Part shown: positions 1-64,000 of the stretch, piece after piece
Position numbering within the stretch: position 1 is the first letter of the stretch
How the letters are laid out: each line of letters opens with the position of its first letter
Source: a virus
IMG/VR virus record: IMGVR_UViG_3300020233_000057
Coordinates: 49,069-113,068 of that record
Reading direction: 5' to 3' (one strand)
DNA: 64,000 nucleotides
Notes under the pieces: generated by a model
Databases searched by the model: none
Seen by the model: only the letters and a program-made list of their open reading frames with translations
Told to the model about the DNA's origin: nothing
Position numbers and translations under genes: made by a program

Positions 1-201
1 ACGCTGAGCGAAGCCGATGGACCCACCCTCACCGGCCCCGCGGTGCAGGTTACGGGTGCCGACGATCCAGGTGCATTCAACCCCAGGTTCCTCGCCGACA
101 TGTTGGACCATGACGGCCCGACGATTGTGGGAACCGGTGCGCTCAAGCCTTGGTTCGGCACGGACCGCGAGGTTTTGCTCATGACGTGTCGTGTCGCCTA
201 G
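1..201 (+). CDS. DNA polymerase sliding clamp, C-terminal end (partial)
   Basis: The window opens inside a frame of 66 codons ending in TAG at 199-201. The residues FNPRFLADML followed by a final beta strand LLMTCRVA resemble the end of bacterial DnaN beta clamps, where FNP-x-YL-x-D and a closing LVMPVRL-like strand form the last domain. If right, this is the processivity clamp of the phage replisome. The start lies outside the window, so domain order cannot be checked. A strong promoter for the next gene follows at once. Moderate confidence because only the last sixth of a clamp is visible. Confidence 0.5.
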   Translation, partial: TLSEADGPTLTGPAVQVTGADDPGAFNPRFLADMLDHDGPTIVGTGALKPWFGTDREVLLMTCRVA

Positions 202-246
202 CCCGACAGCACTAGACAGGTCAGCGCGGTTAGATAAACTTCCCAC

Positions 247-274
247 TTGACATGTCACCCCCAAGGGGTATAAT
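247..274 (+). promoter_or_regulatory. Strong promoter TTGACA-16-TATAAT
   Basis: Consensus -35 (247-252) and -10 (269-274) hexamers 16 nt apart. The spacer holds GTCACCCCC, the block that marks the second promoter family, and TTGTCAG follows, the leader typical of the first family. It reads into the gene at 312. Confidence 0.8.
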
Positions 275-311
275 GGCATTTGTCAGGTAGAACCAACCAA
301 AGGAGAACCAC

Positions 312-560
312 ATGAGACCACTTATCCCCGGCAACCTGCCCCGTGTGGGGCAGCGCATCATCCTTTCCGGCGCCCACATCAGCGGTGGTGTCGGCACAGG
401 AGTGGATGACCCTGACGATCCTGACGAGCCTGTCGGGGTCGTGTGCACCTACCACGGGCTCACGAACGGTCACGCCACCTTCAGCGGCAACACTGCTGAC
501 CTCACCTTTCTCGGCTACAGCCCTGAGGACGGACGCTCCTGGGCGCCGCTGCCACGATGA
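312..560 (+). CDS. Hypothetical protein, 82 aa
   Basis: Not recognised. ATG start with AAAGGAG 6 nt upstream, directly behind the promoter at 247-274. The protein has an acidic stretch DDPDDPDEPV near residue 35 and a conserved-looking end (LGYSPEDGRSWAPLPR). No membrane segment or signal peptide. A hairpin follows the stop, so the gene is probably transcribed alone. Confidence 0.75.
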   Translation: MRPLIPGNLPRVGQRIILSGAHISGGVGTGVDDPDDPDEPVGVVCTYHGLTNGHATFSGNTADLTFLGYSPEDGRSWAPLPR

Positions 561-564
561 GCGG

Positions 565-602
565 GGGGACGGTAGATAGCCTCCGGGTGATCTACCGTCC
601 CC
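565..602 (+). terminator. Hairpin after gene at 312-560
   Basis: GGGGACGGTAGAT pairs with ATCTACCGTCCCC (13 bp) around a 12-nt loop. There is no T run, so it is a terminator-like hairpin. Confidence 0.6.
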
Positions 603-627
603 ATGACTGGATCAAGGTTCGTGTTGT

Positions 628-768
628 CTAGCCGAGAGCCCATTCCCATGCTTGCCTGAGCCCCCACACCAGTGGGGCCAGCAACAGCAGTGCGACGGCC
701 AGAGTTACGGTAAACGCAGTGATTTGTCCGAGTCGTCCTGCCCATCCGTTTGTGGGGACATGTTTCAT
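628..768 (-). CDS. Small single-pass membrane protein, 46 aa
   Basis: Last gene of the minus-strand operon 2041-628. I chose the ATG at 768, 8 nt after the stop of the upstream gene; a longer in-frame start exists at 852 but would overlap that gene by 77 nt and has no ribosome binding site. Residues 15-36 (AFTVTLAVALLLLAPLVWGL) form one hydrophobic helix. Function unknown; small membrane proteins are frequent in phage early regions. Confidence 0.55.
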   Translation of the reverse strand: MKHVPTNGWAGRLGQITAFTVTLAVALLLLAPLVWGLRQAWEWALG

Positions 769-775
769 GTCTGGG

Positions 776-1021
776 TTACTTTTCTGTGGGTGTACCGGAA
801 ACTCTTTCGTTGGTCTCCATATCGGACGTTTCTGGTGTTGGTTTTCGTGCATTGGCGAATGCCTTCCTGAGGGGGGCGAATGCAGTCTCTATCTGCTCTG
901 GCGTCATCACGGGGGGCATGACACGTTCGGGTGGAGGGGGTTGTCCGTGACCTGTCCGGTGTTGCTTTTTCTTTCGTCGTGCACGTTTGCTGCGCCGGTT
1001 TTTCCTACTCGGGTTACCCAC
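776..1021 (-). CDS. Basic, proline-rich hypothetical protein, 81 aa
   Basis: GTG start at 1021 overlapping the end of the replication gene by 8 nt, with AGGGAC just upstream. The first 22 residues are almost all Arg/Lys (RKNRRSKRARRKKK), a likely nucleic-acid binding tail; QPPPPERV follows, then a short helical segment. Co-translated with the replication gene, so a helper or DNA-binding role is possible, but no family was recognised. Confidence 0.55.
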   Translation of the reverse strand: MGNPSRKNRRSKRARRKKKQHRTGHGQPPPPERVMPPVMTPEQIETAFAPLRKAFANARKPTPETSDMETNERVSGTPTEK

Positions 1022-1988
1022 TTGTCCCTGACCTCACCATCCACGCTTCGCTGATTGACCCCTGTGTTGCGCCCTTAGCCCTTGCCTGGTGTTCTCTGTT
1101 AGCCCACACCCGAAGCTTCTCCCAATGGCGTCTGAGGGCCATAGGGGACTTGATTTGGTCTGCCCAACGGAACCGGTCCCCTTCGGTCCCGTAAGTGTAA
1201 ACATACCCGATCATCATTTCCACCCGCTCGCGGTCAATAGGTTTAGGGTCAGCCCACTCTGTAGCCCCACGCCGCAACAGCAGGTCCATGGGCCGCACCC
1301 ATTGGGTGTCGGTCACCTTAGGGGTGAACCCATGTTCACTTTCAATCGCGCGCGCCAGCATGTCACACATTTCGCGCGCGCGCCCAGATTTATCAAACCT
1401 GTCCACACAGTCATCGCGGTCAACGCTTGATCCAGTCTCAGCGCTTCCTGATTCTAAAACTTGTTCCAGTCCGTCATCATCAAAGACGCGCGGCTCCGAA
1501 GGAGTCGCAGGAGGCGGAGCCGACGTATTGGTTGGGTTACTGTTGGGTTCTCTTGGGTTATGTGTAGCGTGGTGCGACACCCCCTGTAGCGTGGTGCTAC
1601 ACCCCCTGTCGTGTGGTGCTACACCTAGGCACGGGGTACTATTGGGGGGGGTGTAGCGTGGTGCGACACCTACCCGTGGGGTAGTATCTGTGGATGGGGA
1701 CCACGCCTTTGGGGTATCATCAGGCATCAAAAGCCGGTACCTGTTGGCATGCCCTGCACGACTGTTGTCTTCCATCAAAAGCAGGAGACCATCATCTATA
1801 GCCTGCTTGATGAACCTGTTGACCCCCGAGCGTGACACCCGCGCCTTGTCCGCGATCCACTGCTGTCTTGCCCATATCTCGTATTCGTGTAGATCATTGG
1901 CCGAGTCTGCTGTAGCGAGGTGTACTGCGAAGTTCACTCCGTCATACGGGGAGTGTTTGTAGACCCAGCCGACCGCTTCAGCGCTCAT
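1014..1988 (-). CDS. Helix-turn-helix replication initiation-like protein, 324 aa
   Basis: Residues 1-95 look like the winged-helix domain found in phage replication initiators and DnaD-like proteins (VGWVYKHSPY, then a helix-turn-helix around KARVSRSGVNRFIKQAI). Residues 107-142 form a repetitive Thr/Pro/Gly linker encoded by iteron-like DNA repeats (1562-1669). Residues 150-324 form a separate mixed domain with several Trp. A DNA-binding N-terminus with origin repeats inside the gene recalls lambda O and its origin. A leader ORF overlaps the ATG by ATGA. It heads a three-gene minus operon. Replication role is inferred from domain and repeats. Confidence 0.6.
   Translation of the reverse strand: MSAEAVGWVYKHSPYDGVNFAVHLATADSANDLHEYEIWARQQWIADKARVSRSGVNRFIKQAIDDGLLLLMEDNSRAGHANRYRLLMPDDTPKAWSPSTDTTPRVGVAPRYTPPNSTPCLGVAPHDRGCSTTLQGVSHHATHNPREPNSNPTNTSAPPPATPSEPRVFDDDGLEQVLESGSAETGSSVDRDDCVDRFDKSGRAREMCDMLARAIESEHGFTPKVTDTQWVRPMDLLLRRGATEWADPKPIDRERVEMMIGYVYTYGTEGDRFRWADQIKSPMALRRHWEKLRVWANREHQARAKGATQGSISEAWMVRSGTSG
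1562..1669. repeat. Iteron-like repeats inside replication gene
   Basis: Three copies of TGTAGCGTGGTGCKACAC, starting at 1563, 1585 and 1607 (22-bp period), and a fourth at 1652-1669, two periods further. Copies at 1607 and 1585 have small changes. Each unit is an imperfect palindrome (TGTAGC...GCTACA). Two GGGGTA(C/G)TAT boxes flank the fourth copy. They may be origin binding sites for the protein the gene encodes. Confidence 0.65.
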
Positions 1989-2041
1989 GGCGTGATATCT
2001 TTTGCACAGCTAGCGTACCTTGTGTTAGCATGTGTATGCAT
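1985..2041 (-). CDS. Leader peptide upstream of replication gene, 18 aa
   Basis: ATG at 2041 preceded by GAAGGA at a good distance. The 18-codon frame stops in a TGA that overlaps the ATG of the replication gene (ATGA). The arrangement suggests translational coupling. The peptide itself has no features beyond small polar residues. Confidence 0.4.
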   Translation of the reverse strand: MHTHANTRYASCAKDITP

Positions 2042-2156
2042 CGTTTGTCCTTCTACAGGCTTCGTTGAGTGGGTGCATTGGGTTGGTCCTTTATGCCCTA
2101 CAGGTGTGATAGTTATTGATCCCCATGCTGTAACGAGAGTGGGGGTTGGAGACACG

Positions 2157-2200
2157 AGAACCCGCCTACCGGAGAGCCACTCCAGGGCGGGTTCTTGCTT
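2157..2200. terminator. Bidirectional hairpin
   Basis: AGAACCCGCC (2157-2166) pairs perfectly with GGCGGGTTCT (2186-2195), followed by TGCTTT. It lies in the gap upstream of the minus replication operon. Confidence 0.6.
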
Positions 2201-2288
2201 TCCCAGTCAGACCCCATGGGCTCATAGGACCCTGATCTGTTTTCATCCTACACCTCTGGGGGTAGCCGTCAAGGACCTGTAGATAGAT

Positions 2289-2309
2289 GTCACCCCCGTG
2301 TGCTAGGGT
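2289..2309 (+). promoter_or_regulatory. GTCA-11-TAGGGT promoter
   Basis: GTCA at 2289-2292, then exactly 11 nt, then TAGGGT at 2304-2309: the second promoter family of this genome. It points to the short structured stretch at 2315-2388 rather than to a gene. Confidence 0.55.
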
Positions 2310-2314
2310 GCTGC

Positions 2315-2388
2315 CATAGCACACGAACCCCCCTTCGTGTTGCGACGAGGTCCCCGGTCTGTCGTGCCCGGGGGCCTTCGTCATTTTA
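2315..2388 (+). ncRNA. Candidate small RNA of about 75 nt
   Basis: Directly behind the promoter at 2289-2309 lies a hairpin (CACGAA...TTCGTG, 2331-2340 region) and then a strong terminator-like stem (GACGAGG-CCCCGG with CCGGGG-CC-TTCGTC, 2344-2382) followed by ATTTTA. No frame fits between promoter and terminator, so the transcript would be non-coding. No known RNA family recognised. Confidence 0.35.
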
Positions 2389-2440
2389 GAGACGAATGCT
2401 GCGCCACCCGCATAGAGACTTCCCCCTACCCCAAACGCTC

Positions 2441-2516
2441 TATCCCCTATCAGACGCGTTATCCCCTATCAGACGCGTTGCTCTATATCAGACGCGTTGC
2501 CCTATATCAAAGACAT
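2441..2516. repeat. Four tandem 19-bp repeats
   Basis: Units start at 2441, 2460, 2479 and 2498; core TATCAGACGCGT. Units 1 and 2 are identical, unit 3 differs at the left, unit 4 decays after TATCAAAGACAT. AT-richer sequence follows. This could be a second set of replication or partition iterons, or a regulator site. Confidence 0.75.
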
Positions 2517-2618
2517 CCAACAGATATACACAAAATCGGCAAAACCGGCGGATGTGTTCCAGTAGCGGCGGCAAAGGGATGTGAGCGGGGCCGGGGGTTC
2601 ATGCCCCGACCCCGATGG

Positions 2619-2876
2619 TCACATCCAAGGGTACCGTTTGATGTTCTTGGATGCGGAAGCGGAGATGCCCCACCTGTCGATTGGGTCCATCCGGAGAGCC
2701 CGGAGGGAGGCCGTTACGTCTGCACCGCACCTTGCTGATGCCATCACGATTTCGTCGTAACGGATGTCTGTGCCGGTCGTTGTCCCGAGGTGCGCCATCT
2801 GGCAGTACGCGTCTACCAGGGACTCCTGCACTTGGGCAAGTCGAGCGATGCATAGGATTGTTGAGAGGGTCTGCAT
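2619..2876 (-). CDS. Hypothetical protein, 85 aa
   Basis: ATG at 2876 with GGAGAT upstream and its own minus-strand promoter (2915-2943). The protein is mostly helical, with a Cys/His-containing middle. No family recognised. The gene ends just before a GC-rich hairpin (GGGGC...GCCCC, 2588-2608) that could terminate it. Confidence 0.7.
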   Translation of the reverse strand: MQTLSTILCIARLAQVQESLVDAYCQMAHLGTTTGTDIRYDEIVMASARCGADVTASLRALRMDPIDRWGISASASKNIKRYPWM

Positions 2877-2914
2877 AGGTCATCTCCTTCTGTGGGGTTG
2901 TTGCTGACAGCAAA

Positions 2915-2943
2915 AGTAAACCACATGCTCGCGCGGCAGTCAA
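2915..2943 (-). promoter_or_regulatory. Early-family promoter, minus strand
   Basis: On the minus strand TTGACT, a 17-nt spacer containing GCCGCGCGA, then TTTACT, followed by CTGTCAGCAA. Drives the gene 2876-2619. Confidence 0.75.
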
Positions 2944-3119
2944 GGGGTTTCTCAAAATTCTCCACCCAACACAACCCCCACAGCCCAAACAACCATAAAG
3001 GTTATCCAGTCCCGGTGGGTTGGCATCCAGTCACGATGGTTCTGCCTGCACCATGGTTCCCCGAGCGTGTAGGTGGAGTGTCGACATATTCTGTTGTTGG
3101 AAGATTCTAAAGATCCCCC

Positions 3120-3148
3120 TTGACGGCCGCGCGATAGTGTGAGACGCT
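3120..3148 (+). promoter_or_regulatory. Early-family promoter
   Basis: TTGACG (3120-3125), 17-nt spacer GCCGCGCGATAGTGTGA, GACGCT (3143-3148), then TTATCAGCAA. Drives the gene at 3184. Confidence 0.75.
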
Positions 3149-3183
3149 TCCCTTATCAGCAAGTCACTAGAGGAGGTGAACGC

Positions 3184-3564
3184 ATGAGTAACCCTACATG
3201 TGAAGATCGGGTAGCAGGTCACTTGGCCAGCAGAATCCGGGACCTTGAGCAGATGCAAGAGGCCCTAGGGGAAGATGGCGGCGTCATCGAGGGGGAAGAG
3301 GTGACCTCCGATGAGGTGCTCGACATGATCGAGGACTACGCCTTAGCAGTTGATCTCCGATCCACCTTGATCGTCACCATCAGCACGGGTGGCCCCGGCG
3401 ATCAGCTAGAGATCGAAGTCATCAACGACGGGCACGGGTGGGAGCTGGCCGACACCAGCGCCATCTACCGATTCCTGGATTGGGGGGACGGGGCAACACG
3501 TCGAACCAACGACGATGCAGTCATGGACTATCTACAGTCCATGGTGGGACGCCTCCCGTTCTAG
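3184..3564 (+). CDS. Conserved phage protein with STGGPGD motif, 126 aa
   Basis: ATG chosen because GAGGAGGTG lies 7 nt upstream. The N-terminus MSNPTCEDR is followed by a helical acidic half; a strand TLIVTISTGGPGDQLEIEV marks the second half. STGGP proteins are widespread in actinobacteriophages but have no known function. A close paralogue is at 7565-7942 with a similar promoter and leader, so the module was duplicated. Ends in a strong terminator. Confidence 0.8.
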   Translation: MSNPTCEDRVAGHLASRIRDLEQMQEALGEDGGVIEGEEVTSDEVLDMIEDYALAVDLRSTLIVTISTGGPGDQLEIEVINDGHGWELADTSAIYRFLDWGDGATRRTNDDAVMDYLQSMVGRLPF

Positions 3565-3587
3565 CCTCCCCCACGGTCACATCAGAC

Positions 3588-3620
3588 GGAGCCCTGGCCT
3601 GTATGGGTCAGGGCTCCTTT
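3588..3620 (+). terminator. Rho-independent terminator
   Basis: GGAGCCCTG pairs with CAGGGCTCC (9 bp, 12-nt loop) followed by TTT. Confidence 0.8.
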
Positions 3621-3678
3621 ACGTCAAGACGTTTCACTGGATGCCATAGTGGGGGCTGTGGGGTTGGGGGGTTGGGGC

Positions 3679-3707
3679 TTGACATGTTCGCGCGGGCGTG
3701 GGATGAT
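3679..3707 (+). promoter_or_regulatory. Early-family promoter
   Basis: TTGACA, 17-nt spacer with CGCGCG, GATGAT, then GTGTCAG. Drives the gene at 3744. Confidence 0.75.
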
Positions 3708-3743
3708 GTGAGTGTCAGATAGTCAACTACAGGAGGGGTAATC

Positions 3744-3971
3744 ATGAGCATGTTTCCCGGTGCAGGTGCAGTGGTGTACCGCAACGAGGCGGGCGAGCCG
3801 CTCGGGTGGGACTACCCTAGCGAACCCGATCCATCGGACTCTTATGATCCCTATGGGGACTATGGGCGTTTGAACCGTGTCCCAGAGGAATGCGGTATGT
3901 GCGGGGAGTACGATGACGTTGTGCTCGACCCCCGTACGGGGCTGTGTCCGCGTTGCGCTACCGACGTGTGA
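3744..3971 (+). CDS. Small zinc-ribbon protein, 75 aa
   Basis: ATG with AGGAGG 8 nt upstream. The first half is rich in Asp, Pro and Tyr; the second half has CGMC (residues 50-53) and CPRC (68-71), two CxxC pairs that would bind one zinc. Likely a small regulator or adaptor; target unknown. Transcribed alone from its own promoter. Confidence 0.75.
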   Translation: MSMFPGAGAVVYRNEAGEPLGWDYPSEPDPSDSYDPYGDYGRLNRVPEECGMCGEYDDVVLDPRTGLCPRCATDV

Positions 3972-4014
3972 CCTGGCGGTGAGTCCGTATGGGTTATTCC
4001 CCATAGGGTAGCGG

Positions 4015-4143
4015 CATGGTTTAGATACAACGATCCCGATTAGATACAGGACTCTCTATTAGAAACAGATGTATCTATATGTATCAAAGAGCATTCAGCC
4101 CATATCTGGCCTGTCGGTGTCCAGTAGGGGCGAACGTGTGTTC
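4015..4143. promoter_or_regulatory. Gene-free regulatory block with TTAGATACA repeats and operator
   Basis: Holds TTAGATACA/TTAGAAACA repeats (4022-4062), TATCTATATGTATC, and the palindrome GAACGTGTGTTC at 4132-4143. The same kinds of elements return at 8400-8564 and 15640-15864. Confidence 0.5.
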
Positions 4144-4172
4144 GGTGCTGCCCATAGGGGTGGGGGGTACCC

Positions 4173-4391
4173 CTATAGGCATCCCCATTCTTGGATGATG
4201 CAGCCTGAACCATCGGCTGGTACGCTCCCGGTTGGACTGTTACAGTAGACGCTGCCATCCTCGTATAGGGTGCACGGCGGCGTATCCGTCACTTCTGCAT
4301 GGTCTATGTGTATGGTCACGGTGTACGCCCATATGAGTACGGTCGCCACCACCGTTATGGCGACGACGTATAGCGCTTCCCAACGATTCAT
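4173..4391 (-). CDS. Membrane-anchored small cysteine protein, 72 aa
   Basis: ATG at 4391 follows GGAGGTACCT; an upstream in-frame ATG has no ribosome binding site. Residues 5-24 form a membrane helix, then comes a short outside domain ending in CTLYEDGSVYCNS and GCIIQEWGCL with four Cys that could form two disulfides. It is a paralogue of 8615-8851, which shares the same C-terminal signature. Possible surface or envelope-modifying protein; function unknown. Confidence 0.7.
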   Translation of the reverse strand: MNRWEALYVVAITVVATVLIWAYTVTIHIDHAEVTDTPPCTLYEDGSVYCNSPTGSVPADGSGCIIQEWGCL

Positions 4392-4426
4392 AGGTACCTC
4401 CGGCAATAGTTGTATCTGACACATCA

Positions 4427-4455
4427 AGTCTCGCGCGTCTCATCGCAGAAGTCAA
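4427..4455 (-). promoter_or_regulatory. Early-family promoter, minus strand
   Basis: TTGACT, 17-nt spacer ending GACGCGC, GAGACT, then TGTGTCAG. Divergent from the promoter at 4526, with an operator between them. Confidence 0.7.
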
Positions 4456-4474
4456 GCCCAAATGTTTGACACTG

Positions 4475-4486
4475 GAACACCTGTTC
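4475..4486. promoter_or_regulatory. Operator GAACACCTGTTC
   Basis: Inverted repeat GAAC-N4-GTTC between divergent promoters (4427-4455 and 4526-4554). It fits the actinobacterial LexA box pattern; it may bind host LexA or a phage repressor. Confidence 0.6.
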
Positions 4487-4525
4487 GCTCGCGGTATCTA
4501 TCTGTGTGCTTGGTAAACAAAACGC

Positions 4526-4554
4526 TTGACGGCCGCGCGATAGTGTGAGAGACT
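4526..4554 (+). promoter_or_regulatory. Early-family promoter
   Basis: TTGACG, spacer GCCGCGCGATAGTGTGA, GAGACT. The 80 bp from the operator through the promoter are repeated almost exactly at 5822-5911. Confidence 0.8.
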
Positions 4555-4583
4555 TTCTTTGACATCTATCAGGAGGTTCAATA

Positions 4584-5180
4584 GTGAGCACCCTACAGAC
4601 CACCATCAGCAATCCACGAGGGGTACCCGAACCGGGCCACTCCCGGGGTTGCAGCATACCACGTATCTATGTCGCTAGTCTGAGCGACTACAACAACGGG
4701 GAGATGTACGGCGAGTGGCTTGACATTCCGGCAGACGTGGATGATCTGGCGGAGGACATAGAGTGCATGCTCAAGTTCTCCCCTCGCCCCGGTGCAGAAG
4801 AGTGGGCGATCCACGACTATGAGGGGTTCGCCTCTATCCGTATCGGAGAGCATGAGTCGCTAGCGACTATCGTGGCTCTCGCCGGGTGCCTCTCGGAGCA
4901 TGACCCCGTGGCATTCTCAGCTTGGCACAGTATGTGCGAAGACGAGGCAAACGACCCCGTGGAGTGGTCTGAGCTGTTCTGTGACGCCTACCGCGGCGAG
5001 TGGGACTCGTTGGGCGACTACACCTATGACACCTACTGCGGGATGCATGGTACCCCCAGCGATACGGACATGCTCGCCCCTTACGTGGATTGGGAGCGCA
5101 TGGGCCGCGAGTGGGAGATGGGCGGCGACATCTGGACTCACGTAGCCTCGGGCACCGTGTACGTGTTCTCGAACATGTAG
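4584..5180 (+). CDS. ardA: Antirestriction protein ArdA
   Basis: GTG start 7 nt after AGGAGG. Residues 27-60 (IYVASLSDYNNG, GEWLDIP) and the acidic pattern through the protein match ArdA, a DNA mimic whose negative surface blocks type I restriction enzymes. Length (198 aa) is a little above the usual 165-180. Repeated LSEHDP, DAYRGEW and a final VYVFSNM are typical. Expected to act early, right after injection, which fits its strong promoter and position. Confident on family. Confidence 0.85.
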   Translation: MSTLQTTISNPRGVPEPGHSRGCSIPRIYVASLSDYNNGEMYGEWLDIPADVDDLAEDIECMLKFSPRPGAEEWAIHDYEGFASIRIGEHESLATIVALAGCLSEHDPVAFSAWHSMCEDEANDPVEWSELFCDAYRGEWDSLGDYTYDTYCGMHGTPSDTDMLAPYVDWERMGREWEMGGDIWTHVASGTVYVFSNM

Positions 5181-5187
5181 CCCACAT

Positions 5188-5213
5188 GGTGGGGATGGAC
5201 CATCATCCCCACC
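5188..5213 (+). terminator. Hairpin after ardA
   Basis: GGTGGGGATG pairs with CATCCCCACC, 6-nt loop. No T run. Confidence 0.65.
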
Positions 5214-5276
5214 GGCCCTACAGGACTGGATGCCCGTTCGGGTTGGGGGGGAATTTGAGAAACCTCTTGACATGCT

Positions 5277-5305
5277 CGCGCGGACGTGGGAGACTTCCCT
5301 TGTCA
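5277..5305 (+). promoter_or_regulatory. Early-family promoter
   Basis: TTGACA, 17-nt spacer with CTCGCGCGG, GAGACT, then TTGTCAGCAA. Confidence 0.8.
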
Positions 5306-5325
5306 GCAACCGAGAGGAGCACGAG

Positions 5326-5748
5326 ATGGTAGACGTGATAGACGCTATAGGCGCCCTAGGGGCAGGTAAAGAGGAGCACCCCGAGGGGTACTCTCTAGAC
5401 TTCGGCAACATCATGCTAGGGTCGCCGTACGTGACGAGCACGGGGTACCTTCCCGACAGGGAAACGGCGGAAGGGGTAGCGGCGCTTGTCATCCCCCTGC
5501 TAGACAGGATGGCACAGACGGCCCTACGCCACAACCCGTCGCTGGGAGATTGCCGTACCCACCCGGAGGATGATACGGGCACGTGGTGCACCGTGGTATC
5601 TGCACAGAGCGACGAGGGCGGCGCCCCTGTCACGGTGTACGACTACATGGGGGATGCATTCTTTGTCGCCGGGGTAGCTATGCCCTGGACCTTCTGTGAC
5701 GGCGAGCGCGTCAAGTACGAGAAGGTGCGGCAGGCGCTAGCCGCATAA
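5326..5748 (+). CDS. Hypothetical protein, 140 aa
   Basis: ATG preceded by GAGGAG; an earlier in-frame start would lie upstream of the promoter. The protein has a mixed fold with an HPEDDTGTWCTVVS stretch and a YDYMGDAFFV strand. No family recognised. A strong hairpin follows the stop, so it is a one-gene unit. Confidence 0.7.
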   Translation: MVDVIDAIGALGAGKEEHPEGYSLDFGNIMLGSPYVTSTGYLPDRETAEGVAALVIPLLDRMAQTALRHNPSLGDCRTHPEDDTGTWCTVVSAQSDEGGAPVTVYDYMGDAFFVAGVAMPWTFCDGERVKYEKVRQALAA

Positions 5749-5776
5749 CCCCCCGGGTACAGATCGCTGACCCCGC

Positions 5777-5805
5777 GGGCCGGAGACCCATCCACTCTCC
5801 GGCCC
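5777..5805 (+). terminator. Hairpin after gene 5326-5748
   Basis: GGGCCGGAGA pairs with TCTCCGGCCC (10 bp, 9-nt loop). Confidence 0.7.
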
Positions 5806-5825
5806 GTGTCGGCGCCCCGGGACTG

Positions 5826-5837
5826 GAACACCTGTTC
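5826..5837. promoter_or_regulatory. Operator GAACACCTGTTC
   Basis: Second exact copy of the operator at 4475, again 40 bp upstream of an early promoter. Confidence 0.6.
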
Positions 5838-5876
5838 GCTCGCGGTATCTATCTGTGTGCTTGGTAAACAAAACGC

Positions 5877-5924
5877 TTGACGGCCGCGCGATAGTGTGAG
5901 AGACTTTCTTTGGTGTGAGAGACT
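5877..5924 (+). promoter_or_regulatory. Early-family promoter with duplicated -10 region
   Basis: TTGACG at 5877, GAGACT at 5900-5905. The 19 bp GTGTGAGAGACTTTCTTTG are repeated in tandem (5895-5932), giving a second GAGACT at 5919-5924 without its own -35. Confidence 0.75.
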
Positions 5925-5961
5925 TTCTTTGTCAGCAAACATCTATCAGGAGGTGCGAGAC

Positions 5962-6219
5962 ATGAGCGATACGATGCAAGAGATAGCGGACCGCGAGATT
6001 CTCCGCTACGCGGTGCAGCGCGAGATTTTCTGCCCCGCTACAGGGAAGGTCTTGGACATCACCGATTCGGTGCTTCTCATGGGCGACGGTATCCGGCCCC
6101 GCGTTATCAGCGCCGAGATATGGGATGACATAGGTTCGGTTGCCCTAGAGGGGTGCGCTGATGCCGGTCTCACCCCTGAGGTGTATGATGGCCGCGTACT
6201 GTTCGAGGGTGCGCGATGA
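5962..6219 (+). CDS. Hypothetical protein, 85 aa
   Basis: ATG 8 nt after AGGAGG. First of five genes that overlap by ATGA or GTGA (5962-7025). Contains CPATGKVLDITDSVLL, recalling small phage proteins that start from a Cys-containing turn. Function unknown; tight coupling suggests the five products are needed together. Confidence 0.75.
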   Translation: MSDTMQEIADREILRYAVQREIFCPATGKVLDITDSVLLMGDGIRPRVISAEIWDDIGSVALEGCADAGLTPEVYDGRVLFEGAR

Positions 6220-6506
6220 TCGACCCGAACAACGACGCCGACATGCTCACGCGTGAGTTCGAGGACGCCGCCCGGACCGTCGCGAACGGGGTATGTCTCA
6301 TCTGTGAGGAAGCTCTCGACCCGACCGCTCCGAGGTGGGCTGGCGTGATAGACGCCGACGCCGCGGTGAGCATCGTCAAGTGCTACGGGCCGCCGTCAGT
6401 AGATGACCCGACGATCCACCAAGGATGCGCAGAATGGCGTGCACGTGAAGTGATTGAGTTCGAGGCTGAGCCGTGGGAATGGGAAGCCGAGGGGTGGTGG
6501 CGATGA
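6216..6506 (+). CDS. Small zinc-finger-like protein, 96 aa
   Basis: Starts in the ATGA overlap. CLIC (residues 27-30) and HQGC later could bind zinc; the C-terminus is Trp/Glu-rich (EAEPWEWEAEGWWR). No family recognised. Second gene of the coupled cluster. Confidence 0.7.
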   Translation: MIDPNNDADMLTREFEDAARTVANGVCLICEEALDPTAPRWAGVIDADAAVSIVKCYGPPSVDDPTIHQGCAEWRAREVIEFEAEPWEWEAEGWWR

Positions 6507-6754
6507 CCGCCCTAAACAACGTTTACGTTCGCTGGACTTGCTACGGCCCCGTTACCGGGCGCTGCTGCATTTTGCATCGCACCATCGGGGCGGCCGTCAA
6601 GTGTTGTGCGCGGCATCATCGCTTTGTGCGTAGCGGCCACGGCCCTAATGCGTATTCGGATAGGTCCCCTGGCCCTGTACGGCCCGATGGTGGGGCGCTT
6701 AGCGATGACGCTACGGCTCATGCGTTTGACGCTATATATCGGGGCGCCTTGTGA
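6503..6754 (+). CDS. Cys/His-rich hypothetical protein, 83 aa
   Basis: ATGA overlap with the gene before. Cys and His residues (CYGPVTGRCC, CCARHHR) suggest metal binding. A proline-rich stretch follows. Unknown function. Confidence 0.65.
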   Translation: MTALNNVYVRWTCYGPVTGRCCILHRTIGAAVKCCARHHRFVRSGHGPNAYSDRSPGPVRPDGGALSDDATAHAFDAIYRGAL

Positions 6755-6930
6755 GCGCGCGAGCTATGTGGCCGTATGAGCTGAAGCTAGAGGACGGCCG
6801 TACCGTCACGGTGAACGGTACTGACGGGATACACGCGGCGCACCGTGCCGCGGACATCTACCACCAAGGGGTTGTGGCGTGGCGGACCCCAGCGGTGCAA
6901 CTACGGGTAGGCATGGGGGACGAACCATGA
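6751..6930 (+). CDS. Hypothetical protein, 59 aa
   Basis: GTG in a GTGA overlap. The pattern ELKLEDGRTVTVNGTDGIHAA reads like a small beta-rich domain: phage proteins of this shape are common but unnamed. Fourth gene of the coupled cluster. Confidence 0.6.
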   Translation: MSARAMWPYELKLEDGRTVTVNGTDGIHAAHRAADIYHQGVVAWRTPAVQLRVGMGDEP

Positions 6931-7025
6931 GCGGCGGGGTAGCCACCACCCTGCTAGCCGTATGGTGGGTTACTTTGATTGCCGCCTACCTCTGCGGGGT
7001 AGCGGCCGGGCGCGGCGGCAGATAG
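6927..7025 (+). CDS. Tiny membrane protein, 32 aa
   Basis: ATGA overlap. One hydrophobic helix (residues 6-26, TTLLAVWWVTLIAAYLCGVA) then GRGGR. Last gene of the coupled cluster; too short for the usual gene size cut-offs. Confidence 0.6.
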   Translation: MSGGVATTLLAVWWVTLIAAYLCGVAAGRGGR

Positions 7026-7076
7026 CCCGGGCTCATGTGACTGGACGCCCGTGTCCCTCGGGTCTACAAAATCTGC

Positions 7077-7105
7077 TTGACAGCATCGCGCGCCGATGGT
7101 AGAGT
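7077..7105 (+). promoter_or_regulatory. Early-family promoter
   Basis: TTGACA, 17-nt spacer with CGCGCG, TAGAGT, then TTGTCAGCAA. Confidence 0.75.
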
Positions 7106-7142
7106 TCTGTTGTCAGCAAAAGCCAACCGACAGGGGAAAGAC

Positions 7143-7361
7143 ATGGACATGGAACTAATCATGCGGAGGCTCAGCACGCTACAGGGCATAGCGGAGCGCC
7201 TAGGGGATATCAGGGACGCCGACCGTCGCACAGATCGACCTACAGCCCCCATGGACTGCGCTCTACAAGACATAGGGTGGCACCGACAGGCCCGCAAGAC
7301 CGCCGCAGAAGAGATCGCTGCTATAGCAGACGATATCGAAACTGCCCTCACGGGACAGTAA
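7143..7361 (+). CDS. Helical hypothetical protein, 72 aa
   Basis: ATG after GGGGAAAG, chosen because an upstream start would precede the transcript start. Two long helices rich in Ala, Arg, Glu and Ile (MRRLSTLQGIAERLG, TAAEEIAAIADDIETAL) suggest a coiled coil. A GC-rich hairpin at 7372-7394 follows. Confidence 0.7.
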   Translation: MDMELIMRRLSTLQGIAERLGDIRDADRRTDRPTAPMDCALQDIGWHRQARKTAAEEIAAIADDIETALTGQ

Positions 7362-7495
7362 CGCGGTAACCGTAGCAGCCCCCGCGGCCGCTACGACATC
7401 GGGTATCCAGTCCCACACGTTTCGGATGCTGTGTGGTGATCCAGTCTGGGTGGTTCTATGGGTTTTGGGGTGTGGAAGATTCTTCGTTTCGGGGG

Positions 7496-7524
7496 TTGAC
7501 ATCTTCGCGCGCATGTGTGAGGGT
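7496..7524 (+). promoter_or_regulatory. Early-family promoter
   Basis: TTGACA, 17-nt spacer with CGCGCG, GAGGGT, then GTGTCAGCA. The upstream 60 bp resemble those of the paralogous gene at 3184. Confidence 0.65.
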
Positions 7525-7564
7525 ATGAGTGTCAGCAGATCACCTACGAAAAGGAGATGAACGC

Positions 7565-7942
7565 ATGAGCAACCCTACATGCGATGACCGCATCGAAGGG
7601 CACTTGCGTAGCCGTATAGAGGACCTTGCCCATATGCACGCCGTCATCAATCAGGATGGTGGCGTGATCGACGGGGAAGACGTAACCTCCGACGACGCGC
7701 TTGATAGGATCGCCGAATACGCTCTAGGGATAGAGACACATACCACTATGGTGGTGCTCCTGTCCACGGGTGGCCCCGGCGATCAGCTGGAGGTGGAGAT
7801 CGAGCGCGGCACCTACGGGTGGGAACTCGCAGAGACATCCGCGGCGTACCGTTTCTCCGATTGGTTCGACGGGGCTACGATCCGGACCGCTGACCGTGAT
7901 GTGATGGAGTACCTGGAGAACATGGTACAGTATCTCACGTAG
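7565..7942 (+). CDS. Conserved phage protein with STGGPGD motif, 125 aa (paralogue)
   Basis: Paralogue of 3184-3564: same start MSNPTC, same GLE/DVTSDDAL helix, same STGGPGDQLEVEI strand and a related YRFSDWFDGAT end. AAGGAGATG stands 8 nt before the ATG. Two diverged copies in one genome suggest distinct targets. Function unknown. Confidence 0.8.
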   Translation: MSNPTCDDRIEGHLRSRIEDLAHMHAVINQDGGVIDGEDVTSDDALDRIAEYALGIETHTTMVVLLSTGGPGDQLEVEIERGTYGWELAETSAAYRFSDWFDGATIRTADRDVMEYLENMVQYLT

Positions 7943-7954
7943 ACTCCCTGTGGT

Positions 7955-8005
7955 GTGTGCCCTGTAGGGTAGCGTGGCATGCTCCGCGCACCCTACGGGG
8001 CACAC
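7955..8005 (+). terminator. Long hairpin after gene 7565-7942
   Basis: GTGTGCCCTGTAGGGT (7955-7970) pairs with ACCCTACGGGGCACAC (7990-8005), 16 bp with one wobble/mismatch. Confidence 0.7.
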
Positions 8006-8009
8006 GTCT

Positions 8010-8610
8010 GTTTTGCCGTGACGCCGCCCCCACCTGTACCGTTGCCGCTACTGTCGCTGCTGTCCCCTGTAGCCCGCGGGTGCCCTCAGGTGGCCTCTGT
8101 AGGTGGCTCTAGGCGGCCACTGTCCCCAAGGGTAGGGTTGGGTTTGTTGCCTCTACGGGTGCCGTCGGTAGTTTCATGCGGGGACAGGGGCCGTCTGCCA
8201 TATGTCTAGCGTGCACCGTATGACATATGAGACATAGCGGCCAGGGGCATCTAACACGCTTTGCCTAGTGGCAGGGCAGCACCCGGGCGGCATGTAACCG
8301 TGTAGCCACGCTACAGTTTGGACGCCCTTCGCGCTACCGTTGGGACACGCGGCTACGCCTCTGCCGCTCCGCTCTAGCGCTTCCATGTGACGCGTCCCCC
8401 CTTGTTAGATACGTTAGATCTCATTAGATACTGTATCTATAATCAGGTACAAACATATGATTAGATACAGAGTCTCTAATCAGCACAAATCACCTATACC
8501 ATCAAATCCGATCATCCGATCCGACGGTCCGACCCGATGGTCCGATCCGACCGAACACGTGTTCCAGTACCCCCCGGGGTCCGATGGTTCGGGTGGATGG
8601 TCGGACCCGA
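8010..8610. other. Gene-free region with repeats
   Basis: No convincing gene. 8010-8390 is GC-rich with no frame backed by a start signal. 8400-8480 has repeats of TTAGATAC and the inverted repeat GATTAGA-N9-TCTAATC (8459-8481). 8510-8620 has alternating CCGATGGTCCGA-type repeats in both orientations around the operator at 8553. Confidence 0.5.
8553..8564. promoter_or_regulatory. Operator GAACACGTGTTC
   Basis: Fully palindromic GAAC-N4-GTTC inside the repeat block. Confidence 0.55.
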
Positions 8611-8614
8611 TGGT

Positions 8615-8851
8615 CTATAGGCACCCCCATTCGGGTATGATGCAAGCCGAACCATCGGCGCCGCTACTGTTACAGTAGGTGCTGCCATCCTCATATAGGG
8701 TACAGGATGGTTCGCTTGGAATGGTTCGCTCTACAGGTATGTCGGTAGGGTGGCTACCTTTCCCGGCATCGTACCCCGTTCTCCATGTGAGCACTAGGGC
8801 CACTAGGGCGAGTAGAGCTACCATGGCGTATGTCTGTCTCCATGTGCGCAT
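8615..8851 (-). CDS. Membrane-anchored small cysteine protein, 78 aa (paralogue)
   Basis: ATG at 8851 behind GAGGT. Membrane helix at residues 8-25, then a short outside part with CTLYEDGSTYCNS and ACIIPEWGCL. Paralogue of 4173-4391; both are followed by the same repeat and operator block and preceded by the same promoter type, so the whole unit is duplicated. Confidence 0.7.
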   Translation of the reverse strand: MRTWRQTYAMVALLALVALVLTWRTGYDAGKGSHPTDIPVERTIPSEPSCTLYEDGSTYCNSSGADGSACIIPEWGCL

Positions 8852-8885
8852 AGGCGGACCTCTCGTTAGGTGATGTATCCCTACT

Positions 8886-8914
8886 AGTGTCGCGCGTCAT
8901 GGGGGGTGAGTCAA
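8886..8914 (-). promoter_or_regulatory. Early-family promoter, minus strand
   Basis: TTGACT, 17-nt spacer ending GACGCGC, GACACT. Same layout as 4427-4455. Confidence 0.7.
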
Positions 8915-9025
8915 GACCCAAAACCCGGTTCTGCCAGATGGCACTGGATGACGTGGCGGGGGCGAACGTTTGTACGTGGGTCGTTCGGCCGTGCCCGATA
9001 GGGTCTTTCGGCCTACCGTTTAGGC

Positions 9026-9054
9026 TTGACATGCTAGCCGCTATCTGGCAGACT
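9026..9054 (+). promoter_or_regulatory. Early-family promoter
   Basis: TTGACA, 17-nt spacer, CAGACT, then TTGTCAGCA. Preceded by the repeated block GGGTCTTTCGGCC (9001). Confidence 0.7.
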
Positions 9055-9088
9055 TGTCTTGTCAGCACAACTCTAGGGAGGTGAGAGA

Positions 9089-9271
9089 ATGCACGATACC
9101 ACCGAGATTGCTCGGGCCGACGTGGAGTACGCGGAGGGCCTAGACTTCTCTGAGCTTGAGGGGATCATGTCGGAAGGCGTGGCCGAGACCGCCGACGGCT
9201 GCATCGTAGAGCCCGACGGTAGGTGCCCGCATGGGCACCGTTCGCCGCTTCTGCTTCTGGGATACATCTAG
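9089..9271 (+). CDS. Small acidic protein with CPHGHRS motif, 60 aa
   Basis: ATG 6 nt after GGGAGGTGAG. An acidic helical N-terminus is followed by IVEPDGRCPHGHRSPLLLLGYI; the CPHGHxSxLLxLG ending is common in small actinobacteriophage proteins and looks like a partial zinc knuckle. Function unknown. Strong terminator follows. Confidence 0.8.
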   Translation: MHDTTEIARADVEYAEGLDFSELEGIMSEGVAETADGCIVEPDGRCPHGHRSPLLLLGYI

Positions 9272-9277
9272 ACGCTA

Positions 9278-9305
9278 GTGAGGTCGACCTAACGGTCGGC
9301 CTCAC
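9278..9305 (+). terminator. Hairpin after gene 9089-9271
   Basis: GTGAGGTCGACC pairs with GGTCGGCCTCAC (12 bp with one wobble, 4-nt loop). Confidence 0.75.
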
Positions 9306-9354
9306 ACGCGCGTCACCCACAAGGACTGGAAGGCCCCCACAGTTGCGGTGACTG

Positions 9355-9366
9355 GAACACACGTTC
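9355..9366. promoter_or_regulatory. Operator GAACACACGTTC
   Basis: GAAC-N4-GTTC 38 bp upstream of the promoter at 9405. Confidence 0.55.
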
Positions 9367-9404
9367 GCTCGCGGCGGTTAGCGCGTGTTTGGTAAACAAA
9401 ACAC

Positions 9405-9433
9405 TTGACGGCCGCGCGATAATGTGAGAGGCT
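9405..9433 (+). promoter_or_regulatory. Early-family promoter without a gene behind it
   Basis: TTGACG, spacer GCCGCGCGATAATGTGA, GAGGCT, then TTTCCTTGTAAACGAA. No convincing coding frame follows for about 360 nt. Confidence 0.7.
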
Positions 9434-9439
9434 TTCCTT

Positions 9440-9720
9440 GTAAACGAATCGGGACCCCCGAGGTGCCATCAAGCACGCCATATGAAACTACCCCTGACGG
9501 CTAACGATCACGTCCTACCTGGGAATGGTAGGCGATCCCTGAATGAAGGGTAGTGGATGGATGTGCCAAGTAGGTGAGCGAACGGGGAGAACGGGCTAGA
9601 CGGTAGCCGAGAGTAACCGCGGAGGTGCACCGATGCGGGGATGGTAGGCGACCCGATGGCCCGGCCCGATTCGGTACACCTGTACTGGATCGCTCACCCC
9701 CGGGCCACCCCCGATAGGGT
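9440..9720 (+). ncRNA. Candidate structured non-coding RNA
   Basis: Transcribed stretch between the promoter at 9405 and the next promoter at 9731, without any frame longer than about 30 codons that has a start signal. It holds two copies of GGRATGGTAGGCGAYCC (9512-9528 and 9636-9652) in otherwise different context, and several short complementary segments. No known RNA family recognised. Confidence 0.4.
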
Positions 9721-9730
9721 CTTTCGGCCC

Positions 9731-9759
9731 TTACCAAGCGCGCGATAGTGTGAGATACT
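9731..9759 (+). promoter_or_regulatory. Early-family promoter
   Basis: Weak -35 TTACCA, 17-nt spacer AGCGCGCGATAGTGTGA, GATACT, then TTGTCAGCAA. Preceded by GGGTCTTTCGGCCC. Confidence 0.7.
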
Positions 9760-9797
9760 TTCCTTGTCAGCAACCCTAGACCTCAGGAGGTCAAGAT

Positions 9798-9947
9798 ATG
9801 GACATAGAGAGGCAACGGGAGACGGTGCGAAGTGTTGTGGAGCGGTTGAGGGGGCAGATGTACCACCATCCAAAGGTACAGTATTTGCGTATCGACCGGC
9901 GAGAGGCCGAGGCACTTGTTGCAGTCAACCGGGAGGTCAAGACATGA
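9798..9947 (+). CDS. Charged helical hypothetical protein, 49 aa
   Basis: ATG 7 nt after AGGAGG. Mostly helical, rich in Arg/Glu (MDIERQRETVRSVVERLRG). First of three genes overlapping by ATGA/GTGA (9798-10266). Unknown function. Confidence 0.7.
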   Translation: MDIERQRETVRSVVERLRGQMYHHPKVQYLRIDRREAEALVAVNREVKT

Positions 9948-10108
9948 CGCGTAAGCACTACGAAAGGCTAGCCGCTATCGTGGCCAGCATACCTGGACAG
10001 GGTATCGGTCCCGAAAAGCTGGCTCACGTACTCGCGGACTTCTGTGAAGCAGACAGTAGCCGATTCAACCGCGAGCTGTTCATAGCCGCATGTGAGGTGC
10101 AACCGTGA
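9944..10108 (+). CDS. Hypothetical phage protein, 54 aa
   Basis: ATGA overlap. Starts MTRKHYERLAAIVASIPG, a pattern seen in many small actinobacteriophage proteins of unknown role, ending in NRELFIAACEVQP. Both parts look helical. Middle gene of the cluster. Confidence 0.75.
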   Translation: MTRKHYERLAAIVASIPGQGIGPEKLAHVLADFCEADSSRFNRELFIAACEVQP

Positions 10109-10266
10109 GCGAAACCTACAGGAGCCTCACCACCGGGCGCCCTATCGTCTTTGACGACGATAACGCGTATGACGCGTGGAAGGATGAGGAGATAGACCTG
10201 TACGGCACCCCGTGGCGCGAGCACCGCAACCCATGGCTGGAGGATGAGGACCGCTACAACCTTTAG
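10105..10266 (+). CDS. Acidic hypothetical protein, 53 aa
   Basis: GTG in a GTGA overlap. Very acidic with several aromatic residues (DDDNAYDAWKDEEIDLYG, EDEDRYNL). Could be a DNA mimic or a binding partner of the basic proteins nearby; unproven. Perfect 16-bp terminator follows. Confidence 0.65.
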   Translation: MSETYRSLTTGRPIVFDDDNAYDAWKDEEIDLYGTPWREHRNPWLEDEDRYNL

Positions 10267-10270
10267 CGAT

Positions 10271-10308
10271 GGCGGTAGGGTCAGACCATACAGTCTGACC
10301 CTACCGCC
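10271..10308 (+). terminator. Perfect 16-bp hairpin
   Basis: GGCGGTAGGGTCAGAC pairs with GTCTGACCCTACCGCC, 6-nt loop. Confidence 0.8.
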
Positions 10309-10353
10309 GCGCCCACCCCCGGGAGACTGGAAGGCCATTACCGTTGGCGCGAC

Positions 10354-10570
10354 GATGCCCCGGTGCAGATCACCGGGGCATCTCGGGCACGTTACGCAGC
10401 TTCCCTGCGCCACTAACCGGTGGAAGGGTCCGATTCTGTCCGCCTCAGACTTAGGCGGTCCGTGTTCTGTCGGTCCACGGCGCCGGGTACGTTACGCAGC
10501 TTCCCTGCGCCCCTTACCTGGGGAGGGGGCCTGTTCACACTAGGCCAAGGTGTATCTCTGCTACAAGGAA
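10354..10570 (-). ncRNA. Candidate minus-strand non-coding RNA with two identical hairpins
   Basis: Behind the minus promoter at 10571-10599. Two copies of GGCGCAGGGAAGCTGCGTAAC (minus sense) sit 100 nt apart (plus 10393-10413 and 10493-10513); each folds as CGCAG-GGAAG-CTGCG. Between them GACAGAA occurs twice around a CCGCCT...AGGCGG stem. The end is the stem GATGCCCCGGT/ACCGGGGCATC (10354-10382). No coding frame with a start signal. Confidence 0.45.
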
Positions 10571-10599
10571 AGTATCTCACACGGGGAGCTACAACACCA
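10571..10599 (-). promoter_or_regulatory. Early-family -10 region, minus strand
   Basis: Minus-strand GTGTGA-GATACT-TTCCTTGTAGCA matches the early family at the -10 and start region; the -35 (TGGTGT) is poor. Confidence 0.45.
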
Positions 10600-10736
10600 T
10601 AGGCCATTCGGCCTAATGCCATGCGAACCGTCTACATGAACCATCTAAACCCCCCTGGACTGGATGCCCGTCGCCGCGGTGACGGGAACGTTTACATGTG
10701 GGCCGTTCGGCCGTGCCCTGTAGGGTCTTTCGGCCC

Positions 10737-10765
10737 ATGACAGGCGCGCGATAGTGTGAGATACT
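10737..10765 (+). promoter_or_regulatory. Early-family promoter
   Basis: ATGACA, spacer GGCGCGCGATAGTGTGA, GATACT, TTGTCAGCAA. Again preceded by GGGTCTTTCGGCCC. Confidence 0.75.
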
Positions 10766-10801
10766 TTCCTTGTCAGCAACCCTAGACCTCAGGAGGTCTT
10801 G

Positions 10802-10996
10802 ATGCCCGCTTACCCCGCGACAGATGATTACCCCTTCGAGGTGGCATTTACCGCCGAGTGCTACCACTGCGAGAAGGAGACCTACGACGAGGCCGCCGCC
10901 GTCAACTACAAGGGCCACAAGGACACTCTCGCTACTACGTGCCAGCACTGCGGCGAGGCCCTCACCTACGACCCGAGCGACATATTCGGGCCTTGA
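10802..10996 (+). CDS. Small zinc-ribbon protein, 64 aa
   Basis: ATG 5 nt after AGGAGGTC. CYHC (residues 20-23) and CQHC (47-50) form a two-CxxC zinc ribbon, length about 30 residues between pairs. Likely a zinc-binding adaptor or DNA/RNA binder. Stands alone between promoter and a GC-rich hairpin (11009-11030). Confidence 0.75.
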   Translation: MPAYPATDDYPFEVAFTAECYHCEKETYDEAAAVNYKGHKDTLATTCQHCGEALTYDPSDIFGP

Positions 10997-11062
10997 CAGA
11001 GCAGTAGGGGCGGGCCTCACGGCCCACCCTACAGCCGCGCCCACACCGCCCCGGGGCGACTG

Positions 11063-11074
11063 GAACACGTGTTC
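11063..11074. promoter_or_regulatory. Operator GAACACGTGTTC
   Basis: Perfect palindrome 38 bp upstream of the promoter of the CCA-adding gene. Confidence 0.6.
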
Positions 11075-11112
11075 GCTCGCGGCTGTTAGCGCGTGTTTGG
11101 TAAACAAAACCC

Positions 11113-11141
11113 TTGACGGACGCGCGATAGTGCTGTATACT
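11113..11141 (+). promoter_or_regulatory. Early-family promoter, strongest match
   Basis: TTGACG, spacer GACGCGCGATAGTGCTG, TATACT, then CTGTCAGCAA. Drives cca and the phosphatase gene. Confidence 0.85.
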
Positions 11142-11175
11142 TTTTCTGTCAGCAACCAACGGCCCGGAGGGGATC

Positions 11176-11889
11176 ATGGCAGACATCAAAATGTTTGAGG
11201 TAGGGGGGTGCGTACGCGATGACCTCATGGGTATCCCTACAAAGGATATCGACTTTGCCGTTATCGCTCCCTCGTTCCAAGCCATGCGCTCACACCTTGT
11301 CGCCGAGGGTTTCGTGTTGCACGTGGAACATCCTGAGTTTGTCACTATCCGCGCAGGGGTGCCGAAAGGGCACGTGTTGCGGGAACGTACTCGGGATGCA
11401 GATTTTGTGCTGGCGCGTAAAGATTCCGCCGGTAGCGACGGTCGCCGCCCTGATTTTGTGGAGCCCGGCACGCTAGCCGATGATCTGGCACGCCGAGATT
11501 TCACCGTGAACGCTATGGCTCGCGACCCTCTCACGGGGGACCTTATCGACCCTCACGGCGGTCAAGACGACCTCCGTAACGGGGTGCTCAGGTTCGTTGG
11601 TAATCCTTCGGAGCGCATAGCAGAGGACGGGCTACGCGTGCTACGCGGGTTGCGCTTCTGCATAACCAAGGGCCTAGAGCCTACGGTCGATACTTGGGAT
11701 GCGCTATGCAGCCGTGATGCGGCCCGCATGCTGGGGCTAGTGAGTGCAGAACGTGTACGCGATGAGGTCGAGCGTATGATGGTTCACAACACGTTAGGTA
11801 CACTTGACCTAATGGCCGACATTCCGGCTCTGACGCGTTTGCATATCTTTCGTGATGGGCTCAGGTTGAGCGCTACGCTAGCCCAATGA
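11176..11889 (+). CDS. cca: CCA-adding enzyme / tRNA nucleotidyltransferase
   Basis: ATG 6 nt after GGAGGGG. Class II nucleotidyltransferase signatures: GGCVRDDLMG and DIDFAV (catalytic Asp pair, residues 10-28), LARRDFTVNAMA (115-126), and SERIAEDGLRVLRGLRF (150-166), the template-binding helix. Adds or repairs the 3' CCA tail of tRNAs. At 237 aa it is shorter than cellular enzymes (about 400+), lacking the body and tail domains. The phage carries many tRNA genes, most without an encoded CCA, so this enzyme would mature or repair them. Coupled to the next gene by ATGA. Confidence 0.85.
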   Translation: MADIKMFEVGGCVRDDLMGIPTKDIDFAVIAPSFQAMRSHLVAEGFVLHVEHPEFVTIRAGVPKGHVLRERTRDADFVLARKDSAGSDGRRPDFVEPGTLADDLARRDFTVNAMARDPLTGDLIDPHGGQDDLRNGVLRFVGNPSERIAEDGLRVLRGLRFCITKGLEPTVDTWDALCSRDAARMLGLVSAERVRDEVERMMVHNTLGTLDLMADIPALTRLHIFRDGLRLSATLAQ

Positions 11890-12362
11890 GACCCCCTGCC
11901 GTTATTTTCGATCGTGATGGCACTCTTGCTAGTGTCGCGTACATTGCGCCGCTTGACCGCTCGGGTAGCGCGTGGCGGCAATACAACGCAGCTCTACCCT
12001 TTGATGCCCCTGTACCTGTAGTGGCGGCTCTGTTGCGTTCTATCCGGCCCGGGGTGGTGCGCATAATGACAAGCGGCCGTGCGGCGGGAGACCATGTAGG
12101 GGACACTCACCGCCGCTTATTGATGACCGCGTGGCTACGTAAGCACGCCCTACCTATTGACGTGCTCATCATGCGTAAAGGTGGTGACCAACGTAGAGAC
12201 TCGGTGGTGAAAGAAGAGATATACCGTGAGCAGATAGCCCCGTTCTATGATGTCCGCTACGTTGTTGACGACCGGCAACAAGTGGTAGATATGTGGCGGG
12301 AGATAGGGCTACCTGTCTTGCAGGTGGTCGACCCTAGGATACTTCCACCTATCGCACGGTAG
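11886..12362 (+). CDS. HAD-family polynucleotide 3'-phosphatase
   Basis: Overlaps cca by ATGA. HAD motif I FDRDGTLA (residues 8-15), motif II TSGRAAG, motif III region KGGDQRRDSVVKEEIY and motif IV VVDDRQQVVDMW match the phosphatase domain of T4 Pnkp (PseT), which removes 2',3'-cyclic or 3' phosphates from cut RNA ends. The kinase half is absent here; a separate kinase is at 44441. Joint operon with cca points to tRNA repair. Confident on fold, fair on substrate. Confidence 0.75.
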   Translation: MRPPAVIFDRDGTLASVAYIAPLDRSGSAWRQYNAALPFDAPVPVVAALLRSIRPGVVRIMTSGRAAGDHVGDTHRRLLMTAWLRKHALPIDVLIMRKGGDQRRDSVVKEEIYREQIAPFYDVRYVVDDRQQVVDMWREIGLPVLQVVDPRILPPIAR

Positions 12363-12454
12363 GCGCCGCCGGTAGGACTGGAAGGCGTGGGGTGCTGTGC
12401 CGCTGTGGTGCTGTGCGCGGCGTGCTTGTACGCTTGCGAGTTGTTGCGCAGTGG

Positions 12455-12895
12455 CTAGGACCACCCTATGTCAAAGTTGTTGAACTTGGCCTCTGTCGCT
12501 AGTGCCACTAGGCGCCCCATAACGTTCTCGTAGTAGCCCTCAGGTACACCGCACTCGACTATGGTCGCATGCCCGTAGGTGTCCTCCGTGGGGGCTGCGC
12601 CGGTGTCGTCGCGCCCTACGTTTGCCACTAGTGCGCGGCCTAGCATGTCGTCTGCTGCGACGGTGCCGCAGTAGTCGAAAGGGATACCGAGGCGCTCTAG
12701 CACCATCTCTGCGTTACTGTTGGACAGGTTGACGCGTAGAGCGCACTTGTGGCATGCCTCTGTGGCCTCATGCATGTGGTCACAGTAGAAGTAGAGCTGT
12801 TGCTCATCGCACCCCCCGGGGATGGGACAGGTGTGATTGCAGAAGGTTTCGGAGGCGCGGGGGCCTTCCGTGTGGAATCCGAACGTTATGGACAT
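12455..12895 (-). CDS. Cysteine-rich hypothetical protein, 146 aa
   Basis: ATG at 12895 chosen for AGGAG 5 nt upstream. Cys/His-rich N-terminal half (CNHTCPIPGGC, CDHMHEATEACHKC) probably binds zinc; the rest is mixed. It sits on the opposite strand to its neighbours and has its own TATAGT promoter. Family not recognised. Confidence 0.7.
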   Translation of the reverse strand: MSITFGFHTEGPRASETFCNHTCPIPGGCDEQQLYFYCDHMHEATEACHKCALRVNLSNSNAEMVLERLGIPFDYCGTVAADDMLGRALVANVGRDDTGAAPTEDTYGHATIVECGVPEGYYENVMGRLVALATEAKFNNFDIGWS

Positions 12896-12929
12896 GGGGT
12901 CTCCTGTGGGTAGGTTGCTGACATGAATC

Positions 12930-12958
12930 ACTATAGGGGCTAGCGGCTAGCAGTGCAA
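12930..12958 (-). promoter_or_regulatory. Promoter TTGCAC-17-TATAGT, minus strand
   Basis: Followed by ATGTCAGCAACC, the early-family leader. Drives 12895-12455. Confidence 0.75.
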
Positions 12959-13151
12959 GCCGTAACTATAGGCCGTTCGACTCATTACGATCCAATGGTG
13001 CACCGTGCAGCATCGGGCGGGACTGGATGCGTAGCATTTATGTAACGTTCGTTCCATTTATGCTGTAACGCAACCGTAATACCCTCGCGCGCCTTTCGAC
13101 ATGCCAGTAGGGTACTATCATCATGTCAGCAAGTCCCAAGGGGGTGAACGA

Positions 13152-13280
13152 ATGACTAAGCGTCAGCTCACAGAGCGACAGAAGGCCCGCAAGGTTCGCA
13201 AGACCTCAGCGGCAGAGGACAGAGCCGCAGAATGGGTGGAGGCCCGCGGCGGCGCCGTGCTCGTAGAGTACTCCAACTGA
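13152..13280 (+). CDS. Small basic protein, 42 aa
   Basis: ATG 5 nt after GGGGGTGA, behind the leader TGTCAGCAAG. Basic helical N-terminus (MTKRQLTERQKARKVRKT) and an acidic/hydrophobic end. Similar in style to the gene at 13595. Possible nucleic-acid binding peptide. The promoter is not clear (GGGTACTATC around 13112). Confidence 0.6.
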   Translation: MTKRQLTERQKARKVRKTSAAEDRAAEWVEARGGAVLVEYSN

Positions 13281-13334
13281 CTAAGACTCGGCCCCGCCTA
13301 GGGGGTGGCAACAGAAACCTAGGCCCCTCCCGGG

Positions 13335-13458
13335 GGTGCCTCTAGAGGGGTGTATCAACTCAAGCGCAGCCGACCAACTAGGCCGGTGTAGTGCACGTGT
13401 GGCAGCACGTAGGCCCCTGCCAGGGCATGGAGAGGTGATACACCCCACTAGAGGCGCC
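13335..13458. repeat. Long inverted repeat, 23-bp arms, 78-nt interior
   Basis: Arms 13335-13357 and 13436-13458 (GGTGCCTCTAG-GGGGTGTATCA and its complement) match at 21 of 23 positions. The interior has smaller stems (GGCAG...CTGCC). It follows the gene 13152-13280 and may be a structured 3' end or a separate RNA element. No coding frame with a start signal. Confidence 0.6.
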
Positions 13459-13479
13459 GCCGCGCAACCCCCGGGACTG

Positions 13480-13491
13480 GAACACGTGTTC
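13480..13491. promoter_or_regulatory. Operator GAACACGTGTTC
   Basis: Same operator and spacing as at 11063. Confidence 0.6.
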
Positions 13492-13529
13492 GCTCGCGGT
13501 TGTTAGCGCGTGTTTGGTAAACAAAACCC

Positions 13530-13558
13530 TTGCCGGGCGCGCGATAGTGTGAGATACT
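13530..13558 (+). promoter_or_regulatory. Early-family promoter
   Basis: TTGCCG, spacer GGCGCGCGATAGTGTGA, GATACT, TTGTCAGCAA. Confidence 0.75.
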
Positions 13559-13594
13559 TCCCTTGTCAGCAACCACCGATCAGGAGCAACGATC

Positions 13595-13735
13595 ATGCAG
13601 AGTCCCACGAGCACCTCAGTTCGCAAGGCCACCCCCGGAATGACCGAGTGGGGTAGCAAGGCCCGCAAGGCTGAGGCGAAGGCCCGCAAGGCCAGCACTC
13701 GCCGTGCAGCCATCACAGAGGCCCGCGAGGGCTGA
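13595..13735 (+). CDS. Basic Ala/Lys/Arg-rich protein, 46 aa
   Basis: ATG after AGGAGCAACG. The middle repeats KARKA three times (residues 22-34), giving a strongly basic helix as in histone-like tails. Likely binds DNA or RNA; target unknown. Confidence 0.65.
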   Translation: MQSPTSTSVRKATPGMTEWGSKARKAEAKARKASTRRAAITEAREG

Positions 13736-13892
13736 GGCTCAACAGAGAGGGAGGGGCGCAGGGGAGCGCCCTTTCTTCGCGTACGGGCACGTGTACACCC
13801 CTGAGGGGCCGCGTGGTGGGGCTCGACCTAGCGGCAGCGGGCGGCGCTCGACCATCTAAACGGACGGTCCCGGTCATCTGGACTGGAACGCC

Positions 13893-14047
13893 TGGGCGCT
13901 CCCCGTTCGGTGGGGGCTTAGGTGTCAGCAGGTGGGCGCTTCCGTGTGCCGTAGTGCCGTGGCCGTTCGTGCTCGACTTACCCACATGACATGGTGCGCT
14001 CGGTGCGGGGTGGATACAAGCTGCGGTTTCCCGCCCACCTGCTGACA
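13893..14047 (-). ncRNA. Candidate minus-strand structured RNA closed by a 16-bp stem
   Basis: Starts at the minus promoter 14054-14082. The first transcribed bases TGTCAGCAGGTGGGCG (plus 14032-14047) pair perfectly with 13922-13937, enclosing about 95 nt. It ends near a GCCCCCACCGAACGGGGAGC hairpin (13898-13917). Only very short frames inside, none with a ribosome binding site. Confidence 0.45.
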
Positions 14048-14053
14048 AGTGCT

Positions 14054-14082
14054 AAGGTATCAGCCCCGCGCGAGCATGTCAA
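14054..14082 (-). promoter_or_regulatory. Early-family promoter, minus strand
   Basis: TTGACA, 17-nt spacer with CTCGCGCGG, TACCTT, then CTTGTCAGCAGG. Confidence 0.65.
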
Positions 14083-14180
14083 GTTGAGTGCATAGGCACA
14101 ATGGCCCTTCCGCGCGCGGCGGCCCATATGGACAGGTTGAGGCCCGCCGCGAGTCCTGAAGCGCCCGCAACCCATCCCAC

Positions 14181-14222
14181 GACAAAAGGCCAGAGCTATT
14201 ACCGCAGCTCTGGCCTTTTGTC
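14181..14222. terminator. Perfect 17-bp bidirectional terminator
   Basis: GACAAAAGGCCAGAGCT pairs with AGCTCTGGCCTTTTGTC, 8-nt loop, with T/A runs on both sides. Ends the minus gene 14512-14282. No gene is visible between 14083 and 14180. Confidence 0.9.
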
Positions 14223-14281
14223 GTTGTCGCTCCTGAGCAATGTTGAGCGCAGCACCTAGGTGAATGTTGTAGGTCTCCGGC

Positions 14282-14512
14282 TCAGTTGAATGAGGGTATC
14301 CACATTGCGGCTACTCGGGCTATGTGAGCTAGGTTCGCCTGTCTGTCCCCTGTGGTCATGTCCCCTACGGCGCTATGGAGTATGGCCCTATCTTCCAGCG
14401 TATCGGCTAGATCATGTAGCCACGCTTGCGTACAGGGTATGTCTCCGCCGCGGGCCGCTAGTATGGCGGCCGCCATAGCGAGGGTGCCGCGGGTAGGTGG
14501 GAACGGGAGCAT
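14282..14512 (-). CDS. Hypothetical protein, 76 aa
   Basis: ATG at 14512 with GAGAGGAC about 12 nt upstream. Helical, with Ala-rich N-terminus (TLAMAAAILAARGGD) and a second half DLADTLEDRAILHSAV. No family recognised. Ends before a perfect terminator. Confidence 0.6.
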   Translation of the reverse strand: MLPFPPTRGTLAMAAAILAARGGDIPCTQAWLHDLADTLEDRAILHSAVGDMTTGDRQANLAHIARVAAMWIPSFN

Positions 14513-14716
14513 AGGGGTAGTGTCCTCTCGGGTCGTAAGCGGTCACTACATGGTATCGGGTAGGTGTGACAGTCCCCCGGGGTGCATCCCTACGGTGACG
14601 CGTCCAGTCGTGTCCCATGGGGGATGGGGTGGGTGATCCAGTGAAGCTCTTGAGGGTGTGGTGATCCAGTGTGGACTGTTTGGTTTCGTTTGTTGCATAT
14701 CTCGTGTGGGGTGCCG

Positions 14717-14740
14717 CCCCCCGGGATGCGCCCCGGGGGG
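14717..14740. terminator. GC-rich hairpin
   Basis: CCCCCCGGG pairs with CCCGGGGGG, 6-nt loop; at the end of the minus gene 15046-14750. Confidence 0.65.
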
Positions 14741-14749
14741 TTACGCGGG

Positions 14750-15046
14750 TTAGGCGGGCTCGGGCCGGTACCTGTATCCGAGGTGCTCCCCGGCCTTGTC
14801 TGTCACCACCTTTACCCTAATGATGTAATCAGGGTACATGTCGGTACTGTCTGTGAGGGTGTTGTCTGGGTCTTGGTAGACCCATGCGGCGTGGGCGTTG
14901 TGCCCGTACTGTACGCACGGGGTGTGGCCGTCTCGGTTGTTCTCCCGGTGCTCGCATAGGGCTACCGCTTGAGGCAGTGACCTCACGGGGTCTAGTGACG
15001 CGGGGTCTATGGAGTAGCTGTAGCCCCCGTTCCATAACATCTTCAT
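14750..15046 (-). CDS. Hypothetical protein, 98 aa
   Basis: ATG at 15046 after AAAGGAC, within the leader of the promoter at 15075. Starts MKMLWNGGYSYSIDP; contains HRENNRDGHTPC and a strand YIIRVKVV near the end. Function unknown. The DNA repeat GAGGCAGTGACCTC occurs inside it (14971). Confidence 0.65.
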   Translation of the reverse strand: MKMLWNGGYSYSIDPASLDPVRSLPQAVALCEHRENNRDGHTPCVQYGHNAHAAWVYQDPDNTLTDSTDMYPDYIIRVKVVTDKAGEHLGYRYRPEPA

Positions 15047-15727
15047 GGGTAGTGTCCTTTCTGTAGTCACCACCATTATCGCGCGGCATGGTGGGGTAGT
15101 CAACCCCTAAAGTGTATTTATGGAGCGGCCCCTACAGGAGCCTGCAACCCCTACAGGTGTTACAGTGTCAACCGTTACAGCACAGTGAGCAGCACGAGTT
15201 TCGTATCCAGTAGAGTTCCCTGTACCGCTCTAACCCACCTGACACTATGGAACTGTAACGTCTAGAGTGTTGCACGGCACCCGCGGAGGCAGTGACCTCT
15301 CCACGTGAGGCAGCCCCCCTAGAGACAGGTGATGGTACACGGCCCCTCTATAGTGGCAGGCCTCGGCGGCAAGCATTCTTACGGCCGCGAACCCACGGCA
15401 CCCCGCGTGAGGCAGTGACCCCTCCCAACGGTCACCACCGGTGTAGTCCACAAGAGTCTTGTGGCACCGTATACGTTACTGTCAAGTGTCCAGGGGAAAC
15501 CCTCTAGACATACCTACTCACGGGCACGGTGCACCCCCGTGAGGCAGTGACCTCTACGGCAGTGACGGTGCCGCCACCTGTAGCATGCCTCTGCCGCGCA
15601 CCATACCGTCCATGTGAGGCAGTGACCTCTATAGAGACACACGGTCATATATATATGGTTTAGACACAACTTTTCCTATAAGGAACTGGATAATGCAATG
15701 TTGCTATATCTATGAGGCAGTAACCCA
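14971..15727. repeat. Dispersed GAGGCAGTGACCTC repeats
   Basis: Copies at 14971, 15286, 15409 (ACCCCTC end), 15541, 15616 and 15714 (AACCCA end), plus a partial one at 15307. Most are preceded by (C/A)GTG. The unit is a short palindrome (GAGG-N6-CCTC). 15104-15640 holds no supported gene apart from these repeats. Confidence 0.7.
15075..15103 (-). promoter_or_regulatory. Promoter TTGACT-17-GATAAT, minus strand
   Basis: Spacer ends GCCGCGC as in the early family. Drives 15046-14750. Confidence 0.75.
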
Positions 15728-15864
15728 TATAGACCATCCATCTAGATCATCCACCCGGACCGTCCAGCCGGACCATTGGGCTCGACCATCCACCTCGACC
15801 ATCGGGCTCGACCATCCAGGTCGACCATCGGACCCAACCATCCACCTAGACCGAACGTATGTTC
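15640..15864. promoter_or_regulatory. Gene-free repeat block with operator
   Basis: AT-rich start (TATATATATGG, TTTAGACACA), then 15725-15850 with about ten tandem half-sites of the kind CGACCATC(C/G), 12-15 bp apart, ending in GACCGAACGTATGTTC (operator 15853-15864). Third copy of the layout seen at 4015-4143 and 8400-8564. 15865-16085 has no supported gene. Confidence 0.55.
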
Positions 15865-16085
15865 CAGTACTCCCGGGGTCGACGGTTCGCGTTGCATGGT
15901 CGAGGTGAACGATGGCCGTATGTGGCACGCGTCAGCTAGTGCCCCGCGTCTCATCTTGCCACCATTGTGCGCCGTATGGCCGCCTAACGCGTCGCTACGT
16001 ACGTTGCGCTGTAGTGCATCATACTACGTATCGCGAACGCTTAGACGGCCACATACGACGCGTGGACGCGTGGCCGAGCGCGACA

Positions 16086-16113
16086 GTGGCGCCACCATCT
16101 CTGGCGGCGCCAC
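16086..16113 (-). terminator. Hairpin after minus operon
   Basis: GTGGCGCC pairs with GGCGCCAC, 12-nt loop. Confidence 0.6.
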
Positions 16114-16125
16114 AATCGTACGTTG

Positions 16126-16302
16126 TCAGATGGTCAGAGCATCGCCGCAACATCCACAACACGGCGCGTCTACGCATGGCCACGTGACTGTTTGCGCATC
16201 GCACGCGCACGGCTCCCCTCCCAACACGTAGAAGTTGTGGCACTCGGGGCAGAAGTGAACGTCGTCGCGTCCCGCGCTGATCGCACTCTCTAGATCGGTC
16301 AT
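16126..16302 (-). CDS. Cysteine-rich zinc-binding protein, 58 aa
   Basis: ATG at 16302 after GGAGCGTG, 2 nt beyond the stop of the gene before. CPEC, CACD, PCCGCCG give at least eight Cys, enough for two zinc sites, as in small double zinc ribbons. Third gene of the minus operon 16912-16126. Confidence 0.7.
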   Translation of the reverse strand: MTDLESAISAGRDDVHFCPECHNFYVLGGEPCACDAQTVTWPCVDAPCCGCCGDALTI

Positions 16303-16304
16303 TA

Positions 16305-16715
16305 TCACACGCTCCTGTTGTTGTTGTCGCGTCCGAGTACAGCTCGGAGCTGGGTGGATGGGCTCCCGTCGGCGCGCCACAACGGGAGCCAACGACCGAT
16401 GATCTCACCGGTGTCTAGGTGCCGCACGGCCAGGACGTTCGTCTCGCGAATCTTCCATTGGCCGTCTAGCCTGATGGCAGGTCCGCGGTGCTTGCCCACG
16501 GCGTCTATCAGGTCTCGCACGATCGCCGAGACGAATGTCCCGCGCCCCGGCTCCCGCTCCACGCTCCCCTCGTTCTCGTGGTGCGCGCCGCGGCCGCGGA
16601 CGCCGCCCGGCGCGGAGTAGCGGACGCTCACAAGAGCGCCCACTACTACTACCTGTAGCTCTTGGTGACCATCATCGTCTGTCGTGATGACGATGGTGGA
16701 TGATAGAGTCTGCAT
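16305..16715 (-). CDS. Hypothetical protein, 136 aa
   Basis: ATG at 16715 after AGGGGTG. Beta-rich N-terminus (SSTIVITTDDDGHQELQVVVVG) and a second domain with RETNVLAVRHLDTGEIIGRW. Arg-rich overall. Family not recognised; middle of a three-gene operon with two zinc-binding proteins. Confidence 0.65.
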   Translation of the reverse strand: MQTLSSTIVITTDDDGHQELQVVVVGALVSVRYSAPGGVRGRGAHHENEGSVEREPGRGTFVSAIVRDLIDAVGKHRGPAIRLDGQWKIRETNVLAVRHLDTGEIIGRWLPLWRADGSPSTQLRAVLGRDNNNRSV

Positions 16716-16726
16716 CGCTACACCCC

Positions 16727-16912
16727 TTAGTTGTAGAACCGGGTAGAAGCAACCGCGCAACCCGCGGGATGGCACTGCGCATGATCCCCGTCGTAATGAT
16801 CCCACATGATGGTGATAGCCCACTTGTCCATGGGATCGTTGCATAGGCCGAAGTCCTCGCCGCACACTACGCACAGCTCAGCCCCCGTCGCGTCGCACAA
16901 GTGATTCCGCAT
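16727..16912 (-). CDS. Cys/His-rich hypothetical protein, 61 aa
   Basis: ATG at 16912 after AGGAGATG. CVVCGEDFGLC plus HAQCHPAGC suggest a treble-clef or HNH-like zinc site (WDHYDGDHAQCHPAGC resembles part of an HNH finger), but it is too short for a full endonuclease. First gene of the operon. Its leader has a GCGCCCC/GGGGCGC hairpin at 16933-16950. Confidence 0.65.
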   Translation of the reverse strand: MRNHLCDATGAELCVVCGEDFGLCNDPMDKWAITIMWDHYDGDHAQCHPAGCAVASTRFYN

Positions 16913-17052
16913 ATCGTCATCTCCTGAATCGGGCGCCCCGAGCGGGGCGCGTCTCGACCATCCCCCATGGCGGCCGATCTGTCTAGCGAATATCCGATAT
17001 CGTCATACGATCGTAACAATATCGGGATCATCCACATAGACCAACAACAACC

Positions 17053-17100
17053 GAACAAACGTTCGCATCGAACAAACGTTCGATCATCGAACAAACGTTC
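17053..17100. promoter_or_regulatory. Triple operator GAACAAACGTTC
   Basis: Three identical palindromes at 17053-17064, 17070-17081 and 17089-17100; centre distances 17 and 19 bp. Each is CGAAC-AAAC-GTTCG. A degenerate fourth (GAACACACGTAC) is at 17134. They lie in the leader side of the minus operon 16912-16126. Confidence 0.7.
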
Positions 17101-17139
17101 GCACCAAAAACGACCATCCACCCAGACCGAACACACGTA

Positions 17140-17430
17140 CGCATTGTTCAGCTCCCGAGCACCGAAACCCACACACAGCAGCTGTTGACACCCCCCTACC
17201 TGCGTTGACATGTTTTTGCATGTTTTTGCATGTTTTGTGGGTTTTGTGGGTTTTGTGTTGATGTGTTGGTGTGGGTTTGTGTTGGTGTCGGGGGTGTGGG
17301 GGTCGGGTGGGGGTTGGGTGGGGTCCCGGGTTTTGTGGTGATAGTATGGGTTGGGTGTGGCGGCCGTTTGTGGTGATAGTATGGGCCGGGTGTGGTTTGG
17401 TTGTGTTGGGGTTTGTGGTTGGGGTAGGTT
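17140..17430. other. G/T-rich gene-free junction with promoter at its end
   Basis: Short tandem repeats TTTTTGCATG and TTTTGTGGG, then two 27-bp direct repeats TTTGTGGTGATAGTATGGG... 40 bp apart (17332, 17372). TAGGTT at 17425-17430 is the -10 for the gene at 17437. It separates the small-gene region from the replication region and marks a sharp change in base skew. Confidence 0.5.
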
Positions 17431-17436
17431 GGGTTT

Positions 17437-17643
17437 ATGGCTTATAAGATTACGAATGAGATGCGTAGGACTTGTTTGGCTTTGGCGGTTGAGTCTGCTG
17501 ATCGGGAGTCTGCGCAGGTGATTGTTGGGCGTGCCCTGCTTTTTGAGCAGTATTTGTCTGGGGAGGTTGCTGATCGGATGGTTGAGGTGGTGCCGCCTGT
17601 TGAGGCGGGGGCACCTGGGGATGGTGGGGTTGAGGGTGGTTGA
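17437..17643 (+). CDS. Hypothetical protein, 68 aa
   Basis: ATG exactly 6 nt after TAGGTT, no ribosome binding site: probably leaderless. Helical (MAYKITNEMRRTCLALAVES) with a Gly/Pro/Val tail. The DNA is unusually rich in G and T, unlike the genes just downstream. No family recognised; the small size and place could suit a regulator. Confidence 0.6.
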   Translation: MAYKITNEMRRTCLALAVESADRESAQVIVGRALLFEQYLSGEVADRMVEVVPPVEAGAPGDGGVEGG

Positions 17644-17646
17644 GTT

Positions 17647-17859
17647 GTGGTGGTGAGTGACGGGCAGTACAGGCGTTTCGTTGCGGCGTTGCATGTGGCT
17701 GCACACCTGTACCCTGATTTGGGGTTGGGGGAAATCATTGTGAACGCCTGCGGGGGTGATCCGTCTGTGATTGGTGACGAAAATTTTGTTGACGCCCTCT
17801 GGGGGTATGTCGCACAGGTGGCCCCGGATCTTCCTGACGTCAACCCCCTGTACCGGTAG
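17647..17859 (+). CDS. Hypothetical protein, 70 aa
   Basis: GTG start, either 17647 or 17653 (GTGGTGGTG); no clear ribosome binding site. Contains FVAALHVAAHLYPDLGLGEIIVNACGG, a hydrophobic helix-rich core. Likely co-transcribed with 17437. Unknown function. Confidence 0.6.
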   Translation: MVVSDGQYRRFVAALHVAAHLYPDLGLGEIIVNACGGDPSVIGDENFVDALWGYVAQVAPDLPDVNPLYR

Positions 17860-17863
17860 CCCC

Positions 17864-18067
17864 ATGGGTATCCAATACCGTATCCGAATTGTGCACGATC
17901 CTTCCAAAAAGTTTTTTCGATACACATGGGTCATACAGGATCGCCCCCCCGGGGGGGTGACCCCGTGGGGGACGGTCACGGGTGGCGTGGCCTTCACAGC
18001 TGCACGTGCGGAACGCAGGGCACGTAAAACGTGGGGCAAACTCGACAACCCGCACGGTAACGGTTAG
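17864..18067 (+). CDS. Basic hypothetical protein, 67 aa
   Basis: ATG 4 nt after the previous stop. MGIQYRIRIVHDPSKKFFRY, then PPGGVTPWGTVTGGV and a basic helix FTAARAERRARKTW typical of small phage proteins. Unknown function. Confidence 0.6.
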   Translation: MGIQYRIRIVHDPSKKFFRYTWVIQDRPPGGVTPWGTVTGGVAFTAARAERRARKTWGKLDNPHGNG

Positions 18068-18076
18068 ACTGCCCCT

Positions 18077-18520
18077 ATGGATGAGGTACGGCAGCCGTGG
18101 GTCACGAAATTCATGTCAAAAATCTGTACAGGCCCCAACTGTTGGGAATGGGGTGGATACACAAACCAATCAGGGTACGGACGCGCCACAGGACCTGACG
18201 GTAAAAAACAGTACGCCCACAGACTCTCCTACCAACTGTTCATAGGACCCATACCTGACAAACTCACCATCGACCACCTGTGCCGCAACCCCAGATGCGT
18301 CAACCCCCGACATTTGGAAGCCGTCACCACCCGCGAAAACATACAACGAGGCAGCAAAGCACAGCAAACACACTGCAAACACGGACACAGCCTCCATGAC
18401 GCCTACACAGATAAACGCTCCAACGGCACCACATCCCGCAAATGCAGACAATGCCATAAACAACGTGTACAAAAAAACCGTCTCAAAAATGCTGCCAAAC
18501 ACAAGAAACAACAAACATGA
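18077..18520 (+). CDS. HNH homing endonuclease
   Basis: ATG 6 nt after TAGACT: leaderless pattern. HNH core YAHRLSYQLF ... LTIDHLCRNPRCVNPRHLEAVT (residues 55-95) with catalytic His in IDH and the structural NPRH, as in HNH_3 phage enzymes; a second zinc motif C-x3-H ... CRQCHKQ at residues 110-135. Nicks or cuts DNA and usually spreads itself. A/C-rich codon use differs from the G/T-rich genes before it, suggesting separate origin. Overlaps the methyltransferase by ATGA. Confidence 0.85.
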   Translation: MDEVRQPWVTKFMSKICTGPNCWEWGGYTNQSGYGRATGPDGKKQYAHRLSYQLFIGPIPDKLTIDHLCRNPRCVNPRHLEAVTTRENIQRGSKAQQTHCKHGHSLHDAYTDKRSNGTTSRKCRQCHKQRVQKNRLKNAAKHKKQQT

Positions 18521-19923
18521 CAGCCGCCACGTCACTTTTGAAAGCCGACGCAGTCCAAATCCCTTTGGCCGACGCCACCGTGGACTTAATTGTGACATCG
18601 CCTCCGTATTTCGCTTTACGTTCCTACACAGACGGCGGAGAGCACTACGACGGGCAGATCGGCTCAGAAGCAACACCGGACGCGTTCCTACAAGCCCTAT
18701 GGACCGTCACCACAGAATGCTGGCGGGTACTCAAACCAACCGGCAACCTTTGGATAAATTTGGGCGACAAATACGCAGGCAGCAACGCAACAAACAACAA
18801 CGGCACCGGCTCCTCAACTCTAGTGGGAACCCCATCGGTCCGTGACAGAAACCAAACCCGCACACAACACATCACCGCCCCCATGCGCCCCAAATCCCTC
18901 ATGGGACTCCCGTGGCGATACGCCATCGGATGCATCGACGGCGCGGCCGCACCCGACGGGCAGCAATGGATTCTACGAGCCGAAATAGTGTGGGGAAAAC
19001 GCAACGGTCTACCCGAACCTGTCACCGACCGGGTGCGACGCAGCCACGAACAATGGTTCCACCTCACAAAAGAGGGGCGATACTACAGTGCCATAGACGA
19101 AATCCGTGAACCCTACACGTCACCCCCGGCACAAGCACAAAAATCGTCTGCAACACAAGCACACCAAACCTCCAATCCCTGCATCGCCATCGAACACGAC
19201 CTGACACACAACCCTCTCGGCAAACTTCCCGGCTCCGTATGGTCAATCGCCAGCCAACCACTACACGTCCCCCAACATTTAGGCGTCGACCACTACGCAG
19301 CGTTCCCCCAAGAACTCCCCCACCGCATCATCAAAGGCTGGTCCCCAAGCGGGATCTGCACCGCCTGCGGGGAAGGGCGACGCCCCCTGGTACAAAAGGA
19401 CCGCAGCAACGTCAACTACGACATCAGTGAGCAACGTGCAAACGAACGCGTCGCCGCCACAGGCGGAACTGTTACAGGCGGCACAAAACGGTCCACACTC
19501 GGACACCAAACAGAAACCACCAACGTCGGCACCCAATGCGACTGCTGGCACACAGGGCAACCCAACCAGCCCCCAACCCGCCCAGCAGTCATCCTCGACC
19601 CATTCGCAGGAACAGGCACAACCATCATGGTAGCCAACGCACTAGGGCGACACGGAATAGGACTAGACCTCTCCACAGACTACATCAAACTAGCCAAATG
19701 GCGTACAGAAGAATCCGGGCACTACCAAAAACATGCACAAAACGCTCAACAGCGACAGTGGAAAGAGCATCGGGTAACCATAATCAAACAACGAGTCGAA
19801 GCTTTAGAAGAATACATTCGACAAAACGGTCTCACAGTCCCACAACTCCCCCACGACCCCGGACCCCGAACCAAGAAACGATCCCGCCCCCAACTCCCTT
19901 TACAGCATAAACTAGAAATATGA
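18517..19923 (+). CDS. DNA methyltransferase (N4/N6, beta-type)
   Basis: Motif IV TSPPYF at residues 28-33 near the N-terminus and motif I DPFAGTGTT near residue 365 mark a permuted (beta-class) amino-methyltransferase; GIGLDLSTDYIKLAKWR follows. Residues 100-300 hold the target recognition part, with CxxC pairs (CTAC, CDC). Likely protects phage DNA from restriction. ATGA-coupled to the HNH gene, so the pair may have moved together. Recognition site unknown. Confidence 0.85.
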   Translation: MTAATSLLKADAVQIPLADATVDLIVTSPPYFALRSYTDGGEHYDGQIGSEATPDAFLQALWTVTTECWRVLKPTGNLWINLGDKYAGSNATNNNGTGSSTLVGTPSVRDRNQTRTQHITAPMRPKSLMGLPWRYAIGCIDGAAAPDGQQWILRAEIVWGKRNGLPEPVTDRVRRSHEQWFHLTKEGRYYSAIDEIREPYTSPPAQAQKSSATQAHQTSNPCIAIEHDLTHNPLGKLPGSVWSIASQPLHVPQHLGVDHYAAFPQELPHRIIKGWSPSGICTACGEGRRPLVQKDRSNVNYDISEQRANERVAATGGTVTGGTKRSTLGHQTETTNVGTQCDCWHTGQPNQPPTRPAVILDPFAGTGTTIMVANALGRHGIGLDLSTDYIKLAKWRTEESGHYQKHAQNAQQRQWKEHRVTIIKQRVEALEEYIRQNGLTVPQLPHDPGPRTKKRSRPQLPLQHKLEI

Positions 19924-20123
19924 ACATCCAAACAGAGGGACCCGACGCAAACGGTGACTACACATTCGCCATCGACAACGAAACACCCGTAACCATCCCA
20001 CAAGAAACAATCCCATACCTGCTCGCCCAAGGGATACGCGCATTCATGACACAAAAACTGGTTCCCAACATCAAAACTTTCGACGCTTCAAACGCACAGA
20101 CACATAATCGTCAAAGTCACTAG
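19920..20123 (+). CDS. Hypothetical protein, 67 aa
   Basis: ATGA overlap with the methyltransferase. DANGDYTFAIDNETPVTIPQ suggests a small beta sheet, then a helix. Its last 53 nt overlap the end of the convergent nuclease gene. Unknown. Confidence 0.6.
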   Translation: MNIQTEGPDANGDYTFAIDNETPVTIPQETIPYLLAQGIRAFMTQKLVPNIKTFDASNAQTHNRQSH

Positions 20124-20445
20124 GGCGCACAACCCGCGCCTCTAAACCACATTCTGAAAGCCGCAACAGCCACTCATCCTGCTCCGGTGTAGTCTTCCCC
20201 AACTCTTTCTTCACCTCCCAAAACAGGACCTCCGGTGCCCTAACGAGAACAAGATCAGGCCACCCCTTCGCCCCCACATCCCCAACCAGAAACGTTGTAT
20301 CCCCTCTACGCACCATCTTACGCGAATCCTGTAAATGGCACCACGCCCAACCATACATTACAGCAAGGTCAATGATCTGCCCCTGAAAGTCCTTCTCAGA
20401 CACAGAACGGTAGGCCCGCTCCTGCGCAGACAACCGTTTAGGCAT
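20071..20445 (-). CDS. VRR-NUC domain nuclease
   Basis: Residues 18-95 match the VRR-NUC fold of the PD-(D/E)XK group: EKDFQGQIIDLAVMYGW, GWPDLVLVRAPEVLFWEVKK with catalytic D and ExK, and TTPEQDEWL. Such phage nucleases cut branched DNA during recombination or replication. Ends convergently with the gene at 19920. Overlaps the start side of the next minus gene by 8 nt. Confidence 0.85.
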   Translation of the reverse strand: MPKRLSAQERAYRSVSEKDFQGQIIDLAVMYGWAWCHLQDSRKMVRRGDTTFLVGDVGAKGWPDLVLVRAPEVLFWEVKKELGKTTPEQDEWLLRLSECGLEARVVRPSDFDDYVSVRLKRRKF

Positions 20446-20842
20446 TGAGACGAGAATTCAGAAACGCTTGACCACCCGCCACAGCAAACACAGAGATGCC
20501 GTGCACCACAGGATCAGCAGCCCCCCAGGAACCTGTAGCCAGAATAAACGCCATATACACTGCGGCACTCACCCAAAACCCTAGACAGAAAACGCATGTC
20601 AGCAAATCGCCAATCTTCTCACGGACCCAAGTGCGACCCTCCCCGTCTAGACGATCCCCAGACAACACCTCACTGTCGGTAGCATCGAAATATGCGAAAC
20701 GATCCACCCGCACACTCATACGCGACTCAGACGAAGGACCGAACCCGAACAGTGAATCCTCAACCAAGAAACGCGTAACCCTGTAGCTGGCAGCAATCAA
20801 CACCACCAACTCTAAAGCCCCTACAGCCAAACGTGTATCCAC
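20438..20842 (-). CDS. DUF1360-like membrane protein
   Basis: GTG at 20842 picked for GGAAGGGAG upstream; a GTG 5 codons earlier is possible. SYRVTRFLVEDS and DLLTCVFCLGFWVSAAVY are the marks of DUF1360 proteins; helices at about 10-28, 85-110 and 115-130. Found in many actinobacteriophages; role unknown. First in a short minus pair with the nuclease. Confidence 0.75.
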   Translation of the reverse strand: MDTRLAVGALELVVLIAASYRVTRFLVEDSLFGFGPSSESRMSVRVDRFAYFDATDSEVLSGDRLDGEGRTWVREKIGDLLTCVFCLGFWVSAAVYMAFILATGSWGAADPVVHGISVFAVAGGQAFLNSRLNA

Positions 20843-20904
20843 AACACTCCCTTCCACTACCCAACGAAACTATTTGACCCTACAGGACACGGAAACATGT
20901 TAGG

Positions 20905-21117
20905 TCACAACTCTTTGCGCAAACAGTCAGGTAAACGGTCAGTTTCCGCTGCCCAAGCAATGATCGTAGCGCGATCCCATGCACGATATCCATTAATGCT
21001 GCTATGGTCAGGTGGAGGGAGGACCCCGCGATGCGCCCAAGTATGAGGGGTACGTGCCGCCACCCCAAGCAACTCAGCAATCTCCTTAAGTCCAACTACA
21101 CTGCAAACACAGTCCAT
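20905..21117 (-). CDS. Helix-turn-helix DNA-binding protein, 70 aa
   Basis: ATG at 21117 preceded by ATTGGGGT. VVGLKEIAELLGVAARTPHTWAHRG (split here by position 8-32) is a MerR/excise-type winged helix-turn-helix of the AlpA kind. Could regulate its neighbours or act as an excision factor; no integrase is seen in the window. A longer frame exists upstream but is the shadow of the gene at 21182. Confidence 0.7.
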   Translation of the reverse strand: MDCVCSVVGLKEIAELLGVAARTPHTWAHRGVLPPPDHSSINGYRAWDRATIIAWAAETDRLPDCLRKEL

Positions 21118-21181
21118 ACCCCAATGGTAATGGCTGCAAAGTGAAGTTGCATTACAACCCAAACCCAAAAGAGGTTCGACC

Positions 21182-21505
21182 ATGAAATCGACAGGGGGCC
21201 TATCGCCACAGCTGCTGATGGGAGACACCGCCGCAGTAACCATCGCGTGCCAGCAAAGAGGATGTTCCTGGGAAATCGAAAACTTCCTATCATCCAACCA
21301 GACGGTCATCGTCCACCCTCTCATAGCGGCATACACGACACACCACCTCCTGGAAGCCCACCACGAAACAATCACAAGACTCATAGGTGGCACAGTCAAC
21401 GCACCGGAAGCGTCTGCCATAGAAACGAATGTTCGAATGACATTCACGGCACACGGGGTTAACCCCGACGACCCCTACGAACACATGGAACTGGTGTGGG
21501 AATAA
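21182..21505 (+). CDS. Hypothetical protein, 107 aa
   Basis: ATG after AAAGAGG. CQQRGCSW (residues 23-30) and many His (THHLLEAHHE) could bind metal. Ends in acidic DDPYEHMELVWE. Divergent from the helix-turn-helix gene. Unknown function. Confidence 0.55.
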   Translation: MKSTGGLSPQLLMGDTAAVTIACQQRGCSWEIENFLSSNQTVIVHPLIAAYTTHHLLEAHHETITRLIGGTVNAPEASAIETNVRMTFTAHGVNPDDPYEHMELVWE

Positions 21506-21570
21506 CCGAACCCCGGCCCCACCTGGCGCAGCCCCCCACATGTGTGTAGGATCTTCCCTGCTGCACTGTT

Positions 21571-21588
21571 AGATGCCTTTAGGCATCT
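21571..21588 (+). terminator. Small hairpin
   Basis: AGATGCCT pairs with AGGCATCT, tight TT centre. Confidence 0.5.
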
Positions 21589-21621
21589 CCGTCCCCGCAA
21601 CACACAACCCAAAAGATGAGT

Positions 21622-21642
21622 GTCACCCCCATATGGTAGGTT
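21622..21642 (+). promoter_or_regulatory. GTCA-11-TAGGTT promoter
   Basis: GTCA 21622-21625, 11 nt, TAGGTT 21637-21642, ATG 9 nt later. Good example of the leaderless-type family. Confidence 0.7.
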
Positions 21643-21650
21643 CTAGCAAC

Positions 21651-21875
21651 ATGATGGATACTACAAAGACCAAGCAAGTCAACTTTCGCATCGACACCGA
21701 AACGTATCGGTTCCTTGAACTCCTGTCCCGGATCGAAGGCAACACCGTCACAGGTTTGTGCCGCAACCTAGTAGAGGAAAGCGTCACGCAAAGCCAGGAT
21801 GACCCAAAAGCCATAGACAGGATACGGGAACTCGTGGAACAAGACCTCGCGTTCGTCGGAGGACTCAAGCAGTGA
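21651..21875 (+). CDS. Ribbon-helix-helix-like regulator, 74 aa
   Basis: First ATG 8 nt behind TAGGTT (a second ATG follows directly). KQVNFRIDTETYRFLELLSRIEG followed by a second helix resembles an Arc/CopG ribbon-helix-helix: a strand with alternating residues then two helices. Probably a small DNA-binding repressor. Coupled to the next gene by GTGA. Confidence 0.65.
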   Translation: MMDTTKTKQVNFRIDTETYRFLELLSRIEGNTVTGLCRNLVEESVTQSQDDPKAIDRIRELVEQDLAFVGGLKQ

Positions 21876-22069
21876 CCGACTCAATATGCGGTGCCGAAAT
21901 AGCACTAGAGTTCCGTGAAGGACACGTATGGCGCACCGTGGTGTGTGAACGCAGAGACGGAAACTGCCCGTGGAAAACATGTCAACAGGACTCAACCCCA
22001 CGTGTCGTGTCCCCCCCGTACCTGTGCGCGGCAGAACCGCAAGAACCTACATCACCCCGAGACACCTGA
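21872..22069 (+). CDS. Cysteine-containing hypothetical protein, 65 aa
   Basis: GTG in a GTGA overlap. CGAEIALEFREGHVWRTVVCERR and CPWKTC give four Cys, possibly zinc. The end overlaps the convergent minus gene by 18 nt. Unknown. Confidence 0.6.
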   Translation: MTDSICGAEIALEFREGHVWRTVVCERRDGNCPWKTCQQDSTPRVVSPPYLCAAEPQEPTSPRDT

Positions 22070-22411
22070 CGACTCCTGGGTAGACAGCCACTCCCTTGCC
22101 GACTGCTCCCACTCCCCCCAACGATGTGGCGGAGTTCGCCCAGCAGCCCTAATGATCGAATACGCTTCCGCGCAGCGCCGCTCTGCACGCCAACGAGCAG
22201 CCTTCTCATACGCCACCCCCTCGTCACGGTGCCGTAAATCCCCCATGTGCCGCATCAGGGTCTCATTGAAGTGTTGCATCACAACAGCACTCATCTCTGT
22301 GGCAGCTTGACGGCACACGAACTCCACCTCAACTTGCTGTGCGTCACAGATCTCCTGCCACCGCGACAGCAGAACCTTGAACAAATCGCCATGTAACGTG
22401 TCGAACGACAT
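22052..22411 (-). CDS. Helical hypothetical protein, 119 aa
   Basis: ATG at 22411 after AGGAGG. Long helices with many Glu/Arg (AYEKAARWRAERRCAEAYSI). Directly downstream of the helicase gene; a helicase loader or accessory role is possible but unproven. Confidence 0.65.
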   Translation of the reverse strand: MSFDTLHGDLFKVLLSRWQEICDAQQVEVEFVCRQAATEMSAVVMQHFNETLMRHMGDLRHRDEGVAYEKAARWRAERRCAEAYSIIRAAGRTPPHRWGEWEQSAREWLSTQESSGVSG

Positions 22412-22432
22412 AAGCCAATACCTCCTAAAGTG

Positions 22433-23830
22433 TTAGAACGGTTCATCCCGCGGACCGTACCCCCGCACCACCCCGTTATCCTCCACTGTGCTCTGAAGCA
22501 ACCTTATCTGCTCATCAGTTGATGCAGAATCATGCTCAGATGCAGCAGGGTCAGAGAAATCCTGGGGGGTAGCTCGTGATGGGGTAGACATATGGGTTCC
22601 CGTCTCATAAATCCCCTCCCACGGCCAAATGTCACTATGGTGAAGTTCAATAGGCCAATCGTTCCTCAGACGGTCACCCCTCCAGCGCCCAACCTTCATA
22701 TGGGTCATATCCCCCCCGGGGCCGTCAACAGGTTCCATAGATATCCCCAACTCTGGCCACCGCAACCACAGCGACGTGCCGTAAGGCATCATGTCACGCT
22801 TCCCCCCGGTCCCCTTCGGGGCATGATGCTCAAGCATCAGCCCAAAGCCGTAACGTGTCCTCAAATCGTCGAGAGTGGACATCACTTCCCTCGCGGCAAG
22901 CTCGTCGTTCTCGTGGGCGGCAACCTGGTACACCTTGTACACAGGACCGATAGCAACCAAATCAGGGTTCACATTTTGGATCACAGTCTCCAAACGTATC
23001 CGATCTGACCTGTTCCGCAAGTTGATCCCCTGCGGCTGCCACCACAGCCACGCCCTATCGGCGTCATAGTCATCCCCCACTCGGCGCATAGCCTCTTGCC
23101 TAATGGGATGGCAAACATCCACAATTGAATCCTGCGGATTCTCACAGTCAACAATCAACGTGCGTCTAGGGGGCATAGGGGTATGCAGAAACGGGTGTAT
23201 CCCCTGCGCAGTACATATCGCAATTTGGCGAAACAGAACAGTTTTCCCTGATCCCTCCGACGCCACCAACATGACCCGCCACCCCTTCCGGATCACATCC
23301 TTGATGATCCACCCAGGGGTATCCTCAGGAGGCTGATCTATGAAGTCATCTATACGCCATACAGAAGAAGGCATGTCCCCCAAACTCACCTGAGCAGCCT
23401 TCAACTGCCTGACAGCCTCGTCGATCAAAGCAGAAGGGTCCATAGACTGGCTCACAGCAGTTTGACGAATGTCCCCCGCTACACGAATCGCCTGCCGGTA
23501 CATTGACTTATTCGCAATGATCTCAGCGTAACGACCAGCAGATGAGATAGCAGGGGTAGACGCCATCAGTGACACCAATGCGGCTGAGCCACCTATACGG
23601 TCCAAAGTCCCATCTGATCTGAGCACATCTGCGACCGTTACCGCATCCACCTTTTTGCCATCATTCCACAGCAGCAGAATCGCATCGTAGATACAGATAT
23701 TACTTGGGACGTAGAAATCTGCCGGGGTTAAAATCCGTTGGACGCGTTCTATAGCGTCGCTGCTCAGCAACATAGCCCCGAGCACCGAGTTCTCAGCGTC
23801 GATATCACTCGGTGGAACGAAATCCGTCAT
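22433..23830 (-). CDS. Replicative DnaB-like helicase
   Basis: Residues 1-150 match the DnaB N-terminal domain (DIDAENSVLGAML, TPADFY, IYDAI). Residues 165-400 form a RecA-like ATPase: Walker A ASEGSGKT, Walker B LIVDCENP region, H-motif LMLEHHAPKGTGGKRD. The ATPase resembles RepA/AAA_25 helicases rather than full DnaB. Unwinds DNA at the fork. The Gly-poor C-terminal tail is phage-specific. Part of the minus replication block. Confidence 0.85.
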   Translation of the reverse strand: MTDFVPPSDIDAENSVLGAMLLSSDAIERVQRILTPADFYVPSNICIYDAILLLWNDGKKVDAVTVADVLRSDGTLDRIGGSAALVSLMASTPAISSAGRYAEIIANKSMYRQAIRVAGDIRQTAVSQSMDPSALIDEAVRQLKAAQVSLGDMPSSVWRIDDFIDQPPEDTPGWIIKDVIRKGWRVMLVASEGSGKTVLFRQIAICTAQGIHPFLHTPMPPRRTLIVDCENPQDSIVDVCHPIRQEAMRRVGDDYDADRAWLWWQPQGINLRNRSDRIRLETVIQNVNPDLVAIGPVYKVYQVAAHENDELAAREVMSTLDDLRTRYGFGLMLEHHAPKGTGGKRDMMPYGTSLWLRWPELGISMEPVDGPGGDMTHMKVGRWRGDRLRNDWPIELHHSDIWPWEGIYETGTHMSTPSRATPQDFSDPAASEHDSASTDEQIRLLQSTVEDNGVVRGYGPRDEPF

Positions 23831-23885
23831 TGCCCTGCCTCTACAAGAATCAGATTGAATGCGATACTAACAGGTCGAGGTGACA

Positions 23886-24209
23886 CTAGCTTCCTGTGAC
23901 GGACTCCACGTGTCCCGTGATCACAGGCATCACTACCTCAAGGACGAGACGGGTGATGCAAACCCCACACGCACATGCAGAACCGCTAGACGACGCTTCC
24001 CACAGGGCATCCAGGGCATCCTGGGCATGAGTCTCCGCAACGCTGAGATCCTCCCAGAACTCTTGAGTCCACACATCGGAATCATGTACAGATGCGGACC
24101 CGGCAGACACATCACGCAGCACACGCGCAGCATCACATAGTTCATCTGGATCGTTCAGTGCCGCCCCGTCAGGGGAACTCCCCACGATGGGTTCTGTCTG
24201 ATTCTGCAT
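23886..24209 (-). CDS. Acidic hypothetical protein, 107 aa
   Basis: ATG at 24209, 5 nt after GGAG. Acidic helical middle (DSDVWTQEFWEDLSVAETHAQDALDALWEA) and CACGVC near residue 85. Upstream of the helicase gene. Unknown. Confidence 0.6.
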   Translation of the reverse strand: MQNQTEPIVGSSPDGAALNDPDELCDAARVLRDVSAGSASVHDSDVWTQEFWEDLSVAETHAQDALDALWEASSSGSACACGVCITRLVLEVVMPVITGHVESVTGS

Positions 24210-24328
24210 GGACACTCCTGTTGTGTTGCATATGGATTATCGGTCGGCGCACCGCGGCCGCTACCTTTACTGGCGCCAGCCTACAAGATTGTTGCATCCT
24301 AAGGGCACTCTAGATATAGGTTAGGTGC

Positions 24329-24997
24329 ATGACTCTACAAATAGGTTTAGACCTCGACGGTGTGCTGTACCCATTCGTTGCTACGTTACGCAAATGGATG
24401 GTTGACGAGCAGGGCTGTTTGGGAACAGAACAATGCCCACCGGCGGTAAAATGGGAATTCTACGAAGACTGGGGTTTGACCTCCACCGAATTTGCTAAAG
24501 AACTCAGGGACTCAATCAATGCAGGATTCATGTTCATCGAAGGTGAACCTGTCCCCGGGTCCCTTGATGTAATCAATAGGCTCTCTGACCAAGGACACCA
24601 TCTCATTGCAGTCACATCACGCTCAGTGAAAGGGGCAGAAAAACAAGTATGCTGTGCGACATTGAAGTGGCTGGCCCATTACAGCATCCCACTAGAGGGG
24701 GCAGTCATTTCCCCCGACAAAGGGATACTCCCTACAGATCTATTCCTCGATGACTCCCCAGACAATTATAACCTTTTAGATATGGGGGCAGAAACCATGC
24801 CTGTACTGTTCACACAACCATGGAACGCAAGCCACCCCGGGCGGCGTGTCGAAGATTGGGCAGAGTTCTACAAAGTCGTCACATCCATAGATGCATACCT
24901 GCATGCATACACCGACGGCGGAGGAGATTTCGAGAACTTATTCGACCGTCAGATAGCTGTCCGTGAAGCCTACGACGCCACCCGCAACACAGCCTAA
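24329..24997 (+). CDS. 5'(3')-deoxyribonucleotidase-like HAD phosphatase
   Basis: ATG 6 nt after TAGGTT, leaderless pattern. HAD motif I DLDGVLYPF (residues 8-16), motif II VTSRS, motif III K at SPDKG, motif IV FLDDSPDN match NT5C-like nucleotidases, which dephosphorylate dNMPs and tune nucleotide pools. 222 aa, usual length. Ends 4 nt into the convergent nuclease gene. Confidence 0.8.
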   Translation: MTLQIGLDLDGVLYPFVATLRKWMVDEQGCLGTEQCPPAVKWEFYEDWGLTSTEFAKELRDSINAGFMFIEGEPVPGSLDVINRLSDQGHHLIAVTSRSVKGAEKQVCCATLKWLAHYSIPLEGAVISPDKGILPTDLFLDDSPDNYNLLDMGAETMPVLFTQPWNASHPGRRVEDWAEFYKVVTSIDAYLHAYTDGGGDFENLFDRQIAVREAYDATRNTA

Positions 24998-25830
24998 AGG
25001 TTTGCTACAACCTCATATGCGGGAGCAGTCTTCTTAAGTCGCCCTTTCTTGTAGGTCATTCTTGTGTTCGCTAACCCCTCAGGACATTGGCCTATCCCAT
25101 CACACCAACCGCAAAGAGGTTGAGGCTTAGGCTCCCACTCATCAAGATCAAAGTCGGCATGCATCCCGTTCCACGTATCCGTTAGGACCGTACGTGCCTC
25201 TTCCATTGACTCGTCTGTGAACTTGGTCGTCAAGATTTGGCCGTGAGCAGTGAAAATGAGGCGGCCCTCTAACGGGCGCTGATGTTCAGTAACCTCAATG
25301 AGATTCGCGTAGTAATTCAGTTGCCTCCATTTAGAGCCACGATACTTAGGGACAGGAACCTTCCCGTTCTTGTAATCTGCGACGATCAGATCATCGCCTT
25401 CAAGGTCAAGACGGTCAACGATCCCTGACATAGGGATGCCCGCAACTTCGGCTTTAACACGCCGCTCTGTCGCAACTACTTCAACCTTACCAAGGTCTTC
25501 CATCGTGAAATATGTTTCTATTGAACGCCATGCATCCCATTTGAACACCCTGATGGATTCAGCATCGAGTGTGAGCCGTTTGAAATCCCCATGGTTCTCA
25601 GTCTTAGGCCAAACCCTTCGGGCACATTCCCTAGCGACATCAAGTGTCCGCTTCTCAGGGGGGTTGCCCATCAGCTCTTCTAATATGGCGTGCACGAAAG
25701 TCCCCAGGAGCGCCTCAGGGCCTGACGGAGAATACTCTCCGACAACTTTCTCAAAGTAGAATCGCCGAGGACATTGTTGATACAGGTCGATAGACGATGG
25801 AGACAACGACTTAGGAAGTTTCCCATTCAT
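24994..25830 (-). CDS. RecB-family / Cas4-like exonuclease
   Basis: PD-(D/E)XK core GIVDRLDLEGDDLIVADYKNGK (positions 135-156: D, E...D-x-K) plus the N-terminal SSIDLYQQCPRRFYF and C-terminal CGWCDGIGQCPEG, four Cys that would hold an Fe-S cluster as in AddB/Cas4 nucleases. QLNYYANLIE is the usual helix after the catalytic site. Likely a 5'-3' exonuclease for recombination. ATG start at 25830. Confidence 0.85.
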   Translation of the reverse strand: MNGKLPKSLSPSSIDLYQQCPRRFYFEKVVGEYSPSGPEALLGTFVHAILEELMGNPPEKRTLDVARECARRVWPKTENHGDFKRLTLDAESIRVFKWDAWRSIETYFTMEDLGKVEVVATERRVKAEVAGIPMSGIVDRLDLEGDDLIVADYKNGKVPVPKYRGSKWRQLNYYANLIEVTEHQRPLEGRLIFTAHGQILTTKFTDESMEEARTVLTDTWNGMHADFDLDEWEPKPQPLCGWCDGIGQCPEGLANTRMTYKKGRLKKTAPAYEVVANL

Positions 25831-25842
25831 AGGGGCACCCCA

Positions 25843-25995
25843 TCAGTCCATGAAGTCCAAGCCACTCTCTGCTGCTTTCCTGATACGACCAACGGGACAG
25901 TCACAACAAGTAGTTCCTATCTCTGTGTCAACAAGCCCCGTTCCTTTGCAGTCGGGGCAACGCTGCTTCGACTTAGTTTCATCACTGTCAGCCAT
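25843..25995 (-). CDS. Small zinc-binding protein, 50 aa
   Basis: ATG at 25995. CPDCKGTG (residues 13-20) and CCDCPVGR (30-37) look like one DnaJ-type zinc-finger repeat. 13 nt upstream of the nuclease start, so co-expressed. Confidence 0.65.
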   Translation of the reverse strand: MADSDETKSKQRCPDCKGTGLVDTEIGTTCCDCPVGRIRKAAESGLDFMD

Positions 25996-26019
25996 GCCTG
26001 ACACCATACCTGGTAGCCG

Positions 26020-26346
26020 CTATTGCGACGAGTTCCTGATGCGGTTCAGGCGGTCTACCTCCGCAGAGATAAACGCGGCGGCACGCACCAGCTCAACTAT
26101 CCGTGCATCCGTGTCAGGGCGGGTAGCGGAGACTAGTGGGTCCCATACGTCTTTGCGGAATGGCCAATCCACAGGTGGCTTATATCGGATAGACGGGCGG
26201 TTGCGTGGTTCCCGCAGGTAGCAAGACGCAGCATGCAGCAACTGCTGCACCCTCTGTTGGTCTTCCCATTCATCATCCCATTCCGAAACCTGGGACATGC
26301 GTTTACGTTCAATCGCTATTTCCTGTATGGCGAATGTGCTACTCAT
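26020..26346 (-). CDS. Hypothetical protein, 108 aa
   Basis: ATG at 26346 after GGAGGG. Acidic tryptophan-rich stretch SEWDDEWEDQQRVQQLLHAA, then REPRNRPSIRYKPPVDWPF and a C-terminal helix. No family recognised. Within the minus replication operon. Confidence 0.65.
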   Translation of the reverse strand: MSSTFAIQEIAIERKRMSQVSEWDDEWEDQQRVQQLLHAASCYLREPRNRPSIRYKPPVDWPFRKDVWDPLVSATRPDTDARIVELVRAAAFISAEVDRLNRIRNSSQ

Positions 26347-26376
26347 ATCAGTTCCCTCCTTGCAGCCCGAAGGGGC

Positions 26377-26802
26377 TCACAGGGAATCATCGTTCCGTTT
26401 CCCTAGGTTGTCCCACTCGTCATCCCCCTCTGAGACGATAAACATTGACCCTGTCAGTCTACGTATCATGTTTGGTTCAGACTCTATCAACCCATTGCAC
26501 CAGTTGCAGGATGGGACCAAGTTCGCTTCGTTGATTAGCGACCCCCCCGCAGATCGTTTCCTGCGTTCGTGCAAACCCTCGATCACCCCCCGGCAATGCA
26601 AGGCTTCATACATCCCTGCGTTGGCCAGTACCGGACCAATCTCACATCCACATCCCGCTTCTACAAGTTTACGTATCGCGGGGACACGGACCTCCGCCAT
26701 GAACTTCTTGCGTTTCCCGGATCGTGAACGAAGCGGGGTGCGCTTACGTGCCCATTCACGGGACTTCTCCGTATCCCTACGGATAGGGGAACTTCTTTTC
26801 AA
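26377..26802 (-). CDS. HNH-like endonuclease
   Basis: TTG start at 26802, 8 nt after GAGGAG (an ATG in between is out of frame). Strongly basic N-terminus, then GLHERRKRSAGGSLINEANLV and CNWCNGLIESEP: the His and Asn of an HNH finger used by phage recombination endonucleases. Lies next to ssb. Confidence 0.7.
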   Translation of the reverse strand: MKRSSPIRRDTEKSREWARKRTPLRSRSGKRKKFMAEVRVPAIRKLVEAGCGCEIGPVLANAGMYEALHCRGVIEGLHERRKRSAGGSLINEANLVPSCNWCNGLIESEPNMIRRLTGSMFIVSEGDDEWDNLGKRNDDSL

Positions 26803-26822
26803 CGTACCATCTCCTCAGACGA

Positions 26823-27320
26823 TCAGAACGGGTCTCCGTCAGATGCTTGGCCTTGGCCGAATCCGCTTCCACCCTTTTGTGTCCAGCCCTGAGAGCCTGA
26901 ACCCTGAGTTTTGGAGTCCCCAAACCCCCCCTGCCCCTTGCCTTCCCCCGCACGCGGATTCTTCACTATCTGCACAGTGGCCCACCGTAGCGATACCGCA
27001 ACCTCATCTGCCACGAGCACGATCTTGGATCGGTTAGCTCCTGTGTCCTTGTCCTCCCACGTCTCTTGATCTATACGCCCGACAAGTGTGACCCTGTCCC
27101 CCTTTTGGAGACAGTTCGCTACGTTCTCGGCGACATCCTTCCAGACCTTCACATCAAAGAACGATGTCGCCTCCTCCCATTCGTTAGTCTTTTTGTTGCG
27201 CCAACTACGGTTGACTGCCAAACCGAAGGTACACACAGCCGCGCCACTATTGGTGAAGAGTATCTCTGGGTCGCGGGTGATGTTCCCTGTCAGCGTTGTC
27301 GTATTCTCATGTGAGGACAT
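26823..27320 (-). CDS. ssb: Single-stranded DNA-binding protein
   Basis: OB fold of 110 residues (TLTGNITRDPEILFTNSG, FFDVKVWKDVAENV, VTLVGRIDQETWEDKDTG), a flexible Gly/Gln/Ser-rich linker, and the acidic tail DGDPF that binds replication partners. 165 aa, normal length. Coats single-stranded DNA in replication. AGGAGAA upstream of ATG 27320. Confidence 0.9.
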   Translation of the reverse strand: MSSHENTTTLTGNITRDPEILFTNSGAAVCTFGLAVNRSWRNKKTNEWEEATSFFDVKVWKDVAENVANCLQKGDRVTLVGRIDQETWEDKDTGANRSKIVLVADEVAVSLRWATVQIVKNPRAGEGKGQGGFGDSKTQGSGSQGWTQKGGSGFGQGQASDGDPF

Positions 27321-27346
27321 AGATGTTGATTCTCCTTATAGGCTGC

Positions 27347-27397
27347 TTACGCAACACAAGTTGTGGCTAACATGCTTACCACATAGGCATGACGCAT
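27347..27397 (-). CDS. Possible leader peptide of ssb, 16 aa
   Basis: ATG at 27397 after AAGGAAC; ends 26 nt before the ssb start. Weak evidence: only the ribosome binding site and position. Confidence 0.25.
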   Translation of the reverse strand: MRHAYVVSMLATTCVA

Positions 27398-27432
27398 GTC
27401 GTTCCTTATACACGGATGGTCGTAGCAGACGG

Positions 27433-27681
27433 TCAGAACCCTTTGACTTGGTTGACCAGATCTTCCGAAGGGGGCTCCGGTCCCGTGTACCTAAACAGGA
27501 ATGTAGCGAGTCTATGGGCGTCTGCTTCTGATGTTTTCTCTTCCAGCACGTAGGTTGACCATTCAGGGAACGCAAGACGGAAATAGGGGGGAGGTGGATA
27601 AACAACCCTACATTTATCTGCGTCACGTGGTCCACCCTTCAAGACTGCGATGCATACCCTATTCGTGTTTTTCTTCGCCAT
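27433..27681 (-). CDS. Hypothetical protein, 82 aa
   Basis: ATG at 27681 after GGGAG. Starts MAKKNTNRVCIAVLKGGP; PPPPYFRLAFPEW and a helical end. Just upstream, 27660-27750, the DNA has near repeats of TATTCGTG...TTCGCCATCGCAG. Unknown function. Confidence 0.6.
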   Translation of the reverse strand: MAKKNTNRVCIAVLKGGPRDADKCRVVYPPPPYFRLAFPEWSTYVLEEKTSEADAHRLATFLFRYTGPEPPSEDLVNQVKGF

Positions 27682-27751
27682 CGCAGTGCTCCCTGCACGT
27701 TATTCGTGCATCTCTACGCCATCGCAGCGCTATTCGTGTCTTCCTTCGCCT

Positions 27752-28117
27752 TCAGAGCAGAGTGTCCCCTCGTTGCACCAGAATCGAAATACCTGGGCGT
27801 TCGGGGTGGTCAGGGTTCACATACACGTTCTTGATCGTTGCGTCCCATGCCAGACCATTATCCATCATCGGCGCTATCTTCGATGACAAGTCGCGTGGCA
27901 AGTGCCCTATCATACTGTCATCCCCTAGTGCGGAGACGTGAACCTCAATCGCATTTTCGTCGAATTCGTTATTGGGGTTTCGAATCAAGGTAGCAGTCAC
28001 CCCTTCCCCCCCTTCGATGAAAGCGCGCCCTGCCACTTTTTCTAGTGTGTGAATGTTGTCGGGGTACCCCGGGGCAAACGAGACCCCAACGACTTTCGAT
28101 TCGAACTTGTCAACCAT
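27752..28117 (-). CDS. HIRAN domain protein
   Basis: ATG at 28117 after TAGGAGATCT. KVVGVSFAPGYPDNI, LIRNPNNEFDENAIEVHV and MIGHLPRDLSSKIAPMM are HIRAN signatures; this fold binds 3' ends of single-stranded DNA and helps recognise damaged or stalled forks (as in HLTF). 121 aa, essentially the domain alone. In operon with ssb and the gene at 28126. Confidence 0.8.
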   Translation of the reverse strand: MVDKFESKVVGVSFAPGYPDNIHTLEKVAGRAFIEGGEGVTATLIRNPNNEFDENAIEVHVSALGDDSMIGHLPRDLSSKIAPMMDNGLAWDATIKNVYVNPDHPERPGISILVQRGDTLL

Positions 28118-28125
28118 GAGATCTC

Positions 28126-28920
28126 CTACCTGCCGTCATCAGAGTTTGCCACAGGGGACAGCAGCCAACCTTCAAGGTTGTCTAGTTCCTCTGCCCCCCA
28201 CGTAGACAAGTCTTCCACTAGATCGTTGTCGGACACGAACCCTTTCAAGCGGGCTATCGTGTCTGGATCAAGTCCTGCGATCACCTCCATGAGTTCTACG
28301 CGCTTCTCGTCTAGTCCATCTCCGATATCGAACTCGGGACTGTCGCCCTCTGTGCTGTCGCTGTTGACTTGCACAGATTCCTGCTGGCTGTGCTTCTCAC
28401 GGTCATCCACTATTTCTTGGATCTGCGATACAGTTGCGTCCACTACGTCCCCCCGCTCATCGTGACCGACAGCATCAGGGGTTGACTCAGCCGCAGCATC
28501 AAGTGCCGCCACAACCTCGTTGGTTGAGTCGATTTCTAGGGGGTGCCCAAGAGTCATAGCATCGATCTCAGCAGAACGCTTCCGCCAAAATGTTAAAGCC
28601 TTGAGATCCGGCAACTTGTCAGGGTACCCTGCGTCCTTGAGGGCGCGCCCAAGCGCTTTGGTCCTCAGGGCAGCGTACGATTCGTCATCCCTGTTGCGTG
28701 CCTCTGACAGTGGTTTCCACCCATAGGCAGGAGCCTTGCGGCATGGGAGAGGGAAAGCGATGGTGCATAGAACGAACTCATCGTCCGGACCTGCGAACGG
28801 GTGTCCTCCCGGGATGCCCTCCGCTGTGATCAGAGTGTACTCATTGGTTGCCTCAGGATAATCGTCCTGTAGCAGCCCCCATCTCAACCCGGGGGAGGCG
28901 TATTGTTCATCGATAGCCAT
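28126..28920 (-). CDS. Hypothetical protein, possible recombination factor, 264 aa
   Basis: ATG at 28920 with AAAGGG upstream. Residues 1-110 contain RTKALGRALKDAGYPDKL, a turn seen in phage single-strand annealing or DNA-binding proteins; the second half is acidic and low-complexity (ESVQVNSDSTEGDSPEFDIGD) with a helical end. First gene of the minus replication operon with HIRAN, ssb and nuclease. A recombination role is a guess from place. Confidence 0.55.
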   Translation of the reverse strand: MAIDEQYASPGLRWGLLQDDYPEATNEYTLITAEGIPGGHPFAGPDDEFVLCTIAFPLPCRKAPAYGWKPLSEARNRDDESYAALRTKALGRALKDAGYPDKLPDLKALTFWRKRSAEIDAMTLGHPLEIDSTNEVVAALDAAAESTPDAVGHDERGDVVDATVSQIQEIVDDREKHSQQESVQVNSDSTEGDSPEFDIGDGLDEKRVELMEVIAGLDPDTIARLKGFVSDNDLVEDLSTWGAEELDNLEGWLLSPVANSDDGR

Positions 28921-28947
28921 GGAAACCCTTTCTTAGTGAACTTCGGT

Positions 28948-28969
28948 ATGCTAACACCTGGGTGTGACA
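28948..28969 (-). promoter_or_regulatory. GTCA-11-TAGCAT promoter, minus strand
   Basis: Minus strand TGTCAC, 11 nt after GTCA, TAGCAT. Here a 27-nt leader with AAAGGG follows, so this transcript is not leaderless. Divergent from the portal gene. Confidence 0.6.
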
Positions 28970-29027
28970 CTTGCGTCGCCGAGTAGGCTACGCTCTAGAT
29001 GTAACGAATGTGGAGAGGTTTACACGC

Positions 29028-32000
29028 GTGCCGAGACAAGGACCACTTCGCCGCAGCGGTTCCATGCGGGGCCGAGGGGCAGAGTTTGCAATCATCAAGC
29101 CGGGGCAGTCTGCCATTTTTGCTCCGGGACGCCTAACCAAGCTTGGGGATCTTGCGATTCCCCTTACCCCAAATGAGGCGTGGCAGCGGGACGCGTATGG
29201 GTTTGCAGAGGTGATAGGCGAGCTGGGCTATCTGATTGAGTTGACATCAGACGCAATATCGTCGTGTGTCATACGGACACAAGAACGTGACCTTGCCAAT
29301 GATTTCGGCTGGGTTGATACGGCAGATGAAAAGGTTAACAGCATATGGGACGCCTTCGTAGGTCCGCAGGGGGGGAAGAAAGAACTTATCAAACGTGCAT
29401 CAGAACACTTGTACACGGCAGGGGAATCCTACCTTGTGGGCACCCCAATAAAGAATGAGCTTACAGGTGTAGACGAAGGAATTGTGTGGGAGTTCTTGTC
29501 TACAGAGGAACTCAAGCCTAGCGGAAACAAGATACAGCGTATCGGGGAGACAGGCTCAGGTGGGCGGGTAGACCTTCCGAAAGAAACTTACGTAGCACGC
29601 TTATGGCAGCCTGACCCCCGCTTCTATCACAGAGCATATTCTGCGGTTAAACGTTTGCTCCCCATCTGTGTAGCAGAAGGAGAACTGGTTTCCACAGATT
29701 TAGGGTTAGTTGCGATTCAGGATGTCAGTGTTGGCGACGAAGTATGGGCGTGGGATGGTGGGCGCGCCGTCCTCTCCCCTGTGTCTGCCGTGACAGCGAA
29801 TGGTGACAAACCCGTGTTGAAGGTTCAGGCAGGCGTCTACACTGTACGGGCTACAGCAGACCACCGCATCCTGGCAACCCAGCATGTTGTGGGTGACGGG
29901 GGAATAGTTCCATCAGATGACGTTCAATGGGTGCAGGTCCAGGAACTCACTGGTGATCATTGCATCGTCACCGCTGACGAAGGCGCTGTCGGGGACGGGT
30001 TCGCAGTCACCCGGGTGCAGTCCGTAGAACCGGACGGAGTTGCCCCTGTATGGGACCTGACGGTGCCGGGACCAGCCAACTTCATTGTACAGGGGGTCGT
30101 GGTTCACAACTGTCGTGAAATCGTTTTACTTACCCAGGTTGTGGATGCAATTGCTAAGGGTCGTCTCAACGCAGGAATCTACTATCTTCCCGACGAGTTC
30201 TCATTCGGGTCATTCGACGAAACGGAGAATGATGGGGCAGATACTGACGAAATTGACGAGTTCTCAGAAGAGTGGATCGACCAGATCAAAGCACCGGTCG
30301 AAGACCGTACATCTGCCGCATCGCTGATCCCGCTCCTTATGCGTGGCCCTGCCATGATCGACGGCAAGCCTGCTAAGGACCTGATGGGTTTGGTAGACCT
30401 TGCACGTGGATTAGACACCCTGTACCAGTCGCTGCGTCAAGAGGCGCTACAGCGTCTTGCAACAGGTATGGACGCCCCTCCAGAAGTGATTGGTGGAAAG
30501 GGTGGGCTTAACCATTGGTGTTGCGACGACAAGACGGAGGTTCTTACCACTGATGGTTGGAAGGGGATAGACGAATTTGAGGTGGGGGACATTCTGCTGT
30601 CATTGAACCATGAGACAGGGGCAACCGAGTGGCGCCCATCGACTGACGTTTACCGAGCCGACGTGGTTGATTTACCGATGCTCTCTATAGAGGGTGACCG
30701 ACATTCGTCGTTGACCACGATGGACCACCGTTGGCCGACACTTCACAAGATCCGAGAAAATGTGACTGACGTGGATGGCCGCACAACATCCCGTGTGGTC
30801 GGTCAGGACCGTATCTGGACCACCAGTGAAGAACTCAACTCAAATGATTCGCTCCTTGTGGCAGCCCCTTCATCGGACCGCCCGAAGGAGATGAAGTGGT
30901 CCGACGAATTAGTCGAGGTCCTTGCGTGGCTCTGGACTGAAGGGAACATTCGATTCAAAAATCGTGACCAGTCCCCACAGGTATCGATATGTCAGTCGAA
31001 TAAGGTGAACCCCTTCCATGTCGAGCGGATTCGTAACTCCTTGACACTTTTGTTAGGGAATGCCAAAGAGCATTTGACGGATGGTCACGTGGGTCGTCCG
31101 ACCGGAGGGAGGCGTGACCCTGCGTGGGCTGAGCAAATTCGGCCAGAACGTCCCGACATGACCGATTTCCGTTTGAACGCTTCCGCAGCGGACTTGCTGG
31201 TTCCGTTCTTTTCCGACCCAGAACGCAAGGTTCTTGATTTGGGATTCATTCATGACCTGACGGCATCTCAGATTGAGTTGTTCATTGATGTGTCTGTTCG
31301 TGCTGATGGAACAGTTCTCTCCGCAGGGACCATGCACATCACTCAGTCCGAACGCGATCGTCTCGCTCCGTTGGAGTTGGCAGCCATCCTTTCTGGGCGG
31401 TCCACGCATATTTATGAGACGAAGCAAAATGGCACGATGCTGTCGATTTCACGGAAAACGACATTCGGCCTGGGGCGGAAGGAGATGTCTGTCGAATCGT
31501 ATACGGGCACGATCTGGTGCCCGACGGTTCCCCCGCATCACAGCGTGATGATCCGGCGTAGCGGCAAGGTTGTCTATACGGGGCAGACCTCCTACAACAT
31601 TGACGCAGATTTCATTGATAAGCATATTGTTCCTAAGGGTCAGAAGATAGCTGAGTTTCTTACGGTTGCGTATTTGCGTCCGATGCTAATTACATGTGAG
31701 AGCATGACTGAGGAGAAGGCGGCTCGTTACAGGCTCAATTTTGATGCAACCTTGTTGACGTCTCGTACAGATACGGGACCGGCAGCCCGTGGGGCATATG
31801 ACCGTATAGCTATCAAAGAGGCGTCGTATCTGCGTGCAAACGGGTTCGATGTTTCAGATGCCCCTGATGAGGAGGAGCGTAAGAGGCGCACCCTTGAGAA
31901 GCTTATGTTCTCAGAACCCATCTTGTGGGGTACACGGGTTATTGGAGAACTTTACCCAGATCTAGGGGACATTTTCACTCCTGAAGATTTGACATCTCCG

Positions 32001-32612
32001 GGTAATGAGGCGCGTCAGCGTGGCCAGGGGCCAAGGGCGGGTGACGGGGGGACAGATGTAGATATCCCAGATTCTGATACAGGGCAGCAGGTTCCTGAGG
32101 CGCGGGGACCAAGTATCCCAGGGGGTGGAGGCGAGGCTGCTCTCCTGGAACGTTTGCAGACTGCCGCTGATGCTGCGCTGAAACGAGCTATTGAACGCGC
32201 ATCGAATCGAATCATATCTAGACTGAACGGGACGGATCTGCCTGTGAAGGATGAGATCCGCAAGCACGATAAGTATGAGATGCTTTCTGTTCTCTCTGAG
32301 AATGACTACAGCGTTATGAATCTTCACAAGGAAGATCTCATGCGTGACGCATGGGTCAACCTTGAGGTAGATGTCACAGCTTGGGTCAGGGAATACTTTA
32401 TAGTAAAGGGTGAGAATCCTTTCATGGCGGACGAGCGTGCAAAAGCGGCTTCGCAGTACCTGTCTGTTGTGCTTACAGCCCATATGGCGACAGCATTCAT
32501 AAAGCCTATACGTACAGGGGTAAACGGATTGAGTGTTCCTACAGGGTTCGTTGTGGGATCATTAGAGAAGGCGTATGAGGTGGATGTAGACCCCTATCAG
32601 AACAATGACTGA
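29028..32612 (+). CDS. Portal protein with two inteins
   Basis: GTG at 29028 chosen for GGAGAGG 9 nt upstream. 1194 aa as encoded; removing two inteins leaves about 690 aa, fitting a large actinobacteriophage portal. Extein marks: LIELTSDAISSCVIRTQ, ASEHLYTAGESYLVG, NHW-TSYNIDADFIDKHI, PKGQKIAEFLTVAYL. The portal forms the dodecameric ring through which DNA enters the head. Inteins sit at LLPI/C and NHW/T. C-terminal third carries Gly-rich (SIPGGGGEA) and helical segments. Overlaps the next gene by 8 nt. Confidence 0.8.
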   Translation: MPRQGPLRRSGSMRGRGAEFAIIKPGQSAIFAPGRLTKLGDLAIPLTPNEAWQRDAYGFAEVIGELGYLIELTSDAISSCVIRTQERDLANDFGWVDTADEKVNSIWDAFVGPQGGKKELIKRASEHLYTAGESYLVGTPIKNELTGVDEGIVWEFLSTEELKPSGNKIQRIGETGSGGRVDLPKETYVARLWQPDPRFYHRAYSAVKRLLPICVAEGELVSTDLGLVAIQDVSVGDEVWAWDGGRAVLSPVSAVTANGDKPVLKVQAGVYTVRATADHRILATQHVVGDGGIVPSDDVQWVQVQELTGDHCIVTADEGAVGDGFAVTRVQSVEPDGVAPVWDLTVPGPANFIVQGVVVHNCREIVLLTQVVDAIAKGRLNAGIYYLPDEFSFGSFDETENDGADTDEIDEFSEEWIDQIKAPVEDRTSAASLIPLLMRGPAMIDGKPAKDLMGLVDLARGLDTLYQSLRQEALQRLATGMDAPPEVIGGKGGLNHWCCDDKTEVLTTDGWKGIDEFEVGDILLSLNHETGATEWRPSTDVYRADVVDLPMLSIEGDRHSSLTTMDHRWPTLHKIRENVTDVDGRTTSRVVGQDRIWTTSEELNSNDSLLVAAPSSDRPKEMKWSDELVEVLAWLWTEGNIRFKNRDQSPQVSICQSNKVNPFHVERIRNSLTLLLGNAKEHLTDGHVGRPTGGRRDPAWAEQIRPERPDMTDFRLNASAADLLVPFFSDPERKVLDLGFIHDLTASQIELFIDVSVRADGTVLSAGTMHITQSERDRLAPLELAAILSGRSTHIYETKQNGTMLSISRKTTFGLGRKEMSVESYTGTIWCPTVPPHHSVMIRRSGKVVYTGQTSYNIDADFIDKHIVPKGQKIAEFLTVAYLRPMLITCESMTEEKAARYRLNFDATLLTSRTDTGPAARGAYDRIAIKEASYLRANGFDVSDAPDEEERKRRTLEKLMFSEPILWGTRVIGELYPDLGDIFTPEDLTSPGNEARQRGQGPRAGDGGTDVDIPDSDTGQQVPEARGPSIPGGGGEAALLERLQTAADAALKRAIERASNRIISRLNGTDLPVKDEIRKHDKYEMLSVLSENDYSVMNLHKEDLMRDAWVNLEVDVTAWVREYFIVKGENPFMADERAKAASQYLSVVLTAHMATAFIKPIRTGVNGLSVPTGFVVGSLEKAYEVDVDPYQNND
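29667..30110 (+). mobile_element. Mini-intein in portal (148 aa, no endonuclease)
   Basis: Begins with Cys (CVAEGELVSTDLGLV), has TVRATADHRIL as block B and ends in VVVHN before Cys+1. At 148 aa it has only the Hint splicing domain. Splicing joins LLPI to CREIV. Confidence 0.85.
30519..31586 (+). mobile_element. Large intein in portal (356 aa) ending in Gln
   Basis: Starts CCDDKTEVLTTDGWKG; block B LTTMDHRW; LAGLIDADG-like endonuclease segments LVEVLAWLWTEGN and IDVSVRADGTV. The last intein residue is Gln (VVYTGQ) and the +1 residue is Thr, unlike the usual His-Asn and Cys/Ser. Similar in plan and wording to the methyltransferase intein at 61190. Confidence 0.8.
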
Positions 32613-35600
32613 TATCACTACCATAAGCGGTGGCTCTGCCGATGTGTCTACCCCTGGGCTGGTTAGTGTAGGGGAGTTCCCTGAGAACCTGTTTGTGCTT
32701 CTATCGTCAAAGATGGAACGCGCACAGGCGTTTGCTGACCATTCCAACAGTGCCATCGTTACTGTTGAGCCTACAGACGACCAGAAACAAGAGTTGGCCC
32801 GGTCAGGCGGGGAACAGCCTGAATCTCTACATGTCACTCTTGCTTCCCTGGGGGCTATCAGTGACGGGTTGGATCGCGAAACAGTAGAGGCAGTTATCGC
32901 TGGGGTTGCAGAGCGTTATTCCCCTTTCGATGGGGAAGTAGCAGGTATCGGATCTTTCGGGAAGAGCGGGACTGATGGGATTACTTTGGCGTTGGTAGAT
33001 GCCCCTGGGTTAGGTGAGTTCAGAAGCGATTTGGTGCATCTGCTAAACGAGAATGGCGTCTCAGTGCGTCAAGACCACGACTTCCAGCCACATATTACGT
33101 TGAACTATGGGCCAGTTCCCGACAGCGCGGACCTAGTTGGTCTACCATTGAATTTAGATAACATCACATTACGTTGGGGTACAGAAATCGTTGACGTGGG
33201 TCTTTCCGGGCCGACTGAGGAGGAATTGACCGTGGCCGCAAAGACCGTAGTAGGTAGTACACAGGAGACCTTTGTAGGTGACCCCGCGGGGTTGGACATT
33301 GTTGAGGACTCTGCTGACTGTGTCGAGAGCACCGATGGGGAATCAACAGTGGCACTCGTAGATCCAGAATCCGGGGCTGTCATCAGCTGCCACGATTCTG
33401 TAGAGTCCGCCCAGGAAGCTATGGATAAGTTGGTTGAAAGCGAGGATACTCCTGACGGTGAAGAATCGTCATCGGTTACGGAAGATCAGTGGGCAGCCAT
33501 CTTGGAATTCATGAGTGGCATTGCTGCCGATTTGGGCACAGACACGACAGATGATGAAGACGAGATGGACGACGGAAGTGAACCGTTTGCTGCTATCAGC
33601 CCTCATGACACCCCTACATCTGTCGACACTTGGGATGGGCCGGAGAACGAGAAGAAGGTTACGTCCCCTAGCGACGAGGACTATTTCGCTCGTATCTACG
33701 CGTGGCGTGATGATGAGGCAGACACTACTGTGAAAGCCGCCTACAGGTTCATACATCACTTCGTTGGTGATGACGGAACCCCAGGGGATGCATCAACAGT
33801 CGCGGCGTCTACAGGCATCGGTGTCCTAAATGGGGCACGTGGGGGAACAACCATCCCGAGTGGAGACAGGGAAGGGGTTTACAAACACCTGGCATCCCAT
33901 TTGAGCGATGCGGACCTTGAACCACCTGAGCTGATGTCGCTGCAAGATGCTGGACTGCTCGCACAGGCCGTAGAAGAAGGGGTAGTTGTTAACCCTACTG
34001 ACCATAGGTACATGTCAGACTTAGTAGATCTCTACTACATCAACAACCCTGTAGACCCCAACGAAGACTTTGACACAACAGCCACTGAAATAGTGGCAGA
34101 GTTTGGGCCACTAGCATCCCATAGCACCCCCACGATCAACCCTGCCACCTTCGAAGGGTGGAACGGTGACGAGGCGAAGAAACGTACCCGCCAGGGAGAA
34201 GACCAAAGCTACTACGCACGTATCTTCGCTTGGCGAGACGAGGACAGAGCCGCCGGGTCAAAGACCGCATACAAGTTCATTCACCACGTGGTGGACCAAG
34301 ATGGCAACCCTGGGGCAGCAGTCATGTGGGCAGCCCATTCTGCCATTACCGTAATCGATGATTCCACCATCCCAACAAGCGATTACCAAGGGGTCTTTAA
34401 CCACCTTGCCCGCCACCTCCGCGACGGAGGGGTCAACGTCCCAGATCTAGGTGAGGCCGAGCCCATCACAGATGTAGAAAGCGCTATAGGCGACATGAGG
34501 GCTCAGTGGTTTGAACAGGTAGCGAACCTTGCAGGCAAGCGCGATATTACTGAACTCAATGACGGGGAACTTATTGGTGAAATTGTTCACCGATGGGTTG
34601 AGCAGAGCCAGTCAACATTGACCCCTCAGGAACAACAGGAACTAGAAACCGAACTGGGGTTGAGCGACGACTCCGTACAGGAGCTTGCAGGAGACGATGA
34701 AATCGTTGACGGCCCGAACTCTCAGCCAGATGGAACAGATGGGGATAGCGCAACGTCTAGCGACGATACGATCATCGATGGGGACGTTGTCAGCGGCGAC
34801 TTCGAATGGGAGGGGGTACTCATTGTGGAAGGGGTTGTTTCTGGTGATGGGCGCCTCATAAGCGAAGGTACCCTAACGTGGCGCAAGCTGCCACTGCCCC
34901 TCATGTTGCAGACAGTAAACGCTGAGGGCCACGATGGTGCAGCTATCGCCGGGTCTATACAGGAGATTGAGCGTGTAGGCCAAGAGATCATAGGACGTGG
35001 TTCCTTTGATTCTGGGGAGCAAGGGAAGGAAGCGCGCCGCCTCATAGCGGAAGGTACCATGCGTGGAGTTTCCGCAGACATAGACATGGTAACTATCGAG
35101 TTCCAAGACGCAAGTGGCGGTCAGGTAGACCCTCTTGACGCGATGCTTTCTGATGACGATATACTACAGGTCCTCATAGAAGGCAGGCTCATGGGAGCCA
35201 CGCTTACACCTTTTCCAGCGTTCCAAGAGGCACAGGTACACGTGATTGACGCAGACATAGCATCTGATGACGAAGCATTGGTTGCCTCTGGGTATGAGCG
35301 TGGGGATGTGTGGCGCTTTACATCACCAGTCCCTATCGCTTTGCAGGGAGAGCGCATGCAGCGTGTGAGTCCTGATTCGCTTGTCGCCAGTGCAGGGAAC
35401 AAGAATTTGACGCCTCCTTTGAATCCCCCTACTTCTTGGTTCGAACTTGACGACATGGGTGAGCCTGAGGAGTTTCAGGTATATGCAGATGGACGCTGCT
35501 ATGGGTTGATTGCCCGGTGGGGATCTTGCCATATCGGGTTCTCCGATAAGTGTGTGGGTGTCCCACATACAGAGAACAGGTTCAGTGCATTCCATAAGCC

Positions 35601-36231
35601 CGGGGTTGTTACTGATGAGGGCGAGCAGGTGCTATGTGGCCCTGTCTACATGGATACGGTTCACCCCAACCTGCGGTTGTTGGCTTCGGATGCTGAGGCG
35701 CACTATGCAGATACGGGGTGTGCTGTAGCAGACGTTCACCTGTATGAGAATGCGTGGGGAATTGTTGCCGCTGGGGCGGTTCGACCTAGCGCTTCTCCGG
35801 AGCAGGTGCAAGCGCTCCGTGGCTCAGATATCTCTCCTGACTGGCGTAGGATCAGGAAGAACCTTGAGGTGGTTGGGCTGTTGGCTGTGAACCTCTCAGG
35901 GTTCATTGTCCAAGACAGTTTGGTTGCATCTGCTGGTCGTAACCCTCAGGGTATCTACGATTCAGGTTCTGGTGAAATGAGGTCACTTGTCGCGGCAGGT
36001 ATGGTGCAGCGCACATTTCCCCAGGTGGGATCACTTGGGGCTGACGTGGCTGAGCTTCGTGCAGAGATTGTTGAGCTTCGTGGGGCTCTGCGACCTATCC
36101 GTGCAGAACGTGCAGCGTCACGTCTTTTTGCAATCTTGGGACGCGTCGGCAACGATAATGGGGTAGAGACAATCAACCCCGAGGTTGCAGATGTGCAAGA
36201 TGAGGCAGAGCCCCCATGCTGTGGTACATGA
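32605..36231 (+). CDS. Prohead maturation protease with N-terminal 2H-phosphoesterase-like domain
   Basis: 1208 aa. Residues 60-210 carry two HxT/S-type motifs (SLHVTLASLG and FQPHITLNYG) as in 2H phosphoesterases (LigT/Acb1 fold). Residues 340-430 and 520-620 are two copies of a domain with YFARIYAWRDDEAD and KAAYRFIHH. Residues 730-950 resemble a U35-type prohead protease (LPLPLMLQTVNAEGH, GRGSFDSGEQGKEARRL, MRGVSADIDM). Processes the prohead during assembly. ATG overlaps the portal stop. The fused front domain is unusual. Confidence 0.7.
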   Translation: MTDITTISGGSADVSTPGLVSVGEFPENLFVLLSSKMERAQAFADHSNSAIVTVEPTDDQKQELARSGGEQPESLHVTLASLGAISDGLDRETVEAVIAGVAERYSPFDGEVAGIGSFGKSGTDGITLALVDAPGLGEFRSDLVHLLNENGVSVRQDHDFQPHITLNYGPVPDSADLVGLPLNLDNITLRWGTEIVDVGLSGPTEEELTVAAKTVVGSTQETFVGDPAGLDIVEDSADCVESTDGESTVALVDPESGAVISCHDSVESAQEAMDKLVESEDTPDGEESSSVTEDQWAAILEFMSGIAADLGTDTTDDEDEMDDGSEPFAAISPHDTPTSVDTWDGPENEKKVTSPSDEDYFARIYAWRDDEADTTVKAAYRFIHHFVGDDGTPGDASTVAASTGIGVLNGARGGTTIPSGDREGVYKHLASHLSDADLEPPELMSLQDAGLLAQAVEEGVVVNPTDHRYMSDLVDLYYINNPVDPNEDFDTTATEIVAEFGPLASHSTPTINPATFEGWNGDEAKKRTRQGEDQSYYARIFAWRDEDRAAGSKTAYKFIHHVVDQDGNPGAAVMWAAHSAITVIDDSTIPTSDYQGVFNHLARHLRDGGVNVPDLGEAEPITDVESAIGDMRAQWFEQVANLAGKRDITELNDGELIGEIVHRWVEQSQSTLTPQEQQELETELGLSDDSVQELAGDDEIVDGPNSQPDGTDGDSATSSDDTIIDGDVVSGDFEWEGVLIVEGVVSGDGRLISEGTLTWRKLPLPLMLQTVNAEGHDGAAIAGSIQEIERVGQEIIGRGSFDSGEQGKEARRLIAEGTMRGVSADIDMVTIEFQDASGGQVDPLDAMLSDDDILQVLIEGRLMGATLTPFPAFQEAQVHVIDADIASDDEALVASGYERGDVWRFTSPVPIALQGERMQRVSPDSLVASAGNKNLTPPLNPPTSWFELDDMGEPEEFQVYADGRCYGLIARWGSCHIGFSDKCVGVPHTENRFSAFHKPGVVTDEGEQVLCGPVYMDTVHPNLRLLASDAEAHYADTGCAVADVHLYENAWGIVAAGAVRPSASPEQVQALRGSDISPDWRRIRKNLEVVGLLAVNLSGFIVQDSLVASAGRNPQGIYDSGSGEMRSLVAAGMVQRTFPQVGSLGADVAELRAEIVELRGALRPIRAERAASRLFAILGRVGNDNGVETINPEVADVQDEAEPPCCGT

Positions 36232-36279
36232 TTTAGGTTTCACCCTCAATGCTTTGAAGCTACGCCGAGGGGGGCTATC

Positions 36280-36573
36280 TTGAATCTGGCAGACGAGATC
36301 CAAAACTTTCGCAAAGGGTGGCGGCCTAGTTCAGGCCCATCATGCGGAGTTGCCACACTCATGGAGCAGATGTCTGATAAAGACTGTTCCGCCTTTAAGG
36401 AATTATTAGACTCCCATATTTATGGAACCCACATAGCCGAAATGGTTGCTGTATGGGCATCCGATGAGTCATTTCCGTCCCTGTTTAGGGACGCAGCCAG
36501 CAGGGTGGTTAGCAGCTCGATACAGAGGCATCGTCGTAGCGTTTGCCGTTGCCAATGGACGCAGGTGGAGTGA
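36280..36573 (+). CDS. Hypothetical protein, 97 aa
   Basis: TTG start after GAGGGGGG. Helical (CSAFKELLDSHIYGTHIAEM) with a basic Cys-containing end. Uses two consecutive TTA Leu codons. Overlaps the next ATG in TGATG. Unknown function. Confidence 0.6.
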   Translation: MNLADEIQNFRKGWRPSSGPSCGVATLMEQMSDKDCSAFKELLDSHIYGTHIAEMVAVWASDESFPSLFRDAASRVVSSSIQRHRRSVCRCQWTQVE

Positions 36574-39500
36574 TGGGTTTATCCGACGACATCGAGAATC
36601 TTGAGGTAGTGCAGGGGACGAAGCGGCGGCAAGCAGAGGCGCAACGCGTTGAGCGCACCCACCCTAAAGGATGGGAGTCGGGGGTCGAATTCACAGGACA
36701 AACAGGGGTTCTGTCTACAGGCCCCCGTACAGTCCCAGGGGCTCCTAGCAATGCTGAATGGACAGATCTACTGAATGTATGGGATCTGGACCCAGAAGTA
36801 TATGAGATAGACCCAAACTACAACCCAGAGTTTCGTGCATGGGACGCCAACATGGGGGCCGGGAGCATTGAACGGTTCTATTACTACAAGGCACGTATAA
36901 GGCTGCGAGCAGCATACTATGGCCTTGACATTAAAGAACTTTTAGTTGGTATCGGGAGGCACAAGAAACCTAAACGTTCACTCCTGATTCCTGACGAACC
37001 CGTTGACCTGCTCATGTGCCTGTCTGATTGGCAGATAGGTAAAGCTTTATCGGATGACACTCCGGTTCTTACCCCAGGAGGGTGGGTGCTGCATGGGCAT
37101 CTCCGGGCAGGGGACAGTGTGTATGGAGTAAATGGCAACCCTGTCAGGGTTCTGTCTGTAACAGGTTCTGCTGAACAGCCTTGCTCCCGTATTGGGTTTG
37201 ACAATGGGGTTTCGTTGGTTGCCTCTGGTCAGCATGGCTGGCTTGGGTGGGACTCACGAAAAGCATCAGATGGTCAACCTCCGCAACAACAGTTGGTATA
37301 CACAACACAGGAGATTATTCAACGAAGATTCATTGACCAAGACGCCCCTGATCAGGCAGGTGAGGGTTTCCGTATTGGTCTGCCACAGCCCGTGCTCCTT
37401 GACTCTGTCCAAATGGGGGTTGACCCATACCTATGGGGGGCGTGGATCAGTGGAGGGGACGCAGATACAGGCAAGATAGTAGTTCCATTAGGTGATGCTG
37501 CCCACTGGGCTAACTTGTTTGAGACACAGGCAACATTCCATGCTGTCCCTCAGATTGGATATGTAGGTATTGCTATAGAAGGGTTGTTAGATGATCTGTA
37601 TATTGCCGGGCTATTGTCCCCTGGGCAGATCCCACCCAATCTGTTGCTTGGTTCTGTATCCCAGCGTTTAAGGCTCCTACAAGGGCTGCTTGACGTGGGG
37701 GCTAGTGTTACATCATCCGGGATAGTTAAAGTCACTGCCGATATCCAGATTGTAGATGCTGTGGATTGGCTAGTGGCAAGCCTTGGGATGAAAACATTAC
37801 GCTCACAGGTACAAGGGCTACTGCCCAATACGTCAGGGAAGCCTATCTATAGTGTGGAGTTCATGCCGGACGGGGATCGTGAAGATCACCAAGTGTTTAG
37901 GATGAAGCCGAAACTCGCACAGCTGACTACATCGGATAGTGGACAGTCCCGTTCGCTGTTGGTTAGGTCTGTGGAGCCCGCAGGGATGGTGAGCGCACAG
38001 TGCATCACTGTTGAAGGTGGCCTATACCTTGCAGGACACGACCTTGTTGTGACACATAATAGTGACGGGGATGGAGTTAAGGGAACAATTGACCGGGTTA
38101 TGACATCATTTGACCGCGTGGCAGACTATGTTGCAGATCTCCGAAGAATCAACATTGATATCGGCTGCCTATACCTTATTGGTATGGGGGACCTTGTAGA
38201 GCAGTGTGTTGCCCCAGAAACTCAAGTGGTGACTAACAGCGGGACACAGAGGATTGATAAACTTGCCATTGAAGGGCATGCAGTGCTGCAAACCACCCGC
38301 GGGGAGTGGGTAAACGCGGACGTCAAGTCGTTTGGGAAGCAGAGACTCCTAAAGATCACGATGTCACGTATGGGGGTAGAGCGGACAGAGTGGGCGACCC
38401 CTGGGCACCGCTGGTTCCGTCTAGATAGTTCGCTAGATGCGACAGATGGAGAAGAGGTTGTTACCGCAGAACTTGGTCAAGGAGACTTCCTGGCAAGCAC
38501 ATTTGCGGACAACCCATACCAGATAGACGCGCTTGGGGTGCAACACGGATACGGTTGCCCCGATGGACACAGTAGTTCCCTTAATAGCCCTATACCTACA
38601 TCGCCGGATGTCAGACCCTTCCCAAGAGGAGACGAGACTCCTGAGTACCTGATGGGTTGGGCCGCAGGATATTTCGCTACTGCGGGAGATGTGGACGAAA
38701 CTGTCCATGTTTCTTCAACGGATGTGTCTGCCCTAGAACGCTATGCTTGGGTCTGTTCACATGTAGGTATAGGGACACAGCCCATTACATGCAAACGATA
38801 CACAACTGCTGACGGGGGGTTTGCTTCCTCATATAGACTTGCACTCATTGAGTCAACCATCCCAGAATGGTTCTTTGTAGAAGAACCCCACAGGCTTGCG
38901 TTCAAGCAGATGGTCGGTGCCTTATCTAACTACTTGTCATGTTGTGATCGTGACAGGTATTGGTGTATCGAATCAGTTGAAGATGTGGGACGAGAAGACG
39001 AAGTGTATTGTGCTGTGGTGTCTGAGACGCACGCCTTCGCATTGGTGAACGATCTCCTGACAGGCAATTGTTGGGGGAACTATCCGTCGCAACCCTTTAC
39101 AGTTGAACTGAATCGGCGTGAGCAGCTTAGGCTTACGCGTCGTTGCCTCAGGGATGGAACGATAGGACTCTCGAAGATTGTTCCACGCCTGATATTAGGT
39201 GGGGTGGGGGGAAACCATGGGGAGAACCGTGGCGGGTCATCTTCATCGGGTGGGAAGGCTAAGGCATTTACAACCCCGGGGGATAACGACGATGTCGCTA
39301 TCTTCGAGATGGTTGCCGAAATCCTGTCGATGAACGACGATGCCTTTGGTCATGTAAAATATGTGATCCCGGATGAAGAGTTGGCGATAGTGTTAGACAT
39401 CGGTGGGGTTGTGGTAGGTTTCACCCACGGTCATCTATGTACCAAGGGGGGAGCTGTGGAACAGAAGGTCTATAACTGGTGGACGGGGCAAATGGCAGGG

Positions 39501-39725
39501 GAGCGTCCTGTAGGGGATGCCCGACTTCTTTTCACAGGGCATTACCACCACCTATGCGTTAAGAACTTTGGGCCGCGTACATGGATACAGTGCCCTGCAC
39601 AGGACGGGGGTTCTATCTGGTGGCAGAACGCAACAGGGTCACAATCGTCCCCAGGGGCACTTGTGTGTACCGTTGGGGCTAACCAGGGTAATGAACTTGG
39701 GTACGATTTCTTGAGAATCCTGTAG
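36573..39725 (+). CDS. Metallophosphatase with two inteins
   Basis: ATG at 36573 (GGTGGAG upstream). 1050 aa as encoded, 423 aa after removing inteins. Extein holds the calcineurin-like motifs: LSDWQIGK (motif I), GMGDLVEQ (II), GGVGGNHGENR (III), and FTHGHLC ... FTGHYHHL (IV/V). Both inteins sit inside or right beside metal-binding motifs, so the enzyme is dead until they splice out. Acts on phosphoesters, perhaps nucleic acids; no exact substrate. Between head genes and whiB. Confidence 0.8.
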   Translation: MGLSDDIENLEVVQGTKRRQAEAQRVERTHPKGWESGVEFTGQTGVLSTGPRTVPGAPSNAEWTDLLNVWDLDPEVYEIDPNYNPEFRAWDANMGAGSIERFYYYKARIRLRAAYYGLDIKELLVGIGRHKKPKRSLLIPDEPVDLLMCLSDWQIGKALSDDTPVLTPGGWVLHGHLRAGDSVYGVNGNPVRVLSVTGSAEQPCSRIGFDNGVSLVASGQHGWLGWDSRKASDGQPPQQQLVYTTQEIIQRRFIDQDAPDQAGEGFRIGLPQPVLLDSVQMGVDPYLWGAWISGGDADTGKIVVPLGDAAHWANLFETQATFHAVPQIGYVGIAIEGLLDDLYIAGLLSPGQIPPNLLLGSVSQRLRLLQGLLDVGASVTSSGIVKVTADIQIVDAVDWLVASLGMKTLRSQVQGLLPNTSGKPIYSVEFMPDGDREDHQVFRMKPKLAQLTTSDSGQSRSLLVRSVEPAGMVSAQCITVEGGLYLAGHDLVVTHNSDGDGVKGTIDRVMTSFDRVADYVADLRRINIDIGCLYLIGMGDLVEQCVAPETQVVTNSGTQRIDKLAIEGHAVLQTTRGEWVNADVKSFGKQRLLKITMSRMGVERTEWATPGHRWFRLDSSLDATDGEEVVTAELGQGDFLASTFADNPYQIDALGVQHGYGCPDGHSSSLNSPIPTSPDVRPFPRGDETPEYLMGWAAGYFATAGDVDETVHVSSTDVSALERYAWVCSHVGIGTQPITCKRYTTADGGFASSYRLALIESTIPEWFFVEEPHRLAFKQMVGALSNYLSCCDRDRYWCIESVEDVGREDEVYCAVVSETHAFALVNDLLTGNCWGNYPSQPFTVELNRREQLRLTRRCLRDGTIGLSKIVPRLILGGVGGNHGENRGGSSSSGGKAKAFTTPGDNDDVAIFEMVAEILSMNDDAFGHVKYVIPDEELAIVLDIGGVVVGFTHGHLCTKGGAVEQKVYNWWTGQMAGERPVGDARLLFTGHYHHLCVKNFGPRTWIQCPAQDGGSIWWQNATGSQSSPGALVCTVGANQGNELGYDFLRIL
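37044..38060 (+). mobile_element. Ala1-type intein (339 aa) in metallophosphatase
   Basis: First residue Ala (ALSDDTPVLTPGGW), last residues LVVTHN before Ser+1. Ala1 inteins skip the N-terminal thioester step. LAGLIDADG-like segments LWGAWISGGDAD and LLQGLLDVGASV are altered, so the endonuclease may be weak or dead. Confidence 0.8.
38205..39068 (+). mobile_element. Second intein (288 aa) in metallophosphatase
   Basis: Starts CVAPETQVVTNSG, block B WATPGHRWF, ends VNDLLTGN before Cys+1. One LAGLIDADG-like segment (LMGWAAGYFATAGDV). Inserted right after GDLVEQ. Confidence 0.8.
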
Positions 39726-39776
39726 TTGAATCATCATGACTGAATAGTCTAAGATGCACTATTGTTTCTGTATCCA

Positions 39777-40082
39777 ATGGTAAAGAGAGAGTCAGTGCAC
39801 CCTAAATGGGAAGATAGCTTAGATTACCTGTGGGAAGCAGAAGCTAAGTGCCGAGGGGCTAATCCTGGCATGTTCTTCCCCGAGCGGGGGGCGTCAACTA
39901 GGGCGGCAAAACAGGTTTGTAGCGATTGTAAGGTGAGGGCACAGTGTTTGGAGTCTGCTCTTGAATACAACGAAAAGTTTGGGATATGGGGTGGGTTAAG
40001 TGAACGTGAGCGGCGTAGAGTAAGACGCGAACGCGTACGCACCCGGAGAGAACAGGACAGTGGGGACGATACAGATGAGTGA
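39777..40082 (+). CDS. whiB: WhiB-family regulator
   Basis: ATG at 39777. Four Cys of the Fe-S cluster: AKC-RGANPGMFFPERG, then CSDCKVRAQC (C-x2-C-x5-C), and the G-x-WGG turn FGIWGGLSERERR followed by a basic tail that contacts DNA. 101 aa, usual size. WhiB proteins are actinobacterial; phage copies can repress or replace host WhiB regulators and lysogeny or superinfection control. Overlaps a small leader frame. Confidence 0.9.
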   Translation: MVKRESVHPKWEDSLDYLWEAEAKCRGANPGMFFPERGASTRAAKQVCSDCKVRAQCLESALEYNEKFGIWGGLSERERRRVRRERVRTRREQDSGDDTDE

Positions 40083-40149
40083 AAATGCGTGTACCTCCTT
40101 GGGAGTCACCAGCAGTTCCGTTATCAGCGCGTGTGGGCAGACCCCATGA
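40075..40149 (+). CDS. Leader peptide before dNMP kinase, 24 aa
   Basis: ATG overlaps the end of whiB; the frame stops at TGA 40147-40149, overlapping the ATG of the kinase (ATGA). It allows ribosomes to pass from whiB to the kinase gene, which has no ribosome binding site of its own. Confidence 0.4.
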   Translation: MSENACTSLGVTSSSVISACGQTP

Positions 40150-40703
40150 TCATTGGTTTATCAGGCTGGGCAGGTAGTGGCAAAGACGCCATAGCAGACA
40201 TACTTGTCGACGACTTTTCGTTTACGAAAATGGGTTTTGCTGATCCCCTCCGTGAGATGGCACTTGCAATAAACCCAATTATCGACAGCGATGAAGGGCT
40301 TCGTTTCATCAGGTACAGTGATCTGCTGGATGACGTGGGATACGAAAGGGCAAAACGTGATCACCTAGAGGTACGACGTTTCTTGCAAGTCCTAGGCACA
40401 GAAGCAGTGCGGGAAATCATAGGCAAGGACACGTGGGTTACCATCGGGATGATGCGAGCTAAGAAATTCGAACGAGTCGTTTTCACAGATATGCGTTTCG
40501 CTAATGAAGCAGGCGCAATTGTTGCTGCTGGCGGAACTGCTGTACGCATTATAAGGCCAGGGGTGCAAGCAGTGAACGGACACACGTCCGAAAAGGATTT
40601 GGACCAATGGGATTTCGGTCACACCATCTACAACAATGGGGTTTTGGATGATTTGCCTCGGCGGGTGCTCGGAATGTTAGATAGGATAGCCCCGAAACCT
40701 TAG
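40146..40703 (+). CDS. Deoxynucleoside monophosphate kinase
   Basis: MIIGLSGWAGSGKDAIADIL gives the P-loop (GWAGSGKD) at the start; FADPLREM and FLQVLGTEAVR, DMRFANEA match phage dNMP kinases like T4 gene 1. Phosphorylates dNMPs for phage DNA synthesis. 185 aa. A GTG further upstream is possible but less likely given the ATGA coupling. Confidence 0.8.
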   Translation: MIIGLSGWAGSGKDAIADILVDDFSFTKMGFADPLREMALAINPIIDSDEGLRFIRYSDLLDDVGYERAKRDHLEVRRFLQVLGTEAVREIIGKDTWVTIGMMRAKKFERVVFTDMRFANEAGAIVAAGGTAVRIIRPGVQAVNGHTSEKDLDQWDFGHTIYNNGVLDDLPRRVLGMLDRIAPKP

Positions 40704-40712
40704 GGAGGAACA

Positions 40713-41348
40713 TTGTCGAAAAAGAATCGTGAGATCCGTAGGGTTCCGCCTGGATGGCAGCACCCAAAGTCTACAGACACCGATGCGTTTCCTTCTGCCG
40801 CGTGGGCACACCCATCTGTGATTACGCGTAACGAGATGGCACATGACTCTTACATTAGGGCATCGTTAGAGGACAGGTATCTTGGCCGAATGTCTCCCGG
40901 TGACCCAGAGGGCAATGAGGCCCGTATGGACGCTGTCACTAAGTACCGTCTCGACCTCGGGTTATCTGACGGGGAGACGTTTATCCCTATGCACGACCAG
41001 ACATTTGATGAGGCTTGTGTGGAATGGGAGTCATATCTGTTGCAGTGGATTTCTGGGGAGTATCCCAATCAGCCCGACGACATGCCGCAAACAGGCCCGG
41101 CTTTCGACGAATGGCATGGGCCTAAACCATCTCAACGGCAGAACAGTACCACGTTCCGCCCGACATTCGATGAGGCCCCGACTAGCTGGCAAGTGTACGA
41201 AACCATTACAGATGGGACCCCTGTGTCCCCTGTATTCGAACAGGTAAACGATCTATACCGATGGTTGATTTCTGACGGTGGGCGTGATGGGGCATGGAAC
41301 GAAATTGATGCTCTTGAAGTGGTGGAGTGTGCATTAGCTCGACCCTAG
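40713..41348 (+). CDS. Hypothetical phage protein, 211 aa
   Basis: TTG after GGGAGGAACA. Contains WQVYETITDGTPVSPVFE and LYRWLISDGGRD, a domain common in actinobacteriophages without known role. Trp/Pro-rich N-terminal half. Last gene before the first tRNA cluster. Confidence 0.7.
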   Translation: MSKKNREIRRVPPGWQHPKSTDTDAFPSAAWAHPSVITRNEMAHDSYIRASLEDRYLGRMSPGDPEGNEARMDAVTKYRLDLGLSDGETFIPMHDQTFDEACVEWESYLLQWISGEYPNQPDDMPQTGPAFDEWHGPKPSQRQNSTTFRPTFDEAPTSWQVYETITDGTPVSPVFEQVNDLYRWLISDGGRDGAWNEIDALEVVECALARP

Positions 41349-41358
41349 GTCTATCGAT

Positions 41359-41379
41359 GTCCCCCCCGTGTGTTATGAT
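41359..41379 (+). promoter_or_regulatory. Promoter of first tRNA cluster
   Basis: GTCC, 11 nt, TATGAT (41374-41379). Variant of the GTCA-11 family. Confidence 0.6.
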
Positions 41380-41388
41380 GAGATAGTC

Positions 41389-41445
41389 ATGAATCGTCTT
41401 CTGTATTCGTCCGCATCGTATTCGAGTCGCTCATCTAGCGACTGA
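41389..41445 (+). CDS. Ser/Tyr-rich leader peptide, 18 aa
   Basis: ATG 9 nt after TATGAT, no ribosome binding site. Of 18 residues eight are Ser and two Tyr: exactly the amino acids served by the five tRNAs that follow (one Tyr, four Ser). This could be a sensor of charged tRNA, or chance. Confidence 0.4.
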   Translation: MNRLLYSSASYSSRSSSD

Positions 41446-41467
41446 GGGCACGCGCGTGTCCTCTCTC

Positions 41468-41546
41468 GGGAGGGACGCTCCAAGGTGGACAACCTGGCTG
41501 TAACCCAGGTGCTTAGGCATGGTGAGTTCGATTCTCACCCCTCTCA
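41468..41546 (+). tRNA. tRNA-Tyr (GTA)
   Basis: Acceptor GGGAGGG/CCCTCTC, anticodon stem CCTGG with loop CTGTAAC, long-ish variable arm, T-loop TTCGATT. D-stem is imperfect. Confidence 0.8.
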
Positions 41547-41609
41547 CGACTTAGATCCATACCGGAATCTGTGTGTTCTCGGCAGCGAATCCGGTTTAGA
41601 TGTAAGCGA

Positions 41610-41698
41610 TGGAATGCCAACCGGACAAGCGTGCCGGGGCGCCCTGCTAAGGCGTTCGATCCCACATGGGGTTGGGGTGCAAGTCCTCGACGTTCCGC
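41610..41698 (+). tRNA. tRNA-Ser (GCT)
   Basis: Acceptor TGGAATG/CGTTCCG, loop CTGCTAA, long variable arm. T-loop region GGGGTGCAAGTCC lacks the usual TTC. Confidence 0.7.
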
Positions 41699-41700
41699 TT

Positions 41701-41747
41701 ATGTAACCGAACCTTTACAGGGAACGAATGTAGACGTTCGGTTACAT
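41701..41747 (+). other. Hairpin between tRNAs
   Basis: ATGTAACCGAAC pairs perfectly with GTTCGGTTACAT (12 bp). Possibly a processing signal or terminator. Confidence 0.6.
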
Positions 41748-41750
41748 ATT

Positions 41751-41833
41751 GGAGGGCGAACCGGCAAAGCGCTGGGGTCGTTTCGAAAGCGATACGTGTC
41801 GCGAGGCATGGGGTGCAACTCCTCCACTCTCCG
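41751..41833 (+). tRNA. tRNA-Ser (CGA)
   Basis: Acceptor GGAGGG/CTCTCC, D-stem CCGGC/GCTGG, loop TTCGAAA, variable arm. T-loop region GGGGTGCAACTCC lacks TTC. Confidence 0.7.
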
Positions 41834-41852
41834 CTCAGGATAGATTAGACAA

Positions 41853-41935
41853 GGAAGGACCGGCATTGGGGTGCCAAGCAGTTTTGAAAACTGTGGCTTC
41901 GTCAGGAGTTGGGGGTTCGAATCCCTCTCCTTCCG
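41853..41935 (+). tRNA. tRNA-Ser (TGA)
   Basis: Acceptor GGAAGGA/TCCTTCC, loop TTTGAAA, long variable arm, canonical T-loop TTCGAAT. Confidence 0.85.
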
Positions 41936-42017
41936 CAAATGAGATACATGTCCCTGCGTTAAGGGTCATGAGTCTTATATTCCTTGAGAGGATTTAGATA
42001 CATGATTCTCTCAACAT

Positions 42018-42100
42018 GGAGAGTGAATCGACAAGGTGTTGACGCCACCTGGAAAGTGGCCGGAGTCGTAAGGCTTGGGGATCGTGTCCTCCGCTCTCCG
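42018..42100 (+). tRNA. tRNA-Ser (GGA)
   Basis: Acceptor GGAGAGT/GCTCTCC, anticodon stem GCCAC/GTGGC with loop CTGGAAA, long variable arm; T-loop ATCGTGT is not canonical. Confidence 0.75.
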
Positions 42101-42154
42101 CAAAGTAGAAAGATGCAGCATCCCGGGTGACCATAGAATGGGGTATGATGCCGT

Positions 42155-42436
42155 ATGGAAGATTCTCAGATAATCCGCCGCAACCTCACCAATATCTGCA
42201 AGTTCTTAGGCCCCGTAGAACGAGGCGACATGGGTGCAGCACATAGTGTGCTTATAGCGATGGATCTCGACGAGTTACGTGGGGCCTTCCTAGCGGTAGC
42301 AGCAGCCTATGGGGTATTGGCCCGCATGTCTGGGGTAAACCTACACAATGTAGACAACCCAGATGCGATTGAAACGATTATCGCTAATTCGGATGTTGCA
42401 ATGAATGCGATGAAGGGTCGCATGGGGTACAACTGA
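42155..42436 (+). CDS. Helical hypothetical protein, 93 aa
   Basis: ATG 5 nt after TATGAT (42144-42149), leaderless pattern. LDELRGAFLAVAAAYGVLARM is a hydrophobic helix, not clearly membrane. Between the serine tRNAs and the tmRNA. Unknown. Confidence 0.65.
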   Translation: MEDSQIIRRNLTNICKFLGPVERGDMGAAHSVLIAMDLDELRGAFLAVAAAYGVLARMSGVNLHNVDNPDAIETIIANSDVAMNAMKGRMGYN

Positions 42437-42437
42437 T

Positions 42438-42458
42438 GTCACCCCCATGTGGTAGGGT
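42438..42458 (+). promoter_or_regulatory. tmRNA promoter GTCA-11-TAGGGT
   Basis: GTCA 42438-42441, 11 nt, TAGGGT 42453-42458, 15 nt before the tmRNA 5' end. Confidence 0.7.
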
Positions 42459-42473
42459 GTGTAGCAACAACTA

Positions 42474-42889
42474 GGGGCTGAAACAGGATTCGACAATGAG
42501 CCTGTGAGCGCCGAACGCAACCCGAGTTGCTCAGACTCGTGAAACGGGGCACCAAAATACACGCCGAGGACAACACCGAGGCTCCTGAATCTGACGCCCT
42601 TTGGGCAGAGTTTGATGCTTGCGAAAGCGTCCTCGTTTGATAGACGAGCAGGACGGGGTCTGACTGAACCTTGCTATCCAATCAGTCTGACAACACGGAC
42701 AGACGAGTTGACATTCAGGAAAGACTGAATGCCGGGACAGGCATACTGTTCACGACTGCGGGGAAAGACCCGCTAGTTGCGACAGGGGAAACCCCATTGC
42801 ACTGACGCTTCGGAAAGACGAAGGATGGTTGTACATCGGACAGCGTAATCTCTCATTGGACGGGGGTTCGATACCCCCCGGCTCCACCA
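42474..42889 (+). ncRNA. ssrA: tmRNA (ssrA), 416 nt
   Basis: Starts GGGGCTGAAACAGGATTCGAC and ends GGTTCGATACCCCCCGGCTCCACCA (shown in part), with encoded CCA: the tRNA-like domain of tmRNA. The tag frame runs 42563-42640: it opens AEDNTEAPES, has SDALWAEFDA in the middle and closes CESVLV before TGATAG, 25 codons. The usual LAA end is missing; a VLV/ALV-type end is known to me from mycobacteriophage tmRNA. Rescues stalled ribosomes by adding the tag. Several pseudoknot-like stems follow. Own promoter upstream. Confidence 0.9.
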
Positions 42890-42952
42890 AAAGGGTCACC
42901 CTACGGGGTGGCTCTTGCGCGTATGGTGGGAGTAGCGCCACGGGGGTACGTT

Positions 42953-43189
42953 ATGAAGGTATGGATCATACAAGAAGATTGCACAGGCGATGGGCTCTGC
43001 GAAGAGATTTGCCCTAACGTGTTCATTATGCGCGGCCGTAACCCCTTGGCCTACGCAGTTCAGAATGGGGTTGTCCTGGATACCCCCGGGGGGAGCGAAC
43101 AGGCGGCTGTCGTCCCTCAAGAATGCGAGGATGATGTATCAGAGGCGGCTGAGTCTTGCCCAGGCGAATGCATATTTGTCGAGGACTAG
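42953..43189 (+). CDS. Ferredoxin
   Basis: ATG after GGGGGT. Cys pattern DCTGDGLCEEICPNVF and SCPGECIF fits small actinobacterial ferredoxins (C-x5-C ... C-P). It has one Cys more than the 3Fe-4S type. 78 aa. Electron carrier; partner enzyme not seen in the window. Confidence 0.8.
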   Translation: MKVWIIQEDCTGDGLCEEICPNVFIMRGRNPLAYAVQNGVVLDTPGGSEQAAVVPQECEDDVSEAAESCPGECIFVED

Positions 43190-43192
43190 TCG

Positions 43193-44365
43193 TTAACGCA
43201 GCGCATCGTAAAGCTCTGCCAGAGTGAACATGTGTTCTGGCGAAGATACGTCGTCTGTAGAAACCCCATATTTGCTTTGCGTAAGCGCCTCAATGGCATC
43301 GGGGACAAGATCACTTTCTGCAATCTTCCCTTCCATCCACTGTGCAGCCTCATCAGATGAGAACCCTGGGAAGTGGATGTTCGCCATGCAGCGCCCAGGG
43401 CGTGCCATTGCCGGGTTCAGTTTGTCTACGGATACATTCGTAGATATGAGGGTCAACATGTTGAGCCCCTGCCCCATAATGCCGTCGGCGATGTTGAGGA
43501 TACGGCTAAGTGCCTGGCCTTTAGATGAGCGTTCGTCAACATTGACGAATTCGTCACCGTCTTCTATGATCAGTAGGAGATAATCCCCTCGGCCTTCCAT
43601 GCTGAATAGCAGATCGTTGAGATAGGTTGGGTCACCTAGCAGCCTGTCAGCGTCCGTAACGACAGACGAGAAACACCAGTCACGCCATTCACTGATCAGC
43701 GACAGGATCGACCTTGTCTTCCCTGTCCCCGGCGGACCCTGGAAGAGTATCAGTTTGCCTTCCCCATCCGGTTGGACGGAGCCCATGACCTCGGATATTT
43801 GGTGTCGTGTGTCGCAGGGATAGTTGGCTTCGATCTCTTCCCATTTAGTGACTTCAATGTTCCTGCGTCGATAGTCCGCTCCCCCTGTGTAGGGGTTTTG
43901 CATCCAGAACATCACTGGGACAATGTTGTTTGGAAGATCTGGGACAGGGATGGGGGGGTGCGGGGGAAGTAGAGATTTAACTGCCCCGATCCAGCGGTCT
44001 GCTTCACCTGAGTCGTTGACGGCGACTAGCAGCTCCCACTCCCCCCAATGGTCTTGTGTAAGCACTGCCGTAGAGTTCTTACGTTCAAAGGCTGCAACGT
44101 TTAGGGTCGATTTGACTTCCCCAACCTGTTTGATCTGTATACCGGGGGTTGCTGCTAATACTTCGATGACGCTAGACCACGTTGACGGGCTGTCAAACAC
44201 TTTTGTCGCGATGTAGTTGAAGTCGCCGTTTACCACTCGTTGCATCAAAAGGGTTTGGAAAACCGATTGGGGAGTGAGTCCGTTAGCGTTTAAATATGCT
44301 TCTGTTTCTCCGAAAGTCATACGACCAGTCTGCCATAGTTGGGGGGCAAAGTGTAGGGTTTCCAC
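43193..44365 (-). CDS. AAA ATPase with DUF5925-like N-terminus
   Basis: GTG at 44365 without a clear ribosome binding site. Residues 200-360 form the ATPase: Walker A GPPGTGKT, Walker B LLLIIEDGDE, sensor TLISTNVSVDKLNPAM and ARPGRC arginine finger. The first 190 residues look like the DUF5925 part found in Streptomyces ATP-binding proteins. Role unknown. Only minus-strand gene within the tRNA region. Confidence 0.75.
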   Translation of the reverse strand: METLHFAPQLWQTGRMTFGETEAYLNANGLTPQSVFQTLLMQRVVNGDFNYIATKVFDSPSTWSSVIEVLAATPGIQIKQVGEVKSTLNVAAFERKNSTAVLTQDHWGEWELLVAVNDSGEADRWIGAVKSLLPPHPPIPVPDLPNNIVPVMFWMQNPYTGGADYRRRNIEVTKWEEIEANYPCDTRHQISEVMGSVQPDGEGKLILFQGPPGTGKTRSILSLISEWRDWCFSSVVTDADRLLGDPTYLNDLLFSMEGRGDYLLLIIEDGDEFVNVDERSSKGQALSRILNIADGIMGQGLNMLTLISTNVSVDKLNPAMARPGRCMANIHFPGFSSDEAAQWMEGKIAESDLVPDAIEALTQSKYGVSTDDVSSPEHMFTLAELYDALR

Positions 44366-44440
44366 ATACAGATGGGACCGGGACAGCGGGTTGTGCCACT
44401 TTCTCTAAGCGTTGTCCCCCCTACCTGCTACTGTGCGAGC

Positions 44441-44854
44441 ATGGATTTGATCGCAACCATTGGGCTCCCTGCATCTGGTAAGACAACCTGGGCCAAAGGT
44501 ATCGTGTCTCGCTCGGGGGGTGCCGTGAAGAGGATCAACAGGGATGATTTACGTTGCATGGTCGATGTGGGGGTTTGGTCTGAGGAAAACGAGGTCACGA
44601 TCATAGCTGCCCGCGACGTCATCCTGGGTTGTTTCCTGGGGAGAGGATTTTCTGTTGTCTGCGATGACACGAATTTTCACCCATCGTGCATTGCAGCCCT
44701 GGAGGGTTTCGCTGTCATCTATGGGGCCAGGTTCCTTATACGAGATTTTCGCAGCGTCCCCCTAGATGAGTGCATTCGCCGCGACGCATCCCGCGAGGTG
44801 GGACACGTTGGTGAGGCGGTCATCCGCAAGATGCATGAAACATACTTGGCGTGA
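44441..44854 (+). CDS. Polynucleotide 5'-kinase
   Basis: ATG 6 nt after TACTGT (leaderless pattern). MDLIATIGLPASGKTTWAK carries the P-loop; RINRDDLR, DDTNFHP and FRSVPLDECIRRDASR match the kinase half of T4 Pnkp (lid and base-binding residues). 137 aa: kinase only; the 3'-phosphatase half is a separate gene at 11886. Phosphorylates 5'-OH ends left by anticodon nucleases. Next to the RNA ligase. Confidence 0.8.
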   Translation: MDLIATIGLPASGKTTWAKGIVSRSGGAVKRINRDDLRCMVDVGVWSEENEVTIIAARDVILGCFLGRGFSVVCDDTNFHPSCIAALEGFAVIYGARFLIRDFRSVPLDECIRRDASREVGHVGEAVIRKMHETYLA

Positions 44855-44888
44855 CCCAGGGTCATGCCCACCTAGTAAGGTGATCCCC

Positions 44889-45551
44889 ATGTTCGCTGCC
44901 TACCCTAAGATCAACGGCCTGTACAAGCGGGGGGAGAAAGGCAAGATCATCGACGGTCAGTTTAGCCTCCCCGTATTCGAGTACCTTCGCTACAACCAAT
45001 GGGTTTGGACCGAGAAGATCGACGGAACCAACATTAGGCTTGGGAAGGACCTCACAGACCCAGATGATTCCCTATACGATATCGGGGGTCGCACTGACCG
45101 TGCCCAGATCCCTTCTGCTCTTTTGGCACGCCTGATAGGTTTGCAAGAGACTATCCCATGGCGCGAATCCTTCCCAGACACCAACTATTACGTGACGTTG
45201 TATGGTGAAGGATATGGGGCTGGCATCCAGAAAGGAGGCGGGGATTACATTGCGGACAGCGTAGACTTCGTGCTGTTCGATGTGCGGGTAGGGCGTTATT
45301 GGCTTTCACGTGCAAACGTTGTTGATATTGCCAACAAATTGGGCATTGACGTAGTCCCTACGGTCCAATTCGATGGGGCTGCTACCGCCGACATTTGCAC
45401 AGCAGAAGGTTTCGTCGTAAATGGCCATATAGGGTCGCAGTGGCAAGGGGTTGCACACCCCGAAGGGATCGTAGGGCGTCCAGCAGTTGACATCTACGAC
45501 GGTAGAGGGAAACGTATCACTGTGAAGATAAAACGGAAGGACTATAGGTGA
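44889..45551 (+). CDS. RNA ligase (T4 Rnl2-like)
   Basis: ATG 7 nt after TAAGGT. Nucleotidyltransferase motif I EKIDGTNIR (lysine attacked by ATP), motif III region YYVTLYGEGYG, motif IV EGFVVNG, motif V ITVKIKRKDY. 220 aa. Seals nicks in RNA, here with the kinase just upstream to restore cut tRNAs. Coupled to the next gene by GTGA. Confidence 0.85.
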   Translation: MFAAYPKINGLYKRGEKGKIIDGQFSLPVFEYLRYNQWVWTEKIDGTNIRLGKDLTDPDDSLYDIGGRTDRAQIPSALLARLIGLQETIPWRESFPDTNYYVTLYGEGYGAGIQKGGGDYIADSVDFVLFDVRVGRYWLSRANVVDIANKLGIDVVPTVQFDGAATADICTAEGFVVNGHIGSQWQGVAHPEGIVGRPAVDIYDGRGKRITVKIKRKDYR

Positions 45552-45937
45552 GACCGGATGATCTTCCTGCAATGGCAGGAAAAACGAAAATGTATGTCGT
45601 TGTCCGCGGGGATCTCCCCCCGGGGCTTCGTGCCGCCCAGGTTGGCCACGCAGTCGCAGAGATGTGCCTACGGGCTCCTGACGCATCAAAGAGTTGGCAT
45701 GACGACCCTAACGGGAATTACCTTATCGTTCTAGAAGTAGATGACCAGCAAGCGCTACTTGACTTCTACTACAGGATCAAGCATTGGGTTGATGTACGTG
45801 AAGTATTCCGTGAACCCGATTTGTCCTTTGAGGCGACAGCATTTGCTGCGATCCCTTCCCCAAGCGTGGCGCACCTATTCTCACACCTCATATTGGCCTA
45901 CTCCCATCGCAGATGGTGGCCGAGGTTTAGACGATGA
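45548..45937 (+). CDS. Peptidyl-tRNA hydrolase 2 (Pth2-like)
   Basis: GTG in a GTGA overlap with the ligase. KMYVVVRGDLPPGLRAAQVGHAVAEM is the PTH2 opening (K-x-V-R-D-L and GxxxAQxxHA), then VREVFREPDL and TAFA near the active site. Frees tRNA from stuck peptides; fits with the tmRNA. The usual final TxLALGP is not seen and the C-terminus (SHLILAYSHRRWW) differs. Confidence 0.75.
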   Translation: MRPDDLPAMAGKTKMYVVVRGDLPPGLRAAQVGHAVAEMCLRAPDASKSWHDDPNGNYLIVLEVDDQQALLDFYYRIKHWVDVREVFREPDLSFEATAFAAIPSPSVAHLFSHLILAYSHRRWWPRFRR

Positions 45938-46479
45938 CTGATCTTCCATTGCTCACCCCGAACCTTGACGATTTCCATGAAGCATGGGATTGGCTCTATG
46001 GACATCCATACTTTCGCTATAGGGACGGCCCGATGAAGGGAAGCGAGGGTTTCACCATCGCATACGATCTCATTGTGGTAAAAGTGAATCCTGTTAATGA
46101 TCGTGTCGAAGATGATGATTCCCTGAACACCAAGACCAACATTTGGGTAGAGTGTGGGCCGTTGGAGGACGATGGGGGCCAGACGCATGATTGGGAATTG
46201 GACTGTGGCGGGGATACGTTTGAGGACGCTATCATTGCTTTGGCAAAGATTGTCATGCGGGTTCATGGGGACTATCCCAAGTGGACCATATGCTCACACT
46301 GCCTAGTCGATTACCCATCTGGCCCTAGCGGAAACAACGACGTCTGGTTTCATTCCCCTGAATGCGAGGAGCACGGGGCCGTTCGTTTGGTCACACGTCC
46401 CGTTGCAGGGCGCGATGACATAGTTGCAATGGTACCGCTGTCGGAAGTATTTGGTTGCGAACATTTCCCATCCGGTTAG
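45934..46479 (+). CDS. Hypothetical protein, 181 aa
   Basis: ATGA overlap. Mixed domain with CSHC (residues 119-122) and later CEEH, CEHF. KTNIWVECGPLEDDGGQTHDW is a common pattern in actinobacteriophage proteins. Unknown function; end of the repair operon. Confidence 0.65.
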   Translation: MTDLPLLTPNLDDFHEAWDWLYGHPYFRYRDGPMKGSEGFTIAYDLIVVKVNPVNDRVEDDDSLNTKTNIWVECGPLEDDGGQTHDWELDCGGDTFEDAIIALAKIVMRVHGDYPKWTICSHCLVDYPSGPSGNNDVWFHSPECEEHGAVRLVTRPVAGRDDIVAMVPLSEVFGCEHFPSG

Positions 46480-46480
46480 T

Positions 46481-46501
46481 GTCACCCCCATGTGGTAGGG
46501 T
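46481..46501 (+). promoter_or_regulatory. GTCA-11-TAGGGT promoter
   Basis: Same 21 bp as the tmRNA promoter. Leads into gene-free structured sequence. Confidence 0.7.
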
Positions 46502-46507
46502 GTCGGT

Positions 46508-46770
46508 TGCTCAAGGGATAGCTTCCTGAGAGTAAGGAGTGGCTCAATAGCGGTACGCATCGGCTGGCCGCACAGCACACTTAAGTCAGAAGGTCCCGAG
46601 GCACGTCTGTGCGGAGGGCTGCCATCGGTGGATGGTGGAATCTGATGTCGGCAGACAATTGAGTGGTACAGGGGCAAATGCATTGGCAACCCGATGCCCC
46701 CTGTTCGAGGCAGCCAAGTCCTCGCTTCTCCTACGCCCCCTGTTTCGGCAGGGGGCGTAGGTTGTTTTAT
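46508..46770 (+). ncRNA. Candidate non-coding RNA, about 260 nt
   Basis: Between the promoter at 46481 and a textbook terminator (CCTACGCCCCCTG/CAGGGGGCGTAGG, 46730-46761, then TTGTTTT). Inner stems: CCGCACAG with CTGTGCGG (about 46574 and 46610) and CAGGGGCA with TGCCCCCTG (about 46670-46703). Only a 42-codon frame without a ribosome binding site. Not recognised as RNase P, 6S or SRP RNA. Confidence 0.55.
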
Positions 46771-46777
46771 TGCTGCC

Positions 46778-46805
46778 TTGACATGTCATGGCTACCTGTT
46801 ATAGT
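46778..46805 (+). promoter_or_regulatory. Promoter TTGACA-16-TATAGT of second tRNA cluster
   Basis: Full -35 (46778), GTCA-11 element in the spacer, TATAGT 46800-46805. Confidence 0.8.
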
Positions 46806-46814
46806 GGCTTTGCT

Positions 46815-46910
46815 ATGGAAACGCGAGAGGTACCCGTAGAACAGGTTGAGCCACGATGGCCCCGTTCGCCGCGCGTTGATTCTGAGCCCAGGCGCAGACG
46901 AGATATCTGA
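46815..46910 (+). CDS. Small Arg/Glu/Pro-rich peptide, 31 aa
   Basis: ATG 9 nt after TATAGT. Six Glu, eight Arg, five Pro and one Trp, one Asp pair: mirrors the Glu, Asp, Trp, Arg and Pro tRNAs that follow. Heads the tRNA cluster 46946-47851. Could be a leader peptide. Confidence 0.45.
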   Translation: METREVPVEQVEPRWPRSPRVDSEPRRRRDI

Positions 46911-46945
46911 GTGACGGGGGCGGGATGCCCTTGCTGTCACTACCT

Positions 46946-47017
46946 GCCCCGTTCGTTTAGTGGCTAGGACACTGCTTTCTCATGGCAGAAACAGGAGTTC
47001 GATTCTCCTACGGGGTA
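46946..47017 (+). tRNA. tRNA-Glu (CTC)
   Basis: Acceptor GCCCCGT/ACGGGGT, loop TTCTCAT, T-loop TTCGATT. Confidence 0.85.
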
Positions 47018-47021
47018 CTGA

Positions 47022-47094
47022 GGTCCTGTCGTATAACGGCTCATTATAACGCCCTGTCGAGGCGAAGATCGGGGTTCGACTCCCCGCAGGACCG
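47022..47094 (+). tRNA. tRNA-Asp (GTC)
   Basis: Acceptor GGTCCTG/CAGGACC, loop CTGTCGA, T-loop TTCGACT. Confidence 0.85.
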
Positions 47095-47111
47095 CGGAAC
47101 ACACAGAACAA

Positions 47112-47184
47112 GCCCCCATCGTCTAGCGGCCCAGGACGCCTGCCTTTCACGTAGGTAACACGGGTTCAAATCCCGTTGGGGGTA
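47112..47184 (+). tRNA. tRNA-Glu (TTC)
   Basis: Acceptor GCCCCCA/TGGGGGT, loop CTTTCAC, T-loop TTCAAAT. Confidence 0.85.
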
Positions 47185-47200
47185 CTGAGATTTACAACCT

Positions 47201-47275
47201 GGGGTCGAGGCGACGGTTGCCGGGCAGCTTCCAAACCTGCTGATACACGATGGGGTTCGACTCCTCACGACCCTG
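47201..47275 (+). tRNA. tRNA-Trp (CCA)
   Basis: Acceptor GGGGTCG/CGACCCT, loop TTCCAAA, CCA encoded (47276-47278). Confidence 0.8.
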
Positions 47276-47365
47276 CCACATAAACAAGAATGTTAAAGAA
47301 TGGAATAGGTTACACTGTTCGGGTATACCAGAACACGGAACACAGAAGACAGGGTAGGTAACAAT

Positions 47366-47434
47366 ACCCCCGCCCATGGATAGGGACCTAGGACTACGAA
47401 TCCTGGCGAGCGCGTTCGATTCGCGCCGGGGGTG
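47366..47434 (+). tRNA. tRNA-Arg (ACG)
   Basis: Acceptor ACCCCCG/CGGGGGT, loop CTACGAA, T-loop TTCGATT. Short (69 nt). Confidence 0.8.
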
Positions 47435-47558
47435 CAACTTCGCCACACAAGGATAAACTAGTCTCTACCGTGGTGGGGGAAGCCAACACATATGGGTGCA
47501 GGTAGACTGTAGGGGTTTGCTGCAAACACTTGGTTGAAAGGGGATACGGTGACGATTT

Positions 47559-47627
47559 ACCCAGGCCAAAGGAATGGGACGCGGCATCCGAAGCCACGTT
47601 TAGTGAGTTCGAGTCTCACCCTGGGTG
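47559..47627 (+). tRNA. tRNA-Arg (CCG)
   Basis: Acceptor ACCCAGG/CCTGGGT, loop ATCCGAA, T-loop TTCGAGT. Confidence 0.8.
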
Positions 47628-47629
47628 CG

Positions 47630-47703
47630 CGGGCACGAGTGTCGGTTTGGTTGCACCCCGGCCTGGGGGGCCGGTAGTCCGAGTTCGAATCTCGGGTGCC
47701 CGA
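47630..47703 (+). tRNA. tRNA-Pro (GGG)
   Basis: Acceptor CGGGCAC/GTGCCCG, stem CCGGC/GCCGG with loop CTGGGGG. Starts 2 nt after the Arg tRNA. Confidence 0.85.
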
Positions 47704-47707
47704 CAAT

Positions 47708-47776
47708 GCCCTTGCTGGTGGACCCAGACACGCGTCTCCTACACGCGGCGAGCGGGTTCGACTCCCGCCAAGGGCG
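47708..47776 (+). tRNA. tRNA-Arg (CCT)
   Basis: Acceptor GCCCTTG/CAAGGGC, stem CGCGT/ACGCG with loop CTCCTAC. Confidence 0.85.
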
Positions 47777-47780
47777 CCAC

Positions 47781-47851
47781 GCCTCGCGAGCCGGAAGCTC
47801 AGGTGGGGTTTCTACCTCTACCGTTCGCGGGTTCGACTCCCCGGCGGGGCA
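47781..47851 (+). tRNA. tRNA-Arg (TCT)
   Basis: Acceptor GCCTCGC/GCGGGGC, loop TTTCTAC, T-loop TTCGACT. Confidence 0.8.
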
Positions 47852-47906
47852 CTTAGATAGGATCAGATTGGCAGTGGTGTCATCCCCATCAGGTAACCTG
47901 TCCCAC

Positions 47907-48527
47907 ATGGACTTCGGTGAAGAGCCACTAGATTTTCTGATCCCTGACGTCATTGAGCCGATTGTCGGCTATAGGGGTTGGAACGTAAAAGGTTTACAGG
48001 ACAGCCATGTTTCCCCTTCTGTACGTGTGTCGTCGAAACTTGATATAGAAATATGGGAGCCGGGTAAAGATGTTGTCGCTGTATGCGCAAATAGCCTCAT
48101 CCCGTCAATCGACAGTCGCACGCAGGGTAAAGACTGTGGGGAATGCCCATCACCTGATTCGCGTGCACACTATGGGTTTGGTTGTGGCATTTATGCCTAC
48201 AGAGATCCGCCTATGGCCGCAATGAACAACGACCCCATGCACTTGAGGGGTAGGATTTGGGGTGAGGTCTTAATGTGGGGGAACGTCTATGAACACGAGT
48301 ACGGTTTCCGTGCACAGTATGCGTACCCTTCTGCTTTTGCTTGGACACTGGGGTCGCGCGTAGAAGAGGTAGCGCGGGCACTCTCTAAAGCTTATGGCGT
48401 TGGGCTAATCCATGATGCACGTAAGGTTTGGGAACGAGGACAGTGGAACGCGACCACACGTGTGCTCGAACCAGGGGGAAACAAGATAGATTCTTCTCAC
48501 ACAGCCGACCCGATCAGAGATCTCTGA
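47907..48527 (+). CDS. Hypothetical protein with CGIYAY motif, 206 aa
   Basis: ATG 7 nt after TAACCT (GTCA-11 family). FGCGIYAYRDPP and GEVLMWGNVYEHEYGFRAQYAYP are shared with the next gene and with many proteins in actinobacteria and their phages of unknown role. Paralogue of 48563-49375. Soluble. Confidence 0.7.
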   Translation: MDFGEEPLDFLIPDVIEPIVGYRGWNVKGLQDSHVSPSVRVSSKLDIEIWEPGKDVVAVCANSLIPSIDSRTQGKDCGECPSPDSRAHYGFGCGIYAYRDPPMAAMNNDPMHLRGRIWGEVLMWGNVYEHEYGFRAQYAYPSAFAWTLGSRVEEVARALSKAYGVGLIHDARKVWERGQWNATTRVLEPGGNKIDSSHTADPIRDL

Positions 48528-48562
48528 AACATCGGTCATGCCCACCTGTTAGCATCTCCCCT

Positions 48563-49375
48563 ATGGCAATCGGGATTATCCTTGACGACGCCCTCACCCC
48601 TGACGTGGCAGAGCCTATTGTTGCGTGGCGGGTGTGGGGTGTGTTTGATGACGCGGATGTTCCTGTATTGTTGTCGATGAATAACACAGTGTGGCCGAAT
48701 ACCACGTATCTGACTGCAAAATGTGTGGCAATCTCTGGGACCGACCCATATTCAGATCATGCATCTCCATCTAGAGAGTGCAAACAGGGCATTTACGGGT
48801 GTGGGATCTATGGGTATAAGGACATTGCAGACATCTTCGCAGATTTCGACCCGGCGACATTTGAGAATGGGCTCGTGTTCGGGCAGATATTGTTGTTCGG
48901 GAATGTGTTTGAACACGATAAGGGGTATCGTGCACAGCACGCGCAGATTAGGAGTCTTGCATTCTTTAGGGATCGTCCTATCAAACTGACACGACACGAA
49001 CGTTTGGGGAAAACCTATGGGGTTCCTGTCCAGGAAGCGCCTATAACAGAACGCGAGGCTCTGTTGCAGCACACCCGGATGGTACGTGACTCTTATATCC
49101 CTTTGGTGAACCTATCTGGTGACGATTTAAGCGACGCTATCAAGGTAGTCCGTGGGGATACCCGTCTTGATTTGATGTGGGGAATTCTATTCATCGGTTT
49201 ATCTTGGGAATCTTGGTCAAGGTTATCGTCTCTACTCGGAAAAGCAGATTGGCTGCCAGCAGTATGGAACTTGGTCATCCTAGTCCTATTACTGGTAACT
49301 GCACGGATGCATTTGCTGCGGCGGAAACAGATGTTACAGTATCTAAATGAATTAGAGGAGATTGATAATGGGTAA
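48563..49375 (+). CDS. Hypothetical membrane-anchored paralogue with CGIYGY motif, 270 aa
   Basis: ATG 7 nt after TAGCAT. Same N-terminal layout as 47907 (YGCGIYGYKD, FGQILLFGNVFEHDKGYRAQHA) plus a C-terminal extension with two membrane helices (residues 210-228, 235-255). Overlaps the next small gene by 8 nt. Confidence 0.7.
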   Translation: MAIGIILDDALTPDVAEPIVAWRVWGVFDDADVPVLLSMNNTVWPNTTYLTAKCVAISGTDPYSDHASPSRECKQGIYGCGIYGYKDIADIFADFDPATFENGLVFGQILLFGNVFEHDKGYRAQHAQIRSLAFFRDRPIKLTRHERLGKTYGVPVQEAPITEREALLQHTRMVRDSYIPLVNLSGDDLSDAIKVVRGDTRLDLMWGILFIGLSWESWSRLSSLLGKADWLPAVWNLVILVLLLVTARMHLLRRKQMLQYLNELEEIDNG

Positions 49376-49502
49376 GATCGGTCAGCCAACACGGGAAGAA
49401 CCCCTGGTGGTTCCCGCCCCTATTCGTGAGCCTGCGCGTGTGGAACCATCACCGCAGCCCACAACCCCACCTGTAAGGGAACCTGTCCCTCAGCCTGCTT
49501 AG
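49368..49502 (+). CDS. Proline-rich small protein, 44 aa
   Basis: ATG after AGAGGAG. MGKIGQPTREEPLVVPAP then alternating Pro/Glu/Val: a known style of tiny actinobacteriophage protein, possibly a linker or assembly peptide. Confidence 0.7.
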   Translation: MGKIGQPTREEPLVVPAPIREPARVEPSPQPTTPPVREPVPQPA

Positions 49503-49533
49503 ATGCGTCATGTCTGTATGGTAGGTTTGGCGG

Positions 49534-50217
49534 ATGAGTGGGCACAATGTTGTTTTAGAGGGGATGGTAGGGTCTCGTGCATATGGGCTCGCGACCCCAT
49601 ATAGTGACCAAGATTTCCTTGGGATCTATGTAGAACCCCTAGATGCTGTCTTGGGTTTGAATGGTGCATCCAAAACGGATCAGTCTTATGTTCAGAGATC
49701 CCCGGATCGTACGATACACGAGTTGGGGAAGTTCTGCCGTCTTGCCTTGGCTGCTAACCCAACGATAAGCGAGTTGTTGTGGCTCCCAGAATATGTGCTT
49801 AGAACACAGATTGGAGACGTTCTTATCGATGCACGTAGCCTGTTCTTGTCACAGCGGGTCCGTAACACCTACGGTGGGTATGCCTTTCAGCAACTGAATC
49901 GGCTTAAACAGCGTGGGGACTTCTCATCGGATCTCAGGAAACGAACGGAGAAGCACGGCCGTCACTGTTACCGGTTGGCCATCCAGGGGGCGCATATTCT
50001 CCGTGAGGGGCAGTTAAAGGTGCGTTTGGAGCCTGAAGAGGCAGATGCATGTTTCGAGGCTGGGGAACTTGCTGTATCAAATGTGGGGCACTACGAACAA
50101 ATGATTATGGAGTTGTTGGACCGCCTAGGCAACATTGACTCCCTTTTGCCAGAAGTCCCCAACGTGGGGGCGGTCAACGACTTATTGGTTGATATTCGTT
50201 TAGGTAACAACATCTAG
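49534..50217 (+). CDS. Predicted nucleotidyltransferase
   Basis: ATG 6 nt after TAGGTT. GSRAYGLATPYSDQDF (residues 13-28) is the GS...D-x-D active site of the polymerase-beta type nucleotidyltransferases related to YcgL/MNT; the rest is helical. Members add nucleotides to small molecules or tRNA/proteins; in toxin pairs they AMPylate HEPN partners. No HEPN gene seen here. 227 aa. Confidence 0.75.
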   Translation: MSGHNVVLEGMVGSRAYGLATPYSDQDFLGIYVEPLDAVLGLNGASKTDQSYVQRSPDRTIHELGKFCRLALAANPTISELLWLPEYVLRTQIGDVLIDARSLFLSQRVRNTYGGYAFQQLNRLKQRGDFSSDLRKRTEKHGRHCYRLAIQGAHILREGQLKVRLEPEEADACFEAGELAVSNVGHYEQMIMELLDRLGNIDSLLPEVPNVGAVNDLLVDIRLGNNI

Positions 50218-50224
50218 TATGGGG

Positions 50225-50252
50225 TTGACCTGGCATGCATCTATGCTATGAT
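50225..50252 (+). promoter_or_regulatory. Promoter TTGACC-16-TATGAT of third tRNA cluster
   Basis: Good hexamers; spacer does not hold the GTCA element exactly. Confidence 0.75.
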
Positions 50253-50290
50253 GCTTTCACAGGTCTGGACCTGAGAGGAGGCCCAACGCA

Positions 50291-50383
50291 ATGAGAACAG
50301 TACAGCGAGCGGCACGAATCATCACCGCTGCCACGTTTACGCGTGGTGGCGCCTTAGGGACAGGCACAGTCTGCATAGACTGA
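50291..50383 (+). CDS. Small Thr/Ala/Ile peptide, 30 aa
   Basis: ATG after GAGAGGAGG. Rich in Ala, Thr, Gly, Ile, with one Cys and one Phe: again similar to the amino acids of the tRNAs downstream (Ala, Gly, Phe, Val, Cys, Ile, Thr). Leader peptide candidate. Confidence 0.5.
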   Translation: MRTVQRAARIITAATFTRGGALGTGTVCID

Positions 50384-50402
50384 CCTCAGGTTCCAGGATC
50401 GT

Positions 50403-50472
50403 GCGGGAAGGCTGCTGGTAGCCCACTTGGCCTCATAAGCCAGGTTCCGGGAGTTCGATTCTCCCTCCCGCC
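50403..50472 (+). tRNA. tRNA-Met (CAT)
   Basis: Acceptor GCGGGA/TCCCGC, stem TTGGC/GCCAG with loop CTCATAA, T-loop TTCGATT. Confidence 0.8.
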
Positions 50473-50503
50473 CCCAACCTTGCCAGAGGCGATGGGCTGG
50501 GTG

Positions 50504-50550
50504 GGTGGGGACGGTTAGTAGGCGTTCTGCTGAATGCAACCGTCCCCACC
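50504..50550 (+). other. Hairpin between tRNAs
   Basis: GGTGGGGACGGTT pairs with AACCGTCCCCACC (13 bp, 21-nt loop). Confidence 0.7.
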
Positions 50551-50554
50551 CCAT

Positions 50555-50627
50555 GGGGCATTAGCTCATTTGGAAGAGCACCTGTTTTGCAAACAGGAGG
50601 TGCGGGGATCAAAGCCCCGATGCTCCA
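50555..50627 (+). tRNA. tRNA-Ala (TGC)
   Basis: Acceptor GGGGCAT/ATGCTCC, stem CCTGT/ACAGG with loop TTTGCAA. T-loop ATCAAAG is unusual. Confidence 0.85.
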
Positions 50628-50693
50628 CGGAAACAGCACAGAATGTGCCCTGGTTCTCACAGGGGCCTTTCACTTGACAACAAAAGAGATCTA

Positions 50694-50765
50694 GCGAGTG
50701 AAGCATTGGTGGTGATGCGCCGTCCTTCCAAGTCGGAAAACGGAGTTCGACTCTCCGCACTCGCT
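50694..50765 (+). tRNA. tRNA-Gly (TCC)
   Basis: Acceptor GCGAGTG/CACTCGC, loop CTTCCAA, CCA encoded. Confidence 0.85.
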
Positions 50766-50808
50766 CCATACGGGAGTAGATCGCAGATGCCTAAAGGCTG
50801 ATGCCCAT

Positions 50809-50880
50809 GGCCCTCTAGCTGAGGTGGATTAGCGTTTGTTTGAAGAGCAAGAGAGGTGGGTTCGAATCCCACGGGGGCCA
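50809..50880 (+). tRNA. tRNA-Phe (GAA)
   Basis: Acceptor GGCCCTC/GGGGGCC, loop TTGAAGA, CCA encoded. Confidence 0.85.
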
Positions 50881-50890
50881 CCAATAACGA

Positions 50891-50963
50891 GCCCGAATAG
50901 CTGAGTCTGGCCTAGCTCCTCGTTTACACCGAGGTGACGGGGGTTCGAATCCCTCTTCGGGTA
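50891..50963 (+). tRNA. tRNA-Val (TAC)
   Basis: Acceptor GCCCGAA/TTCGGGT, stem CCTCG/CGAGG with loop TTTACAC. Confidence 0.85.
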
Positions 50964-50976
50964 CGTAACGAAGTAA

Positions 50977-51051
50977 GCACCGGTGCCTGAGCGGCCCAAA
51001 GGAACGGACTGCAAATCCGTATAGTCGTGAGTTCAAATCTCACCCGGTGCT
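50977..51051 (+). tRNA. tRNA-Cys (GCA)
   Basis: Acceptor GCACCGG/CCGGTGC, stem ACGGA/TCCGT with loop CTGCAAA. Confidence 0.85.
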
Positions 51052-51058
51052 CAACCAG

Positions 51059-51131
51059 TGCCAGTGGACCATCGGGTGATGGTGCCGTGCTGATATCGCG
51101 GCCGTGCAGAGTTCGAGTCTCTGGCTGGCAA
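51059..51131 (+). tRNA. tRNA-Ile (GAT)
   Basis: Acceptor TGCCAGT/GCTGGCA, loop CTGATAT, T-loop TTCGAGT. Confidence 0.8.
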
Positions 51132-51174
51132 CTGATATGATCGACCTGTACCTCAGCAGGTACGGTATCTGCGC

Positions 51175-51245
51175 TGCGCCGTAGCTCAATGGTAGAGTGC
51201 TCGACTCATATTCGGGCGATGAGGGTCCGATTCCCTCCGGCGCTA
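51175..51245 (+). tRNA. tRNA-Met or tRNA-Ile2 (CAT)
   Basis: Acceptor GCGCCG/CGGCGC, D-arm GCTCAATGGTAGAG, loop CTCATAT, T-loop TCCGATT. Could be elongator Met or lysidine-type Ile. Confidence 0.75.
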
Positions 51246-51258
51246 CAGGCAATGATAT

Positions 51259-51330
51259 GCGTGGAGTGTGGTTGGTTGCCACAGCGGTGCTTATTCCACC
51301 GCCTTTGGGGTTCGATTCCTCCTCTGCGCA
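51259..51330 (+). tRNA. tRNA-Ile (TAT)
   Basis: Acceptor GCGTGGA/TCTGCGC, stem CGGTG/CACCG with loop CTTATTC. Decodes AUA directly, which is rare in bacteria. Confidence 0.75.
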
Positions 51331-51342
51331 CGAAGGAGATAT

Positions 51343-51414
51343 GCACCTAAAGCATTGATGGTGATGCAGTCGCCTCGTAAGCGACGGAACTCCGTTCAAG
51401 TCGGAGTGGGTGCT
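51343..51414 (+). tRNA. tRNA-Thr (CGT)
   Basis: Acceptor GCACCTA/TGGGTGC, stem GTCGC/GCGAC with loop CTCGTAA, CCA encoded. Confidence 0.85.
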
Positions 51415-51418
51415 CCAA

Positions 51419-51486
51419 GCCGTGCCCTGGTGGCAGGACTGTCGGTTTGTACCTGACAAGGCGGGGTCCGACTCCCCGGTACGGCT
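51419..51486 (+). tRNA. tRNA-Thr (TGT)
   Basis: Acceptor GCCGTGC/GTACGGC, loop TTTGTAC, CCA encoded. Short (68 nt). Confidence 0.8.
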
Positions 51487-51490
51487 CCAA

Positions 51491-51562
51491 GCCTCTGAAG
51501 TGTTGTGGTGGCACGCCATCTTGGTACGATGGAAGCGGTGAGTTCGATTCTCCCCGGAGGCT
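51491..51562 (+). tRNA. tRNA-Thr (GGT)
   Basis: Acceptor GCCTCTG/CGGAGGC, stem CCATC/GATGG with loop TTGGTAC. Confidence 0.85.
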
Positions 51563-51649
51563 CCGACCCCTCAAGGTATGTGCGGTAAAGGTGCCACGGA
51601 TTTTAGTCGATGCCCACTTTGATATAGTCGTGTAAGGGAAGGAGCGTGT

Positions 51650-52378
51650 ATGGAGGAAGAACACATTCCTGCTGAGCTTATAGACGTTGAGAAATCTAGG
51701 CGTAAAGCCGCAGCAGGTTGTCTCGACGCGGAGGCAGCAAAGTTTAACGCTGAACGGGTTAGGGTAGATCTTGAGTCGGAGGAAGCCAGGATAGACATTC
51801 AGACAGCTCAGATTGTGCTTGATCGGGAGCGCCATAAGCGACGTAGAGAACTTGCCGACGATGAACACCACTTGTTCTATGCCTTTACTGGTGCAGTGGA
51901 ATCTGGATCAGTGAATAAGTGTATTGAGCAGCTTACAAAGTGGCGTCGCACTATTGAGAGCCCTGAGGGAAACCCTATTGAAGTCCAATTCAATTCGCCG
52001 GGCGGTACTATCGTCCCGGGGATGGCCCTCTTTGACTGCATACAGGCAATGCGTTCTGCCGGATTCAATGTGACTACATCATCCATTGGGTATGCCGCGT
52101 CGATGGCAGGCATTTTACTACAGGCAGGAGACCACCGTGTCATGGGGGCAGAATCTTGGCTCATGATACATGAGGCGAGTTTTGGTACATCAGGGAAAAT
52201 CGGGGAGGTGGAGGATATTGTTGAGTGGGTTAAGATGGTTCAGGAAAGAATCTTGGACATCTTTGCTGAGCGGTCTAACCTTTCTAAGGCGAAGCTAAAG
52301 AATAGGTGGCGTCGCAAGGATTGGTGGCTGTCATCTGATGACGCACTCCGATTCGGTTTGATCGATGAGATCCGGTGA
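51650..52378 (+). CDS. ClpP-like serine protease
   Basis: ATG after GGAAGGAG with TATAGT upstream. Residues 1-75 are a charged coiled coil; 80-240 is the ClpP fold: FNSPGGTIVPGMALFD, GYAASMAGILLQAG (catalytic Ser) and WLMIHEASFG (catalytic His). The long coiled coil in front is unlike ClpP itself. Could serve head maturation or degrade tmRNA-tagged or host proteins. Overlaps the next gene. Confidence 0.8.
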   Translation: MEEEHIPAELIDVEKSRRKAAAGCLDAEAAKFNAERVRVDLESEEARIDIQTAQIVLDRERHKRRRELADDEHHLFYAFTGAVESGSVNKCIEQLTKWRRTIESPEGNPIEVQFNSPGGTIVPGMALFDCIQAMRSAGFNVTTSSIGYAASMAGILLQAGDHRVMGAESWLMIHEASFGTSGKIGEVEDIVEWVKMVQERILDIFAERSNLSKAKLKNRWRRKDWWLSSDDALRFGLIDEIR

Positions 52379-52928
52379 GCGTAGTTTCCCTGGGGCAGCA
52401 TCACATTTAACTGCTATTGCTAGGCGAACGCCGTCGCGTCCTGCGCGCGATCTGCTGGGGTTGTGTGGCGGGCAGCATTGGGGATCTGTTCTGGATTACG
52501 GATGCGGGCGCGGCACAGATGTAGAGTTCTATAGGGATAATGGGTTTGAGTCAGAGGGCTTCGATCCATACGGGTCTTATGGGTACGGACAGTGTTCTAT
52601 ACAGCGGTTCGATCTTGTTGCCTGTGTCTATGTTCTCAATGTGATCGCGTCACCCATAGAGAGGGTGGGGGTTTTGAGAGAGTCTGCGTATCTTGGGGGT
52701 GACGTATTTGTGGCTGTGCGCACCAGGGGGGACGTTGCATCTGCTGCGTTACGTGGACGGTGGGAATGCTATGGCGACGGGTGGATTTCGTCAGCGAAGC
52801 GCAACACTTTCCAAGTGGGTTTGGATGTGGATGATGTGGCTGCAATCGCAGAGCAGGCACTGCTGCCTGGACAGCCACTAGTGGTAAGCACTGGCGCCTA
52901 TACAGGTCTGCTGTTCCAACACATTTAG
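52365..52928 (+). CDS. SAM-dependent methyltransferase
   Basis: Motif I VLDYGCGRGTDVEFY (residues 42-56) and acidic loop GFDPYGSYG fit class I methyltransferases; YVLNVIASPIERVGVLRES matches those linked to DNA phosphorothioation (Dnd-associated). Target unknown. Overlaps the protease gene by 14 nt. Confidence 0.75.
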   Translation: MRSGERSFPGAASHLTAIARRTPSRPARDLLGLCGGQHWGSVLDYGCGRGTDVEFYRDNGFESEGFDPYGSYGYGQCSIQRFDLVACVYVLNVIASPIERVGVLRESAYLGGDVFVAVRTRGDVASAALRGRWECYGDGWISSAKRNTFQVGLDVDDVAAIAEQALLPGQPLVVSTGAYTGLLFQHI

Positions 52929-52960
52929 TCTTGTCCACCCTGTATGATAATGTGTCTGCC

Positions 52961-53728
52961 ATGAGATTGTTGCTACTTGGGGACACACACGGCGACTTCG
53001 CGTGGATGCAATCAAAGGTAATTCGTTACGCGAAGAGGGTCCGTGCTGACGCAGTGGTGCAACTGGGGGACTTCGGGTTTATATGGTCGTGTAACCAGGA
53101 AGATGTCAACAGGACTTTGGGGAACCTTAACAGGTGGTTTTCTGAGGCAGATATGCCTCTTTACTGGTTGGATGGGAACCATGAGAATTTTGAGGTAATG
53201 GAATTCTTGGGGGCGAAGGTGGATGCTCCTTCTATGGTGCAGTTGCATAGCCACATTACTTATCTCCCACGCGGCTTAGTGTGGGAGTGGGGTGGGGTGC
53301 GCTTCATGTCTCTAGGGGGGGCGTTCTCTGTTGACGTCAGCCACCGTATCCCATTCATCTCGTGGTGGCCTCAGGAGACAATCACTTATGGGGACGTAGA
53401 GCGTGCTTTACGCAACGGGGGCGGCGGTGTCGATGTCCTGCTGACGCACGATTCCCCTAATTACAGTGATCTGTCTGCAATATTGCGACAGTTCAATCTG
53501 TCGTACAATCTAGAGCATCAGTCGATGGCTAATCGTCACGCCTTGGATGGGGTAGTAGATGAACTTAACCCTAGGCTTGCAGTCCATGCCCACTATCACC
53601 ATCGGCTAGTTGGCAAGCGAGGGGACACATCTATCCTTGGTTTGAATCACTCGAAAACGGGGTCTTTGGCTTGGAAGATTTTGGATACTGATGCGCTAGA
53701 TGAAGAGATTGCACGACTAAGGTCCTGA
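52961..53728 (+). CDS. Calcineurin-like metallophosphoesterase
   Basis: ATG at 52961, 9-12 nt after TATGATAAT, no ribosome binding site. LLLGDTHGDF (motif I), QLGDFGF (II), LDGNHENF (III), LLTHDSP and HAHYHH (IV, V). 255 aa, unbroken, unlike the intein-carrying metallophosphatase at 36573. Substrate unknown; neighbour of RtcB, so RNA-end processing (2',3'-cyclic phosphate) is possible. Confidence 0.8.
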   Translation: MRLLLLGDTHGDFAWMQSKVIRYAKRVRADAVVQLGDFGFIWSCNQEDVNRTLGNLNRWFSEADMPLYWLDGNHENFEVMEFLGAKVDAPSMVQLHSHITYLPRGLVWEWGGVRFMSLGGAFSVDVSHRIPFISWWPQETITYGDVERALRNGGGGVDVLLTHDSPNYSDLSAILRQFNLSYNLEHQSMANRHALDGVVDELNPRLAVHAHYHHRLVGKRGDTSILGLNHSKTGSLAWKILDTDALDEEIARLRS

Positions 53729-53766
53729 TGGACTGTAGCGTCATGTCTACGTGGTAGGTTGCTGCC

Positions 53767-54948
53767 ATGTCAAAACCAACGAAGGCAGCAGAAGGTGTCC
53801 TCGCCTGGGGGGTTGAGGGCATCGACCATAACACATGTGCCCAAGCTGCACAGACAGCCCTGATGCCGTTCGTACAGGGGCACATAGCTTTGATGCCTGA
53901 CGCACACTTTGGGCTTGGGTCCACTATCGGGTCAGTTATCCCTACCCGTGGGGCAATCATCCCAGCGGCTATCGGGGTGGACATCGGATGTGGAATGTGT
54001 GCAGCAAAGCTAAACATTAGCGGCGATGAACTTCCCGATGACCTTGGGGGGCTTCACTCAAGGATTGAGCAGAGTATCCCCGCGGGGGTTGGGAAGGGTC
54101 ATGACGGGAAAGCGCCGTCGACACGGTTCCACAAGTTTTGGACTGAGACGAATTCGTTCACAGAGTTCGACGACAGGCAGACATGTAAGGTATTCGATCA
54201 GTTCGGGTCACTCGGCTCAGGCAACCATTTCGTAGAGGTTTGCATAGACGAGGGTGGCGGAGTTTGGGTAGTTTTGCATTCGGGTAGCCGCGGAATTGGG
54301 AATCAGTTGGCTCGTTTCCATATTGATCGTGCTAAGCATCTGATGCAGGAGTGGTTCATCAGCATCCCTAACCCTGATCTTGCATACCTTGTGGAGGGCT
54401 CTTTAGAGTTCGATGCTTACATATCTGACATGCTGTGGGCACAGGATTATGCCCTGTTGAGTCGTGAAGAGATGATGGACGCAGTGCTGGGGTGCATTGC
54501 AGAAGAACTTGGGGTCAGCGTGGGTTTGCAGGAGAGCCGAATCAATTGCCACCACAACTATACGGTCCGGGAACAGCATCACGGAAAGTCTGTCTGGTTA
54601 ACGCGTAAAGGGGCTATCCGTGCACGGTCGGGGGATCTTGGGGTCATCCCAGGGTCGATGGGCACATCTACATATGTTGTCCGTGGTTTAGGCAATGATG
54701 CTGCCTATCACTCATGTAGCCATGGGGCGGGCCGGAAAATGTCGCGCAGGCAAGCGAAAAAGATGTTTGATGCAGATAGTTTGACTGCCGCCATGGGGGG
54801 TCGTTCGTGGGACCGCGGGCGGGCTGCCAAACTGGTAGATGAGCACCCTGGGGCGTACAAGGACATTGCGACTGTTATGGACGCCCAATCTGACCTGGTT
54901 GATGTTGTCCATACCCTAGAGGCCGTCCTCAACTACAAGGGGACTTGA
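53767..54948 (+). CDS. rtcB: RNA ligase RtcB
   Basis: ATG 6 nt after TAGGTT (GTCA-11 element at 53740). Metal-binding GVDIGCGMCAAK (residues 58-69, Cys), GSLGSGNHFVEV, LHSGSRGIGNQ, and the GMP-accepting SHGAGRKMSRRQAKK match RtcB. Joins 2',3'-cyclic phosphate or 3'-phosphate to 5'-OH ends in one step with GTP. 393 aa, usual bacterial size. Second, independent RNA-sealing route beside kinase/ligase. Confidence 0.9.
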   Translation: MSKPTKAAEGVLAWGVEGIDHNTCAQAAQTALMPFVQGHIALMPDAHFGLGSTIGSVIPTRGAIIPAAIGVDIGCGMCAAKLNISGDELPDDLGGLHSRIEQSIPAGVGKGHDGKAPSTRFHKFWTETNSFTEFDDRQTCKVFDQFGSLGSGNHFVEVCIDEGGGVWVVLHSGSRGIGNQLARFHIDRAKHLMQEWFISIPNPDLAYLVEGSLEFDAYISDMLWAQDYALLSREEMMDAVLGCIAEELGVSVGLQESRINCHHNYTVREQHHGKSVWLTRKGAIRARSGDLGVIPGSMGTSTYVVRGLGNDAAYHSCSHGAGRKMSRRQAKKMFDADSLTAAMGGRSWDRGRAAKLVDEHPGAYKDIATVMDAQSDLVDVVHTLEAVLNYKGT

Positions 54949-54973
54949 GTGCGAAGGTTTGGGTGCAGCGTTG

Positions 54974-55717
54974 ATGTCTAATGAGTTTATGCCTTCCATG
55001 GTGTGCGGAGACTGTATCGACGCTTTGAGCCATGTTGGGGATGGTCAGGTGCAGTTTGTTTACGTCGACCCGCCCTTTAGGTCTGGTAAACGGCTCGTTG
55101 ATTTCGACGATCGGCGGGGAACTTTGCAAGATTATTGCATATGGATTAACAGTGTTTTGTCTGCTTGCCAAAGAGTTATGGATGATAGGGCCTGTATCGT
55201 CGTGCACTGTGATTGGCATGCGTCCCACAGGATACGCATAGAGTTGGATGACGTGTTCGGAGAGAACAGGTTTGTCAACAGCATTGTTTGGTGTTACGCC
55301 TCCGGGGGTGCGTCTAAACGGCATTTCAGTCGAAAGCATGATGACCTGCTGGTGTATTCGAAATCGGATCTGTACAGGTTCAATACCCTTAGAGAACCGT
55401 ATCCTCACGATTACGGTGACCGTAAAGGGTTTCACCCGGATGGTCGGATAATGAATGATTGGTGGCAGATCCCGTTTCTGTCTACCTCTGCTTCTGAGAG
55501 GACAGGCTATTCCACTCAGAAGCCTGTAGCGTTGCTGAACCGTCTCATAACAGCATTCACCGACCCTGGTGATCTGGTCCTCGATCCGATGGCTGGAAGC
55601 GGAACGACAGGGGATGCCGCTATGCGTCTTGGACGGCACTCCCTCCTAGTGGATTCGAACCCCCGGGCTGTAGATGTCATGGGTAGCAGGTTCCATATCC
55701 CAGGTGGGGGCAGATAA
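54974..55717 (+). CDS. DNA methyltransferase (beta class)
   Basis: ATG at 54974 (an in-frame TTG at 54959 is possible). VDPPFRSGKR near residue 32 (motif IV) and LDPMAGSGTTGDAAMRLGR near 207 (motif I), permuted order as in N4/N6 enzymes. QKPVALLNRLI precedes motif I as usual. 247 aa, small target domain. Probably protects phage DNA. Confidence 0.85.
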   Translation: MSNEFMPSMVCGDCIDALSHVGDGQVQFVYVDPPFRSGKRLVDFDDRRGTLQDYCIWINSVLSACQRVMDDRACIVVHCDWHASHRIRIELDDVFGENRFVNSIVWCYASGGASKRHFSRKHDDLLVYSKSDLYRFNTLREPYPHDYGDRKGFHPDGRIMNDWWQIPFLSTSASERTGYSTQKPVALLNRLITAFTDPGDLVLDPMAGSGTTGDAAMRLGRHSLLVDSNPRAVDVMGSRFHIPGGGR

Positions 55718-55721
55718 CCAC

Positions 55722-55749
55722 TTGACGTGTCATGCCCACCTGATATGAT
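55722..55749 (+). promoter_or_regulatory. Promoter TTGACG-16-TATGAT of fourth tRNA cluster
   Basis: -35 at 55722, GTCA-11 element in the spacer, TATGAT 55744-55749. Confidence 0.8.
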
Positions 55750-55758
55750 AGGGTCACC

Positions 55759-55869
55759 ATGATGAAGCGGCTGCGACTCACAGGGGCACATGCCCATAAG
55801 AATCGGCAACGCTTGGGGCGTGACAAGCCTCGACCGTTCGATGCCGAGCAGTTACCGCTGCACATCTAG
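55759..55869 (+). CDS. Leu/His/Arg/Gln-rich small peptide, 36 aa
   Basis: ATG 9 nt after TATGAT. Six Leu, four His, four Lys, three Pro, two Gln, one Asn. The fourth tRNA cluster carries Leu, Pro, Gln, His, Asn and Lys tRNAs: the same match of peptide and tRNAs as in the other clusters. Confidence 0.5.
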   Translation: MMKRLRLTGAHAHKNRQRLGRDKPRPFDAEQLPLHI

Positions 55870-55940
55870 TCTGCTTGTAGCCATGTGGGTTTAGGCCCAA
55901 CCCTAGGCACTTCTCTTTTGCAGTGGCGTGCAGCATGTCT

Positions 55941-56014
55941 GCTCCCCTGGCCTAATTGGTAAAGGCACTCGGTTTAAGCCTGAGGTATTCCGGGTTCGAG
56001 TCCCGGGGGGAGCA
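55941..56014 (+). tRNA. tRNA-Leu (TAA)
   Basis: Acceptor GCTCCCC/GGGGAGC, stem CTCGG/CTGAG with loop TTTAAGC. Variable arm is short (5 nt), odd for a Leu tRNA. Reads UUA. Confidence 0.8.
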
Positions 56015-56045
56015 CGTAAATAGATAGTAGGAAAGGATGTTCAAA

Positions 56046-56131
56046 GCCCCTTTACTCCAATTTGGTCGAGAGGCGCGGTTTAGACCCGCGTGGGAGAATT
56101 CCCGGTGTGGGTTCGAATCCCACAGGGGGCA
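56046..56131 (+). tRNA. tRNA-Leu (TAG)
   Basis: Acceptor GCCCCTT/AGGGGGC, stem CGCGG/CCGCG with loop TTTAGAC, long variable arm. Confidence 0.85.
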
Positions 56132-56225
56132 CAGCATGCATGAAAACTTTTGTGAAAATCTAGGGCTCTGTACATGTCACATAGGCAGACCAGCAGGAAG
56201 GATGTTTGTAACCGTATGCTCACAT

Positions 56226-56305
56226 GCCCGTGTGGTGGAACTGGTATACACACTCGCTTCAAGGACGAGCGCTTCGGCATGGGGGTTCGACTCCCCCCAC
56301 GGGCA
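56226..56305 (+). tRNA. tRNA-Leu (CAA)
   Basis: Acceptor GCCCGTG/CACGGGC, loop TTCAAGG, longer variable arm. Confidence 0.85.
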
Positions 56306-56390
56306 CAGGCAATAGAATAGGTGTGGTTGATCTGTGGTAGATGTGCCTATAATGGTAGATGATGGATAGGTGGTAATGGTTTGCACATAG

Positions 56391-56464
56391 CGGGTGTCGG
56401 TCTCAAGGAGGGACGCCGCGTTTGGGGCGCGGACATCAGGTGAGTTCGATTCTCACACACCCGA
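56391..56464 (+). tRNA. tRNA-Pro (TGG)
   Basis: Acceptor CGGGTGT/ACACCCG, stem CCGCG/CGCGG with loop TTTGGGG. Confidence 0.85.
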
Positions 56465-56576
56465 CTGATAATAGAATAGATTGTTTCGTGGGCATCTATC
56501 CCCAGCAGTTTAGTAACCGGGGTGTGGGGTGTCTACGGGAAAGTGTATTGACGATTCGTTCTTTTATCTGTCGTGA

Positions 56577-56652
56577 TGGGGAGTGGGGGACGTTGGCAAA
56601 CCCGCCTGATTCTGGATCAGGAGATGCGTAGGTTCGATTCCTACCTTCCCAG
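56577..56652 (+). tRNA. tRNA-Gln (CTG)
   Basis: Acceptor TGGGGAG/CTTCCCA, stem CCTGA/TCAGG with loop TTCTGGA, CCA encoded. Confidence 0.85.
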
Positions 56653-56678
56653 CCAAGCGAAGAGATTCGCTATAGGAT

Positions 56679-56749
56679 GTGGCTGTAGTGTAGTGGCAGC
56701 ACAGCAGGTTGTGTCCCTGCTAGCGAGGGTTCGAGTCCCTTCAGCCACC
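56679..56749 (+). tRNA. tRNA-His (GTG)
   Basis: Acceptor GTGGCTG/CAGCCAC, stem GCAGG/CCTGC with loop TTGTGTC, C at position 73 as needed for His. Confidence 0.85.
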
Positions 56750-56814
56750 CGGAGGATAGGGAAGATGGGAAGCTCAGGTTTCTGTAGTTGGACGAAAGTA
56801 TAGGGAGGTGTGGA

Positions 56815-57330
56815 ATGTCTACTTTGTTGCTGAATGCTACATGGGAGCCGTTAAGGGTTATTACGTGGAGGCGCGCGGTTGTCCTTGTGTTGCAAGACAT
56901 GGCAGAGATAGTTGAGCGCGGGAACGGGGAGGTGCGTTCCCCTTCTGTGTCTGTCCCTATGCCAGATGTAATCAGGTTGAACCGTTTCGTTAAGGTTCCC
57001 TACCGTTCACGTATTCCTCTTAACACACGCAACGTTTTGGGTAGGGATAGTCACAAGTGTGGGTACTGTGGCGGGAGGGCACATACTGTGGACCATATTG
57101 TTCCACGGTCTCGTGGGGGTTTGCATCGTTGGGAGAATGTTGTAGCGGCATGCCGTCGTTGCAACACAGATAAGGACGATATGACGCTTTCAGAGCTTCA
57201 AACGCGTTTCGGGGCGGAGAGATGGACTCTTCGTGTCAAACCGTTTGTCCCCAAGGGGGATCTGATGGTTGTATTCGGGTTCAGTCCTAAAGAATCTTGG
57301 GCTCCTTATTTACAGTATCAAGTCACATAG
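56815..57330 (+). CDS. HNH endonuclease
   Basis: ATG 5 nt after GGGAGGTG, giving 171 aa. CGYCGGRAHTVDHIVPRSRGG and NVVAACRRCNTDK (residues 83-125) form a complete HNH finger with two CxxC pairs. MSTLLLNATWEPLRVITWRRAV is the usual N-terminus of this HNH family found in bacteria and phages. Inserted between tRNA genes; a perfect hairpin follows. Confidence 0.85.
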   Translation: MSTLLLNATWEPLRVITWRRAVVLVLQDMAEIVERGNGEVRSPSVSVPMPDVIRLNRFVKVPYRSRIPLNTRNVLGRDSHKCGYCGGRAHTVDHIVPRSRGGLHRWENVVAACRRCNTDKDDMTLSELQTRFGAERWTLRVKPFVPKGDLMVVFGFSPKESWAPYLQYQVT

Positions 57331-57331
57331 G

Positions 57332-57367
57332 TTCCTTATTCTGGAAGATATCTTCCGGAATAAGGAA
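57332..57367. terminator. Perfect hairpin after HNH gene
   Basis: TTCCTTATTCTGGAAGAT pairs with ATCTTCCGGAATAAGGAA (18 bp, one wobble). Confidence 0.8.
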
Positions 57368-57375
57368 GAGTGCAT

Positions 57376-57448
57376 TGAGGGGAGGGTTGCTGGCATCCCG
57401 TCCTGACTTTGAATCAGGGGCACGTGAGTTCGATTCTCGCCCCCTCAG
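57376..57448 (+). tRNA. tRNA-Gln (TTG)
   Basis: Acceptor TGAGGGG/CCCCTCA, stem CCTGA/TCAGG with loop CTTTGAA, CCA encoded. Confidence 0.85.
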
Positions 57449-57499
57449 CCATAGGAAATTGGACCGCAGTCGACGGGTCAATCGTGGTACAATTGCACA

Positions 57500-57559
57500 A
57501 TGGCATCAAGGTTGAATGATCGAGAAGTTTTACTTGCTGCTCTTGATGGTCCGCTGTGA
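57500..57559 (+). CDS. Leader-like peptide, 19 aa
   Basis: ATG exactly 6 nt after TACAAT (57488-57493). 19 codons ending 4 nt before the Asn tRNA. Contains Leu, Asn, Arg, Asp. Low but real support from the promoter spacing. Confidence 0.35.
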   Translation: MASRLNDREVLLAALDGPL

Positions 57560-57562
57560 CGG

Positions 57563-57636
57563 TGTAGAGGGTCCCTATTGGCAGGGGAGCGGTCCTGTTA
57601 AGGCCGATGTTGAGAGTTCGAGTCTCTCCTCTACAG
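57563..57636 (+). tRNA. tRNA-Asn (GTT)
   Basis: Acceptor TGTAGAG/CTCTACA, stem CGGTC/GGCCG with loop CTGTTAA. Confidence 0.85.
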
Positions 57637-57715
57637 CACAATAGAAAGTAAAGTTCCCATTAGGGCACTTAAAGCAAACTATATTTTCGCAACCGACACG
57701 CCAAGGAGGTGCGTC

Positions 57716-57832
57716 ATGAGAAACAGCGAAGCGAATGCCAAACGAAAGCTCATGGCGTGCCGGAAGGCGTCGGACGATGCTGGCGGAGCGAAACCTGGCG
57801 TGGGGCGCTCTGGCTTCAAGAAACATCGCTGA
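57716..57832 (+). CDS. Basic peptide, 38 aa
   Basis: ATG 6 nt after AAGGAGGTG, the best ribosome binding site in this region. 11 of 38 residues are Lys/Arg (AKRKLMACRKASDD, GFKKHR). It precedes two Lys tRNAs. Possible leader or RNA-binding peptide. Confidence 0.55.
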   Translation: MRNSEANAKRKLMACRKASDDAGGAKPGVGRSGFKKHR

Positions 57833-57852
57833 TTACCCCAGGCGCGCCCCCT

Positions 57853-57927
57853 GAGGGTGTAGCAAACGTTGGTCTTGCATCCGGCTTTTACCCGGTTCAA
57901 ACGCAGGTTCGATTCCTGTCGCCCTCA
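57853..57927 (+). tRNA. tRNA-Lys (TTT)
   Basis: Acceptor GAGGGTG/CGCCCTC, loop CTTTTAC, CCA encoded. Confidence 0.8.
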
Positions 57928-57931
57928 CCAT

Positions 57932-58004
57932 GCCTCGCTATGTCAACTGGTTAGACGGCCAAACTCTTAATTTGGAGATAGTGGTTCGAGTCCACTGCGA
58001 GGTA
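57932..58004 (+). tRNA. tRNA-Lys (CTT)
   Basis: Acceptor GCCTCGC/GCGAGGT, stem CCAAA/TTTGG with loop CTCTTAA. Confidence 0.85.
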
Positions 58005-58028
58005 CTGAGAAAGTGTTAAGACTCGTCT

Positions 58029-58202
58029 ATGGTGACGAAGACGTGTCTCTGCTGCGGCCAAGACAAATTGCTGGAGGAGTTTTACAAGCGGAGTGTTGCC
58101 CTGGATGGACGGCAGTCGCGATGTAAGATTTCTGAAAGGACATCTACTCGGGCGGCGACAAATCCCTTCCCCCACAGTCGCAGCAAACGATGTCTTGATT
58201 GA
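58029..58202 (+). CDS. Truncated zinc-finger start of an HNH-type protein, 57 aa
   Basis: ATG 6 nt after TAAGAC. KTCLCCGQDKLLEEFYKRSVALDGRQSRCK (positions 4-33) is the usual N-terminal zinc knuckle of phage HNH endonucleases, but the second CxxC and the whole HNH domain are missing. Its end overlaps the opposite-strand gene 58144-58335. Probably a remnant. Confidence 0.5.
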   Translation: MVTKTCLCCGQDKLLEEFYKRSVALDGRQSRCKISERTSTRAATNPFPHSRSKRCLD

Positions 58203-58335
58203 TTGAGTCGAGTGAAGTGCCGATCCGCATAGCAAACGTGAAATTCACTCCCGATGGGAGAAGGCAGTCGTTGCACCACCAGCCCACCTCCGCCCCAAGG
58301 GGTTCAATGATGATCGTCGCGGAGGCGTAGGGCAT
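58144..58335 (-). CDS. Zinc-ribbon protein, 63 aa
   Basis: ATG at 58335, 7 nt after a minus-strand TAGCAT, leaderless pattern. WWCNDC (residues 19-24) and VCCDCGGRD (50-58) form two CxxC pairs. Overlaps the remnant at 58029 tail to tail. Confidence 0.65.
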   Translation of the reverse strand: MPYASATIIIEPLGAEVGWWCNDCLLPSGVNFTFAMRIGTSLDSINQDIVCCDCGGRDLSPPE

Positions 58336-58473
58336 GGCGCTGATGCTATCATCTGTCGTGTCGGGGGGCCATGAGTCTATACAATCGCAAGTATCGGGAG
58401 AAGCGAAATCAACGATTTGACGGTCTGGGGTTCAACCCTTGTGGCGGGGCACAAAAGCATGTAGCCTTGTCCT

Positions 58474-58725
58474 ATGGCTGATGACGACGAGATGACTCTG
58501 GTTGCGACCGTAACCGGTAGGGAGGAACACCTCTCCCAGTTCGTAGAGCTGTGTAAGACGATGCACCTTCTCGGTTCGGCTGGCGCTTCTCGCACGATTG
58601 AGGTTCACTACGACGGTGATGGTGCGGCTCGGCTGCGGTTCGACTTCGGTGAAACGGATGTCGACGATATCGTGGTGCCCGAGTCCGTCATGGATGAGGA
58701 CCTAATCTACATTGGGTTCGGCTGA
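58474..58725 (+). CDS. Hypothetical protein, 83 aa
   Basis: ATG 6 nt after TAGCCT. TIEVHYDGDGAARLRFDFGETDVDDIVVPE is a likely beta sheet; acidic overall. Unknown. Confidence 0.7.
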   Translation: MADDDEMTLVATVTGREEHLSQFVELCKTMHLLGSAGASRTIEVHYDGDGAARLRFDFGETDVDDIVVPESVMDEDLIYIGFG

Positions 58726-58761
58726 GTCGAGCCTGTCCCCCCCACCGGCTAGTCTGCTTTC

Positions 58762-59382
58762 ATGGCCCGCAAGTCCCAGACCCAACTTGTCGTCGAGTCG
58801 TGCCCGCTCTACAATTGGGACGGCCCCGGGTTCTGTTGTGGGTGTAACAAGGATCTTGGGAAACCTACCCGCCGCTGGTGTTCTTATGAGTGCACCAGAC
58901 TCTTCCTTTGTCAACACTCTTGGCAGGACGCTCGTTCTGCTGCGATTAAACGTGATGGTGGCTGTGTGAAGTGTGGCCGTGACGGAACAGTCCCTGACGA
59001 TGTTACATATTTTGTTGGTTGGATGCGTCGAATCGTAAATCGTCACCCTCAACGGTTCGCGTTTCGGGAATGGGTTAGTGGGGAACTGCGAAAGGACCCC
59101 GGTCGGTTCCGTTACATGGCTGGGGGGACACGGGGGAAGAGGCAACGTCGCGAGTTCCATAAGGAAACAGGCATTGGGTATGAGGACATGATGGCAGAGT
59201 TCGAGAGGCTCGCTAAACGCGTCATAACGAACTATTCTCTTGAGGTTAACCACATACAGCCTGTCAAGGGCCGCCACGCAGATTACGGGTGCATACACCA
59301 TCTCGACGGCTTGGAAACCCTGTGTGGAGAATGCCATTTGGCGGTTACCCGCCAACAGCGCCAGGACGGCCTCCTTGGGTGA
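58762..59382 (+). CDS. HNH endonuclease-like zinc protein, 206 aa
   Basis: ATG 6 nt after TAGTCT. CCGCNKDLGKPTRRWCSYEC zinc finger (residues 25-45), CVKCG in the middle, and the HNH core LEVNHIQPVKG ... LDGLETLCGECHLAVT (160-195). Cuts or nicks DNA; may be a free-standing homing enzyme. Confidence 0.8.
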   Translation: MARKSQTQLVVESCPLYNWDGPGFCCGCNKDLGKPTRRWCSYECTRLFLCQHSWQDARSAAIKRDGGCVKCGRDGTVPDDVTYFVGWMRRIVNRHPQRFAFREWVSGELRKDPGRFRYMAGGTRGKRQRREFHKETGIGYEDMMAEFERLAKRVITNYSLEVNHIQPVKGRHADYGCIHHLDGLETLCGECHLAVTRQQRQDGLLG

Positions 59383-59410
59383 CGTCACCCCCATCTGTTA
59401 GGTTGCTTCC

Positions 59411-59914
59411 ATGATCACGTACCTGAGTGGGGACGCTACACAACCGCAGACTAAAGGCCCTGCTGTCATCGCACATGTGTGCAACAGCTTGGGCGGATGG
59501 GGGAGAGGGTTTGTGCTATCCCTCTCCGACAGGTGGGCTGCCCCTGAGGCAGCATACCGTAGGTGGCATCGCGACAGGGTTTGCAGCAAAGACGGGGTAG
59601 GGTATGTCCCATTCGCACTCGGTCAAATACAGGTGGTCCCGGTAGGCGGAGGCTTGGTTGTTTGTAACATGGTGGCGCAGGCAGGGTATACACGTAGAGA
59701 GTCAGAGCCCAGCATACGCTACGACTGTTTGGAGCAGTGTCTCAATAGCGTTGAGCGTATGGTTGCGGCATCAGGTATCCCATATTCCGTCCACATGCCA
59801 CGTATAGGGTGCGGGCTTGGTGGGTCTAATTGGGGGATGATTGAACCGATAGTTGAGAGGTCTTTGACTGACAAGGGAGTCCCTACTTATGTCTACGACT
59901 TTGAGATTCGGTAG
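59411..59914 (+). CDS. Macro-domain ADP-ribose-binding protein
   Basis: ATG 6 nt after TAGGTT (GTCA-11 element at 59384). GDATQPQTKGPAVIAHVCNSLGGWGRGF (positions 7-34) and PRIGCGLGGSNWGMIEPIV match TARG1/DarG-like macro domains, which remove ADP-ribose from DNA or protein, or hydrolyse ADP-ribose-1''-phosphate from tRNA splicing. 167 aa, the domain alone. In a phage it could undo DarT-type DNA ADP-ribosylation. Confidence 0.8.
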   Translation: MITYLSGDATQPQTKGPAVIAHVCNSLGGWGRGFVLSLSDRWAAPEAAYRRWHRDRVCSKDGVGYVPFALGQIQVVPVGGGLVVCNMVAQAGYTRRESEPSIRYDCLEQCLNSVERMVAASGIPYSVHMPRIGCGLGGSNWGMIEPIVERSLTDKGVPTYVYDFEIR

Positions 59915-59923
59915 TGCCCGCAT

Positions 59924-60379
59924 ATGGATTTAAGACACGTCCCAAATTTTCTACAAGACCAACATGTCGATAAACTCCCGCCGATCGAGGGGGCTGTTGT
60001 TGTTGTCGGACCTGCGTGTTCAGGGACTCGTATCCTCGCCCGTGTTATAGACGCATCCCCTGACCTTCATGCTTTCCATGATCAGTCGCATGGCGCCCGC
60101 AATTTCGATGGGCACCTTGGGGTCGTGGTGATAACGCGTGATCCTGTAGCTACCGACAAGTCTCGGGTGGCGCGATTCGGGGATCGTGTCCGTGGACGTG
60201 AAGTTTCTATGCAGGAGATTAACTCTAAGTACAACAGTGCCCTATGGGTAACCTACGAAGGGCTGGTGGCTGACCTGCAAGGCGTTATTGACACTATCGC
60301 AATTCGGTTCTCTGTGACCCCATGGGGATGGCATGGGGAACAGATAGACGACGAGAACACGAAATGGGTTGACCAGTAG
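59924..60379 (+). CDS. P-loop protein, sulfotransferase-like, 151 aa
   Basis: ATG 6 nt after TAGTGC. VVVGPACSGTRILARVI (residues 25-41) is a P-loop-like start and VVITRDPVATDKSRVARFG fits the sulfotransferase/nucleotide-binding loop. Lacks most of a normal sulfotransferase. Function open. Confidence 0.55.
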   Translation: MDLRHVPNFLQDQHVDKLPPIEGAVVVVGPACSGTRILARVIDASPDLHAFHDQSHGARNFDGHLGVVVITRDPVATDKSRVARFGDRVRGREVSMQEINSKYNSALWVTYEGLVADLQGVIDTIAIRFSVTPWGWHGEQIDDENTKWVDQ

Positions 60380-60434
60380 GTGATTCGGTGACACGAAACG
60401 GGCATGTCATGCCCACCTAGTAGTTTGTGTCCCT

Positions 60435-60947
60435 ATGCGTAGTGCACAAGAGCGATACAGGCAACGGGAAATCTCGAAGTATCTGGCAGCCCACGGGGAA
60501 CCCCCAGAGTGCGAGTGTGGGTGCAGCGAACCTGTCCGTTTCAACGGAAATGGTAAACCTAGACGGTACGTGTTGCACCATCAACCAAAACATGGGCTCC
60601 TAGACGGCAGGCGACGTAAGAACAAAGACCTGATCCCTCTTAACGTTTTCAGGAATGCTATGTGGGATCTCAAACATAGAACAGGTAAAACGTGGGTTCA
60701 GATTGCAGAAGACGGGGGGCTGTCTCTAACACACCTGCACTCACTGTTGTACAGCAAAACTAAGAAGAACGTTGGGAAGCGGTGGACAACCGACTTTATG
60801 CGACGTTTAGCAGGTCTGCCTGCCCCAGCATCAACCCATCAGAAAAGGATGCTGCGTGAAGGAAACGTTGCGATGCGCGAAACGGAAAGTTGGTACATGA
60901 CAGAAACATTTGAGGGCAACAGGGGACAGGAGGTGGGGGCGAAGTGA
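60435..60947 (+). CDS. Zinc finger and helix-turn-helix protein, 170 aa
   Basis: ATG 8 nt after TAGTTT (GTCA-11 element). CECGCSEPVRFNGNGKPRRYVLHHQPKHG (positions 27-55) is a Cys/His zinc site; TWVQIAEDGGLSLTHLHSLL a helix-turn-helix. Likely DNA-binding. Overlaps the methyltransferase start by GTGA. Confidence 0.7.
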   Translation: MRSAQERYRQREISKYLAAHGEPPECECGCSEPVRFNGNGKPRRYVLHHQPKHGLLDGRRRKNKDLIPLNVFRNAMWDLKHRTGKTWVQIAEDGGLSLTHLHSLLYSKTKKNVGKRWTTDFMRRLAGLPAPASTHQKRMLREGNVAMRETESWYMTETFEGNRGQEVGAK

Positions 60948-63070
60948 GCATCGAGGTTTTGCAAGGAAACTCGGTTGATGAGATTCCATTAGACGATAAG
61001 TCTGTGGATTGCATTGTGACTTCGCCCCCATAACCGTTTTGGGGACTTAGACGCTATGGAAACTCTCCCGACGAATTGGGGGTTGAGTCTCTACCGGAGT
61101 ATGTAGAGAAGTGGAAGCGTGTAGCAGATGAATGCTGGCGTGTCCTGAAAACAGATGGTCTTATGTGGCTAAATGTGGGAGATTCAGCATGTGTCGATGA
61201 AGAAACCGAAATTTTAACCAAGCGCGGGTGGCTTGGAGTTGATGAAGTTGTCGTTGGCGATGAAGCTGTAACCCTTAACCCAGAAACCCGCGAGTCTGAG
61301 TGGGGTCCTATCGAGGATTTACACGTATATGAAGCCATGGAGCGCCCAATGCTTCGCTTACAAGGTGTAAGAGGGCACTCGTCAATGACGACATTGAATC
61401 ATCGTTGGCTTGTTGAGCGTCGGACGACCAGGAGCGGTATCGGAACATCACGACCAGGAGAGCAGAACGGGTCGGCGAAGTTGTCAGAGATGGATGTGGC
61501 GACCTTTAAGGGTGAATATGACAAAGGTTCCCGGCAGGTCGATCTGGCAGACAAGTACGGGGTAACGCAGACGACAATTTCCAAGATTGTCACATCCCGC
61601 ACATGGGCACAGCAGCGTCAGGCCGAGAAAGCCCCGCTTCGGGATGCACATGGTTTGCTGGTTCGGGAATGGGTTGCGGATACGGTTACTTCTGATGCGC
61701 TGCTCTCCGTCGAGTGCCGGGTCCCGGTCTGTGCCGCCATGTCGGACACTGCTGTAGTGAAGAAGCACAATGATGAGTTAGTAGAGTTGGTGGCATGGTA
61801 TTGGACGGAGGGGAATGATCGGAGTAACTATGGTGGCGCTCGTGGCATCTGGATAACTCAGTCGCCCCGAGTGTACGACGAATATTGCAGCCGCATTCGT
61901 TCATGCATGGCTCGCTTCTTTGGTCCCCCCGTTGAAAGACTGAAGGGTCGCAGCAGAGGCGGGGCAGAAGTGTGTCCGCAGTGGCGAGAGGAACGACGCG
62001 AAGATGGAGCGACTGTTTGGAAGTTGAACGGTGCAGCGGCAGATAAAATCCGACAGCACGCCCCAAGCAAAGTGGTTTGCATGGACTTTTTGTTGAGCCT
62101 CACTCAACAGCAGCTTGACTTGTTCGTCGATGTCAGCATGATGGCTGATGGAACCCTCACTAGCCAGGGCGGTGCACTTGTTCAGTCAAACCAGTCAGAC
62201 AACTCGAAGCAGGCTAGGTGCCGTGCTGAGGCGTTTCAAATCGCTGCTCTTCTTTCTGGACGCTACGCCACCCTCAATAAGATCCGTCGTTCCGCTGATC
62301 CTCGCCCGGACCGCAATGGAATTGCCCACGACGGATGGTCAGTAACACTTGGATCGAAGAAGTTCTTCAAACCTTCACGATGTGATGCTGAAGTCGTTTC
62401 GCATCACGGGGTTGTTTGGTGTCCGTCTACTCCAAATGGGTCCTGGCTCGCTCGACGAAACGGGACACCTTTTTTCACAGGTAACTCCGGTTCAGGTGGT
62501 TCAGGAGGCGATTACAACAAAGGGGGCAGTAAGGACGGTAAGTCTAGGTGGCGTCAGGGGAAATCTGGTTATCAGAAGATGACGTGGTGCAATGTCCCAC
62601 CTAAACTTGTTGAGGCAATGATAGGGCCTCCTGTAGGCGATCAGCCGTGGTGGGTGACCGCCATGTTTGGTGACGATGCGAGATTCTGTGACGACATTTG
62701 GCCTCACCGCCGATGGTTGTTGCGGCAGACTATAGTTTGGGACAAGGGGGTTGAACGCCCAGAGTCTGTTTATCACGCCCGCCGCCCTCGTCCGCAGCAC
62801 GAGTTCATTTACATGCTGGCTAGGGACCGTAGCCACCGTTTCTACGCCGACAATTTGGAGCAGACGGGGACAGTTTGGCGTTTTCCTCCTAACAGGTCGG
62901 GGGATAAGGGGTTGGCCCCGTTCCCTGACGAACTTGCCGTTCGTTGCATCATGCCCTCTACTGTTGCGGGGGACGTGGTCTTAGATCCGTTTGCAGGGAG
63001 TATGACTGTCCCTAAATGTGCGGATGAGCTGGGGAGGGTGGGAATTGGAGTTGACTTGTATTCAGATTGA
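60944..63070 (+). pseudogene. DNA methyltransferase with intein and in-frame TAA in motif IV
   Basis: GTG at 60944. The frame reads VSIEVLQGNSVDEIPLDD, CIVTSPP, then TAA (61031-61033), then PFWGLRRYG in the same frame on to 63070. The stop replaces the Tyr of SPPY, one base from TAC. After removing the intein (61190-62485), WLNVGDSA joins SGSGGSGGDY, and DPFAGSMTVPKCADELGR (motif I) closes the protein. Either a disabled gene, a read-through, or a restart at TTG 61076. N4/N6 DNA methyltransferase by motifs. Confidence 0.75.
61190..62485 (+). mobile_element. Intein (432 aa) in methyltransferase
   Basis: Starts CVDEETEILTKRGW, block B MTTLNHRWL, endonuclease segments LVELVAWYWTEGND and VDVSMMADGTL, ends TPFFTGN before Ser+1. 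Contains an inserted helix-turn-helix-like part (KYGVTQTTISKIVTS, about residues 120-134). Related to the portal intein at 30519. Confidence 0.85.
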
Positions 63071-63073
63071 GGT

Positions 63074-63094
63074 GTCACCCCTACATGCTAGGTT
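63074..63094 (+). promoter_or_regulatory. GTCA-11-TAGGTT promoter
   Basis: GTCA 63074-63077, TAGGTT 63089-63094; here a 29-nt leader with AGGAGG follows. Confidence 0.65.
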
Positions 63095-63123
63095 TGCTTC
63101 ACTGAGTCCGACCAGGAGGACCT

Positions 63124-63294
63124 GTGAACAATCAATGGATGTTGGCTGCTCATCTCCGTCACGAGCACGGATGGTCATGGGCGCGTCTCGTAGAAGCGTT
63201 TGGAGACAAGCGGGTGATCCCTTTGCGGGAAGTTAGGCACGGGATCGAGTACGCCGCAGACAGGATGGGGTATACAACAGAGGAGAACTTGTGA
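63124..63294 (+). CDS. Hypothetical protein, 56 aa
   Basis: GTG 4 nt after AGGAGGACCT. Helical and charged (HLRHEHGWSWARLVEAFGDKR), looks like a small helix-turn-helix. First of three genes coupled by GTGA. Confidence 0.7.
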   Translation: MNNQWMLAAHLRHEHGWSWARLVEAFGDKRVIPLREVRHGIEYAADRMGYTTEENL

Positions 63295-63767
63295 GTATCG
63301 AGGATGATGATGTGTGGAGTGTTGTCAACTGGGAGACAGGCAGCGCGTGGGTGACCCAAACGAGTGCAGCACAAGCGCGACAGTGGATCGTCGGTCGTGG
63401 AGGACGCGACGACTTGCGTGTCGCCCGTTGGGTGGACGGCCAGTGGATTGAACCCGAACCTGAGCCTGAGCCTGAACTGGTTAGGTCCCCGTGGGTCATC
63501 ATCGACCGGCACGACCGCCAACGCTACTTCGGTGACACCGGGGCCGAGGCGGCCGTGCGAGCCCACAGTTTGGATGCGCAATTTCCTAACGATGCCCCTC
63601 ATCGGGTGTACAGCCTGGTCGAATACGCGCCGCACACGGTGCAGGTCGTGTTGCCACGGGGTGTGGCGAAGGAGATGGCTTTGAAAGTTGGGCTTGCCGG
63701 GTTCCCCGACTCTCAGGCCGTGTGGGCGGCGTGTCGTGACGCACTCAACAAGGGGATAATAACGTGA
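63291..63767 (+). CDS. Hypothetical protein, 158 aa
   Basis: GTGA overlap. Contains a (EP)5 linker (residues 54-63) between two small domains; the second has VIIDRHDRQRYFGDTGAEAAVRAHS. Unknown. Confidence 0.65.
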   Translation: MSIEDDDVWSVVNWETGSAWVTQTSAAQARQWIVGRGGRDDLRVARWVDGQWIEPEPEPEPELVRSPWVIIDRHDRQRYFGDTGAEAAVRAHSLDAQFPNDAPHRVYSLVEYAPHTVQVVLPRGVAKEMALKVGLAGFPDSQAVWAACRDALNKGIIT

Positions 63768-64000
63768 GCGACAATGAGAATCTAGATGTGGCCTACGGGC
63801 CGCAGCATGACGCTGTGCTCGTGGTGGTCGCACGAGCGGAGGCATTGACTCCCGATGAGGCGGACGCATTGGCCGCAGCCAGGGACGCAGTCGGGGACGC
63901 AGCCTGGGCCGCAGCCGGGGACGCAGCCTGGGCCGCAGCCAGGGCCGCGCTCAGGGACGCAGCCTGGGACGCGCTCAGGGACGCAGCCTGGGCCGCAGCC
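63764..64000 (+). CDS. Ala/Asp/Trp-rich repeat protein (partial)
   Basis: GTGA overlap. After residue 40 the protein is built from DAAWAAA/DALRDAAW-type repeats, as in many phage and bacterial repeat proteins with unknown role. The frame runs off the window end. Confidence 0.7.
   Translation, partial: MSDNENLDVAYGPQHDAVLVVVARAEALTPDEADALAAARDAVGDAAWAAAGDAAWAAARAALRDAAWDALRDAAWAAA

Follow-up and report, generated by a model that had tools for sequence, protein, structure and literature searches.

Stop-bearing inserts recur at motif IV of phage DNA methyltransferases: candidate natural stop-hops

In synthetic E. coli constructs, ribosomes can hop over a stop codon placed between matched codons, so that nine nucleotides are read in frame as one amino acid (Weiss et al. 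1987, as summarised in PMC5009743), while no natural in-frame stop-hop was known to the Atkins 2016 review (PMC5009743). T4 gene 60, with its 50-nt bypass and the homing endonuclease MobA (Bonocora 2011; PMC5009743), has a stop abutting the take-off codon and a matched landing codon beyond it. The gene 60 insert lies early in the gene, downstream of an endonuclease gene, and is accompanied by a conserved take-off hairpin and a nascent-peptide signal; it is thought to protect its target gene from the adjoining endonuclease (PMC5009743). Translation also removes short inserts, the byps, from many mitochondrial genes of Magnusiomyces capitatus, where imperfect matches between take-off and landing codons are allowed (PMC5009743). 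Finally, ShiLan-type hidden HNH elements place an out-of-frame endonuclease within a methyltransferase gene (PMC11855218). A full-text search on bypassing combined with phage methyltransferases brought up nothing closer.

The phage methyltransferase genes described here share part of this anatomy. As in the synthetic stop-hops, a stop stands between codons, which in most 6-nt cases may count as matched, and nine nucleotides would yield one amino acid in frame, but those constructs were designed, whereas the phage sites are natural, recurrent candidates. As in gene 60, the stop abuts the proposed take-off codon, the insert lies early in the gene and some carriers have an endonuclease gene upstream, with L095, L096 and L100 mirroring the T4 mobA–gene 60 layout in which the endonuclease is directly upstream. 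In contrast to gene 60, the inserts span 3–6 nt rather than 50 and keep the same frame, and the carriers have neither such a shared hairpin nor an identified peptide signal; by analogy, the inserts would work like gene 60 bypassing while lacking its shared take-off hairpin. Compared with the byps, which are mitochondrial, longer and spread over many genes, they sit in a single motif of a single family of phage enzymes. The ShiLan arrangement is matched by the out-of-frame endonuclease of L224 and, in antisense, by those of L097 and L222, although no motif IV stop insert has been reported for ShiLan-type elements.

The window, that is, the whole stretch of 64,000 nucleotides analysed, forms the 64-kb end of a virus record 113,068 bases long. 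Its frame 60944-63070 opens with GTG, 10 nt downstream of AGGAGG (60928-60933), and matches the Pfam family PF01555 (N6_N4_Mtase, 1.8e-20); with this domain and with motif IV preceding motif I, its product is classed by sequence as a beta-class (N4/N6) DNA methyltransferase. The frame holds a single internal stop, TAA at 61031-61033, directly 3' of the TSPP of motif IV, and the 678 codons 3' of it are open. The features of the locus are as follows.

60435..60947, + strand: upstream ORF of 170 aa with a Cys/His cluster and an HTH-like segment, sharing its last 4 nt with the start of the methyltransferase
60944..61030, + strand: N-terminal exon-like part, GTG to the TSPP of motif IV, 29 codons, preceded by the ribosome-binding site and aligning with L002 and L008
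61028..61030, + strand: CCA, second Pro of SPP by alignment position, proposed take-off codon
61031..61036, + strand: 6-nt insert TAA CCG, which the canonical relatives lack (by alignment; analogous inserts in L092, L094-L097, L100 and L221-L224), an ochre stop followed by the proposed landing codon CCG
61037..61042, + strand: TTT TGG, proposed resume codon (Phe, at the aromatic position of motif IV) and Trp of WGLR, by alignment with TSPPYWGLR
61034..61189, + strand: extein of the methyltransferase from insert to intein, by alignment
61190..62485, + strand: intein of 432 aa, Cys1 to Asn432 with +1 Ser, by full-length alignment to other inteins
62486..63070, + strand: C-terminal extein with the SAM-binding motif I DPFAGSMT and a TGA end (PF01555)
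56391..56465, + strand: phage tRNA-Pro(UGG) found by ARAGORN, which could pair with both CCA and CCG, a candidate hopping tRNA

A search for closer relatives of the window gene returned only two, L008 and L002, the latter with 56% identity across the extein; they lie on viral contigs and read TSPP-Y-WGLR. No near match was found in isolated phages. Against these two, the window DNA, ACT TCG CCC CCA [TAA CCG] TTT TGG GGA CTT, reads TSPP-[TAA CCG]-F-WGLR, with two extra codons and a Phe at the aromatic position (SPPF also occurs in a related protein of L088), and motif IV is contiguous only when 6 nt are skipped. The original prediction had read the stop as the Tyr codon, one base from TAC, and had taken a resequenced TAC as decisive against it. 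Alignment with the relatives rules out such a plain Tyr-to-stop nonsense change: 6 nt are inserted, the Tyr column holds Phe (TTT), and a TAC there would read SPPYPFWGLR, two of whose residues are additional and unmatched in any relative, so that back-mutation to TAC would not restore motif IV. The same prediction was right that the frame carries one in-frame stop at motif IV with the rest open, that a 432-aa intein with good splice residues is intact, and that a gene with only this lesion does not look long dead.

The intein runs from the Cys codon at 61190-61192 to the Asn codon at 62483-62485, followed by the +1 Ser, and is alignable along its full length to inteins in the portal of Gordonia phage Hail2Pitt and in gp135 of Mycobacterium phage Pinkcreek. 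The termini are the same in all three, and the host proteins are unrelated. Pfam alone gave only a weak HTH match on the window intein, and LAGLIDADG-like blocks were recognised in it by eye. Judged by its Cys1, terminal Asn, nucleophilic +1 residue and full-length homology, the element is a real, intact intein.

Comparison with relatives, which the original prediction had proposed, revealed stop-bearing inserts at the same spot in unrelated phage methyltransferases. Viral contigs were scanned for TSPP-TAN, six further bases and TGG-GG-(C/T)T. This 6-extra-base pattern gave nine stretches, of which eight were real methyltransferases, all eight with an in-frame stop inside the insert; the corresponding 3-extra-base pattern gave four stretches, all real methyltransferases and all with TAG. 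The new carriers comprise ten unrelated genes on 12 contigs (11 genes with the window), two phages carrying an identical insert in two assemblies each.

L092 and L098 (one phage): insert TAA CTT, before Tyr
L094: insert TAG CCA, before Tyr
L095: insert TAG TCG, before Tyr
L096: insert TAG CTG, before Tyr
L097 and L099 (one phage): TAT [TAG TTC] TGG
L100: TAT TGG [TAG TGG] GGA
L221-L224: TAY-TAG-TGG, 3-nt insert TAG

Deleting the insert restores S-P-P-(Y/F)-W-G-L-R in every carrier. All seven genes with 6-nt inserts, the window included, carry TAA or TAG; five of these matched the TAN-fixed pattern, one being the window itself, which was found independently, and as that stop-first pattern demanded TAN, the stop was half built in for those cases. 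In the six genes whose stop the pattern did not prescribe, it was TAG every time. The chance of a stop per random inserted codon is 3/64, giving about 5e-6 for four of four 3-nt cases and, by hand arithmetic with 1/2 for each TAN-fixed 6-nt case and ~0.09 for each remaining one, about 1e-9 for stops throughout both classes. Same-site stop-bearing inserts in 11 genes are more than chance. At least 120 stretches in the viral contigs had canonical spacing, and the scans of these contigs returned no sense-only 3- or 6-nt insert at the motif IV site, one stretch with a Tyr to TAA/TAG substitution that proved to be noise (genuine cases, 0), and no further genuine case of TSPPY-TAG with 1 to 31 unspecified bases behind it, by which longer bypass inserts of up to 31 nt after PPY-TAG were rejected. 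Apart from this last pattern, the scans covered in-frame 3- and 6-nt inserts and the substitution of Tyr by TAA or TAG. The 3-nt pattern was absent from 397 genomes of one bacterial phylum.

A quick tree was built from 121 methyltransferases, and ten carriers could be placed in it. By parsimony they require nine changes, of which well-supported branches force at least five; the branch of L097 is long and its placement unsure, and the window gene pairs with the insert-free L002. On this phylogeny, the insert is seen to have arisen repeatedly in phage methyltransferases. The window also holds a second, intact N4/N6 methyltransferase (18517-19923, SPPYFALRSY), which the tree places nearest to L095, one of the carriers of a stop insert (55% identity).

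The recurrence of inserts that always bring a stop suggests that ribosomes jump over the insert, rather than that the genes are broken. For the window, it is considered about an even call that a stop-bearing micro-insert interrupts motif IV in the DNA but not in the protein, a natural stop-hop, like a gene 60 bypass in miniature, skipping an insert that may protect a homing-endonuclease target. The broader proposal, that 3- and 6-nt stop inserts have repeatedly entered these genes, are removed by in-frame stop-hopping and guard against homing endonucleases, which would make them the first stop-hops known from nature and the smallest of all known bypassed elements, is advanced tentatively and with less than even confidence. 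The putative hop, whatever its efficiency, would begin once a ribosome has reached Pro-Pro and UAA occupies its A site; from there, the peptidyl-tRNA-Pro would leave CCA and re-pair with CCG six bases on, and decoding would restart at UUU to give TSPP-F-WGLR with no added residue, nine nucleotides thereby yielding one amino acid. A Pro codon before a stop is poorly released (Hayes 2002 and Pierson 2016, as cited in PMC7246954). Pro-Pro before the stop, a poor release-factor substrate, would favour the jump; the stop follows Pro-Pro in five of the seven 6-nt cases.

Codon anatomy is consistent with this mechanism. The proposed take-off codon abuts the stop in the window and in all ten other genes, and among the recognisable genes of the contig, TAA 61031 is the sole in-frame stop whose two flanking codons match fully. 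Take-off and landing codons in the 6-nt class are CCT/CTT, CCA/CCA, CCG/TCG, CCA/CTG, CCA/CCG (window), TAT/TTC and TGG/TGG; with G.U allowed, the same tRNA could re-pair in six of the seven, TAT/TTC failing (p ~1e-5 against random codons). However, the inserts probably started as one- or two-codon tandem duplications, which also yield alike flanking codons, making re-pairing a matter of consistency more than proof, and the signal is weak when only changes from an exact duplicate are counted. In the 3-nt class, a shift from UAY to UAG would leave two base pairs intact and mismatch the third base. A hairpin is predicted at the window stop (z -2.54), corresponding to the near-palindrome CCCCATAACCGTTTTGGGG at 61022-61046; it is partly a by-product of the PP..WG codons, and the canonical L008 has one too. 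No mRNA hairpin common to the carriers was found, these being if anything less structured (p 0.047), and a take-off hairpin was rejected as a general feature.

The main rival to stop-hopping, unlikely but serious, is that the genes were recently killed: each insert would be an inactivating mutation too young for more damage, and no protein would be made. Such deaths could stem from escape from restriction of methylated DNA or from an endonuclease cut-and-repair scar, and methyltransferase gain and loss has been argued to be frequent in phages (PMC9957025). L096 is indeed broken further on, being truncated ~70 codons 3' of the insert; the window motif I, DPFAGSMT rather than the usual DPFxGSGT, has an unusual GSG to GSM change (G in 98/105 controls); and the window phage encodes other, intact methyltransferases. 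In the ten carriers that include the window and leave out the shortened L096, 4133 codons after the stop are open with no second stop, which, using the measured share of stop-creating changes, puts mean neutral divergence since any death below 0.56%. This bounds age only, yet all ten open genes would need less than ~0.6% neutral divergence. Random inactivation should, moreover, also have produced substitutions and sense inserts, and neither Tyr-to-stop changes nor sense-only 3/6-nt inserts were seen.

Decay is not apparent in most carriers. At 59 conserved columns, violations were within the control range in L223 (0/58), L221 (0/28), L094 (1/49), L092 (2/58) and L224 (2/58), and in the upper tenth of controls in L222 (5/58), L100 (4/39) and L095 (8/58). 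The window gene has 14/55, compared with 13/58 and 13/57 in its canonical kin L002 and L008, while the score of L097 is not judgeable because its endonuclease insert disturbs the alignment. Were stop-hopping refuted, the presence of a stop in every one of these independent inserts at a single motif would still need explaining.

Programmed readthrough by a near-cognate or host suppressor tRNA, which would lengthen motif IV by one or two residues and yield low amounts of active enzyme, is improbable. Although the stop is in frame, the downstream frame is open and the poor termination after Pro cited from PMC7246954 (Hayes 2002, Pierson 2016) would assist it, no sampled methyltransferase has sense residues at the insert positions, the lack of sense-only 3/6-nt inserts in the viral contigs serving as an indirect test of whether a residue is tolerated there. 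Where the pattern left it free, the stop was always TAG, not the leaky UGA, and neighbouring genes in the window end normally with all three stops. An ochre-suppressor tRNA (anticodon TTA) was sought in the contig with ARAGORN at normal and relaxed thresholds and with Rfam, and none was found; with ordinary stop usage, this led to rejection of a suppressor tRNA or genome-wide TAA/TAG recoding. The earlier parse, which had likewise seen no TTA anticodon, was slightly high in counting 36 tRNAs, since ARAGORN gives 29 and a tmRNA (42474-42889) in the window and none in the contig's remaining 49 kb. The tRNA cluster also encloses an RtcB RNA ligase gene (53767-54948).

Methyltransferases are classic phase-variable genes, and most inserts resemble two-copy tandem repeats (for example, CCATAG-CCATAC in L094), as expected if a short imperfect repeat were gained and lost by slippage to switch the enzyme off and on. 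This DNA-level switch is nonetheless very improbable, as two diverged copies of 3-6 nt form no hypermutable tract and losing the right copy would often leave the stop. An assembly or sequencing artefact is the least credible explanation: every carrier is a metagenome-derived viral contig, and among the ~100 listed matches from isolated phages and plasmids with the motif spacing was canonical throughout, with no insert, but in-frame stop inserts at one motif in 11 genes correspond to no error mode of short-read assembly, and the identical insert in two samples for two phages argues against assembly error.

If stop-hopping does keep the protein intact, the likely reason for the inserts, as proposed for T4 gene 60, is that they would break a homing-endonuclease target within a conserved stretch. 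Members of one LAGLIDADG family lie up to ~650 bp upstream of the insert in L100, L095 and L096 (antisense in L096), the family being phrog_5046 in L100 and L095 and assigned by sequence in L096. L222 has an HNH gene upstream (9.5e-12) and an antisense LAGLIDADG gene inside the methyltransferase (3e-17), L097 an antisense LAGLIDADG gene inside it (7e-12) and L224 an out-of-frame HNH gene inside it (9e-12). Using one regular expression for both sets, an endonuclease was found in or beside five of ten new carriers versus two of 120 controls (p 1.7e-5); the expression was composed after two cases were known, and it missed L224. In the window, the intein is the only clear endonuclease candidate, the upstream ORF (60435-60947) having no family match in Pfam or PHROGs; from its features, the latter is possibly a mobile-element protein.

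These 11 natural candidates, each short and testable, would settle whether natural stop-hops exist. If they are confirmed, bypassing would no longer look peculiar to T4, phage genes having answered homing-endonuclease cutting with it repeatedly, and single-stop 'pseudogenes' in phage genomes would need re-reading.

The internal endonuclease genes span, in bases downstream of motif IV, ~99-984 in L097, ~423-1137 in L222 and ~511-1111 in L224, and the methyltransferase frame stays open through all three. In isolates, the methyltransferase-linked matches to the shared LAGLIDADG family are C5-type, have no SPPYW motif and hide the endonuclease out of frame; they have no bearing on the prediction that this family flags methyltransferases with a stop insert among isolates. 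C5 methyltransferase genes with an out-of-frame LAGLIDADG and an open methylase frame occur in L236-L240 and L243 (Gordonia phages Bibwit, Keitabear, Lennon, Inspectinfecti and Hans, and Mycobacterium phage DotProduct), where the annotations differ between a join, a gene of its own and a single long gene. Intein-like (Hint) regions also occur in L003, at residues ~55-126 and ~451-527 of a 1500-aa helicase (ResIII, Helicase_C; 8342-12844, - strand); a further ORF of L003 (13743-15359, - strand), adjoining a ParB-like gene, combines PF01555 methyltransferase fragments with a PLP-enzyme domain (PALP). Downstream of the window methyltransferase, an Ala/Asp/Trp-rich repeat ORF with DAAWAAARDA-like units (63764-64000) runs off the contig end.
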